A DNA stretch of 40,021 nucleotides from an uncultured Bacteroidales bacterium (GTDB lineage: Bacteria; Bacteroidota; Bacteroidia; Bacteroidales; FEN-979). The first letter of the stretch is position 1. Each line of letters begins with the position of its first letter. The notes beneath the pieces were generated by a model. The model was given only the letters and a program-made list of their open reading frames with translations, searched no databases and was not told the origin of the DNA. Below, piece after piece: positions 1 through 40,021 of this stretch. The DNA is taken from contig CAJAUM010000103.1 in assembly GCA_903945175.1 (NCBI GenBank), positions 1-40,021 on the forward strand, written 5' to 3'. The translations under genes and the position numbers were made by a program.

Positions 1-1226
1 AAGAACAGGAAATCAAATCTCTTATCAGAGAATGCGTAGCTTTCCTCATGGAGGAAGGCTACAGTGAGCCACGGATCGCGGATTACCAGCGGCTATGGCA
101 TGATGGAATTGAGGAGTATATGAATAAAAACTCCTTGGTAAACTACAATGCTACTATTGGTGAAGATTTTTTAGGTGGCATTGCGGGAATGAGCGACTCG
201 TACATGCGCACAATCCGCCGCAATGTGCATGTACTGACCGATTTTCTTTCATACGGTAAAGTCAGAAAAAGGATAATACAATATGTATACCACGAGTTGC
301 CCGGTGAAATAGGTGAAGTTGCTTTTAAGTTTATAGAGTCGCAAGCAAGACTTCGACGCAGCAAACTGACACTTGAGAAGCACCAGCGCATTTTGAGCTA
401 TTTTATAGTCCATTTGGCATTAAAGTCAGTAACTCATGTTTCAGAAATCAGAGATGAAGATGTCCTCTCTTCCATAGCATCCGCTCATAATTGTAAGGAT
501 CATTACCTCAATACGATCCGCATGTTTTGCCGGTTTATGTATGAGCAGAAATATATAGATAAGAATGTAGAATACGTCATCGGAAGAAATAACTATCCCA
601 AACGTGAAAAACTGCCGTCAGTATATGCTGCTGCTGAGATTAAGCAAATTGAAGAGACGGTCAGCCAGTCCAGTGCGGTCGGCAGACGTGACTATGCGAT
701 GCTTCTTCTGGCCACGCGGCTCGGACTTCGTTCTTCGGACATAGCAGGACTGATGTTCGAGAATCTGGATTGGGGTCGAAACCTCATTTGCCTGACGCAG
801 TTCAAGACAAAAAAGGTGATAGAACTGCCGCTTCTGGCCGATGTCGGTGAAGCCGTTATCAACTATCTCAAGTACGGCAGACCAGTATCAGGTCTTCAGC
901 AGGTATTCCTGACTGCCTGTACTCCGTACCGTACCGTCAACAGGCTGATAATAAATGGAGCAGTAAGCAGAATAATAATAGCATCCGGTGTCGACATTTC
1001 AGGCCGCAAGTTTGGCCCCCATGCTATGCGGCATACGCTGGCAAGCCAGCTACTGCGTAACGGGACTTCGCTTCCGGTTATATCCGAAACACTTGGCCAC
1101 TCCGATACGCAGGTCACCATGAACTATCTGCGTATCGACATAAACAACCTTATGCGGTGCACCCTTGATGTACCTCTGGTATCTACCAGTTTCTATGAGC
1201 AGAAAGGAGGTGTGTTTTATGAGTGA
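1..1226 (+). CDS. Tyrosine recombinase, first of RIT trio (5' end cut by window)
   Basis: Site-specific recombinase of the phage-integrase family, cytoplasmic and DNA-binding. The frame is open from base 3 to the stop at 1224-1226. An ATG at 48 exists, but the residues before it read as continuing coding sequence (EQEIKSLIREC...), so the true start is probably upstream of the window. At least 407 residues are visible. An N-terminal SAM-like/core-binding region is followed by the catalytic domain: Arg in ATRLGLRSSD, Lys in FKTKK, HAMRHT box, then LGHS and the nucleophile Tyr in TMNYL, all intact. The length suits RitA, the longest member of such trios. Its last 8 bp overlap the start of the next recombinase, which implies translational coupling. 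Function as a transposition recombinase is inferred from the family and the trio arrangement. Confidence 0.88.
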   Translation, partial: EQEIKSLIRECVAFLMEEGYSEPRIADYQRLWHDGIEEYMNKNSLVNYNATIGEDFLGGIAGMSDSYMRTIRRNVHVLTDFLSYGKVRKRIIQYVYHELPGEIGEVAFKFIESQARLRRSKLTLEKHQRILSYFIVHLALKSVTHVSEIRDEDVLSSIASAHNCKDHYLNTIRMFCRFMYEQKYIDKNVEYVIGRNNYPKREKLPSVYAAAEIKQIEETVSQSSAVGRRDYAMLLLATRLGLRSSDIAGLMFENLDWGRNLICLTQFKTKKVIELPLLADVGEAVINYLKYGRPVSGLQQVFLTACTPYRTVNRLIINGAVSRIIIASGVDISGRKFGPHAMRHTLASQLLRNGTSLPVISETLGHSDTQVTMNYLRIDINNLMRCTLDVPLVSTSFYEQKGGVFYE

Positions 1227-2232
1227 ACAGTTTAAATACAAGAGTGTGTTTGCCCCCTATTTTGACAACTTCCTCAAGATGAAGGATACCATGGGATATG
1301 GCCTTAATAAGTTCAGATGGGTATTTTTAGAGCTTGACGGGTTCTTCATAGAAACCGGTGTCACAGATGCCTACATAACCAGTGAACAAATCGCAGCATG
1401 GAGCAAAACTCGCGTAAACGACAAAGCCAGGACACTTTACGATAAATACTCCGTCCTGTCCCAGTTCTGCCGGTATATGTGCCATCTTGGTCAGGAATGT
1501 TACATACCACGGCTGCCCAGGCAAAAGGATCTGGACTTCATACCATATGTCTTCACCCATGAACAGATGGAAAGTATCTTCAGTGAATGTGACAAACTGG
1601 CCATGCCGGTTGCCAATATGAACAGTGCTCTTTTTGCTATACCGGCTCTGATACGCTTCCTCTACAGTTCTGGTGTAAGAATTGGCGAAGCCATATTTGT
1701 CAAAAACGCAGATGTAGATTATTCACGCCATTGGATTATAATAAGGAAAACCAAAAATAAGATGCAGCGGATGGTGCCCGTTAACTCGTCCCTGGAAGAA
1801 GTGATGAAGCAATATGAAACATACAGGAACCGAATGCCGATTAAAAGTCTGATGGATAAAGAAAGTTTTTTCTTTGTATCGACCATCGGAAAACCACTGA
1901 CAAACGGGACAGTATATGGCTGGTTCAAAAAGGTACTGAGGCAATGTGGCATACATCATATCGGGAAGAAGCAAGGGCCTCGTGTTCATGATATCCGCCA
2001 CACCAGCGCGGTACACTCCTTTGAAAAAATGGTAAAAGGTGGAGTCGACATTTATTGCGCACTACCGATCCTTTCTACCTTCCTCGGACATAAGACAATA
2101 AAAGGTACAGAAAAATATGTAAGGATGGTACAAGAAATTTATCCTGACATCATCGGGATGGAAAATCCGGTCACATCTTTTGTGTTCCCCCAAAAACCCG
2201 AAATAGAACTCGACTATGGAAACAGCTACTGA
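1219..2232 (+). CDS. Tyrosine recombinase, second of RIT trio
   Basis: A 337-residue phage-integrase-family recombinase. The start at ATG 1219 is chosen over the longer frame from 1165 because a good ribosome-binding site (AAAGGAGG, 1203-1210) sits 8 bp before it and the overlap with the upstream gene shrinks to 8 bp. Catalytic residues are visible: Arg in SSGVRIGEA, Lys in RKTKNK, HDIRHT box, FLGHK and Tyr in TEKYVR. It has the N-terminal SAM-like DNA-binding domain and the C-terminal catalytic domain in the usual order. It sits between the first and third recombinases with overlaps on both sides, so the three are almost certainly one transcript. It corresponds to RitB by position and size. 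Its separate biochemical role is not known to me. Confidence 0.88.
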   Translation: MSEQFKYKSVFAPYFDNFLKMKDTMGYGLNKFRWVFLELDGFFIETGVTDAYITSEQIAAWSKTRVNDKARTLYDKYSVLSQFCRYMCHLGQECYIPRLPRQKDLDFIPYVFTHEQMESIFSECDKLAMPVANMNSALFAIPALIRFLYSSGVRIGEAIFVKNADVDYSRHWIIIRKTKNKMQRMVPVNSSLEEVMKQYETYRNRMPIKSLMDKESFFFVSTIGKPLTNGTVYGWFKKVLRQCGIHHIGKKQGPRVHDIRHTSAVHSFEKMVKGGVDIYCALPILSTFLGHKTIKGTEKYVRMVQEIYPDIIGMENPVTSFVFPQKPEIELDYGNSY

Positions 2233-3247
2233 TTTTGCAAAATACCTGACAAAATTCTTCACAGAATATCTTGTCGGAGAAAGGGGAGCCAGCTCCCATA
2301 CAATTAGATCGTATAGCGATACTTTTACCCTCGTGCTTACCTATATGGATAAAGTCAGGCACATAGCAGCTGACAGGCTGGCTTTCAACCACTTTTACAG
2401 GGAAACTGTTCTGGACTTCCTTGACTGGCTGCAGAAAGAACGAAATTGCGCCAACTCAACCAGGAACCAACGGCTGGCCGCCCTGCACTCATTTTTTAAA
2501 TATATGCAATATGAAGACGTCAAGCAACTTGAACGATGGCAAAACATCCTGTCTATCAGGGTTAAGAGGCATGAAAAAAGAAGTTCTGTCAATTACCTGA
2601 CCGTCGAAGGGATCAAGTTCATACTGGAACAGATACCTGTAAACACGAAAGAAGGACGGCGAAACCTTGCATTACTAGCATTGCTTTATGACAGCGGTGC
2701 CAGAGCACATGAACTCATAGACCTTTCCCCATCATCCTTGAATCTGAACAAACCATGTTATGTTACCCTTTTGGGAAAGGGAAACAAAAAAAGAATAGTT
2801 CCATTGCAGAATGAGCAGGTAAAGTTACTGATATCTTATATGAAGGAAAACCACCTTGACAACCCAGCATACAACCAACGGCCGTTGTTTGCCAACAACC
2901 GGGGTGGAAGGCTGACAAACTCAGGTGTGACCTATATCCTAAACCTTTATGCAAATAATGCACGGATACTCAGACCTGAACTTATAAACGAAAAAATCAG
3001 TCCGCACACGTTCCGACACAGCAAAGCAATGCATCTTTTACAATCCGGTGTAAATCTGGTTTATATACGTGATATCTTAGGGCATGTATCGATACAGACT
3101 ACAGAAATCTATGCAAGAGCTGACTCAAAGCAAAAACGTGAAGCATTGGAAGCTGCATATATCGATATCATAACAGTTCATGCAAATGAAGGCAGCTGGG
3201 AAAAGGACTCGAAACTTAGGGAATGGCTGAAGAATTTTGCAAAATAA
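2216..3247 (+). CDS. Tyrosine recombinase, third of RIT trio
   Basis: A 343-residue XerC/D-like tyrosine recombinase. The ATG at 2216 lies inside the end of the second recombinase (17-bp overlap). Catalytic set: Arg in YDSGARAHEL, Lys in GKGNKKR, HTFRHS box, ILGHV and Tyr in TEIYARA. The N-terminal SAM-like domain starts near residue 10 (FFTEYLVGERG). It is the last gene before the element's right terminus, whose palindromes begin 5 bp after the stop codon. It corresponds to RitC by order. The gene shows no frameshift or missing key residue, so the trio looks potentially active. Confidence 0.88.
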   Translation: METATDFAKYLTKFFTEYLVGERGASSHTIRSYSDTFTLVLTYMDKVRHIAADRLAFNHFYRETVLDFLDWLQKERNCANSTRNQRLAALHSFFKYMQYEDVKQLERWQNILSIRVKRHEKRSSVNYLTVEGIKFILEQIPVNTKEGRRNLALLALLYDSGARAHELIDLSPSSLNLNKPCYVTLLGKGNKKRIVPLQNEQVKLLISYMKENHLDNPAYNQRPLFANNRGGRLTNSGVTYILNLYANNARILRPELINEKISPHTFRHSKAMHLLQSGVNLVYIRDILGHVSIQTTEIYARADSKQKREALEAAYIDIITVHANEGSWEKDSKLREWLKNFAK

Positions 3248-3252
3248 TCAAT

Positions 3253-3350
3253 ATCGTTATCCAAAGTTGTTTTAACAAGTAAATGAGATAAATTGCTGAT
3301 TGGCAATCTTATTTGTAAAGATACTTTGGATAACGATTTACTTTGGATAA
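3253..3350. repeat. Right terminus of RIT element: inverted and direct copies of an 11-bp motif
   Basis: The motif TTATCCAAAGT occurs at 3257-3267, and its reverse complement ACTTTGGATAA occurs twice, at 3323-3333 and 3340-3350. The first and second copies are the core of a perfect 15-bp inverted repeat (3253-3267 against 3323-3337). Between the arms is a second, smaller hairpin (ATTGC 3292-3296 with GCAAT 3303-3307, extendable with one bulge). The outermost copy ends where the interrupted toxin sequence resumes. Inference: these are recombinase binding or crossover sites, and the fold could also act as a transcription end for the trio. Confidence 0.75.
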
Positions 3351-3553
3351 GAGAACCGCTGAATTAATCCAAATCCTTTTGAAAGTGATGTGCCGCCTTT
3401 TAATTCAAACTCTATTCCTTGTTGTTGTAAACCATAAAGCGCATGCATGATCCAGTAGTCCTTTTCCACCAATGCATTATCGATGCCAAGTTTCGAGGAA
3501 ACAATGGCTAAAAGGTCTTTGAATTCGGGATCGTTATGGAGAAAATCAGGCAT
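3338..3553 (-). pseudogene. AbiEii/AbiGii-type nucleotidyltransferase toxin, truncated by RIT insertion
   Basis: The remaining frame gives 71 residues. It contains the family's N-terminal signature: an Ala-Leu-Val-Glu-Lys-Asp-Tyr-Trp segment near residues 28-35, then FELKGGTSLSKGFGLIQRFS. Known: in AbiEii toxins the GGTSLSK motif belongs to the nucleotidyltransferase fold, and Arg-Phe-Ser is followed by an acidic EDID-type motif that supplies metal-binding residues. Here Ser is followed by Tyr-Pro-Lys and a stop, all three encoded by the RIT terminal motif. The toxin therefore lacks its acidic active-site residues and most of its length. It follows the antitoxin gene with an 8-bp overlap, as in intact pairs. 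The missing part should lie left of the element, outside this window. Confidence 0.8.
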
Positions 3554-4130
3554 GAATCAATTCGGTTTTGCGCAAAACTGATTTTAATAACTTTTTTGTT
3601 GCGCCTGATCCATACTGTTGCGTCATCTTCATTAATTCAAGGGTTTCAAAACGGTCAGCATTTTTCTGAAAGCTCTTTATTACCTTATCCTGGTCCTCAG
3701 CTAATTCACCAAGGTTGTTCAGTAAATCTATTACCAGGAATTCCAGGCTAAGTGTGGCCGGGAAGGCGGATTTCAATTTAAACAGGAGTTTTTTACCATT
3801 CAATAAGAATTCCCCATGACGTTTGTGGTTATATACCCAAGTGGTATTGTATAACTGGGTTAGTCCAAGCCCAAGGGAATTGTACCCATTGGGTGAAACG
3901 AGCAAAAAGGATTTGTCTTTGAGGAAGCGCTCAACAAGGTCGTGGTCACTGGGGGGAACCATTCCGAATTTTGATTTTTTCGGTGCATAGTAAAGCCCCT
4001 GCCCCAGCTTCATTAGTGTACCATCCTTGGTTAACCGGCTTAAATGACGATCCACCGCAGTAGAATAATACTCTAAGTCGGAACGGCGATAAACTTCACC
4101 AGGTTTGATATGTTGCTTTAATAATTCCAT
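3546..4130 (-). CDS. AbiEi-type antitoxin (DUF6088-like), orphaned
   Basis: A 194-residue protein of the type IV toxin-antitoxin antitoxin class. The ATG at 4130 is preferred to one at 4196 because the extra N-terminal 22 residues are hydrophobic and unlike the family. Sequence from the chosen start shows an N-terminal winged-helix-like region (VYRRSDL...AVDRHLSRL, with GLYYAPKKSKFG). This is followed by the family's central part (FLLVSPNGYNSLGLGLTQLY). Known: AbiEi proteins bind the promoter and oppose the AbiEii nucleotidyltransferase without direct complex formation. Its partner gene, 8 bp overlapping, is broken by the RIT element, so the antitoxin has no visible toxin to counter. A possible -7 box on the minus strand (TATCTTTG, 4142-4149) lies just upstream. 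It lacks a well-placed -33 partner. Confidence 0.75.
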   Translation of the reverse strand: MELLKQHIKPGEVYRRSDLEYYSTAVDRHLSRLTKDGTLMKLGQGLYYAPKKSKFGMVPPSDHDLVERFLKDKSFLLVSPNGYNSLGLGLTQLYNTTWVYNHKRHGEFLLNGKKLLFKLKSAFPATLSLEFLVIDLLNNLGELAEDQDKVIKSFQKNADRFETLELMKMTQQYGSGATKKLLKSVLRKTELIHA

Positions 4131-4292
4131 AATAATCCATGCAAAGATAAGAACAAAAATCAAACCTGCATGCAAATATGTGAAAAATTCATGCAACCAG
4201 ACGCAAATATGCCCCCCACCCTGAAAAAATAAACCATTTTTGCTCTTGACAACTGAATTATTAACTTGGTTTTGTTCGTTTCTTGTTGTAGC

Positions 4293-5294
4293 TTATTTAA
4301 CCGGGAAAAAGATATGGGTCTCCCATTTCATGGTGTCCTTTTCAACCATTGGGTTGGTAATATAGATTTCTGAAGGTCCACCGGTTTCAATTTTAGCAGC
4401 CGCTTTAATATAGGATGCCAGCGCCCGGTATGCAGGTTCTGTTTTGCTGTAAGGTCCAAAATAGATCGCTTTTACGCCCATTTGTTCAGGAAGTTTAACC
4501 ACCTGGATACGACCCTTCCCTTTTTCTGCCTTTACTACAGGAATGCAGATATTCATTACAGAGAAATAGGTAACGGAGTCCCACCTGAGATAAGTGGCAA
4601 ATGGCGATCCATTTTGAACAAGCTTATTGGCCTTGATAAAACCGTACAACTCCCCATAGGCTTTTCCCATCACAGCTCCATATTCCTTTGGTCCGGCTGA
4701 ATCAAGCACTGATACGACTGTTTGGGCAGGAATTACGCATTCCTCAATAGGTGGCCATCCATTCCGCTCTTCAGCTACCTTTTTCAGTTTGATCAATCCT
4801 TTCTCAAAATCAGGTCCCATCATTCGATCCATCAATAAACCCATATAACGGTTTAAAGGATTGTACCCGAGATCACCTTCGTCAAACCACGATACTTTAC
4901 AGGAATCGCCCAGCTTTTCAATGATGATTTTACCTTTTGACTTATACTGTCCTTCATTAAAGGCTAAATCATATCCGACAAGCTGACCGGGAATCAGTTC
5001 ACTGGAAATCATTTCGCCCTGGCCTAATTTTTTACCGTTCCATTTCCATGATGCGCCGACCTGTCCCGGACTGCCTGATATTTCAAAAACTGCCGTAGAG
5101 TCAAATTCTTTTGTCCAGGCCACCCATACATGCCATTGCTGAAAATTGCCTGAGAGGGCATAGATTACTTCAGGTCCAGCTTTTATGGCTATACTCCTTT
5201 CAACTTTATAGGTCTTGGGCAAAAGGAATGATACGATAATAAGAACTGCCAGGATTCCCAGAATCCACAGAAGAATTTTCTTGAATGTTTTCAT
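4293..5294 (-). CDS. SRPBCC-fold protein with GyrI-like C-terminal domain
   Basis: 333 residues. The N-terminus is a strongly hydrophobic helix (about residues 7-24), either an uncleaved anchor or signal peptide. Residues about 30-165 resemble the SRPBCC/polyketide-cyclase fold (start YKVERSIAIKA, then WHVWVAWTKEFD and GEMISSELIPG). Residues about 185-333 resemble GyrI-like/effector-binding domains (IPAQTVVSVL, KAIYFGPYSKTEPAYRALASY, then EIYITNP). Proteins with this two-domain order are common in Bacteroidota. Both folds bind small hydrophobic ligands, but no reaction is established for this architecture. It is a single gene divergent from the SDR gene at 5393. A promoter matching the phylum consensus is seen at 5316-5346. 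Confidence 0.75.
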   Translation of the reverse strand: MKTFKKILLWILGILAVLIIVSFLLPKTYKVERSIAIKAGPEVIYALSGNFQQWHVWVAWTKEFDSTAVFEISGSPGQVGASWKWNGKKLGQGEMISSELIPGQLVGYDLAFNEGQYKSKGKIIIEKLGDSCKVSWFDEGDLGYNPLNRYMGLLMDRMMGPDFEKGLIKLKKVAEERNGWPPIEECVIPAQTVVSVLDSAGPKEYGAVMGKAYGELYGFIKANKLVQNGSPFATYLRWDSVTYFSVMNICIPVVKAEKGKGRIQVVKLPEQMGVKAIYFGPYSKTEPAYRALASYIKAAAKIETGGPSEIYITNPMVEKDTMKWETHIFFPVK

Positions 5295-5315
5295 ATTTCA
5301 TGTTTTGATGCCATG

Positions 5316-5346
5316 TAAAGTTAATTTGTATTATTGGATTCACAAA
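5316..5346 (-). promoter_or_regulatory. Bacteroidota-type promoter for the SRPBCC/GyrI-like gene
   Basis: On the minus strand, TTTG (5346-5343) and TAACTTTA (5323-5316) are separated by exactly 19 bp. The consensus is TTTG-N19-TAnnTTTG, so one base differs. It ends 21 bp before the ATG at 5294. Confidence 0.5.
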
Positions 5347-5392
5347 TTTTCAATCGAAATATTCCTATTTTTGCCGTTTAACACAACTTTTA

Positions 5393-6376
5393 ATGAAAAT
5401 TGCTGTATCCGGCGCCAATGGCCATGTCGGCGTAAATCTTTGCAAGACTTTGATTGAACAAGGCCATCAGGTGAACGCTTTGGCCCACAACCATTCCCAG
5501 GGACTCGATCAGTTGGCGCTTCAAATCATCCACGGAGATGTTCTGGATCCGAAATCCTTAAGACCGCTATTAGAGGATGTGGAGGTGGTTTTCCATCTTG
5601 CCGCAAAAATATCAATTGAAGGCGACCGTGATGGAATGGTTCACCGCATCAATACTGAAGGACCAAGGAATATGCTCACCGTGGCGCGTGAATGCAAAAT
5701 CAAACGGTTTATCCACTTCAGCTCCATTCATGCATTCCAACAACATCCGGTGGGTCAGCTGCTGGATGAATCGCGGCCTTTGGTTGAGCAACATGAAGGT
5801 TTTGCATATGATCGTTCTAAGGCCAATGGAGAACGGCTCGTCATGGAGGCTGCTAAAAACGGACTTGATGCATTGGTATTGAGTCCGACGGCCATCATCG
5901 GCCCTGCTGATCCTGAACCATCGCTCGTTGGTAGCGCAGTGATTGACATTTATAACCACAAGATACCATCACTGGTGCCCGGAGGATATGATTGGGTGGA
6001 TGTCAGAGACATTGTTGCTGCGGCTATTTCAGCCATCGAGCACGGCAGGACTGGCGAAAAATACCTTCTTTCGGGGCATTGGCATAGCTTACAGGAATTT
6101 TCAGCATTGATTCAACTGCACTCAGGGCGAAAAACGGTAAGTACAGTATTGCCAATGTGGATTGCCCGGTTTGGGCTACCCTTTATCACACTTTACAGTA
6201 AACTATCAGGGGTGAAACCATTGTATACCAGTGAATCACTCACCATCATTTCTGAAGGGAACCGCACCATCAGCAATGTAAAAGCCAGGAACGATCTGAA
6301 TTTTAACCCGCGCCCCCTTACAGAGACGATTGAAGATTTTCTGATTTGGCTTAAGGAAAATGCTTACATCAAATAA
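5393..6376 (+). CDS. Extended SDR family NAD(P)-dependent epimerase/dehydratase/reductase
   Basis: 327 residues. The Rossmann nucleotide-binding motif GANGHVG is at residues 7-13. The motif HLAAKIS follows, then the catalytic Ser in HFSSIHAF and the YxxxK pair in FAYDRSKANGERL. Overall it resembles the dihydroflavonol-reductase/HpnA/3-beta-hydroxysteroid-dehydrogenase branch of extended SDRs, including the mid-protein LSPTAIIGPAD and WVDVRDIVAAA segments. A -7-like box TATTTTTG (5366-5373) lies 19 bp before the ATG. The next gene, a steroid 5-alpha-reductase-like membrane enzyme, starts 11 bp after the stop, so the two form a probable operon. Inference: the SDR acts on the same hydrophobic alcohol or ketone pathway. 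Substrate is unknown. A sugar-nucleotide epimerase role is less likely given this neighbour. Confidence 0.8.
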   Translation: MKIAVSGANGHVGVNLCKTLIEQGHQVNALAHNHSQGLDQLALQIIHGDVLDPKSLRPLLEDVEVVFHLAAKISIEGDRDGMVHRINTEGPRNMLTVARECKIKRFIHFSSIHAFQQHPVGQLLDESRPLVEQHEGFAYDRSKANGERLVMEAAKNGLDALVLSPTAIIGPADPEPSLVGSAVIDIYNHKIPSLVPGGYDWVDVRDIVAAAISAIEHGRTGEKYLLSGHWHSLQEFSALIQLHSGRKTVSTVLPMWIARFGLPFITLYSKLSGVKPLYTSESLTIISEGNRTISNVKARNDLNFNPRPLTETIEDFLIWLKENAYIK

Positions 6377-6387
6377 CTGCGTAAAAC

Positions 6388-7152
6388 ATGCAAGAATCTA
6401 CTTTTTTTCTGATCGTTTATGCCTGGATTGCCATTGCGATTTTTATTTTTCCGATCGTCATTCGTATCGTAGCGCCCTACGGTCGTCACACCAGTATGAA
6501 ATGGGGCGCCATGATCGATAACCGGGCTGGCTGGATTTTGATGGAATTGCCGGCACTGCTGGTTTTTGCCGGTTTTTACCTTTTCGGTTCGGGCACTCAT
6601 CCGACCGTAACCTGGATTTTTTTCGGCATGTGGGCGTTGCATTACATCAACCGTACCTTTATATTTCCCTCCCGCCTTCGCACCAAAGGAAAAAAGATGC
6701 CGCTTGCCATTGTTTTTATGGCCATCGGATTCAATTTCGTCAACGGATTTATCAATGGATATTACCTGGGGTCAATTGCGACCGAAGCACAGTATCCGGT
6801 ATCTTACCTGGCAGATCCACGGTTTATTGCCGGTTTTCTCATCTTCTTCTTTGGCATGTTTATCAACTGGCAGTCAGATAACATTCTTATTCATTTGAGA
6901 AAGCCGGGAGAAACAGGGTATAAAATTCCCCAAAAGGGATTTTTTCGTTATGTCTCATGTCCAAACCATTTTGGTGAAATAGTCGAATGGTCAGGGTTCG
7001 CTTTGATGGTTTGGAGTTTGCCTGCACTGGCTTTTGCAATTTGGACTTTGGTAAACCTGATGCCGAGGGCGATCCACCATCACAAGTGGTATAAAGAAAC
7101 ATTCCCTGAATATCCTGCCAAGCGCAACGCACTCATTCCTTTTATTTTTTAG
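6388..7152 (+). CDS. Steroid 5-alpha-reductase/DUF1295-like integral membrane enzyme
   Basis: 254 residues with about six hydrophobic segments. The C-terminal part shows the steroid-dehydrogenase family signature: GFFRYVSCPNHFGEIVEW near residues 180-200, and HHHKWYKETFPEYPAKRNAL followed by the hydrophobic end. Known: these membrane enzymes reduce an activated C=C bond with NAD(P)H. Members include eukaryotic SRD5A, enoyl reductases and gut-bacterial 5-alpha-reductases. Length matches the family, and both ends look complete. It is 11 bp after the SDR gene and is followed by a non-coding gap that holds a convergent RNA candidate, whose hairpin could stop transcription from either side. The physiological substrate (sterol, steroid, fatty acyl or polyprenyl compound) cannot be decided from sequence. 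Confidence 0.82.
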   Translation: MQESTFFLIVYAWIAIAIFIFPIVIRIVAPYGRHTSMKWGAMIDNRAGWILMELPALLVFAGFYLFGSGTHPTVTWIFFGMWALHYINRTFIFPSRLRTKGKKMPLAIVFMAIGFNFVNGFINGYYLGSIATEAQYPVSYLADPRFIAGFLIFFFGMFINWQSDNILIHLRKPGETGYKIPQKGFFRYVSCPNHFGEIVEWSGFALMVWSLPALAFAIWTLVNLMPRAIHHHKWYKETFPEYPAKRNALIPFIF

Positions 7153-7159
7153 TCGCCGC

Positions 7160-7480
7160 ATAAAACACCGATGGGAACCGCCTCTGGCCGAAGTGGTTCC
7201 CATCCCGTCATCAGTTGCCGTGGCCTACCGATGCGTTCAAGCTACTGTTATTGAGGCTGGCTTATTCAGGTTGGGTCTCCCCTCCCCTTTCTTCCCGATC
7301 CGTTTCTTCGGCAGCCCTTGCGGACCACTTGGGAATTGGACCCTGTTTCAAAAACCTGCTCTTTATCCACTTAAACCTTGCGGCCTAAGTTTCTCTGTTG
7401 CGTGGTCGGGAGTGCTGGTACCATACGGATCCTACTTTCACCTTCCTGTTTTTGATGCGGACCTTTTATCGCTCGCTTGA
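7160..7480 (-). ncRNA. Candidate structured RNA of about 320 nt, family not identified
   Basis: The 430-bp gap 7153-7585 lacks a credible protein but has the parts of an RNA gene on the minus strand. There is a consensus promoter just upstream (7485-7516), dense helices, and a strong terminal hairpin (7170-7204). Visible helices include two GCAA-tetraloop stems: CTTAGGCC-GCAA-GGTTTAAG (near 7392-7373) and GTGGTCC-GCAA-GGGCTGC (near 7328-7311). Both use G-U pairs that only work if the minus strand is the transcript. There is also a long-range pair GGGTC/GACCC extended by AGGTT/AACCT, and GATCCG/CGGATC. A segment CGACCACGCAACAGAGA resembles part of bacterial RNase P RNA, but the universal P4 strands and other conserved blocks of RNase P were not found. 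No tmRNA, SRP or 6S signature was found either. Transcript ends are approximate. Confidence 0.6.
7170..7204 (-). terminator. Terminal hairpin of the RNA candidate, possibly bidirectional
   Basis: A perfect 10-bp inverted repeat, GATGGGAACC (7170-7179) with GGTTCCCATC (7195-7204), has a 15-nt loop that can pair further. On the minus strand a short T-rich run (GGTGTTTTA) follows. On the plus strand it lies 18 bp after the stop of the 5-alpha-reductase-like gene and could also end that transcript. Confidence 0.55.
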
Positions 7481-7484
7481 TTTT

Positions 7485-7516
7485 CAAATATACATTAACA
7501 GAATAGGCGGATGCAA
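7485..7516 (-). promoter_or_regulatory. Bacteroidota-type promoter for the RNA candidate
   Basis: On the minus strand, TTG (7516-7514) is followed after 21 bp by TATATTTG (7492-7485), which matches the TAnnTTTG -7 consensus. Transcription would start about 5-8 bp further on, near 7478-7480. No open reading frame of believable composition follows it. Confidence 0.6.
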
Positions 7517-7585
7517 GTTTTTCCAGACTCAGATGTAAACAAATTACACACAAAAGTTTTCAACAATTTGTTAATAACCTGCTCA

Positions 7586-7858
7586 TTATTCGATGGTGGC
7601 CGTTAAACCACGCAGCATCATTTCATCACACAAAGGCTTTATTTCATGATACCCCCCTGATTTTACATTGCATTTTCCTTTGAAATGGGCAATCATGGCG
7701 CATTGTTCTGCTTGTTCCGGTTCATGACTGCATACTTCAATCAAAGATTGGATAACAAAATCGAAGGTATTTATTTCATCATTAAAAAGGATCAGATCCC
7801 GGAGAATTTCAGAACTGTCCTGATTAACAGACGAAGGGCTGTTTTTGTGTTTGACCAT
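7586..7858 (-). CDS. clpS: ATP-dependent Clp protease adaptor ClpS
   Basis: 90 residues. ClpS brings substrates with destabilising N-terminal residues (N-end rule) to the ClpAP/ClpCP protease in the cytoplasm. The family core is clear: LILFNDEINTFDFVI (residues about 23-37), then the helix EQAEQCAMIAHFKGKC and the end HEIKPLCDEMMLRGLTATI. These correspond to the N-degron pocket residues (Asn-Asp-Glu, and the Met/His region). The length is slightly under Proteobacterial ClpS but normal for Bacteroidota. A -7 box (TAATTTTG on the minus strand, 7884-7877) lies 19 bp before the ATG. No clp ATPase gene is in this window, so its partner is encoded elsewhere. In these bacteria aat, found at 19690 here, adds such degrons. 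Confidence 0.93.
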   Translation of the reverse strand: MVKHKNSPSSVNQDSSEILRDLILFNDEINTFDFVIQSLIEVCSHEPEQAEQCAMIAHFKGKCNVKSGGYHEIKPLCDEMMLRGLTATIE

Positions 7859-7934
7859 GGGATTGATTTACAGTTGCAAAATTACAAATATTATGGGTTC
7901 AAACCTGTACCTTTGAATCGAATAATCACCGGTT

Positions 7935-8582
7935 ATGGATTTTACTGAGTTTATCCTGTTGCTTGAAGACCGCTTGAGAAGACCCTTGCCGGGCAGATCT
8001 GCCCAGTTAAAAATGTCATCTCTTGTTCGCATTCAGCAGTTGATGAACCTTTCACCGGCACTGGATGCGATCCAAAGCAGCGTTCTCATTCTATTGTATC
8101 CTCTGGATGGCGAAATTGGGCTGGTACTCATGCTTCGCCCTGAATACAAAGGAATACACAGCGGCCAGATCAGTTTACCGGGTGGGAAGCATGAAGAGGA
8201 TGATGAAAGCCTGGTTTATACTGCATTGCGCGAGGCGAAGGAGGAGATTGGGATAAATCCTTCACAGGTACAGATTATCGGACAACTCACCGAGATGTAC
8301 ATTCCGCCAAGCCATTACCTTGTAACGCCTGTTGTTGGATACCAGGCGTCAAAACCCATGTTCACACCTGATTCCAAAGAGGTTGCACGGATCATTGAAA
8401 TAAAACTTTCTGATTTGCTCGATGAAAATAACAGACTGATGAAGAAAATGAAGCTCAGTTTGGGATTCTCGATGAAGGTGCCATCCTATGTTATCGACGG
8501 AAATGTTATTTGGGGAGCTACAGCAATGATGCTAAGTGAACTTATAGAGGTAATCAGGGAGATTGAAGGAGCCAAAAAATAA
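7935..8582 (+). CDS. Nudix hydrolase, CoA pyrophosphatase-like
   Basis: 215 residues. The Nudix box is complete: SLPGGKHEEDDES... (G at about residue 80), then ALREAKEEIGI, fitting GX5EX7REUXEEXGU. Just before it, RPEYKGIHSGQISLPGG resembles the UPF0035/CoA-pyrophosphatase motif of NudL and mitochondrial NUDT7/8 relatives. These cleave CoA to 4'-phosphopantetheine and 3',5'-ADP. The predicted substrate is therefore CoA or a CoA derivative, though the family also holds other diphosphate hydrolases. It is cytoplasmic, with no signal peptide. Divergent from clpS; a -7 box TACCTTTG (7908-7915) lies 19 bp before the ATG. The following gene converges with only 1 bp between stop codons. Confidence 0.85.
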   Translation: MDFTEFILLLEDRLRRPLPGRSAQLKMSSLVRIQQLMNLSPALDAIQSSVLILLYPLDGEIGLVLMLRPEYKGIHSGQISLPGGKHEEDDESLVYTALREAKEEIGINPSQVQIIGQLTEMYIPPSHYLVTPVVGYQASKPMFTPDSKEVARIIEIKLSDLLDENNRLMKKMKLSLGFSMKVPSYVIDGNVIWGATAMMLSELIEVIREIEGAKK

Positions 8583-8583
8583 T

Positions 8584-9702
8584 CTATCTGGCATCCTTTT
8601 TCGTAAAACAGAATGATCCGGGAATTCTGCCCGCGGTAAATTGCCTGACCAGGGTTCCATTTATATTATATTCATACGCAGTGCCATTCTGAACATAATC
8701 TTTGGCATCGCTGACAAAGATATGGCCTGTATTCGGATCAATGGCCAAACCGTAAAGGAGGCGTCCGTCAGAGGCAATCAGGGGTTGGGAGGGCAACTCA
8801 TTGGAGTTGACCGGCACCTGCATCACGCCCCCTTTGATAAAATAAAGGGTATCTCCCGAATTATTTATAGTCAAACGGCTGGGAACTCCCTCCGAATTAG
8901 GAAAGGCAAACACCTTCTCGACAATGCGCAGTTCAGAGTTGATACGCATCAGGCTGTTCGCTTCATAATTATCATAACCTCCGGAGCATAAAACCCATAT
9001 TTTTTGTTTTTTGTCGATCACAATGCCAATGGGTTCCTTGCCTGTTTCAATGCTGTCAACAATGGCATCCGATTGGGTATCAATCACAAAGATCTGTGCT
9101 TTTCTCAGGGAACTCGGTTTACTGAATACGCCTATGGATGTGACGAAGATGTATTTATCGAACCTGATCAAATTTTCAGTCCAGCCCGATGTTGAAATGG
9201 TTCCGCTTACCTCATTACTGGAGAGATCAATGATTGAAATATTATTTTTCAGATTTGTAACGTAGGCCTTGGTGGAATCAATTATCTCGATGTAGCGGGG
9301 AGAGTTTAGTCCGGAAATGGATTTGACTGATTTGAAATCTTTAAGGGAAACGACTTCGATGCGGTTTGAGTTATTTATGACGATATAGCCCAGGTTTCCG
9401 TTAATTTTCATTGATTCGGCCACATCACCGAGACCCCTGGAATTTGATTTCATGAAAATATCCTGAACAACCGAATTGTTTTCATTGTCCAGAAAGGTCA
9501 CAGAGGCATTGCCCCAGTTATAGTTCCCTTCATTGACAACAAAAATACCGTTTTCATAGGTAGCCGGTACAGGGGTCGTATCGGGTGGGATGATTACTTG
9601 CTGGCGAACCGGATCTTTGGTGCAGGATGTATTGATAAGGGAAAGAAAAAAGATCGGGCAGGCTAAGAGGAATATATATATATAATGAATTAATTTGCTC
9701 AC
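8584..9702 (-). CDS. Surface beta-propeller lipoprotein, YncE/DUF5074-like (BtuG-like)
   Basis: 372 residues. A lipoprotein signal peptide ends in LINTSCTKD (Cys about residue 28). The rest consists of repeated propeller blades with patterns such as GIFVVNEGNYNWGNASVTF, SPRYIEIIDSTKAYVTNL, KEPIGIVIDKKQKIWVL and YGLAIDPNTGHIFVSDA. Known: lipoprotein propellers of this kind next to a TonB-dependent receptor include Bacteroides BtuG, which binds cobalamin with extreme affinity at the cell surface. Here it lies 23 bp downstream of a BtuB-like receptor on the same strand. Inference: it is the surface binding partner of that receptor. The ligand is not proven. No cobalamin riboswitch is visible upstream of the cluster. 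It is expected at the outer face of the outer membrane. Confidence 0.75.
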   Translation of the reverse strand: MSKLIHYIYIFLLACPIFFLSLINTSCTKDPVRQQVIIPPDTTPVPATYENGIFVVNEGNYNWGNASVTFLDNENNSVVQDIFMKSNSRGLGDVAESMKINGNLGYIVINNSNRIEVVSLKDFKSVKSISGLNSPRYIEIIDSTKAYVTNLKNNISIIDLSSNEVSGTISTSGWTENLIRFDKYIFVTSIGVFSKPSSLRKAQIFVIDTQSDAIVDSIETGKEPIGIVIDKKQKIWVLCSGGYDNYEANSLMRINSELRIVEKVFAFPNSEGVPSRLTINNSGDTLYFIKGGVMQVPVNSNELPSQPLIASDGRLLYGLAIDPNTGHIFVSDAKDYVQNGTAYEYNINGTLVRQFTAGRIPGSFCFTKKDAR

Positions 9703-9725
9703 TTTCAGCTGATTTGATTAATAAT

Positions 9726-11729
9726 CTATTGTCTGGACGCGTTGGGAAGCAAGAGTTTTAGTGTGAATGCATAATTTATTCCGGGCATCGGCCGGCTTGC
9801 GATGGATTGATAATCCAAATTCAACAGGTTATTTATTTCAAGTTGTAAAGATAAAGTAAAATTTTTCAAACCAAGATTTTTACCAAAAATAATATTTGAA
9901 ATATTATACGCAGGCATATACGAAAGGTTGTCTTTCCCTGTGAATCTGTTACTTATGAACGAGAAATTATAGATGGCATAAAATTTCCACCGTTCCAGTG
10001 AAACTGTGGCATTGAATGTATGAACCGGCACATAAATCAGCTGTTTCCCGATTTTATTATCATTGGCAGTGCTGATTTTCTCATAGGTGGAGCGACAGAA
10101 ATTGTAGTTATTTTTTAAACTGAGGTCAAAATGGAGGATTTTCAATCTGATATTCAAACCTGCTTCAACTCCCCTGGCCAGGACTTCATCAATATTTTCG
10201 GGTTTCCAGAGATTGCTGCTTTCCTGCGGCATCCAGGTAATCATGTCGTAAATCCAGGAGTAATACCCGGTGCAATTGGCCTCAACGAAAAAACCATTGT
10301 TTTTTGTCTGAAAATTATAGGTCGATCCCAATTCGGCCGAATAGTTTTTTTCAGGTTTCAGATCGGGATTTCCTGAAAGTTCCCAGAACATATCGTTCAA
10401 TGTTGGAGTCCGATAATTCCTGGCGAAATTTGATGAAAAAGCAAGGTTGATTTTGTTGAAAGGGCGGTACTCTGCTCCAATGGCGGGTACAATCGGAATG
10501 AATGTTCCATCGATCAGCTCTTCGCGCAGTATGAGGGAGGTCTTGATTTTATTCCCGATGTTATAATTCATTTCAATAAAAAAGCTTGTGGTGTTTCGGG
10601 TTTTCAGGCCATCATAGGAGTCGGAATCAACCCAATCTCTCGTATAATCAATGCCAGGCTTTATGGTAAGGTTACGTATCCCGTTATAGGAGAACCTGAT
10701 CCTGTTGATCCAGGAATAGGATTGATAGGTGGCGTCAATCATGCTTCCCTGAACGTAATGCATGTTTTGTGAAACCAGCGCAGATCTGATCAGGATGTTA
10801 AATTGATTTTCAACCAATTTGTAATCAAAAACAGCTCGCAGTGAATTGTCCTTTTGGCTCTCGTCATTGCTGTGGTCAGACTGAGATACTGTTGAAGGAA
10901 GTTCCCGATCATTGTCACTGTACCATACTTTGGCTGAAAAAAGGTGTTTGTCACGGAGTTTCCAGAAAAATTCCTGCGATATATCATAAAGTTTGTTGGA
11001 TGAATTATGCTGATAGATGACGGCCCCGGTATCATTTTTATATGGAAAATCATTCAATGCGGTCGAATAATTGAATTTGGTGTGAGATTGGAATGATGTG
11101 TTACCAACAGCGGCCATTATATTCGTAGTATAGGTGTCAAAACTGGCGATGGTTTGTGCCAATGTACCATGGAACCGGTTATTCCAATCCGGGCTGGTTA
11201 CCAAATCAATGACTCCCCCAAAAGCGCCGCTGGTGCGTGATATCCCTGCTGCTCCGTATAAAATTTCAAGTCCGTCAAATTGAGAAACCTGGATTTGCGA
11301 GAAATCAATCTGCCCCAGCATGGGTGAATTGAGGTTGATTCCATTCCATTCAACCTGTGTATGCTGTGCAGCAGTCCCCCTGAAAGATGATGTGGCCAAA
11401 GAGCTGTTGCCATATGATTTAATGAAAATCGTTGAGTGTTGCGAAAGGATGGCTGATAAATTGGCGTTCAGTTGCGGCATTAAAATCGTCGAATCAATTT
11501 TAGATCTTTTAAATCCCTGATTGTCAAGAACAAAATTTGATCTGATCTCAAATTCAGGAAGGTTTAGTGTATCTCTGAGATTTTGGCCATGGACAAACAA
11601 AGGGGTGTATGAAACAATAACAAATACCAGGAACAGCAAGGTGTATTTGAGGAGGTTGAGGATGGTCAATTTATGGGTGCTGCTCAGAAGTCTAATATTT
11701 AATAATTTTTTTAGTGATGGAGGTTCCAT
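9726..11729 (-). CDS. TonB-dependent outer-membrane receptor, BtuB-like
   Basis: About 667 residues. The plug domain shows LNANLSAILSQHSTIFIKSY, FRGTAAQHTQVEWNGINL and a GGVIDL segment. It is followed by a long beta-barrel region with alternating aromatic strands. RPFNKINLAFSSNFARNYRTPT and NPDLKPEKNYSAELG are typical late-barrel motifs. The C-terminus ends in a strand with aromatic residues. The start is uncertain. ATG 11729 overlaps the upstream gene by 38 bp and puts 20 residues before the signal helix. A TTG at 11669 would give a more normal signal peptide (TILNLLKYTLLFLVF...VHGQ) and no overlap. Function: energy-dependent uptake of a scarce ligand, with the propeller lipoprotein downstream as likely partner. 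Cobalamin is suggested only by resemblance and neighbourhood. Confidence 0.85.
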   Translation of the reverse strand: MEPPSLKKLLNIRLLSSTHKLTILNLLKYTLLFLVFVIVSYTPLFVHGQNLRDTLNLPEFEIRSNFVLDNQGFKRSKIDSTILMPQLNANLSAILSQHSTIFIKSYGNSSLATSSFRGTAAQHTQVEWNGINLNSPMLGQIDFSQIQVSQFDGLEILYGAAGISRTSGAFGGVIDLVTSPDWNNRFHGTLAQTIASFDTYTTNIMAAVGNTSFQSHTKFNYSTALNDFPYKNDTGAVIYQHNSSNKLYDISQEFFWKLRDKHLFSAKVWYSDNDRELPSTVSQSDHSNDESQKDNSLRAVFDYKLVENQFNILIRSALVSQNMHYVQGSMIDATYQSYSWINRIRFSYNGIRNLTIKPGIDYTRDWVDSDSYDGLKTRNTTSFFIEMNYNIGNKIKTSLILREELIDGTFIPIVPAIGAEYRPFNKINLAFSSNFARNYRTPTLNDMFWELSGNPDLKPEKNYSAELGSTYNFQTKNNGFFVEANCTGYYSWIYDMITWMPQESSNLWKPENIDEVLARGVEAGLNIRLKILHFDLSLKNNYNFCRSTYEKISTANDNKIGKQLIYVPVHTFNATVSLERWKFYAIYNFSFISNRFTGKDNLSYMPAYNISNIIFGKNLGLKNFTLSLQLEINNLLNLDYQSIASRPMPGINYAFTLKLLLPNASRQ

Positions 11730-12693
11730 CCTGCAACTTATAGGTGGCCATGTATATTCCGGATGGGAACGATGACAAATCAAGGACTATTTTTCCTTTA
11801 ATTTCAGAAGTGATCAGCAGGTTGCCTGTAAGGTCAGCAATGTTCAACCTGGCTGTGGTTAATACCGGAGAATCAATGGTGATAAAATCCAGAACCGGAT
11901 TGGGATAAAACCGGATGTTCCCTGCGAGAGGTTCTTCACTAAATCCCTGTGATTTGTTGTGGATTACACCAATGGCATCAAGATCAAAACCTCCGGTGTC
12001 AAAGGGTGTTGGCCAGGGATCATTTATTTTATGACCTTGAGAATCGAAAGAGGCGTACGGGGATTCGAGGCATCCTCCTACATCAATAATGCGGATATGG
12101 GAAATATGGTCCAGTTTTATCCCGGAACTATCCTTTAAATCAGCCAGGTCGAACGGTGTACCATAGTCGAGCCTGTATTTTCCGGCCAGGTTGTTTATTT
12201 TTTTCGCATCGATGGTATCGAATGTTCCAATCTGTATATTTTCAGGGGAAAGGGAAACAGATGGGAACCTGACAAATCGCTCTCCATCGGAACTGACTTC
12301 GACAAATGCAAGTTCCAGAAAAGAATCACCAAATGAATTTTCGAATATTGCAAAATCGGGGCCTGCCCGATCAACAATGGGGTCATCAAATGTCAGGTAA
12401 GCCGTTCCGCGGTCGCCCAGACTTATAACAAGGCCATCAGCCGGGCCACTGCCATAAAGATAACTTCCGTAGGTGGTTTTATTGAACCCATTGTATACGG
12501 CGGTGGTATCAACCATATTGATAAATCCCCGTTTGATATCGCAAGCAGAGGCCCATCCAATAAACGCACTGCTATCCATATGCATGGCCGTTGTTCCGGG
12601 CTGGCCTGCAGGTGGAGGGAACTGAGCTCTCAGGGGTGCAGAAAGCAGGAAGGCGATAATCAGCAGAAGGAAGCCTGATTCAACAATTTTCAT
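11692..12693 (-). CDS. Secreted surface protein with type IX secretion sorting domain
   Basis: 333 residues. The signal peptide is at 1-23 (ending LRAQ). A globular domain follows (about 24-240) containing GPDFAIFENSFGDSFLELAFVE and HIRIIDVGGCLESPY-like stretches, which recur in cell-surface proteins encoded beside TonB receptors of this group. The last ~80 residues form a type A T9SS sorting domain: IRFYPNPVLDFITID, LNIADLTGNLL, and the end SGIYMATYKLQDG...KKIIKY. Known: such tails direct passage through the T9SS and attachment to the cell surface. It is first in a three-gene set with the receptor and the propeller lipoprotein. A -7 box (TACATTTG on the minus strand, 12730-12723) lies 30 bp before the ATG. 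The ligand-binding role is an inference. Confidence 0.8.
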   Translation of the reverse strand: MKIVESGFLLLIIAFLLSAPLRAQFPPPAGQPGTTAMHMDSSAFIGWASACDIKRGFINMVDTTAVYNGFNKTTYGSYLYGSGPADGLVISLGDRGTAYLTFDDPIVDRAGPDFAIFENSFGDSFLELAFVEVSSDGERFVRFPSVSLSPENIQIGTFDTIDAKKINNLAGKYRLDYGTPFDLADLKDSSGIKLDHISHIRIIDVGGCLESPYASFDSQGHKINDPWPTPFDTGGFDLDAIGVIHNKSQGFSEEPLAGNIRFYPNPVLDFITIDSPVLTTARLNIADLTGNLLITSEIKGKIVLDLSSFPSGIYMATYKLQDGTSITKKIIKY

Positions 12694-12801
12694 TCTTTAA
12701 TATTTTACCTGGCTATGCCGGACAAATGTAGAAAAAAATCAGATCGTACCCATATAATTATTAAATTTGCAGGGTTACTTTATCCAGCAAATCAAGCTGT
12801 A

Positions 12802-13017
12802 ATGAGCAAAAAGCAAACTATATCCATCGGCCTGATCCTGGCTGTTTTCCTCCTTGTTTTTGGCAATTCTTCCTGCGGCTCACGGATGGCGGTGTGTGAT
12901 GCGAACCAACATGGCAAATCGGCTAAGATGAAAAAGAATCGCAGCAATTACGGAGTCCGTTATGACTATAAATCAAAACCTGTGGGGAAAAACTATTTAA
13001 TTCGTAACGGAAGGTGA
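12802..13017 (+). CDS. Small lipoprotein of unknown function
   Basis: 71 residues from ATG 12802. A longer frame from 12715 would add 29 residues with no signal-like start. The N-terminus is a lipoprotein signal (KKQTISIGLILAVFLLVF, then SSCGS with the lipidated Cys about residue 26). The mature part is short, very basic and polar (SAKMKKNRSNYGVRYDYKSK...). A -7-like box TAAATTTG (12762-12769) lies 32 bp upstream, without a matching -33. Its 3' end overlaps the end of the convergent MORN-repeat gene by 21 bp. Small basic lipoproteins like this are frequent in Bacteroidota and have no assigned role that I know. Confidence 0.6.
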   Translation: MSKKQTISIGLILAVFLLVFGNSSCGSRMAVCDANQHGKSAKMKKNRSNYGVRYDYKSKPVGKNYLIRNGR

Positions 13018-13785
13018 TTGCCCGTTTTTGAATTTGGTAATTTTCGTGACTTTTCCTAACTCATCATACTCTATCCAGGGGCCATCTTTTTCACCTGCCA
13101 AATATTTTCCTGATATTTTCACCTTCCCGTTGCGGTAATATTCTTTTGCTTCACCCGCGTATTTATTATCCTTGAAGTAATAGACTGACTGAACCGAGTC
13201 ATTTTCATAATAGGTCTTCTGCATACCATCAAAAGCCCCATTCAGGTATTGGTAAGTTGCGATCAGCCGGCCATTTTTATTAAACCATTTTGAGGGTCCA
13301 TTTTTCAGATCATTTTTAAAATAAGATTCTTCCTGTATCTTGCCATTGTCGTAGTATTGGCGGAACAATCCACTTTTTTTGCCCATGGAATAAACACATT
13401 CAGATGTGGGGGATTCACTGAATTGGCTGTACATGACCGTTTGTCCATTGGCCAGGCCATTCTTGAAATTTTCAACCTGCGTCATTTTCCCTTTCCGGTC
13501 GAACTGGATGGATATTCCATCCTTAGCCCCATTGGAATAATATTCAATTTTATTGACGATGCTGTTCGGGTAGAAACTCACCCAGTTTTTATTTTTTTTA
13601 TTGGCCAGATACTCTCCTTTAAAGGTCAATTCTCCCTGTTTTTCAATCCAGTATCCGATTTTTTGCCCCAGGGAGTCCTTCCGGTTAATGGTATCCGCCA
13701 TTTGTTTTTCATTTGATTTTTCCTGGGCTTGCATCTGCCATGGACCGAGCATCAGGATAACAATGAGAAAAAGAATGTTTTTCAT
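12997..13785 (-). CDS. MORN-variant/YwqK-like repeat protein, exported
   Basis: 262 residues. The signal peptide is at 1-20 (MKNILFLIVILMLG..MQAQ). The rest is a ladder of about nine MORN-variant repeats of 20-24 residues, each with a hydrophobic-aromatic start and a Lys/Asn-Gly turn: GEYLANKKNKNWVSFYPN, EYYSNGAKDGISIQFD, RQYYDNGKIQEESYFKNDL and KEYYRNGKVKISGKY. Known: such repeats are annotated 'toxin-antitoxin system YwqK family antitoxin', but that name does not fit the secreted Bacteroidota versions. A structural or binding role at the envelope is more likely. It lies 25 bp downstream of rimO on the same strand and may be the last gene of that transcript. Confidence 0.8.
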   Translation of the reverse strand: MKNILFLIVILMLGPWQMQAQEKSNEKQMADTINRKDSLGQKIGYWIEKQGELTFKGEYLANKKNKNWVSFYPNSIVNKIEYYSNGAKDGISIQFDRKGKMTQVENFKNGLANGQTVMYSQFSESPTSECVYSMGKKSGLFRQYYDNGKIQEESYFKNDLKNGPSKWFNKNGRLIATYQYLNGAFDGMQKTYYENDSVQSVYYFKDNKYAGEAKEYYRNGKVKISGKYLAGEKDGPWIEYDELGKVTKITKFKNGQSPSVTN

Positions 13786-13810
13786 AAGATTCGTGTTTTA
13801 ATGAGCATCA

Positions 13811-15121
13811 TCATTGCAAATCTGCATACAGATCAAAGCTTTCTGCCCTGGTAATTTTTACATTATAAAAGGATCCCTGGTGAAGCGTTGTGTTATTTAC
13901 AGGGATCAGCACCTCATTATCAACTTCAGGAGAATCATACTCTGAGCGTGCGATATAGAAATCATCTTCAACCCGGTCAACGAGTACTTTCATTGTGTTT
14001 CCGACCTTTTCCTGGTTCAGTGACAGTGAAATTCCCTCTTGCACAGACATCAGTTCTTCAACCCGTTCGAGTTTTCGTTTGGCCGGGACAGAATCCTTCA
14101 GTTTAAAGGCGCCTGTATCTTCTTCATGGGAGTAGGAAAACACACCCAGCCGGTCGAAGCGGTATTCTTCAATAAAACTTCTGAGCTCACGGAATTCACG
14201 CTCGGTTTCACCGGGATATCCTGCAATGAGCGTGGTACGGATGGCCACACCCGGAACAGAATGCCGGATCGTTTCAATCAGTTTGCGGGTGGACATTTCA
14301 TCCATTCCCCGGTGCATTGATTTCAGAATGCGGTTGCTGATATGCTGCAGCGGGATGTCGATGTAGTTGCAAATGTTTGAATGTGATCTCACCACCTCAA
14401 GTAATTCCGGGGGAAATCCGTCTGGATAGGTGTAATGGGTCCGTATCCATTCCAGTCCCTTCACATTGGCCAGGGCCTCAAGCAATTCGGGCAGCATACG
14501 TTTTTTGTAAAGGTCCAGCCCGTAATAGGTTGTGTCCTGAGAAATGAGATTGATCTCTTTAATGCCCATGCCGGTCATGTGGGTTGCTTCGGCCACGATG
14601 TCATCAAAAGGTCTGCTGATATGTTTTCCCCGGATCATCGGGATGGCACAGAAGGAGCATTTGCGGTCGCACCCTTCGGCGATTTTCAGGTAGGCGTAAT
14701 GAGCAGGGGTGGTGATTTTTCGTTCACCGACAAGCTGCGATTTGTACGTTCCTCCGATGTGGCTGATAATCTGTCTGAGATCATTTACACCGAAGAAAGC
14801 ATCTACCTCAGGGATTTCAACCTGGAGTTTGGATTTATAACGTTCAGAGAGGCATCCCATCACATACACATGATCAATGAGGCCATGTTGTTTTGCCTGT
14901 ACGTATTGAAGGATGGTATCGATGGATTCCTGCTTGGCATCATTGATAAAGCCGCAGGTATTGATGATGGCGGTATCAATGTGTTTGTGATCAACAGGAT
15001 CGAATACAAGTTTGAATTTGTTGGCTTCCAATTGTCTCATCAGGAGTTCGGCGTCGACCAGATTTTTAGCACAACCAAGCGACACGAGTCCGATTCTGTG
15101 AGGTGGTGATTTCGTTTTCAA
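13811..15121 (-). CDS. rimO: Ribosomal protein S12 methylthiotransferase RimO
   Basis: 436 residues. This radical SAM enzyme adds a methylthio group to the conserved aspartate of ribosomal protein S12. The N-terminal MTTase domain binds a second [4Fe-4S] cluster through Cys in SLGCAKN, NTCGF and VMGCLSERY. The radical SAM Cys triad is EGCDRKCSFCAIP (about residue 150). The TRAM-like C-terminal domain starts near residue 370 (VLVDRVEDDFYIARSEYDSPEVD). All cluster ligands are present and the length is normal. It starts 11 bp after ftsY, the arrangement common in Bacteroidota, and is probably transcribed with ftsY and possibly rpmG. Confidence 0.96.
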   Translation of the reverse strand: MKTKSPPHRIGLVSLGCAKNLVDAELLMRQLEANKFKLVFDPVDHKHIDTAIINTCGFINDAKQESIDTILQYVQAKQHGLIDHVYVMGCLSERYKSKLQVEIPEVDAFFGVNDLRQIISHIGGTYKSQLVGERKITTPAHYAYLKIAEGCDRKCSFCAIPMIRGKHISRPFDDIVAEATHMTGMGIKEINLISQDTTYYGLDLYKKRMLPELLEALANVKGLEWIRTHYTYPDGFPPELLEVVRSHSNICNYIDIPLQHISNRILKSMHRGMDEMSTRKLIETIRHSVPGVAIRTTLIAGYPGETEREFRELRSFIEEYRFDRLGVFSYSHEEDTGAFKLKDSVPAKRKLERVEELMSVQEGISLSLNQEKVGNTMKVLVDRVEDDFYIARSEYDSPEVDNEVLIPVNNTTLHQGSFYNVKITRAESFDLYADLQ

Positions 15122-15132
15122 GAAGTTCCGGG

Positions 15133-16083
15133 TTAATTAAATAGACTGTCGACAAATTCTGTACGGTTGAAAACCTGCAGATCTTCAATGCCTTCGCCCA
15201 CACCAATATATTTTACGGGTATTTTAAATTGGTCAGAGATTCCGATCACGACGCCTCCTTTTGCGGTACCATCCAGTTTTGTGAGTGCAAGGGCATTCAC
15301 TTCGGTAGCGGCTGTGAACTGCTTGGCCTGTTCGAATGCATTCTGGCCTGTTGATGCATCGAGTATCAGCAATACCTCGTGTGGGGCATCAGGAATTAAT
15401 TTCTGAATGACTTTACGGATTTTGGAAAGTTCATTCATGAGGTTGATTTTGTTATGAAGACGTCCTGCCGTATCGATGATAACAACATCGCTGTTTCTTG
15501 CAATGGCCGATTTGACGGTATCATATGCCACGGAGGCCGGATCGGCGCCCATTCCCTGGTTGACAATGGGAACCCCTACCCTTTCGGCCCAAATGGTAAT
15601 CTGTTCCACAGCCGCAGCCCTGAATGTGTCGGCAGCACCGATCAGCACCGATTTGCCTGTTTTTTTAAACTGGTAGGCCAGTTTGCCGATGGTGGTTGTT
15701 TTTCCGACTCCGTTCACCCCGACAACCATGATCACATAAGGTTTTGTTTCAGCAGGAATGTGATAATCGGTAAAATCTTGGGTATTGTTTTCCTGTAACA
15801 ATGCAACAATTTCCTCTTTAAGCAGGTTGTTCAGCTCGCCGGTTCCTAGGTATTTATCATTGGATGCGCGCTTTTGTATGCGTTCAATGATCCGCAAGGT
15901 AGTTTCAACCCCCACATCGGATGTGACCAGGATCTCCTCAAGGTTATCAAGGACTTCATCGTCGACCGTTGATTTTCCGATAATCGCTTTCGAAATCCGG
16001 GTGAAAAGGTTGGTTTTCGTTTTTTGCAGTCCCTGATCGAGGCGCTCTTTTTTCTCACGGGAGAAGATGCTGAAAAATCCCAT
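15133..16083 (-). CDS. ftsY: Signal recognition particle receptor FtsY
   Basis: 316 residues. An SRP GTPase that docks ribosome-nascent-chain-SRP complexes at the inner membrane. It has a short N-terminus and a four-helix N domain (about 10-105). The G domain follows: G1 VGVNGVGKTTTIGK near residue 120, the insertion-box stretch ADTFRAAAVEQ, G3 DTAGR, G4 TKLDGTAKGG, and the closing GVGEGIEDL. The long acidic A domain of E. coli FtsY is missing, as usual in this phylum. Between it and the upstream DUF4295 gene is an A/T-rich 12-bp hairpin (16105-16134) that may attenuate read-through from the ribosomal protein operon. Confidence 0.96.
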   Translation of the reverse strand: MGFFSIFSREKKERLDQGLQKTKTNLFTRISKAIIGKSTVDDEVLDNLEEILVTSDVGVETTLRIIERIQKRASNDKYLGTGELNNLLKEEIVALLQENNTQDFTDYHIPAETKPYVIMVVGVNGVGKTTTIGKLAYQFKKTGKSVLIGAADTFRAAAVEQITIWAERVGVPIVNQGMGADPASVAYDTVKSAIARNSDVVIIDTAGRLHNKINLMNELSKIRKVIQKLIPDAPHEVLLILDASTGQNAFEQAKQFTAATEVNALALTKLDGTAKGGVVIGISDQFKIPVKYIGVGEGIEDLQVFNRTEFVDSLFN

Positions 16084-16104
16084 AAACGGTTTTTTGTATA
16101 TAAA

Positions 16105-16134
16105 AAAAGCTTTTTTCCGTAGAAAAAAGCTTTT
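16105..16134 (-). terminator. A/T-rich hairpin between DUF4295 gene and ftsY
   Basis: A perfect 12-bp inverted repeat, AAAAGCTTTTTT (16105-16116) with AAAAAAGCTTTT (16123-16134), has a 6-nt loop. It lies 21 bp after the DUF4295 stop and 21 bp before the ftsY start. The A and T runs make it a plausible terminator or attenuator in either direction. The low GC of the stem lowers certainty. Confidence 0.5.
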
Positions 16135-16154
16135 CAGTCAGAATGAAAATTGGT

Positions 16155-16316
16155 TTAGCTCTCTTTGTTTGCCAAAAAGTCTTTTAACATTTCATTGGCA
16201 ACAATGGTTTCCCTGAAAACAAACGCATCAGATTTCTTAGATTTAACCATGCGGATGACTTTTGTAAAATCTTTTCCGGAGGTAGCTTTAAACGAAGCAA
16301 CTACTTTCTTTGCCAT
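16155..16316 (-). CDS. DUF4295 small protein
   Basis: A 53-residue protein read directly from the minus strand between ftsY and rpmG: MAKKVVASFKATSGKDF, then KVIRMVKSKKSDAFVFRE and the end LKDFLANKES. Basic, with no signal peptide. Known: DUF4295 is a Bacteroidota-specific small protein always found directly after rpmG. It is thought to be ribosome-associated from this position, but its function is not established. The gap to rpmG is 8 bp, so the two are surely co-transcribed. It is easily missed by gene callers because of its size. Confidence 0.88.
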   Translation of the reverse strand: MAKKVVASFKATSGKDFTKVIRMVKSKKSDAFVFRETIVANEMLKDFLANKES

Positions 16317-16324
16317 ATCGTAAG

Positions 16325-16513
16325 TTATTTAATTTCTTTATGAACGGTAATTTTCTTTAAATAGGAATTGTACTTCTTCAGTTCAATTCTTTCAGGTGTA
16401 TTTTTTTTATTTTTAGTTGTAATGTATCTTGAGATACCGGGAATGCCGCTTGTCTTCTGTTCAGTACATTCTAAAATAACCTGAATACGTTGATCTTTGC
16501 TCTTTTTTGCCAT
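16325..16513 (-). CDS. rpmG: 50S ribosomal protein L33
   Basis: 62 residues. Small large-subunit protein near the E site. The motif VILECTEQK and the stretch [22 protein letters not shown] are diagnostic. Only one of the Cys residues of the zinc-binding form remains, so this is a Cys-poor type. A strong consensus promoter (16542-16572) precedes it. In many Bacteroidota rpmB (L28) is immediately upstream. Here rpmG is the first gene of the transcript and the xerD gene, divergent, takes that place, so rpmB must be elsewhere. Confidence 0.95.
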
Positions 16514-16541
16514 CTTATGACTTCTTTATTTTTCGGGACTG

Positions 16542-16572
16542 CAAAATTAAACCATTATCCTGAAAAAACAAA
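16542..16572 (-). promoter_or_regulatory. Bacteroidota-type promoter for rpmG-DUF4295
   Basis: On the minus strand, TTTG (16572-16569) and TAATTTTG (16549-16542) are exactly 19 bp apart, an exact match to TTTG-N19-TAnnTTTG. The rpmG ATG (16513) lies 28 bp downstream of the -7 box. Confidence 0.7.
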
Positions 16573-16609
16573 AATTATTTCATACTTTTATTTCTCGTTT
16601 GAAATAATT
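16573..16609. repeat. 10-bp inverted repeat in the rpmG/xerD divergent region
   Basis: AATTATTTCA (16573-16582) and TGAAATAATT (16600-16609) form perfect arms with a 17-nt spacer. The left arm directly abuts the -33 box of the rpmG promoter, and the right arm is 22 bp before the xerD start. It could be an operator, or chance in A/T-rich DNA. Confidence 0.35.
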
Positions 16610-16631
16610 ATAAATCCTTACAGATCAGACC

Positions 16632-17534
16632 TTGAGTATCTGGAATTCATACATACACGGCTTTAAGGCCTATCTTCAGCTGGAGAAATCGTTATCAAAG
16701 AACTCTGTAGAGGCCTATCTGCATGATGTGGCAAAGATAACCCAATTTCTCGAGATGCAGGGTTTATCGCTAGGACCGCAGAAGATTGAACTTCATCATC
16801 TTCAGTCATTTCTGAAATGGATCACTGAATTGGGAATGACAGCGAGGACGCAGGCCCGCGTGATTTCAGGTCTGAAGGCGTTCTATCGCTACCTGTTGCT
16901 TGAAAATGTAGTGACCAAAGATCCGACTGAACTGCTGGAATCGCCAAGGGTAGGCATGAAACTGCCGGTAACGCTCAATCTGGATGAGATTGACCTGCTG
17001 ATGAGCAAGATCGATTTAAGCAAACCGGAGGGCAAGCGTAACAAAGCCATGATTGAGACGCTTTATGGCTGCGGACTTCGTGTCACAGAACTGGTAACCC
17101 TGAAAATATCAAACCTCTTTTTCAATGATGGTTTCATAAAGGTTGTTGGCAAAGGCAGTAAGGAGCGATTGGTTCCTGTCGGGAGCATTGCCCAGGCTGA
17201 AATAAAGTTTTATTTAGCGGAGCTGCGGTCGCATGTCCCGGTCAAAAAAGGACACGAGGATATTCTGTTTCTGAACCGGCGCGGTGCCGGACTCACCCGC
17301 GTCATGATTTTCACCATGATTAAGCGGCTTGTCATCCTGTCCGGGATAAAAAAAAGAATCAGTCCGCATACCTTCCGTCACTCATTTGCCACGCATCTGG
17401 TTGAAGGAGGCGCTGATCTTCGCGCCGTGCAGGAGATGTTGGGACACGAATCGATTACCACCACTGAGATATACACCCATTTGGACAGGGATTATTTGAG
17501 AAGTGCGATTATTCAGTATCATCCGAGGGGGTGA
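16632..17534 (+). CDS. xerD: Site-specific tyrosine recombinase XerD/XerC
   Basis: 300 residues, the standard Xer length. Chromosome dimer resolution at dif in the cytoplasm, together with FtsK. The frame opens with TTG at 16632. No in-frame ATG occurs before the core-binding domain, so TTG is taken as the start. The N-terminal SAM-like domain (about 5-90; LEKSLSKNSVEAYLHDV) precedes the catalytic domain with Arg in YGCGLRVTEL, Lys in GKGSKERLVP, HTFRHSFATHL, LGHESITTTEIY and THL. Unlike the RIT recombinases at the window's left end, it stands alone among core genes with no flanking repeats of insertion, so it is the housekeeping enzyme. Whether to call it XerC or XerD is uncertain. Confidence 0.9.
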   Translation: MSIWNSYIHGFKAYLQLEKSLSKNSVEAYLHDVAKITQFLEMQGLSLGPQKIELHHLQSFLKWITELGMTARTQARVISGLKAFYRYLLLENVVTKDPTELLESPRVGMKLPVTLNLDEIDLLMSKIDLSKPEGKRNKAMIETLYGCGLRVTELVTLKISNLFFNDGFIKVVGKGSKERLVPVGSIAQAEIKFYLAELRSHVPVKKGHEDILFLNRRGAGLTRVMIFTMIKRLVILSGIKKRISPHTFRHSFATHLVEGGADLRAVQEMLGHESITTTEIYTHLDRDYLRSAIIQYHPRG

Positions 17535-17536
17535 AG

Positions 17537-17574
17537 AAGGTAACAAGGTGACAGGGTGACAAGGTGACAGGGGG
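17537..17574. repeat. 8-bp tandem repeat between convergent genes
   Basis: Four units with consensus AAGGTGAC (AAGGTAAC, AAGGTGAC, AGGGTGAC, AAGGTGAC), then AGGGGG. They fill most of the 51-bp gap between the xerD stop and the end of the convergent SDR gene. The same unit family occurs at 34767-34797. Confidence 0.75.
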
Positions 17575-17585
17575 AAAGGGTTGGT

Positions 17586-18380
17586 TTATTTAAATGGTGA
17601 ATTTGGTTCTTTTGCCATGTGGTTGTACACCATTTTATCCATGAATTTCGGAAAGAATTTATTCAGCAGAACGGTCATTTTTCCCTGGGTGGTAAGGATG
17701 AGGCGCTCTTTATTCTTCTCAATGGCACGAATGATATGGATTGCCACATCTGCGGCTGGCATAAGTTTGGTTTCGTCGAGCGGAGTTTCGCCCTGTGAGG
17801 TGCCATCCTTTGAAAGCGCTACGTTGCGGATATTGGAAGCAGTAAATCCGGGGCATGCTATCAGGACGTGCAGTCCCTTCTTCATATTTTCAATGCGGAC
17901 CACTTCCAGGAATCCCTGCATGGCAAATTTCGATGCAGAGTAGCCTGTCCGCCCAGGAAGCCCCTTATATCCTGCGATGGATGACACTCCAACGACAGTT
18001 CCTTTTGATTCCAACAGATAGGGTAACGCAAATTTTGTGCAGTAAACGGTTCCCCAGAAATTTGTATCCATCAGCTGCCTAATCACATCAAGGCTTACTT
18101 CGCTGAACAGCGCACGCATTGAAATGCCGGCATTGTTGATAAGCACATCGATGCGGCCATGTTTTTCAATGGTTTTCGTTATCAATGCCTCGCAATCCTT
18201 CTCCCTGGTTACATCGGTAGGAACATCCATTAGGGATGGTGTGATCTTGATTAATTCAGGATCCTTGATGCCTGAACGTGATGCAAGTACAAGTTTAGCG
18301 CCCCTTCTTGCACATTCAAAGGCCAGCGCTTTGCCGATTCCGGATGATGCGCCGGTGATGATAATTACTTTATCTTTCAT
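17586..18380 (-). CDS. Classical short-chain dehydrogenase/reductase
   Basis: 264 residues, complete. NAD(P)-dependent oxidoreductase. It has the Rossmann motif TGASSGIGKAL (residues 9-19), NNAGI, and the catalytic Ser in GVSSIAGYKGL with YSASK. Arg or Ser after the second strand (LASRSG) suggests NADP(H) preference. The C-terminal region (KNKERLILTTQGKMTVLLNKFFPKFMDKMV) resembles DhrS7/11beta-HSD-like SDRs, which often reduce hydrophobic ketones. Substrate unknown. It is convergent with xerD, divergent from the aminotransferase, and probably a single-gene transcript. Confidence 0.85.
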   Translation of the reverse strand: MKDKVIIITGASSGIGKALAFECARRGAKLVLASRSGIKDPELIKITPSLMDVPTDVTREKDCEALITKTIEKHGRIDVLINNAGISMRALFSEVSLDVIRQLMDTNFWGTVYCTKFALPYLLESKGTVVGVSSIAGYKGLPGRTGYSASKFAMQGFLEVVRIENMKKGLHVLIACPGFTASNIRNVALSKDGTSQGETPLDETKLMPAADVAIHIIRAIEKNKERLILTTQGKMTVLLNKFFPKFMDKMVYNHMAKEPNSPFK

Positions 18381-18455
18381 ATCTGAAATGGTGAAAAGCG
18401 AAATTAATACAATTTACTTCTGCAACCATTTAGTATATTCGTAGATTCAATTTGC

Positions 18456-19649
18456 ATGATGACTGATCGTGAATTATTTTACCGTTGTCTCGGATTGCCA
18501 TCATTTAACCCGATGGCGCTGGAGATTGACAAGGCAGAGGGTATCTATATTTATGCCAAATCGGGTGAAAAATACATCGACCTTGTTTCAGGAATTGCCG
18601 TTAGCAATACGGGTCACCGTCATCCGAAGGTACTTGAAGCGATCAGGGATCAGCTAGACCGGTTCCTTCACCTGAATGTATATGGTGAGTTTATCCAATC
18701 TCCGCAGGTTCACCTGGCCGAACGTTTGACAGGGCTCTTACCCGAGAAACTCGATTCGGTATATTTTGTCAATTCAGGAAGCGAAGCCATTGAGGGGGCC
18801 TTAAAGCTGGCCAAGCGGTTTACAGGCCGTACTGAGATCATTTCCTTTATTGACTCTTACCATGGAAGTACGCAAGGAAGTTTAAGCATCATGGGGAATG
18901 AGACATTGAAAAATTCATTCAGACCTTTGCTCCCTGATGTATGCTCGATCGAGTTTAACAACTATTGTCACCTTGAAAAAATTTCAACACGTACCGCCTG
19001 TGTTGTCCTTGAAATTGTACAGGCTGAAGCGGGGATTGTCCTGATTGAGGAATATTTCCTTCACCAGTTGAAAAGGCGGTGTGCACGCAATGGCGTATTG
19101 ATCATTGTAGATGATGTACAGATGGGGATGGGACGCACCGGCAAACTTTTCAGCTTTGAACATTATGATTTTACTCCCGATATCCTCGTGCTGGCAAAAG
19201 CATTGGGCGCAGGCATGCCGCTCGGGGCCTTTATTGCATCAAAAAAGATGATGGATACCCTGGCGTACAAGCCGGAGTTGGGACATATTACCACGTTTGG
19301 GGGTCACCCGGTGAGCTGTGCTGCCGGCTTGGCAGGCCTGGAGGTGATTTTATCTGAGGAGCTCATCTCCCTTGCGGATGTGAAGGGAAAAAAGTTTAGC
19401 GAGAAGCTTTCCGGCCATCCGGCCATCGCAGATATCAGAAGGGCTGGGCTGGCCCTCGGGTTGGATCTGGCTTGTGCTGAAAAAAGAGGACAATTTATGG
19501 AAGAGGCCTTGAAACAAGGCTTGATTATCGATTGGTACCTGTTTAGACCGGCGACATTCCGCATTGCGCCACCCCTGACAATCACGGATGACGAGATTGA
19601 TCAGGCTTGTATAAAGCTTCTTCGGGCACTGGATCTTATAAGCCAGTGA
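18456..19649 (+). CDS. Class III (ornithine/acetylornithine-type) PLP aminotransferase
   Basis: 397 residues. Fold-type I PLP enzyme transferring an omega-amino group. It shows the early signature YIDLVSGIAVSNTGHRHP, the phosphate-binding VNSGSEAIEGALKLAKR, an aromatic-binding SYHGST, and DDVQMGMGRTG with the cofactor Asp. The Schiff-base Lys is in ILVLAKALGAGMPLGA (about residue 250). The usual DE(V/P)QxG triad reads DDVQMG, a small change also seen in Bacteroidota relatives. The start could be either of two adjacent ATGs. Substrate cannot be fixed: acetylornithine, GABA, lysine or diaminobutyrate donors are all possible, and no biosynthetic partners are adjacent. The aat gene follows after 40 bp. 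Confidence 0.87.
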   Translation: MMTDRELFYRCLGLPSFNPMALEIDKAEGIYIYAKSGEKYIDLVSGIAVSNTGHRHPKVLEAIRDQLDRFLHLNVYGEFIQSPQVHLAERLTGLLPEKLDSVYFVNSGSEAIEGALKLAKRFTGRTEIISFIDSYHGSTQGSLSIMGNETLKNSFRPLLPDVCSIEFNNYCHLEKISTRTACVVLEIVQAEAGIVLIEEYFLHQLKRRCARNGVLIIVDDVQMGMGRTGKLFSFEHYDFTPDILVLAKALGAGMPLGAFIASKKMMDTLAYKPELGHITTFGGHPVSCAAGLAGLEVILSEELISLADVKGKKFSEKLSGHPAIADIRRAGLALGLDLACAEKRGQFMEEALKQGLIIDWYLFRPATFRIAPPLTITDDEIDQACIKLLRALDLISQ

Positions 19650-19689
19650 AGTGCATGTCATACCTTCAATTGGGTGATTTTTGTTCACT

Positions 19690-20367
19690 ATGACCGTTTA
19701 TTTACTGCCAGAAGATCCATTTTTCCCACCTGCTGATGATGCCGAATCTGACGGGTTGATCGCCATTGGCGGTGACTTGTCGGCTGAGCGGTTGTTACAG
19801 GCTTATGCGCATGGCATTTTTCCCTGGTTCCGTGAAGAGGATGATGTGTTCTGGTATTCTCCAGATCCAAGGATGGTCCTGTTTCCGGATCATTTTAAGA
19901 TTCCTGAATCATTGAAAAGAATCATCAGATCACACAAATTCAAGGTGACGTTTGATACCGTATTCGAACAGGTGATCCGCGGCTGCGCTGCAGCTCCAAG
20001 ACCAGGTCAGGAAGGTACATGGATCACGGATGAGTTCATAGAAGCCTATATTGCGCTGCATAAACGGGGCTTTGCCCATTCTGTTGAGGTGTTTTACCGG
20101 GAGGATCTGGTAGGTGGTTTGTATGGCATATCGCTGGGAGCAGCGTTCTTTGGGGAGAGCATGTTCTTTAAAATGAACAATGCATCCAAAGTAGCATTAC
20201 ATGCATTGGTTGAACGGTGCCGCAAAAACGGATTCAGTTTCATCGATTGCCAGGTTGAAACTTCACATTTGCAAAGTTTAGGAGCATCCCTGGTTGACCG
20301 TACAGATTATCTCTCCCTGCTTCAAAAGGCCTTGAAAAACAAAACAATAGCCGGTCCTTGGAGATAA
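19690..20367 (+). CDS. aat: Leucyl/phenylalanyl-tRNA--protein transferase
   Basis: 225 residues. Transfers Leu or Phe from tRNA to the N-terminus of proteins with Arg or Lys at the end, producing N-degrons read by ClpS. Family motifs are all present: FPPADDAESDGLIAIGGDL, YAHGIFPWF, WYSPDPRMVL, then EGTWITDEFIEAY, GGLYGISLGAAFFGESMFF and DCQVETSHLQSLGA. The ATG at 19690 is preferred over a TTG at 19681, which adds only three residues. ClpS, its downstream partner, is encoded at 7586 in the same window. The gene is followed after a few bases by the terminator of the convergent peptidase gene. Confidence 0.95.
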   Translation: MTVYLLPEDPFFPPADDAESDGLIAIGGDLSAERLLQAYAHGIFPWFREEDDVFWYSPDPRMVLFPDHFKIPESLKRIIRSHKFKVTFDTVFEQVIRGCAAAPRPGQEGTWITDEFIEAYIALHKRGFAHSVEVFYREDLVGGLYGISLGAAFFGESMFFKMNNASKVALHALVERCRKNGFSFIDCQVETSHLQSLGASLVDRTDYLSLLQKALKNKTIAGPWR

Positions 20368-20398
20368 AAAAAAAGACTGCCCTGAAAGAGGACAGTCT
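20366..20398 (-). terminator. Rho-independent terminator for the C1 peptidase gene
   Basis: Minus-strand hairpin AGACTG-T-CCT / AGG-G-CAGTCT (20398-20374) with a 5-nt loop, followed by a run of nine T (20374-20366). It lies 18 bp after the peptidase stop and abuts the aat stop codon. Confidence 0.8.
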
Positions 20399-20416
20399 CG
20401 ATTATGGAATTTCAGG

Positions 20417-21628
20417 TTATTCATTCATTCCGAGTTTTTTTCTGATCTCTTTCGGGATCGCATTTTTATGAACCATGATCGCCATGGTTTTCAGCCTTGC
20501 ATAAGGTTCTGATGCATAAAAGTATCCCTTGTACGGACTTCCTTCTGTGCCCCAGGAATTCTTGATCAGGTAGTACTTGGTGCCATTCTGATCCCGGGCC
20601 ATCCCGGTAAGGTGCATTCCATGGTCGTCGGTTGTCTGATAGTTGTCAAATTCAACCTGACGCATCTCCTGTGTGATCTTTTTTTCCGGATTGGGCTTAT
20701 CGAATTTAAAAAGCAGCTTGTCTTTTTCAGAATCAGACATTTTTGTCCACTTTGCACTTTCCATTCCGGTGATTTCAGTCGCATTTTTATCGGGAACCAC
20801 CGCCACCCCGTTTTTCCATGAGAAACCTTTTTCACTTATATCCGCACCCCAGACAACCGTATAGCCTTCATTGATTGAATTGTCAATCACCTCGATAAGC
20901 TCGTCAACAGGCAGGTTGTATACTTCGCCCATCTCCCAGTTATCTGGTATTTCGATGATGAATTTTGAATAAAATGGATGATGCGAATATGAACTTAACT
21001 CCACATAGTCATCGGGATTGAGCCCCAGCATGTCGGAAAAGGACTTCGGATTATATTCCTTTGCCTTGTAAATGAATTTATCAGGAGTCTTGCCAAGATA
21101 GGCATCCAGCAAACCATTGAAACCCTGGTGCCATACGGGTGTGAGCTTTCTGTTCGGATTCTTGAGAACGGCATCCAGATCGGCAAGAAGTACAGCATCC
21201 AATTCTCCGTGAACCGGGTTCGGCTCACCAATGGTATTGCCTGTATAAACTTCTTCGGGTACCATGCCATACTTTTTCAGTACACTGGTTACATCATGTG
21301 CCGCGCCTCCCGGACCGAAATTGTGTTTTCCATTGAACCTGACATACATCAAAGCCTTGTCAGAGTATGCATTTCGGACACAGTACATTTCAGAAAGGTT
21401 AAAGGTATCCTTGCCCTTGCGGAGAAGTTCAGATTCCAGAAAGGAGATGGCGGAATAACCCCAGCAGGTACTTGAACGGTTCTGATTTTTAACGGAGGTG
21501 GCCGGAAGTTGTTTAATCACGCTGAAAACATAGCCTGAATCGGGTTTTTTCTCATTTTCCTGGGCAAAACCAGCATTAAAGGCTGCCAGGATAAGAGACA
21601 CGAGCAAAAGAGCGTAAGCTTTTTTCAT
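20417..21628 (-). CDS. Exported C1-family (papain-like, PepC/bleomycin-hydrolase type) cysteine peptidase
   Basis: 403 residues. The signal peptide is at 1-22 (ending AGFAQ). The catalytic Cys is in NQNRSSTCWGYSAISFLESE (about residue 55). The catalytic His is in TTDDHGMHLTGMA, and the Asn is in YYLIKNSWGTEG, so the active site is complete. The insertion between the Cys and His regions and the order of motifs fit bleomycin hydrolase/aminopeptidase C. Unlike cytosolic PepC this one is exported, a form widespread in Bacteroidota. It has a clear terminator and stands alone between convergent aat and the radical SAM gene. Function: periplasmic or extracellular peptide trimming, inferred. Confidence 0.9.
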   Translation of the reverse strand: MKKAYALLLVSLILAAFNAGFAQENEKKPDSGYVFSVIKQLPATSVKNQNRSSTCWGYSAISFLESELLRKGKDTFNLSEMYCVRNAYSDKALMYVRFNGKHNFGPGGAAHDVTSVLKKYGMVPEEVYTGNTIGEPNPVHGELDAVLLADLDAVLKNPNRKLTPVWHQGFNGLLDAYLGKTPDKFIYKAKEYNPKSFSDMLGLNPDDYVELSSYSHHPFYSKFIIEIPDNWEMGEVYNLPVDELIEVIDNSINEGYTVVWGADISEKGFSWKNGVAVVPDKNATEITGMESAKWTKMSDSEKDKLLFKFDKPNPEKKITQEMRQVEFDNYQTTDDHGMHLTGMARDQNGTKYYLIKNSWGTEGSPYKGYFYASEPYARLKTMAIMVHKNAIPKEIRKKLGMNE

Positions 21629-21676
21629 AGTTTTAAAGGTTTAGTTTGTATAAACGTGACACACGACAAAAAATTA

Positions 21677-22648
21677 TTATTCGAAAGGGTGTATGTTATC
21701 AAAGTCAGGACGATAGAAATCGCTGCTTTCAAATTCCTGTATCCAGCCATGGTACATCCCGAGTTTTTCCATTTCATCAACTACCTGGCTGTACTCAGAT
21801 TCTGTTACGCTCCTTCCGAGTTGCGGATGGCTTTTAACCCGCTCGGACGGGTAATATTGGGCCATCAGGGAGATATGAATCCGGGGAGAAATTTCTTCGG
21901 CCAGAAAGCGTAAAACATTCAGGCTGTTTTTAACCTGATCAGGTAACACCAGGTGTCGGACGATGATTCCTGATTCGGCCAGGTGGTCCTCGCCGCTCAT
22001 CAGTGTGGCCCCTTTCTGGCGATACATCTCTTTCAGTGCTTTTGAGGCGACCTCGGGATAGTCGCGGGCTCCGGAATAATGTCCTGCAAGATCCGAATCC
22101 ATATACTTGAAGTCAGGCAGGTAAACATCGATGATGCCTTCGAGGGTTTTAATTGTTTCGGCTTTGTCATATCCATTGGTGTTGTAAACCCATACAGGTT
22201 TATAACCCAGGGATTGAACGATCTGTATGATCACCTTCATTTGCGGAACGAAATGTGACGGAGAGACAAATCCCACGCGGTTGATTCCCTGATCAAGGAT
22301 TCGGGTGATTTGCCTGATCACCTCTTCCAGCTCCATGCGGTGAAAGGAATGGTTGATGCGGTTATCGCTGATCTGGTGATTCTGGCAATAGATACACTGC
22401 AGGTTACAATGGGTAAAAAAAATATTGCAAATACCCTCCTGACCGCTGATGGCAGGTTCCTCACCCCTGTGGATACAGACGGATGCAATATAAAAATCGC
22501 CGCCACTGCCACAGTAGCCATACCTGCCGTTTATTCGGTCAGCGTGGCAATTACGCGGACACAATGCGCAATTTTCCAATATTTTCAACGGACCGGTCAA
22601 GGAATCGAAATTCAAGACAGAGGAGTATTTTTTCGCTATTTTTGGCAA
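21677..22648 (-). CDS. Radical SAM protein, PflA-like/PflX (COG1313) family
   Basis: 323 residues, cytoplasmic. The N-terminal Cys cluster CALCPRNCHADRINGRYGYC (about residues 27-46) is typical of this family. The radical SAM triad is in FFTHCNLQCIYCQNHQIS (about residues 78-95), giving CxxxCxxC for the [4Fe-4S] cluster. Later parts (VGFVSPSHFVPQMKVI, YLPDFKYMDSDLAGHYSGA, IIVRHLVLPD) match uncharacterised activase-like proteins. Known: relatives activate glycyl-radical enzymes or act with AMMECR1-type proteins, but neither partner is here. Divergent from the HAD gene with only 23 bp between start codons. The HAD gene's -7 box (TATTTTTG, 22637-22644) lies across this gene's first codons. Confidence 0.85.
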   Translation of the reverse strand: MPKIAKKYSSVLNFDSLTGPLKILENCALCPRNCHADRINGRYGYCGSGGDFYIASVCIHRGEEPAISGQEGICNIFFTHCNLQCIYCQNHQISDNRINHSFHRMELEEVIRQITRILDQGINRVGFVSPSHFVPQMKVIIQIVQSLGYKPVWVYNTNGYDKAETIKTLEGIIDVYLPDFKYMDSDLAGHYSGARDYPEVASKALKEMYRQKGATLMSGEDHLAESGIIVRHLVLPDQVKNSLNVLRFLAEEISPRIHISLMAQYYPSERVKSHPQLGRSVTESEYSQVVDEMEKLGMYHGWIQEFESSDFYRPDFDNIHPFE

Positions 22649-22671
22649 TTCAAGTGCAAAACTACGGATAA

Positions 22672-23322
22672 ATGATGATCGAACTTAAAAACTATACCCA
22701 TATCATCTGGGATTGGAACGGGACCCTGCTCAACGATGCCTGGCTTTGTGTGGATGTGATGAACGGGATGCTCGAAGCGCGCGGTCTGCCTCTAAAAACA
22801 GTTGAAGAATACAAGGAATTGTTTGATTTTCCGGTGCGGGATTATTATGTAAAACTGGGCTTTGATTTTGAGCGTGAACCATTCGATGAAGTAGGCATGG
22901 AATTTATACTCCGCTATAACATGCGCCAGGGTGAAACTGTTTTGCACAGGCAGGTCAAAGATGTTCTTTCACAGTTTGAGGCCCAGGGGTTTCTGCAATA
23001 TATCCTATCTGCCAGGGAGCAAAACGAACTGATATCAGAGACAAAGTCGTTGGGCGTTTTCAACTATTTTAAACAGATCCGCGGCCTCGATGACCATTAT
23101 GCCCACGGGAAGATGGATGTGGCGTTGCAATTGGTAAAGGAGATGGATATCGACAGGCGTGAGATGCTCTATTTCGGGGACACCCGGCATGATGCCGAGG
23201 TGGCTGATCAAATCGGCATTGATTGCATCCTTATCACGCATGGTCATCACAGTCGGGAGCGCCTGAAGCCATTGGGCGTACCCTTGCTCTCATCACTGAA
23301 GGACTTAATCTTATTATTATGA
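22672..23322 (+). CDS. HAD-superfamily hydrolase, phosphoglycolate-phosphatase-like
   Basis: 216 residues. HAD motif I reads IIWDWNGTLLND (DxN instead of DxD, a recurrent variant in these Bacteroidota proteins). Motif II is in YILSARE, and motif IV is GDTRHDAEVA with both acidic residues. An alpha-helical C1 cap lies between about residues 20 and 85. Substrate probably a small phosphate ester such as phosphoglycolate or a sugar phosphate. Its stop overlaps the ATG of the large glycosidase gene by 4 bp (ATGA), so it is translationally coupled to the carbohydrate cluster. That hints at a sugar-phosphate substrate, as inference only. Confidence 0.82.
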   Translation: MMIELKNYTHIIWDWNGTLLNDAWLCVDVMNGMLEARGLPLKTVEEYKELFDFPVRDYYVKLGFDFEREPFDEVGMEFILRYNMRQGETVLHRQVKDVLSQFEAQGFLQYILSAREQNELISETKSLGVFNYFKQIRGLDDHYAHGKMDVALQLVKEMDIDRREMLYFGDTRHDAEVADQIGIDCILITHGHHSRERLKPLGVPLLSSLKDLILLL

Positions 23323-26300
23323 TAACATCACGTAAGATATTTACCTGCTGTTTGTTAATTATTTTTTTATCACCTGTTAAGGATGCGCTTTCACAATCGA
23401 TCAAAGGGCAAAGTATCCGCATGCACACCCTGCCGCTAACAAAGAAAGAAAAGTCAACTGATGATACGATCGGCAAACCAGTCATTGGGTTTGTTTCCAT
23501 CCTGCCTTATGAGCTTGCAGGTGCAGAAAGACAGCATGCGTTTGATCAATTAAAGGCATTGCCTGTTTATACTGCAGAATTTCTGACTGTAAAGGATTTG
23601 GAAAAAATGTCAAAAAAAACCGGAAGGTTTTCGCTCATATGGATACACCGGCCAGATACGACAGCTTTAAGTGAGGCAGAAACCACGCCAAAACTGGTTC
23701 AAACCTTGAAATATTATGTTGAAAACGGAGGCAAACTGCTGTTAACACAGCAGGCTTCTCATTACATCAATGTTCTTGGTTTTGAGTCTGTAATATTGCA
23801 GGATAGCACCAAACCATGTATTGATGATGGGTATGGCCGCAGACTTGGCTTCCACGCTTTCAGGGAGCATCCCCTGTTTACCGGACTGAATGGCGGGGCA
23901 TACCTATGCAGACCATCTCAAGACATGACGACCAGAATCACCGGTTTCTTTGACAAGCGCGTTCCTCAGCAGGGGAAGGTTGTAGCGGTTGACTGGGACT
24001 ACATTTTTTTGCGTGAAGATTCGAAGCTGCTGCTCGAATATTCTCCCGGGAAAGGCAAGGTTTTAGCTGTCGGGGGTTACATGAATTTCACCATTCCGAA
24101 TACAAATGCGGCGCATCTAATAAAATTTACGAAAAATTGCTTTGCGTATCTCCTTGGAATATACAAAGACCTTCCTGAATTTTACTGGAACTACGGGCCA
24201 AACCTTGTGACCGCATCTCCTCCCCTTCCTGAATCAGATCAAATCAGTTTAGATATTCCGCAGGCAGTGACCTGGAATGAGAAACCAAGTGATATTGAAC
24301 TGAAGCGTCGCTTTGCTTCTGAGAATTTCTGGGATGTTGCAGGAGAGCGCCTGCTGACCATGGGCAGTGAAAAGGGAGGTATTGAAGAGATTTGGGCCCA
24401 TCCTTTTATGGCGCTGCGTGATTATGAGGTCGGGATCAGGTTTGAATATAAAGATACGATCTATTGGCTCAACGATGAACGTCCCGAGATAGAGGTCAAC
24501 CCTGCATTTCTTTCAAGACAATACAAGTTTCCCAGGGCTTATCTGAAAGAGGTCGTTGTAAATGATCCAACTAAGCCCAACGGTGTGATTCATTATGAAT
24601 TCCGGAGTGTTTATCCGGCAGCGTTGATCATCCGTTTCAAATCGAACCTGCGGTGGATGTGGCCATATTCTGACCGGGTAACTGGTTCCATTTACCATTC
24701 CTGGAATAGTTCACTCAATGCCTTCACCCTCCGGGATTATTCAGGTAGTATGAATGTGATGGTTGGTGGTACGAAGAGACCCGTTACACATCTTGCAGGT
24801 CAATATGATGGATTCAATTATATCAGCAAGGATAGTTCATTCAAGGGTATCCCGACGCAAAAACTCCAGGTGGCCGGTTTGCTTTGCTTTGATCTTGATA
24901 TGAATGAAAACCTGGATGTGGTTTTCAGCGCTTCAGCTGAAGGGGATGACAGCACCCTGATCCAATTTAAAAAAACCATCATTGATCCTGCACAGGTATA
25001 CCGTAACGCGCTGCATCATACAAAAAACATCCTTGCAAAAAGTTTGATGATCACCACACCCGACCAAAATTTCAATACCGGTTATCGTTGGGCATTGTTA
25101 GCAACCGACCGTTTCTTCGTAAACACACCAGGGATGGGAAAAGCGCTGGTTGCAGGTTATTCAACCACACAAAAGGGTTGGGATGGCGGTCACAAAGTGA
25201 ACGGCAGGCCGGGCTATGGATGGTATTTCGGGCGTGATGCCGAATGGAGCAGTTTTGCATTGCTCGATTATGGTGATTTCGGGAAGGTGAAGTCGCAACT
25301 CGAATTTTTCAACAAATACCAGGATCTGAACGGAAAAATTTTCCATGAAGCTACCACATCAGGGATATTCCATTACGATGCTGCCGATGCAACGCCGCTG
25401 TACATTGTACTTGCCGGGAAATATTTTCGTCATACCAACGACACGACATTTCTCCGAAAGACATGGCCAAATATAAAACGCGCCATCAACTTCTGTTTTT
25501 CGACCGATACCGATCAGGATCATTTAATAGAGAACACCAATGTCGGACATGGATGGGTTGAGGGAGGTGAATTGTACGGCTCCCATGCTACAATATACAT
25601 GACTGGTTCATGGGGTGCCGCACTGACGGAGGCTTCACATATGGCCCGGTTCATGAATGACATTGAATCAGAAAGTTACCAGTTGGAAGCTGCAGAGCAG
25701 AAAAGAAGCATTGACAAGGATTTTTGGAATGACTCACACCGATTTTTTGCTTATGGCAAGAACAAAGATGGTTCTTTCCGAAACGAGCAAACCATTTTAC
25801 CTGCAGTGCCAATATATTTCAGGATGGCCAGCCGGGAGAAATCAACCCTGGCCTTAAAAAACATAGCCGGGAATGCCTTTACTACCAACTGGGGCGTCCG
25901 GATCCTTCGTGAAGATAGTCCATGGTTTAAACCCACAGGATATCATTATGGAAGTGTATGGCCTTTGTTTACAGGATGGGCTTCGCTTGCTGAATATTCA
26001 ACAGGCCATGCCATCCAGGGATTTTCACATATCATGAATAACCTTAATATATACAAGAACTGGGGACTTGGATTCGCCGAGGAGGTGTTGAACGGCGCTG
26101 AATACATGCCTTCGGGCGTATGTGCGCATCAGTGCTGGTCGGAGACCATGGTATTGCAGCCTGCCATTGAAGGCATGATCGGGTTAGATATACGGGCACA
26201 GGAACGAACGATTCAAATTGCCCCTCAGCTTCCGCCACAATGGGATTCGCTTAACATTCAACACATCCGGATTGCAGGTCAATTTGTTAATTTTAATTTT

Positions 26301-26807
26301 TCCCGTGTGAATGGGGTCAGTGAATATGATTTTTTCCTGGAGCAGGGAGATCCTGTCCAGGTGAATTTCATGCCGGCTTTTCCCGCCGGAACACGTTTTG
26401 ATGATGTTACACTCAATGGGAACGTCGTTCCTTTTACCTCCTTTAAATCAGGTCAATCGATGACCTTAATGGTTTCATTTGAACTCCAATCTGAATCGAA
26501 AATTGTTGTAAATACGCAGGCGGGGATATCGGTCCTTCCGGTAGTAACCGATCCAAAGCCAGGTGATCAGGCTGAGGGGATGCGAATCCTCTCACACAAT
26601 CTGTCGGGGAACCAGTACAATGTTGAGCTGGAAGGGAAAAGCGGGAGTTCGGGGATGCTCGAAATCTGGTCAGGCGGGAGGGATTTGAACCAGGCCGAAA
26701 ACGCCCGATTCATTGACATGGTAGGCCCTGTTTTCAGGTTTAACGTGGATTTCGAAAGATCAGAGAAGAAATATGTGACAAAGACCATATCCATAAACAT
26801 TAAATGA
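23319..26807 (+). CDS. Large secreted glycosidase-like protein: ThuA/amidotransferase-like domain plus (alpha/alpha)6 domain
   Basis: 1162 residues from ATG 23319. A longer frame from 23223 runs inside the HAD gene and is rejected. The signal peptide is about 1-27 (IFTCCLLIIFLSPVKDALSQ). Residues ~45-290 look like a class I amidotransferase/ThuA-like fold (GFVSILPYELAGAERQHAFD, VENGGKLLLTQQASHY, GKGKVLAVGGYMNF). Residues ~330-560 are beta-rich. Residues ~590-1000 are an (alpha/alpha)6 glycosidase domain of the amylo-alpha-1,6-glucosidase/GH63-like type: YGWYFGRDAEWSSFALLDY near 631-649, VGHGWVEGGELYGSHATIY, GYHYGSVWPLFTGW and HQCWSETMVLQP. The likely general acid/base residues are the Asp in GRDAEW and the Glu in WVEGG. 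A beta-sandwich closes the protein. It leads the run of glycosidases; substrate unknown. Confidence 0.78.
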   Translation: MITSRKIFTCCLLIIFLSPVKDALSQSIKGQSIRMHTLPLTKKEKSTDDTIGKPVIGFVSILPYELAGAERQHAFDQLKALPVYTAEFLTVKDLEKMSKKTGRFSLIWIHRPDTTALSEAETTPKLVQTLKYYVENGGKLLLTQQASHYINVLGFESVILQDSTKPCIDDGYGRRLGFHAFREHPLFTGLNGGAYLCRPSQDMTTRITGFFDKRVPQQGKVVAVDWDYIFLREDSKLLLEYSPGKGKVLAVGGYMNFTIPNTNAAHLIKFTKNCFAYLLGIYKDLPEFYWNYGPNLVTASPPLPESDQISLDIPQAVTWNEKPSDIELKRRFASENFWDVAGERLLTMGSEKGGIEEIWAHPFMALRDYEVGIRFEYKDTIYWLNDERPEIEVNPAFLSRQYKFPRAYLKEVVVNDPTKPNGVIHYEFRSVYPAALIIRFKSNLRWMWPYSDRVTGSIYHSWNSSLNAFTLRDYSGSMNVMVGGTKRPVTHLAGQYDGFNYISKDSSFKGIPTQKLQVAGLLCFDLDMNENLDVVFSASAEGDDSTLIQFKKTIIDPAQVYRNALHHTKNILAKSLMITTPDQNFNTGYRWALLATDRFFVNTPGMGKALVAGYSTTQKGWDGGHKVNGRPGYGWYFGRDAEWSSFALLDYGDFGKVKSQLEFFNKYQDLNGKIFHEATTSGIFHYDAADATPLYIVLAGKYFRHTNDTTFLRKTWPNIKRAINFCFSTDTDQDHLIENTNVGHGWVEGGELYGSHATIYMTGSWGAALTEASHMARFMNDIESESYQLEAAEQKRSIDKDFWNDSHRFFAYGKNKDGSFRNEQTILPAVPIYFRMASREKSTLALKNIAGNAFTTNWGVRILREDSPWFKPTGYHYGSVWPLFTGWASLAEYSTGHAIQGFSHIMNNLNIYKNWGLGFAEEVLNGAEYMPSGVCAHQCWSETMVLQPAIEGMIGLDIRAQERTIQIAPQLPPQWDSLNIQHIRIAGQFVNFNFSRVNGVSEYDFFLEQGDPVQVNFMPAFPAGTRFDDVTLNGNVVPFTSFKSGQSMTLMVSFELQSESKIVVNTQAGISVLPVVTDPKPGDQAEGMRILSHNLSGNQYNVELEGKSGSSGMLEIWSGGRDLNQAENARFIDMVGPVFRFNVDFERSEKKYVTKTISINIK

Positions 26808-26822
26808 TTATTCAAGCTATAA

Positions 26823-28976
26823 ATGAAGACCAGAGCCCTTCTCTTATTTATCCTTATGCATCTCGCCACATGCGGATCTGCGCAATATCTCTCTCATTTG
26901 AAGGCTGTGAAAGCGGATGCACTGTATACCACCTATGCTGCTTCACCTGCTAGGTCGCATTATACGACAGACCAGGGATATCAATTTCAATGGAATGATG
27001 CAGCTTCAGGGGTTGAATTTATTTCCAGGGATGGTCCCAATACAGGAATTGCATTTCAATGGGAAAACCGTTTGATATTCACACTTCAAAGTCTCTGCCA
27101 GGAGCCCGTTGTCACGACGTCATACAGCGACCTGGTGAAATATTTTTATTATCCCGTCAAGGAAGTGCGGGTTGAAGTATTTTTCGCAGTTTACAGCTCC
27201 GAATCAGCGATCACACAATACAGGTTAGTGAATGAAGGCCATTTTCCGGTCACTATCACAGTCCTACCCTATCTTTATTATCCTTCAGGCGATTCTGTCC
27301 CCGTCGTTGAACATCGGACGGAACCGGAGGGTTACGAATTCTCCCTGTTAAAGAAACGAGATGGCTGGATGATCGAACACAATATCCCGGTGGTTGAAAA
27401 TTTTACGGGGGATTTTCAATCCAGTTTACCTTTTGACAGTGTTTGCACCTTCCGGCAAAAAACAGGGTCCGGTAGCCAAAATCGGGAAACCGGAGCCATA
27501 TCCATGCTGAAACGTACGATTGCCGGCAAAAAAAGAGATGTTCCATTTATTCATGGAATCATTGGGTCAAGAACATTCACGATACAACCCGGTGAATCAA
27601 CATCTTTCAGGATAATTACCAGATGTGCGGAGGCTGAAAAGAGAATTTCCCAGGAAAATATTGATCTTGAAAAGCTGGTCAGGGACGATGAAGATGCCTA
27701 TGCCCGTGTTCCCACGCCACATTTCAGTAATAAAGATCAGGAGATGCTATACTGGAGTTGTTTTTCCCTTATGCGGCAGTGCATGATGCCGGCCGAAGGT
27801 GAATGCCAGCATAATTACTATCTCTTTTCCCGTGAACCAAGGTGGGGATGGGGATATGGAGGACAGGTATTTCATGAAAGCCTGGTCATGCTGGCCTATG
27901 CCTATATGGATCCCGAAGGTGCCATGAATTCTCAACGTATTTTTATGGATCGGCAAAAACCGGATGGGTATATCAATTACCGGACCGGTCCTTATCTGAA
28001 TGAGACAATTATTACAAACGGGAAGCCAACCACTTCGGCGCCCTGGTTCAACTATGAGAACCTCGAAATCTTTAAAATCACGGGAGATAGGAGGTTTCTG
28101 AAAGAGGCCTACGCTTCGGGGAAAAAGTTTTATCAATATTACACGGCAAACCGGGATTCCAACAGCAATGGATTGTGCGAATGGGGCGCCCATGCGGAGC
28201 TGGAATCGGTGCGTGATGCAAGGGTGGCCGTTTGGGATAAGGTAGGCTGGGCTTCCAATTTCGAAGGCCCTGACGTGAATTCGATGCTGGTTATGGAGGC
28301 GTGGTCTCTGGCTGAGATGGCGAAGAATCTCGGATTGCCAGCAGAATCAAATAAATGGAAAGAGGATGCCGCCCAAAGAAGCATGCTGATTAATAAATTC
28401 ATGTGGGACAGCGTTTCACGATTTTATTACAACGTGAATAAAAAGGATCAGTCATTCAGTTTTAATTCGCCCAATGACCTGAAAATAAAAGAGATCATTG
28501 GATTTCTTCCGTTATGGGCCGGGATTGCTGACAAGCAGAAGGCCGAATATCTTGTAGGTAAGATGCTGGACACAAATGAATTCTGGAGGTCCTACGGGGT
28601 TCCTTCATTGACAGCCGCATTTCCCATTCATGCAGATTCAAAAAGCGGCGCACCGAAATCGCAAACTTCAGCGACAGGTTATTATTGTCCGATAGGCTAC
28701 TGGAATGGCCCGGTGTGGGTTCAATGGGAATACCTTTTATACCGGGGGCTGCTTGATTACGGTTATGACAGTGTAGCTGATCAGCTTGCCACCCGTGTAT
28801 TGGATAACATGATTTACCATCTAAAGAAAGATCATGTTTTCTGGGAATTTTACAGTGCAGATGACCGCCAGGCCGGCTGGAACAAGAGTTATATCTGGGC
28901 CGGAATTGCGGCAAGGTTTCTTTTAGATACTGATACCAATTATCAGAGGGTACGGGAAGCTGCTATTCACCGCTAA
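26823..28976 (+). CDS. Secreted (alpha/alpha)6 glycoside hydrolase, GH63/MGH1-like (paralogue 1)
   Basis: 717 residues. The signal peptide is about 1-20 (ending ATCGSAQ). An N-terminal beta-sandwich (~25-270) precedes an (alpha/alpha)6 barrel (~300-700). Barrel motifs: YYLFSREPRWGWGYGGQVFH, MDRQKPDGYINYRTGPY, CEWGAHAELESVRD, EIIGFLPLWAG, GYWNGPVWVQWEYLLYRGL and HVFWEFYSADD. Arrangements of this type occur in mannosylglycerate-hydrolase-like, GH63 and trehalase-like enzymes, which invert alpha-glycosidic bonds. It lies 15 bp after the large glycosidase gene. It is a clear paralogue of the second half of the next gene, matching along the barrel motifs. The 3' end overlaps a CCGCTAAG-CCACAAAG stretch, which supplies its last residues. 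Substrate unknown. Confidence 0.78.
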   Translation: MKTRALLLFILMHLATCGSAQYLSHLKAVKADALYTTYAASPARSHYTTDQGYQFQWNDAASGVEFISRDGPNTGIAFQWENRLIFTLQSLCQEPVVTTSYSDLVKYFYYPVKEVRVEVFFAVYSSESAITQYRLVNEGHFPVTITVLPYLYYPSGDSVPVVEHRTEPEGYEFSLLKKRDGWMIEHNIPVVENFTGDFQSSLPFDSVCTFRQKTGSGSQNRETGAISMLKRTIAGKKRDVPFIHGIIGSRTFTIQPGESTSFRIITRCAEAEKRISQENIDLEKLVRDDEDAYARVPTPHFSNKDQEMLYWSCFSLMRQCMMPAEGECQHNYYLFSREPRWGWGYGGQVFHESLVMLAYAYMDPEGAMNSQRIFMDRQKPDGYINYRTGPYLNETIITNGKPTTSAPWFNYENLEIFKITGDRRFLKEAYASGKKFYQYYTANRDSNSNGLCEWGAHAELESVRDARVAVWDKVGWASNFEGPDVNSMLVMEAWSLAEMAKNLGLPAESNKWKEDAAQRSMLINKFMWDSVSRFYYNVNKKDQSFSFNSPNDLKIKEIIGFLPLWAGIADKQKAEYLVGKMLDTNEFWRSYGVPSLTAAFPIHADSKSGAPKSQTSATGYYCPIGYWNGPVWVQWEYLLYRGLLDYGYDSVADQLATRVLDNMIYHLKKDHVFWEFYSADDRQAGWNKSYIWAGIAARFLLDTDTNYQRVREAAIHR

Positions 28977-29002
28977 GCCACAAAGATGCCAAAAAACAAA
29001 AA

Positions 29003-31828
29003 ATGAAGATGGAAAATTCAGAGAAAAGGACTGCTATAATTTCGGGTGCAACGGGACTTGTCGGTGAACAGTTGTTAAATCAATTATTATCTGACGCGGT
29101 TTATAGGAAAGTTATAGCGATTGTGCGTAAACCAATGGACCTTGTCCATGAAAAGCTGGAACAAAAGGTGATTGATTTCGGGCAATTGCCGGAAACCATT
29201 ACCGGATTAAAGGCTGATGATGGGTACTGCTGTCTCGGAACAACCATCAAAGCAGCTGGAAGCAAAGAAAGGCAATATGTCATTGACCATGATTACGTCG
29301 TTGAATTCGCGAAGGGATGCCATCAAACTGGTGTAACCCGCTTTGCAGTGGTCTCATCCATTGGCGCCAATGCAGATTCCGCGAACTTTTATCTTCGGAC
29401 AAAAGGTGAAATGGAGTGTGATCTTAAAAAGATACCGTTTAAAGCGATCTTCATTCTTCAACCCTCCATGTTGCTTGGCGGGCGAAAGGAATTTCGAGCC
29501 GGAGAGAAAGCAGCGATTGCCCTCATGCATGTAATGAATCCTTTGATGATAGGCGGACTAAAGAGATACCGGGGCGTGCAGGCTTCGGATGTTGCCAGGT
29601 GTATGATCAGCCATATAATCTCAGCGGAAAATGGCGTGAAAATCATTTATCCATCCCTTCAATCCGATCCTATTCCCATCAAAATGAAAACGGCATTTTT
29701 TCTCTTTTTTTTCCTCATGCCGGCTCTTTATACCGCTGCACAGCAATACAAGCCTGTCGAAGACTATGTGCGCATCAGCGCCAGAGCAGATGATCCGCTT
29801 TATACAACCTATGCCGCTGCCATGGCCCGTTCGCAGCTATATGGTGACAAAGCATATAAAATGGATTACTTTTCGGATTGCCAGCCGGTGAGTTATTCTT
29901 CTGATCACGCAGGAAAGATGTTCTGCATCTGGAAGGTTGATGAAGTTGTCATACCGCGGATCGGGGAATACCTGGTGAAACCGGTGGTCCGGTTTTCATT
30001 TCCTGACATGACTATCCTGGAGTACCAACCTTTCAGGGGGATCGTTGTAAAGGAGACCTTCTTTGTTTATAGTTCCTCCATCGCCATGGTAGACATGGAG
30101 ATCAAAAATACCGATAAAATCACCCATGAAGTGGCAGCTTACCCGGTACTGGAAATGGGAAATGATTCACTTGAAATAGTGAAGTTCGACAGAGCTGCAG
30201 ATGGCTATGTTACCAATCGCTATGAGCGTCCTTACCGGCTGATAAGCAGTCTGAAGGTCGAATATGGATATCCGACGAAGGTCAGGGATTTCTTCGCGAG
30301 CAACAGGGCATCAGCATCGCACGGAGGCTATTCCGGCGACATGAATGATTTCTACAATGTTATTAAAACTGATTTTTATTCAGACAAACGGGTTGATACG
30401 TTGAATATGAAATCGTCTGGATTCGTTGATTTTATATCCCTTCACTTAAAAAAAAGGTTGAAGCCTGGTGAGTCAGTTAACTTCAGATATCTGCGGGGAT
30501 TCCAGGATCAAAAGGAAGATGCTGCAAAGTTAATCCGGACGATTGATTCCGTCAAACATTTCATGCTTAAAACCTATTTCGAAGACAACCTCATCCTCTA
30601 TTCAAAAATTCCCAGGATATTATTCAGCAATCAACAGGAAAAGCTGGCTTACCTCAGTGCATTTAACCTGGCACGCAGTTGCATGTACCCGCCATCGGGG
30701 AAAACGAAATACAATTTTTATGCCTTCTCAAGAAACCCACTCTGGGGTTGGGGTCACGGGCACCAGGTTCTTCATGAATCACTGAGCATGCTGGCATATG
30801 CCTATCTGGATCCTAAATCGGCTGAGGGGTCTCAACGCGTTTATATGGAACAGCAGCGTGAAGACGGGTTGATTGCTTATCGCCACGGTCCGCGCGGGAT
30901 GCAGGACTACCCACATGATAACATGTCAACCACCTCAGCGCCGTTTTTCAATTGGATCAACCTGGAGTTGTATCAGGCAGGAAAAGATAAGCAATTCCTG
31001 TCCGATGCATATGCGTCAGGCTCCCGCTATGTAGATTGGCTGATTAAAAATCGCGACACCGATCAGGACGGCACCTTTGAATGGGGCCCTTACGGTATTA
31101 TAGAAAATGTACGTGACTGGTACAATGCGGTCTTTCAGGTTTCAGCCGAGCGCTACCTCGACGTCGATAAGGAGGATATTTCAGATGAATTGGAATGCCT
31201 TGACCTGACGTTGATGGTGATCAAAGAGGAGCGTAGCCTTGGGAAAATGGCCAGCATCCTTGGAAAGACAGCTGAGGCAAAAAAATGGAAGGATTTGGCA
31301 GAGAAGAGTTCGAAGCTGGTGAATGAGCGCATGTGGGATGATTCCTCCGGATTTTATTATTCGGTTAACAAGAAAGACCACGCATTCCAGTTTATGACCC
31401 GTGACCTGAGAAGGCAGGAGATTATCGGATTTCTGGCACTTTGGGCAGAGGTACCATCAAAGGAGAGGGCAGCAAGGCTGATCGAGACGCTCACAGATAC
31501 GACGAAATTCTGGCGAAAATACGGGGTTCCGACCCTTTCTGCAAAGGATCCATGGTACAGCCCCCATGTTGATTACTGCTGCAAATGGAACGGACCTGTG
31601 TGGCTGCTCTGGGATTATATGGTCTATGATGGCTTACGTATTTACGGCTACGATGAAATAGCTTCTCAGCTGGCCGGAAAAATGGTCAGCGCTGTTACTG
31701 TTCAGCTTTCTAAAAATCATAATTACTGGGAGTCATACAGTCCCGACAACGAGGTGCTGAATTGTCCACCAAACTATATCTGGGATGCGATTATTGCGAA
31801 ATTGCTGATTGACGAAAATCAGAAATAG
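29003..31828 (+). CDS. In-frame fusion: NAD(P)-binding HTATIP2-like domain plus secreted GH63/MGH1-like glycosidase (paralogue 2)
   Basis: 941 codons with no internal stop. Residues 1-227 are a complete cytosolic Rossmann protein (IISGATGLVGEQLLNQLL, VSSIGANADSANFY, LRTKGEME) like HTATIP2/SDR-a proteins, which usually end at this length. At residue 228 (ATG 29684) a classic signal peptide begins (MKTAFFLFFFLMPALYTAAQ). The remaining 714 residues form a full secreted glycosidase paralogous to the previous gene: YAFSRNPLWGWGHGHQVLHE, FEWGPYGIIENVRD, EIIGFLALWAE, WNGPVWLLWDYMVYDG and YWESYSPDN. Either a stop codon between two genes was lost, or translation restarts at 29684, which I think likely because a signal peptide cannot work internally. 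Annotating two genes (29003-29683 and 29684-31828) is a reasonable alternative. Confidence 0.75.
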   Translation: MKMENSEKRTAIISGATGLVGEQLLNQLLSDAVYRKVIAIVRKPMDLVHEKLEQKVIDFGQLPETITGLKADDGYCCLGTTIKAAGSKERQYVIDHDYVVEFAKGCHQTGVTRFAVVSSIGANADSANFYLRTKGEMECDLKKIPFKAIFILQPSMLLGGRKEFRAGEKAAIALMHVMNPLMIGGLKRYRGVQASDVARCMISHIISAENGVKIIYPSLQSDPIPIKMKTAFFLFFFLMPALYTAAQQYKPVEDYVRISARADDPLYTTYAAAMARSQLYGDKAYKMDYFSDCQPVSYSSDHAGKMFCIWKVDEVVIPRIGEYLVKPVVRFSFPDMTILEYQPFRGIVVKETFFVYSSSIAMVDMEIKNTDKITHEVAAYPVLEMGNDSLEIVKFDRAADGYVTNRYERPYRLISSLKVEYGYPTKVRDFFASNRASASHGGYSGDMNDFYNVIKTDFYSDKRVDTLNMKSSGFVDFISLHLKKRLKPGESVNFRYLRGFQDQKEDAAKLIRTIDSVKHFMLKTYFEDNLILYSKIPRILFSNQQEKLAYLSAFNLARSCMYPPSGKTKYNFYAFSRNPLWGWGHGHQVLHESLSMLAYAYLDPKSAEGSQRVYMEQQREDGLIAYRHGPRGMQDYPHDNMSTTSAPFFNWINLELYQAGKDKQFLSDAYASGSRYVDWLIKNRDTDQDGTFEWGPYGIIENVRDWYNAVFQVSAERYLDVDKEDISDELECLDLTLMVIKEERSLGKMASILGKTAEAKKWKDLAEKSSKLVNERMWDDSSGFYYSVNKKDHAFQFMTRDLRRQEIIGFLALWAEVPSKERAARLIETLTDTTKFWRKYGVPTLSAKDPWYSPHVDYCCKWNGPVWLLWDYMVYDGLRIYGYDEIASQLAGKMVSAVTVQLSKNHNYWESYSPDNEVLNCPPNYIWDAIIAKLLIDENQK

Positions 31829-31838
31829 ACTACATTTG
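31809..31838 (+). promoter_or_regulatory. Bacteroidota-type promoter for the DUF2961/GH172 gene
   Basis: TTG (31809-31811) and TACATTTG (31831-31838) are exactly 19 bp apart. The -33 part lies within the last codons of the preceding glycosidase gene, and the ATG is 19 bp after the -7 box. The gene can thus be transcribed separately from the upstream cluster. Confidence 0.6.
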
Positions 31839-31857
31839 CAGCGTGAAATAAGGTTTT

Positions 31858-33855
31858 ATGAAAAAATTTTCATTCCTTGCCTGTATTTGCGGGTTTGTCC
31901 TTTTAATAAGCGTATCTTCCTGTAATACAGGCTATCGAACCGATATCCAGCATCTGTTATCGCCAGCTGCCCTCCCCTACCTGAAAAGCAGTAAACTTAT
32001 CCAGGTTTCGAGTTATGATTCTTCGGGTGGCAACTATGACTTTGTAACCATTGCTCCCGGAAAAAAAGCGATCATTTTTGATGAGCATGGTCCCGGTATG
32101 ATTGTTCGGATGTGGTTTTCCCTTGATTCCAGGGACCCCTATTTTCTTCGTCGCATCGTTATCCGTATTTTCTGGGATGATGAATTAAAACCATCTGTTG
32201 AGGTTCCTTTGGGCGATTTCTTTGGATGCGGGTTCAAATACAAACCCTATGTTTCTCAATTTCTTGGAATGACCAGCGGCGGGTATGTGTGTTACTTCCC
32301 GATGCCTTTTGAGCGAAAAGCACGAATCGAGATTACCAACGAAACCCGTCAGGAGGTTTATAAGTTTTTTTACCAGGTGGATTACCAAAAATTCGAAGGG
32401 GCGCTGGAGTCGGATGTCGCCTATTTTCATTCACATTGGAACAGGAGCATCAGAACCAATTACGATTCAAATTTTGTCGCACTTCAGGCTGAGGGCAAGG
32501 GACATCTCGTCGGAGTTAACCTCAACATGCAATCCTATGATGGAAATCTTGCATTCCTTGAAGGGGATGAAATGGTTTATGTAGACGGAGAAAAAAGACC
32601 CTCGATCCATGGAACCGGGACTGAGGACTTTTTTTCTGGCGGATGGTATTTCCAACATGGAGAGTTTGCAGGTCCATATACTGGTTTGATTTATAAGAAT
32701 GATACACTTGGGCAGATTGCTGCATACAGGTTGTATATCATCGATCCGGTTCCATTTAAGAAAAATATGAAAGTGACCTTCGAGCATGGCAAAGGAAATC
32801 AGGAAATCGCCGATTATAGTTCCACGGCATATTGGTATCAGATGGAGCCCCATAAACCCTATCCCCATTTTCCAATAGCCGGACAACGGATCCCTTTGCG
32901 TATTGTTAAGCCGGCACGCATGTATGAAGCAGAAAAGCTGAACTTTAAACTGGAAGGGTTAAAGTCGAAGGTGCTCGATATGTCGGACTATGGGCCTGAA
33001 TGGGGTGAAAACAAACAAATCCTGATTGAAGCCCGCGACAAGTCATCCTTTGGCTTGGAAATCAATGGTTTAAAGGAGTCCGTTTATGATATGAATCTCT
33101 ATCATTCAAAAGGCCCCGGCTACGGCAACGCGGACATTTATGTCAACAATATTAAAGCCGGAACCATCAAGGGATATTCCCCTTATATTCTGCCTAACGG
33201 CAAGGTGACGCTTAAAGGATTGAAGACCTTCACCGGTTCCGTTGATTTTCGTTTTAAAGTTACCGGGAAAGATGCGCTTTCAAATGGATTTTTTATTGGG
33301 CTGGATGGTGTTAGTATGGTGCCACGACGTGTTTATATCCCTGATTGGTATATTCTTGGCCCGTTTCCAAACCCACGGAAAATGGGTTCAATCCGACGTG
33401 GTCTCGATTCAGTTTATCTGCCTGAGACAATGATCGACCTGCAGAAGGATTACCATGGTGCAACTAAAAATCCCATTCACTGGAGGCACGTTCAAACACC
33501 TGAAAATGGTTGTTTATCGCTTTCTGAACAGGTTACTCCCAGCGAATTGGTAGTAACCTATGCCTTAACCTATGTATTTTCATCTGAAAGTGGTAAAGCA
33601 ACGCTTTTGGTTGGATCCGATGATGGTATTAAGGTGTTTTTCAACGGCAAGGAGGTTTACCGCTTCCTCGGAGAGCAGATCGCCGAACCTGACCAGGCTG
33701 AGATTGAGGTGACATTGAATCCCGGATGGAACAAATTATTGTTGAAAATTGAAAATAATTTGGGCCAATATGCATTTTATGCAAGATTCATCAACCCTGA
33801 TAATAAACTGATTGTCAGTGCAGATCAGAAAACCAACCCAGTTATTATAAAATGA
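31858..33855 (+). CDS. DUF2961 (GH172) glycoside hydrolase, lipoprotein
   Basis: 665 residues. A lipoprotein signal ends LLISVSSCNTG (Cys about residue 22). The DUF2961 jelly-roll domain covers ~30-345: DEHGPGMIVRMWFS, PLGDFFGCGF, FPMPFERKARIEITN, and EGDEMVYVDGEKRP followed by SIHGTGTEDFFSGGW. The acidic residues in EGDE and TEDFF motifs are where the catalytic carboxylates of GH172 lie. The C-terminal part has beta-sandwich modules, the last (~545-655) resembling a PA14-like domain (SSESGKATLLVGSDDGIKVF, LNPGWNKLLLKIEN). Known: characterised GH172 enzymes cut alpha-D-fructofuranosides or D-arabinofuranosides. It has its own promoter and overlaps the next gene by 4 bp. Its exact linkage is unknown. 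Confidence 0.88.
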   Translation: MKKFSFLACICGFVLLISVSSCNTGYRTDIQHLLSPAALPYLKSSKLIQVSSYDSSGGNYDFVTIAPGKKAIIFDEHGPGMIVRMWFSLDSRDPYFLRRIVIRIFWDDELKPSVEVPLGDFFGCGFKYKPYVSQFLGMTSGGYVCYFPMPFERKARIEITNETRQEVYKFFYQVDYQKFEGALESDVAYFHSHWNRSIRTNYDSNFVALQAEGKGHLVGVNLNMQSYDGNLAFLEGDEMVYVDGEKRPSIHGTGTEDFFSGGWYFQHGEFAGPYTGLIYKNDTLGQIAAYRLYIIDPVPFKKNMKVTFEHGKGNQEIADYSSTAYWYQMEPHKPYPHFPIAGQRIPLRIVKPARMYEAEKLNFKLEGLKSKVLDMSDYGPEWGENKQILIEARDKSSFGLEINGLKESVYDMNLYHSKGPGYGNADIYVNNIKAGTIKGYSPYILPNGKVTLKGLKTFTGSVDFRFKVTGKDALSNGFFIGLDGVSMVPRRVYIPDWYILGPFPNPRKMGSIRRGLDSVYLPETMIDLQKDYHGATKNPIHWRHVQTPENGCLSLSEQVTPSELVVTYALTYVFSSESGKATLLVGSDDGIKVFFNGKEVYRFLGEQIAEPDQAEIEVTLNPGWNKLLLKIENNLGQYAFYARFINPDNKLIVSADQKTNPVIIK

Positions 33856-34781
33856 TAAAGAACACTGGCATTGGGATCCTGGCCATGTTTGGCGTTTTAA
33901 TATTGCTATCGATCAATGTTCGTTATACCTGTGCGCAAACAGCCGTAAAGCAGGGAAATCCAGTACCGCAGAATTTCTGCATCGATGCCAGGGAGATGAA
34001 CTTATACCATATGATCAATGATTACCGCCAGCGCTATAACCTTCCACCTGTTCCGCTATCAAAATCCTTGTCCTATGTTGCCGCCCTGCATGCAAAGGAT
34101 CTGTTTTTGAATCATCCGGACCAGGGAGCCTGTAATTTTCATTCATGGTCTAACAAGGGTTTCTGGGTGCCATTTTGTTATCCCAAAGATGAGAATAAGA
34201 AAAATTCGGTATGGGATAAACCGCGAGAGCTAACGAAATATCCATCCCGGGCCTATGAAATTGTGTATTGGGAAAATAATCCCTTGTTGACCGACACCGT
34301 GATGATGGTATGGAAAATGGAAGATTATTTTAACAGTTTTTTATTAAACACCGGAAAATGGCAAGGAAAGCCGTGGAACGCCATTGGTATTGCAGTTTAT
34401 GAAAACTATGCCTGCGCCTGGTTCGGTGAAGTATCAGATCCTGAAGGTGCTGCAACAGTTTGTGGCAGCGTGCCAACAGCATCAAAGGATACCGTGAAAC
34501 AGGCCGTTCAAACAGAGGTACTCTCCCAGCCCAAGGACTCCATACCAGTAACCTATTGTATCATTGTGAATTCTCTCCTCACAAAGGATGCCGCCAATAA
34601 ACTTGTAAGTACTTTAAAATCTAAAGGTTATCCGGATGCCAAAGTGCTTGAAAAAAACGGCAAGTTCCAGGTTTCGATAAGTGAATCACAGGATAAAGCC
34701 GCGATCATGTTGAAATTGAAAGAGTTGAAAAAGATGTACCGCGGGGCATGGCTTTTGAAGCGTGATAAGGTAACAAGGTAA
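33852..34781 (+). CDS. CAP (SCP-like) domain protein with C-terminal SPOR domain
   Basis: 309 residues. N-terminal signal or anchor ~4-29 (ending YTCAQ). The CAP-like domain is ~45-195: MNLYHMINDYRQRYNLPPVP, ALHAKDLF with His, CNFHSWSNKG with His, WNAIGIAVYENYACAWFG. The SPOR domain is ~228-305: VTYCIIVNSLLTKDAANKLV, KVLEKNGKFQVSIS, KKMYRGAWLLKR. Known: SPOR domains bind peptidoglycan glycan strands lacking stem peptides. CAP domains are of varied function. Its ATG overlaps the GH172 stop (ATGA), so the two are coupled, an unexpected pairing. The last three residues and stop are encoded by the 8-bp tandem repeat at 34767, so the repeat has altered its original C-terminus. Confidence 0.8.
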   Translation: MIKNTGIGILAMFGVLILLSINVRYTCAQTAVKQGNPVPQNFCIDAREMNLYHMINDYRQRYNLPPVPLSKSLSYVAALHAKDLFLNHPDQGACNFHSWSNKGFWVPFCYPKDENKKNSVWDKPRELTKYPSRAYEIVYWENNPLLTDTVMMVWKMEDYFNSFLLNTGKWQGKPWNAIGIAVYENYACAWFGEVSDPEGAATVCGSVPTASKDTVKQAVQTEVLSQPKDSIPVTYCIIVNSLLTKDAANKLVSTLKSKGYPDAKVLEKNGKFQVSISESQDKAAIMLKLKELKKMYRGAWLLKRDKVTR

Positions 34782-34797
34782 CAGGGTACAGGGAGAC
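34767..34797. repeat. 8-bp tandem repeat at a second convergent gene end
   Basis: Units AAGGTAAC, AAGGTAAC, AGGGTAC (one base short) and AGGGAGAC, the same family as at 17537-17574. It covers the end of the CAP-SPOR gene (stop at 34779-34781) and ends just before the convergent gene's stop at 34802. Confidence 0.65.
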
Positions 34798-34801
34798 AGG
34801 G

Positions 34802-37633
34802 CTATTTTGAATCTTTTACACATCTGAATCCCACTGTTGCATTTCGGTCGAGGCCGGGAGCGATAAGTAGCAGCATTTCAGGATGATCTACAGGCAGCGG
34901 GCCGCCCGTTACATACCAGATACTTTGCGTAGGATGATAATAACTTCCCCCCCGGATGATGTTGTAATAATAACTCCCGTTGTCGTAAACATCAGCCGTC
35001 ATCTGCCAAACATTGCCAACCAGGTCCATCACCTTGAAAGGGCTGCTTCCCTTAGGAAATTTATTCACCCGTGTAATGAAATTAAGATTGTGGTTGCACC
35101 TGGTTGAATCCATTTTATTCCCCCACGGATACTTGCGCATATCGTCACCCTGGGCAGCATATTGCCATTCCTGTTCGGTCGGAAGCCTCTTCCCTGCCCA
35201 TTTTGCATAGGCTTTTGCATCGTCCAGGTTTATGTATACGACAGGCAAATCCGCTGTTCCATTTACCGGAACGTCATTCAACCAATGCTTCAGATAATTT
35301 GTTGTATCATTTGGATTATAAGATGTTTCTAAAATAAAATTGGCATATTGTCTGTTGGTCACAGGGTATTTGTCCATGAAAAACCGTGGCATAGAAATAT
35401 TCACTGTATCCCTAAAATCAGGGAAGGCAATGAAGGGATCGAGCGTGTTCGGATCACGCTTTGTATAGAAGCGAAAATTTCCGGCAGGAATCTCAACCAT
35501 ATCCTTCGGAACCTCCGTTACGGACGGTGATTTTTCAAACAGGCTGATGCATGCCGGGGAATCCATGGCTGGCGTTACAACCACTTCATCCATCAATTCT
35601 GTGCCCGAGAAGAGCTGAATGACAATTTTTTGAACCGGTTTCGGGAACAAGCTTCTGTAATCGACCGTACCGCCTGCTGCCGTGTAGGTGAATTGTTTTG
35701 AATGGTAGTCAGGATCCTCCCCGGTCAGTACAATCTTCTCCATCAAGGCATTGTTGGCGCTGAATGTGAGTAAACTGCCGGTTTTCTGAACAATTAATAT
35801 TCGTGTGAACACAGCAATGCATCCGACATTTCCTTCTCGTCTGGTATTTAACCATGCGGGATCAAAGGCATCGATCCCTACCGGGATGAAAGCCCTGTCT
35901 TTATCCATCACCGGTTTTACCTCTTCATGATTCCAAATGTCAACAAAATGATATTTTCCAATAATATTTGAAGCAGGCAAGTAACCCGAAGGATCTAAAA
36001 ATTCGAACAATTTCCCGTTCACACCTTTCGGATTTACACTGTAGATCGTGAAAAGCCTTTTCGCGGGGGCATCCCAGCAATTTACATAAACAGAATCAAC
36101 AAGGGTGGGAACGAGCGGATCAAATGATTCATTGCTGAAGGCCGTTTTGTGTTCGCGAAGAATCTTTGTCGTGCGCCCCATGTAGGCAAATTCCTCCTCA
36201 ATCCATCCGGGGCGGCCAGGACGCATCGTATTAATTTCCACACCGTAACCATTGAAGAAGGAGATGGCCAGTTCCCGATGTAGCCGGTCATCGGCCAGTT
36301 GCAGCACCCTGAAGATGGCAAAATCGGGTTTTATGAGCTTGTTCAGGTTCAGTGGCGGTGGCATCACCAGGGCATCATGAACCCTTCCACTCACGATCCC
36401 CGGCATATCCTTCGGAACCGCCATTCCTTCGCTATACATGATAATTCCTGGCTTGACCTTGTCGGCAGCAGCTTGTAATTCCCTGCTTGACGAACCTCTC
36501 GTATCAAGAACCACCCCATCGGCATCGGTGGCGCGCAACAGATCCTCCATCCCTTTCAGCTGATCTTCCTTGCGGGTTCCTTCATCCCAGGGATTATAGG
36601 AGATGAAATATTTTTTCCCGGCACGATGGGTAAATTCAACCTGTTTCCTGAGTTCACTCAAGCCTCCCGGAAGATCGCGGTACATATCCCACTGGTTTCG
36701 CTGGTCAAGACCCAGCCTGGGCCAGGTGGGCCAGAGCGTGAAAATATCGTACCCGCCCGTCAGGGAATCATATTCGAACAGGTTTTGATAGAAGGTGTAT
36801 TTCTGTTGGGCGTAATCATAGTATTTTTTATCCCAGGCAAACTGCAGAAGCATAAGGTAGCTGGTCTTCATCCAGGCCAGGTCGCTGCGCCGGAACATGG
36901 TGTTATCAAATTCAGGCATATCATAAAGCCACAAACGATTAAACATCAGCCTGAGACCCGTGCGCCAGTCCTGGTTGTGACCGATAAACCAGATGGAATA
37001 TTCTGCCCACCCATCAGGTTTTAGTGTAATCATCCAGCGGTCAATCTCAGTCCTGTCTTTGTCTCGTGCACCTCTCCGGGCCAGTGCTGTAAGCGACAAG
37101 GTATCATTGATCCGGATATCGGCAAATCCCAGATGCCAGGCGTTGTCGGGCAATACCACTCCCACCGGAGCATATCCGGGACGAAATAGTTTCGAGCGGC
37201 AAAGATAGCCCGGCCACGCTTTGGAGCCGGAAGCCGTGATATAAACCTTGTCTTTTCCTTCACCCAGTGGAACCAGGTTTTCAATCCGGTGGCTGCCCTT
37301 CCCCTTGTTTATAAAGCGTATGGTGTATTTTGGGCTGGGGTTGAAATTCTTATCCATGACCGCCCATCCCTTGATGCTGTCGGCCAGTGTGAAGAAAAGC
37401 GTATCGCCAATAAGCTGAGTACTGCTGCAGGTTCTATAAATGGCACTGTCGACCATCACTGAAAACAGCGACAGGTTTCCTGGAATTTCAATCGAATGAA
37501 ATTTTACTGTTTGGGTGCTTTTCAGTGTGAAAGGATTTTCAGGGTTCAAATCTACCCTGCGAATCCAGGTTTGTGCGAATGGTTGGAACGAAATACACAT
37601 GAATAACCCGGCAAGGAGGAGGCGCTTTTTCAT
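34802..37633 (-). CDS. Large secreted glycosidase-like protein with C-terminal sulfatase-modifying-factor (FGE-like) domain
   Basis: 943 residues from ATG 37633, where a proper signal peptide starts (KKRLLLAGLFMCISFQPFAQ). The longer frame from 37663 overlaps ogt and is rejected. N-terminal beta-rich part ~25-210, then a TIM-barrel-like region ~230-560: GGYDIFTLWPTWPRLGLDQR, KKYFISYNPWDEG, ADGVVLDTRGSSSRELQ, PGIIMYSEG and RELAISFFNGYGVE. It is reminiscent of barrel glycosidases, but I cannot assign a family. Residues ~705-943 are an FGE-sulfatase-type domain: MVEIPAGNF, MDKYPVTNRQYANF, GKRLPTEQEWQYAAQG, PWGN, IIRGGSYYHP, VGFRCVK. The paired catalytic Cys of true formylglycine-generating enzyme are absent, so this is probably a binding or non-catalytic version. 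The gene follows ogt by 26 bp. Confidence 0.7.
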   Translation of the reverse strand: MKKRLLLAGLFMCISFQPFAQTWIRRVDLNPENPFTLKSTQTVKFHSIEIPGNLSLFSVMVDSAIYRTCSSTQLIGDTLFFTLADSIKGWAVMDKNFNPSPKYTIRFINKGKGSHRIENLVPLGEGKDKVYITASGSKAWPGYLCRSKLFRPGYAPVGVVLPDNAWHLGFADIRINDTLSLTALARRGARDKDRTEIDRWMITLKPDGWAEYSIWFIGHNQDWRTGLRLMFNRLWLYDMPEFDNTMFRRSDLAWMKTSYLMLLQFAWDKKYYDYAQQKYTFYQNLFEYDSLTGGYDIFTLWPTWPRLGLDQRNQWDMYRDLPGGLSELRKQVEFTHRAGKKYFISYNPWDEGTRKEDQLKGMEDLLRATDADGVVLDTRGSSSRELQAAADKVKPGIIMYSEGMAVPKDMPGIVSGRVHDALVMPPPLNLNKLIKPDFAIFRVLQLADDRLHRELAISFFNGYGVEINTMRPGRPGWIEEEFAYMGRTTKILREHKTAFSNESFDPLVPTLVDSVYVNCWDAPAKRLFTIYSVNPKGVNGKLFEFLDPSGYLPASNIIGKYHFVDIWNHEEVKPVMDKDRAFIPVGIDAFDPAWLNTRREGNVGCIAVFTRILIVQKTGSLLTFSANNALMEKIVLTGEDPDYHSKQFTYTAAGGTVDYRSLFPKPVQKIVIQLFSGTELMDEVVVTPAMDSPACISLFEKSPSVTEVPKDMVEIPAGNFRFYTKRDPNTLDPFIAFPDFRDTVNISMPRFFMDKYPVTNRQYANFILETSYNPNDTTNYLKHWLNDVPVNGTADLPVVYINLDDAKAYAKWAGKRLPTEQEWQYAAQGDDMRKYPWGNKMDSTRCNHNLNFITRVNKFPKGSSPFKVMDLVGNVWQMTADVYDNGSYYYNIIRGGSYYHPTQSIWYVTGGPLPVDHPEMLLLIAPGLDRNATVGFRCVKDSK

Positions 37634-37659
37634 TGGATTGAATTTGATCGAACGGCAGG

Positions 37660-38151
37660 TCAAACTTTCACATAAAAAAGGTCGCGTTGGGCGAAGGCAT
37701 GTTCATGCTCAAGCAGCCATTTCTTGCGTTTAAGCCCCCCACGATAGCCAACAAGTTTGCCGTTTGCGCCGATTACGCGATGGCACGGAACAATGACCGA
37801 CACGGGGTTGTGTCCGTTGGCCCCACCGACAGCACGCAAGGCTTTTTCATCACCCATCCTGCGCGCAAGTTCAAGGTAGGAAACGGTTGTTCCATAAGGG
37901 ATTTTGAGAAGTTGCTGCCAGGCTTTAAGCTGAAAGGGTGACCCGGAGAGGTCAAGTTTAAGGTCGAAATCATGTCGTGCACCATGAAAATACTCTTCAA
38001 GCTGCACAATGCAACTTTTCAGGCATGAGGGTATTGGCTGCGGTTTGACCTTGAAATTAAGGAAATACAAGGTACGGATCCCATTTTCGGAGCCTGTTAC
38101 TTCAAGATGACCCAGGGGTGTCTTGAGAAAGGCTCGGTGCATCGGGTTCAT
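37660..38151 (-). CDS. ogt: Methylated-DNA--protein-cysteine S-methyltransferase
   Basis: 163 residues. Suicide repair protein that takes alkyl groups from O6-alkylguanine. The active-site motif VIVPCHRVIGANGKLVGYRG includes the acceptor Cys, followed by GLKRKKWLLEHE. The DNA-binding helix-turn-helix is in SPFQLKAWQQLLKIPYGTTV, and the Arg-finger region is ARRMGDEKALRAVGGANGHN. The N-terminal domain is short, as in Ogt rather than Ada. It starts 1 bp after the stop of a small membrane-protein gene and precedes the large glycosidase-like gene by 26 bp, so it is in a minus-strand run with unrelated functions. The start could also be the Met three residues in. Confidence 0.93.
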   Translation of the reverse strand: MNPMHRAFLKTPLGHLEVTGSENGIRTLYFLNFKVKPQPIPSCLKSCIVQLEEYFHGARHDFDLKLDLSGSPFQLKAWQQLLKIPYGTTVSYLELARRMGDEKALRAVGGANGHNPVSVIVPCHRVIGANGKLVGYRGGLKRKKWLLEHEHAFAQRDLFYVKV

Positions 38152-38152
38152 A

Positions 38153-38365
38153 TCACGGGGTTTTGGCTTTCTTGCTTCTCCAGGAAAGAAACAGCATGAT
38201 GAGTCCGAAAACCAGCATGCCTCCTCCCGACCAGAGGTTGATGTTTATACCCAGAGACCGGCTGTATAGTGCGGTGTCGCCATTGGTGATTAATCCGAAA
38301 AAAGTCAGGAATAACCCAAGAATGAAAAACATCAGGCCAATCGGAAATTTTATATCTATGCCCAT
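38153..38365 (-). CDS. Small two-helix membrane protein of unknown function
   Basis: 70 residues with two hydrophobic helices: ~8-27 (FPIGLMFFILGLFLTFFGLI) and ~45-62 (GGMLVFGLIMLFLSW), then a basic tail RSKKAKTP. Inner membrane, both termini likely cytoplasmic by the positive-inside rule. A short hypothetical type often found beside sodium:solute symporters in Bacteroidota. Here it lies 36 bp downstream of one and 1 bp upstream of ogt. No domain recognised. Co-occurrence with the symporter suggests an accessory role, as inference. Confidence 0.7.
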   Translation of the reverse strand: MGIDIKFPIGLMFFILGLFLTFFGLITNGDTALYSRSLGININLWSGGGMLVFGLIMLFLSWRSKKAKTP

Positions 38366-38401
38366 AAATGGTTGAATTTTAAGGTTAACAAAATTGTTTT
38401 T

Positions 38402-40021
38402 TTACCAGAATAAGATTGTTAAAATAGTTCCGATTGCAAGCACAAGGATTGCAAGGGTCGAAGAACGCTCATACCAGGGGATATCTGTTTCAACATGTTT
38501 TGGCGTGAGGGAATAGACCAGTCCCTTGAGGTCTTCATCCGTTTTTTTCTGCTTGGTGATGAGCGACAATCCAACGGTTATGATGGCACTCGTTGAAAAG
38601 GCGATGATGGCAGTCCAGAAATTTTGGGCCATTTCCACAGGATATGTATGGAGGTTACAGATCCATCCTCCTTTTACGAGCGTCGCAGCGCCTTCAGGCA
38701 CGGTAAGTCCATGATGAAGCAAAGCCACCGTGAATCCAGCCAACAAGCCAGTGAAAGCTGCGTGCCCCGTGGTCCTTTTCCAGAACATGCCAAGGAAAAT
38801 TACGGCAAACAACGGCGCATTGATCATCGAAAAAATGGTCTGCAGGAAGTCCATGATATTCCCGAAAAGACTTGCCAGGTAAGCGGCTGCAATACTGACA
38901 ATAACTCCAAAAATGGTAGCCATGCGTCCTACAAAAAGATAATGCTTGTCGTCTGATGCTTTATCCGCAGTCACCGGGCGAATGTAACTCTGGTAAATAT
39001 CATAGGTCCAAACAGTATTAAAGGCCGAAACATTTCCAGCCATTCCCGACATAAAGGAGGCGAGCAAGGCTGTAATTCCCAATCCCAGCACACCGGCCGG
39101 CAGATATTGCTTCAGAAGGGCAATGATGGTATAATCATAGTTGTAATGGCCCGGTGAAATTTCTGGTAAGGTAAAGCCGGAGCCTTGCTTATTCAGCAAC
39201 ACCAACGCTGCAATTCCAGGAACGATGATGAGAAACGGAATGAACATTTTCGGGAGAGCGCCAATCAACGGGGTATTCCGGGCAGCCGTAGAAGATTTAG
39301 CCGACATGGCCCGCTGAACAATCAAAAAGTTGGTACACCAATATCCAAAGGAGAGGACAAAGCCAAGGCCGGCAGCAATTCCATACCATTCAACCCCCAG
39401 CGGGTTCGCAGCGGCCGACCCGGTATATTTCCAGGTAGTCGTCCAGGTGTCAGCAGCATACCCTTTTGCTGTGACAATGGGAGCCAGTTGATCTTTCATC
39501 CCATCCCATCCCCCTAAATCCTGAAGACTCAGAATAACAATGGGCAATAGTCCGATGACAATGATAAAAAATTGTAAAACTTCGTTATAAATCGCTGAAG
39601 AAAGACCGCCCAAATAGGTATACCCAAGTACGATGGCAGCAGATAGAACCAGGCTGAGATGAAAATTCCATCCAAGTACTTTTTCCATCAGGATGGCAAG
39701 GGCGTACATGGATATTCCGGAGGCAAGAATGGTCATCACTGCAAAGAGTATGGCATTTAGCCCGCGCGTTTTTTCATCAAACCGTAATTTGAGGTATTCA
39801 GGTACCGAACGGGCTTTGGACCCATAGTAGAAAGGCATCATGAACAGGGCTAGAAAAACCATGGCAGGAATAGCGCCCACCCAATAGAAATGGGTGGTAA
39901 GCATTCCATATTTTGCTCCTGAGCCGGCCATGCCCATCACTTCAAGTGCGCCGAGGTTGGTGGATATAAATGCCAGGCCGGCAACCCAGGCCGGCATCGA
40001 GCGACCGGCTTCGAGAAATGC
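38402..40021 (-). CDS. Sodium:solute symporter (SSS family, SGLT-like), 5' end cut by window
   Basis: At least 539 residues visible. The frame is open to the window edge (the last codons read AFLEAGRSMPAW...), so the ATG at 39997 is not the true start and the first transmembrane helix lies outside. About 13 hydrophobic segments remain. Family marks: the AGRSMPAWVAGLAFISTNLG region, RSVPEYLKLRFDEKTR, LSSAIYNEVLQFFIIVIG, GYWCTNFLIVQRAMSA (the conserved SSS stretch) and LASFMSGMAGNVSAFNTVW, which holds Na+-site Ser/Thr residues. It resembles vSGLT-type sugar transporters more than PutP. It is adjacent to a glycosidase-like gene on the same strand, so a sugar substrate released by that cluster is plausible. 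Confidence 0.9.
   Translation of the reverse strand, partial: AFLEAGRSMPAWVAGLAFISTNLGALEVMGMAGSGAKYGMLTTHFYWVGAIPAMVFLALFMMPFYYGSKARSVPEYLKLRFDEKTRGLNAILFAVMTILASGISMYALAILMEKVLGWNFHLSLVLSAAIVLGYTYLGGLSSAIYNEVLQFFIIVIGLLPIVILSLQDLGGWDGMKDQLAPIVTAKGYAADTWTTTWKYTGSAAANPLGVEWYGIAAGLGFVLSFGYWCTNFLIVQRAMSAKSSTAARNTPLIGALPKMFIPFLIIVPGIAALVLLNKQGSGFTLPEISPGHYNYDYTIIALLKQYLPAGVLGLGITALLASFMSGMAGNVSAFNTVWTYDIYQSYIRPVTADKASDDKHYLFVGRMATIFGVIVSIAAAYLASLFGNIMDFLQTIFSMINAPLFAVIFLGMFWKRTTGHAAFTGLLAGFTVALLHHGLTVPEGAATLVKGGWICNLHTYPVEMAQNFWTAIIAFSTSAIITVGLSLITKQKKTDEDLKGLVYSLTPKHVETDIPWYERSSTLAILVLAIGTILTILFW

Follow-up and report, generated by a model that had tools for sequence, protein, structure and literature searches.

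A free-standing structured RNA gene of the class Bacteroidia without a match in Rfam 15

The RNA gene and its parts

The window, that is, the whole stretch of 40,021 nucleotides that we analysed, comes from an uncultured Bacteroidales bacterium. A free-standing structured RNA gene occupies positions 7161–7483 on its minus strand. The stop of the ClpS gene (7586–7858) lies 106 nt upstream of the promoter of the RNA gene (minus strand), and the Steroid_dh gene (6388–7152) is arranged tail to tail with it. From the promoter, we infer that the 5' end of the RNA should fall near 7480–7483, and the 3' end is expected at the U-rich tail. The parts are as follows, in the direction of transcription.

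7161–7483, minus strand: whole RNA as modelled (283.6 bits with covariance model R1, which was partly built from the window RNA)
7514–7516, minus strand: upstream promoter element TTG (aligned in the 18-member alignment)
7485–7492, minus strand: TATATTTG, the Bacteroidetes-type -7 box (TAnnTTTG lies upstream of 63 of 71 5' cores)
7475–7480, minus strand: 5' strand of P1, UCAAGC (covariation counts)
7464–7474, minus strand: conserved internal loop, 5' side, GAGCGAUAAAA (core anchors, covariation counts)
7461–7463, minus strand: 5' strand of P2, GGU (covariation counts)
7259–7460, minus strand: lineage-specific central domain with several hairpins (folds and anchor distances)
7411–7442, minus strand: arm 1 hairpin with loop GUAU in the window; most relatives in the 18-member alignment have GCAA there
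7369–7390, minus strand: arm 2, GCAA-capped hairpin (fold)
7311–7329, minus strand: arm 3, GCAA-capped hairpin (fold)
7273–7282, minus strand: arm 4, GAGA-capped hairpin GGGGAGACCC (fold)
7255–7257, minus strand: 3' strand of P2, GCC (covariation counts)
7243–7253, minus strand: conserved internal loop, 3' side, CAAUAACAGUA (core anchors, covariation counts)
7237–7242, minus strand: 3' strand of P1, GCUUGA (covariation counts)
7209–7233, minus strand: P3 hairpin with a CACG loop that C-G closes; most relatives have YACG
7170–7204, minus strand: terminal, terminator-like hairpin (fold)
7161–7169, minus strand: GGUGUUUUA tail with a U run (sequence)

The promoter stands at a fixed position. In the window, 4 nt separate the -7 box from the first nucleotide of P1, and among the 63 5' cores preceded by TAnnTTTG, the box ends 4–6 nt before P1 in 62. 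Shuffled upstream sequence gave this motif in only 50 of 3550 cases. The eight 5' cores without it belong mostly to Cyclobacteriaceae or Cytophagales and have a degenerate box. On the minus strand, the fold beats that of shuffled sequence (z -2.52; 3 of 100 shuffles do as well), whereas the plus strand folds no better than chance (z -0.49, 27 of 100 as good). No reading frame is kept on either strand among the 18 relatives compared, and a protein-coding gene is not supported.

A covarying core around a variable central domain

The core found in all lineages consists of P1, an internal loop (GAGNGAUAAAA/AYAAUAACNGUA) and P2, followed by the YACG-capped hairpin P3 and a terminator. It is recognised by two anchors: YCAAGYGAGNGAUAAAAGGC opens it, and RGYCAYAAUAACNGUARCUUGRC lies close to its end. 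In P1, YCAAG pairs with CUUGR. The long-range pairing of the window joins 7475–7480 with 7237–7242 (P1) and 7461–7463 with 7255–7257 (P2).

Pairing in P1 and P2 was counted in 60 distinct pairs of cores. Seven of the 75 sequences with both anchors had been dropped beforehand, four for a wrong or missed 5' anchor (L030, L064, L094, L105), one for a short 3' anchor (L076) and two because the outer position of P1 holds an A, which could not pair there (L046, L049). The outer pair of P1 is U-A in 26, C-G in 21 and U-G in 9 of the 60, with the other 4 unpaired by this tally; counting G-U in either order, 57 are paired where 44.9 are expected, a value reached by 0 of 2000 shuffles. The A-U/G-C pair of P1 is kept in all 60 with 7 double changes (0 of 2000 shuffles). 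At P2, the two informative pairs are each formed in 57 of 60 (12 of 2000 and 0 of 2000 shuffles). Two pairs are unsupported: the innermost one tested in P1 forms in 50 of 60 (49.2 after shuffling), and the pair next in line in P2 forms in 18 of 60. The other pairs of both helices barely vary or lack support. The shuffles carry no correction for relatedness. In the internal loop, the A-U and G-C juxtapositions are kept in 60 of 60 and the G-A juxtaposition in 51 of 60. GUA facing GA is the signature of the bulged-G (loop E) motif, and loop E is here an untested candidate.

P3 is a hairpin of 14 positions after P1, its YACG cap closed by C-G, and across 40 sequences both partners have changed in 13 of the 14 pairs. 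For P3 and the terminator helix together, 158 cells changed on both sides compared with 59.3 after shuffling (0 of 500), and sliding the partner strand by 1–3 columns leaves a covariation score of at most 0.141, down from 0.453. A separate count of P3 used 48 sequences picked for at least 10 of 14 pairs, which inflates the percentage paired. The 72.4% pairing of the terminator helix in alignment A7 is too low because the helix was aligned in two registers. A further model, R2, holds three pairs only from RNAalifold and was not used for searches. P1, P2 and P3 covary, and the long-range pairing is real. A pseudoknot between CCGUAG and CUACGG was rejected; single-sequence folds give hairpin P3 there. 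The AAUAAC motif was absent, as searched, from L050–L053.

As an independent check, we looked at loci found by the 3' core alone. The class search gave 35 places, of which 11 were already in the set, 20 were fetched for the check and 4 were not fetched. A 5' core lies upstream in 14 of the 20, and 13 of these 14 have TAnnTTTG; shuffles gave a 5' core in 1 of 1000. It was also present at 3 of four further class loci and 3 of 6 loci of family f128. The pattern did not find it at 6 of the 20 class loci, 3 of the 6 f128 loci and 1 of the 4 further class loci.

Between the core halves sits the lineage-specific domain, which differs from family to family. The distance from GAUA to AAUAAC ranges from 28 to 438 nt (median 221, 71 sequences), and at the class loci up to 619 nt lie between the 5' core and the model start. 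One locus (L212) carries a 38-nt motif four times between the core halves, spaced 102–112 nt apart, and in L049, of genus g8, the domain is nearly gone.

We notice a long central insert at L065 (1501–1997) and L074 (1501–1978), mutually much alike and unlike the others by eye, with no Rfam match. Two further loci (L209, 1328–1420; L210, 1296–1427) are shrunken, with promoter-like boxes, P3 and the terminal hairpin kept and little of the core; we read these forms as a decay series.

Most claims of the original prediction, made from the sequence alone, are upheld by these results. It had proposed a structured RNA gene of no recognised family, perhaps a new class, which is supported by the absence of an Rfam match, the homologues, the covariation and the fixed promoter position. 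Its promoter, its choice of the minus strand, its GNRA-capped helices (the two GCAA arms, besides the GAGA arm), its long-range pairing and its terminal hairpin, after which we find a U-rich tail, also held. It had suggested searching Rfam with Infernal and looking for covariation among BLASTN relatives; the Rfam search gave no gathering-score match at the RNA, and relatives showed conservation and covariation, judged by shuffle tests. Its statement that the window has no other large non-coding gap is not clearly right in that form. The interval 16084–16631 of the window is a gap of about 550 nt, also without an ORF of 80 aa or more (shorter ORFs were left out).

Occurrence, neighbours and absence in sister species

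A blastn search with the 381-nt stretch matched 19 of 100 near genomes, the window's own included (18 of 99 others). These comprise 10 of 18 other genomes of the genus and 8 of 24 listed other genomes of the family; the 57 listed genomes from outside the family gave no match. In several species of the same genus, 68–76% conservation extends over most of the RNA length. At E 0.01, R1, built from 18 members, matched 31 of 43 family genomes, many of which had supplied its training sequences. It also matched 52 of 247 order genomes, with E-values down to 1.3e-38 outside the family. A 3'-core model, R3, was built from 40 members outside the window's genus. It found 51 of 244 order genomes (own included; 38 of 173 genera), 32 of 395 class genomes (own included; 11 families) and 7 of 395 phylum genomes, all but the own in the single family f128, which we infer to be Cyclobacteriaceae. 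At E 0.001 per genome, about 0.4 chance matches are expected among 395. The genome samples overlap and were drawn evenly, and therefore give no estimates of prevalence. The 'same class' sampling appears to follow GTDB rather than NCBI classes.

A pattern scan of named genomes gave at least 117 stretches. Of the 80 listed, 63 match R1 below 1e-10 and 17 do not; these E-values are flattered because the loci were chosen by the core pattern. The carriers are mostly Bacteroidales MAGs and Cyclobacteriaceae. Cultured carriers are Cecembia lonarensis, Mariniradius saccharolyticus, Pleomorphovibrio marinus, Algoriphagus lacus and Cyclobacterium plantarum; for the first four, the family Cyclobacteriaceae was checked, and their NCBI class is Cytophagia. 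Two records titled Alphaproteobacteria (SACF01000013.1, L148) and Chlorobiota (JAADJA010000038.1, L097) also carry the RNA, in Bacteroidales-like surroundings, and are likely mislabelled bins.

Several genomes hold two copies, in tandem (G080, G197, G114) or on separate contigs (G049, G166, G217, G263). The tandem copies lie about 1.5 kb or 0.5 kb apart, as in L068 (7–325 and 1501–1819), at 208589 and 209073 of G197:C1, and in G114:C28. A distant blastn search with the window RNA gave no match to plasmids or phages. Two pattern hits on viral contigs are unlike the members: L219 reached 22.3 bits with neither 5' core nor terminator seen, and L220 gave no match.

No neighbour gene is common across the lineages. 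The commonest protein cluster adjoins the RNA in 23 of 101 loci, and it is the window's own family that supplies the largest clusters. Within clades, the position of the RNA is conserved and ordinary genes adjoin it; in other clades the neighbour is DnaG, SRAP, RelA/SpoT or a beta-lactamase-fold serine hydrolase. Many flanks are 1.5 kb, so that remote gene links are not excluded.

In the window's genus, 11 of 12 genomes without a full match gave the Steroid_dh gene. In four of them (G018, G012, G002, G016), ClpS ends 54, 68, 30 and 49 nt from Steroid_dh with no RNA between. Two (G032, G027) hold a shrunken form of the RNA scoring 34.9 and 30.6 bits, and the remaining ones are uninformative (for example, contig end or other context). 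Four sister species thus lack the RNA between conserved neighbours, which demonstrates that the gene is dispensable.

Known RNAs, possible roles and rival explanations

Neither in the window nor at 53 related loci did any Rfam 15 family match the RNA at gathering score (for sets of 20 and 16 loci, relaxed thresholds were applied as well, and the other 17 were searched at gathering score alone; some of the loci duplicate a record). Rfam includes OLE, GOLLD and ROOL, and none of these matched at this level either. Four gathering-level matches, to RNase P, two tRNAs and a SAM riboswitch, fall outside the RNA. We set aside as chance the following matches below threshold. In L018, mir-722 matched the terminal hairpin with E 0.11, and in L020, Phe_leader matched the 3' end with E 0.89. 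Chlorobi-1 reached 20.3 bits (E 0.49) within the L077 central domain, where its gathering score is 50. MIR834 reached 32.4 bits (E 0.0023) against a gathering score of 200, and this match lies next to the L076 RNA and outside it. In the open-access literature searched, including passages of PMC2864571, we recognised no matching description, and a word search of PMC11109978 and PMC8632094 found no mention of Bacteroidetes. Because neither Rfam 15 nor this literature holds it, we regard it as a new RNA family, although a description in print outside the literature searched is possible. Free-standing structured RNAs as a kind are already known. That a free-standing structured RNA gene of the class Bacteroidia, absent from Rfam 15, lies here is shown, and we hold it with high confidence.

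Several known RNAs were compared one by one. The original prediction had hinted at kinship with RNase P, and class A RNase P RNA is alike in size, in GNRA loops and in the short look-alike stretch noted there. This hint failed: RF00010 gave no match at the locus, and the genuine class A RNA of the genome is found full-length on another contig (G000:C110, 243 bits, E 1.1e-79). Small SRP RNA (RF00169) gave no match at the locus, and the SRP RNA of the genome is at G000:C119. No tmRNA was found in the window by ARAGORN or at the locus by Rfam. In Y RNAs, the ends are closed by a stem that bears a conserved binding site, and the middle varies. The Bacteroidia RNA resembles them in architecture only; its core sequence differs by eye, and the TROVE (Ro60/Rsr) protein was found in 0 of 43 family genomes, with one control positive.

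OLE, GOLLD and ROOL are free-standing, large and patchy in occurrence, with GNRA-capped arms and no obvious cis target, and the Bacteroidia RNA shares all these features. It differs in its core, in its occurrence in Bacteroidia and in its smaller overall size. These large ornate RNAs form homo-oligomers (PMC12286853).

Transcription likely runs from P1 as far as the terminal hairpin; the promoter and the hairpin are shown, and the transcript is inferred. P1, the strongly conserved internal loop and P2 fold the RNA back on itself and hold out the lineage-specific central domain of GNRA-capped or repeated arms, with P3 and the terminator after them. By inference, the conserved loop most probably binds a partner, which could be a protein or a second molecule of the same RNA, and the arms would be the variable working part. 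The gene would have been gained, moved or lost many times. A role in trans is proposed because no protein cluster adjoins the RNA in more than 23 of 101 loci. That the RNA is the trans-acting scaffold of an accessory ribonucleoprotein, with the loop binding its partner, remains an inference which we would sooner doubt than rely on, if by a small margin. The ribonucleoprotein part rests on architecture alone, and the one partner tested, of the Ro60 type, was absent. For the explanation as a whole, RNA gene and accessory trans-acting scaffold together, we see as much reason to accept as to withhold belief.

A bolder reading is possible, though we hold it less likely than not, in which the family is a class-wide RNA machine with a fixed core (P1, loop, P2 and P3) and exchangeable arms, whose forms run from a 133-nt minimal RNA to one of about 500 nt with four tandem modules. 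It might then act as a modular scaffold, in a ribonucleoprotein or an RNA-only assembly, with arms tuned to each lineage. Large structured bacterial RNAs that span many families without an assigned family are rare, and earlier ones had unexpected structures and roles. With about 100 sequences, a covarying core, minimal and expanded forms, clean absences and cultured carriers that are not pathogenic, the function is directly testable.

Among the rival explanations, the first is a selfish or defence-type element, a cassette of promoter, RNA and terminator that spreads and duplicates and is also lost again; a decoy or an abortive-infection RNA would be an example. Its patchiness among order genomes, the clean absence in sister species, the double copies and the neighbours that vary by lineage speak for it, and the patchiness alone fits such an element equally well. 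We nevertheless consider it unlikely, since the position is kept within clades beside ordinary genes, no plasmid or phage matches by distant blastn, and the two viral-contig hits do not resemble members.

Similarly improbable is a base-pairing regulatory sRNA or sponge, acting through exposed stretches of the central domain or through conserved loop strands. The promoter and terminator of its own and a context that suggests action in trans favour this idea, but the most conserved stretches are enclosed by P1 and P2, and the central domain varies between families.

We find little room for the view that these bacteria use it as their 6S RNA, the regulator of RNA polymerase. P1, the internal loop and P2 recall the 6S bubble; an internal loop between two helices is common to this RNA, 6S RNA and 6S-Flavo. 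Neither RF00013 nor RF01685 matched at the locus or elsewhere in the genome, so that no other 6S candidate is on hand; these nulls are uninformative, however, because RF00013 also misses the Bacteroides control genome and RF01685 finds none in 14 controls. Against the 6S reading stand the branched, variable central domain, the P3 hairpin, the patchy occurrence (most Bacteroidales sampled lack it, as do sister species, which does not fit a housekeeping RNA) and the 6S RNA reported separately in B. thetaiotaomicron (PMC7366714).

A ribozyme or RNase P relative, suggested by the GNRA hairpins, the conserved loop-rich core and the size, is very unlikely given the RNase P RNA elsewhere in the genome and the lack of any gathering-score Rfam ribozyme match, while the ribozyme-like activity raised by the original prediction is neither shown nor excluded.

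Two observations concern the neighbours. In one clade, a conserved protein of about 310 aa lies beside the RNA (L077, 1978–2976, and relatives), with no Pfam match at E 0.001. RelA/SpoT adjoins the RNA in six lineages, L065 (= L156), L066 (= L151), L069 (= L143), L070, L074 and L098; it lies upstream of the RNA four times and downstream twice, and in every case shares its strand. This adjacency may be chance synteny or may reflect a link to the stringent response.
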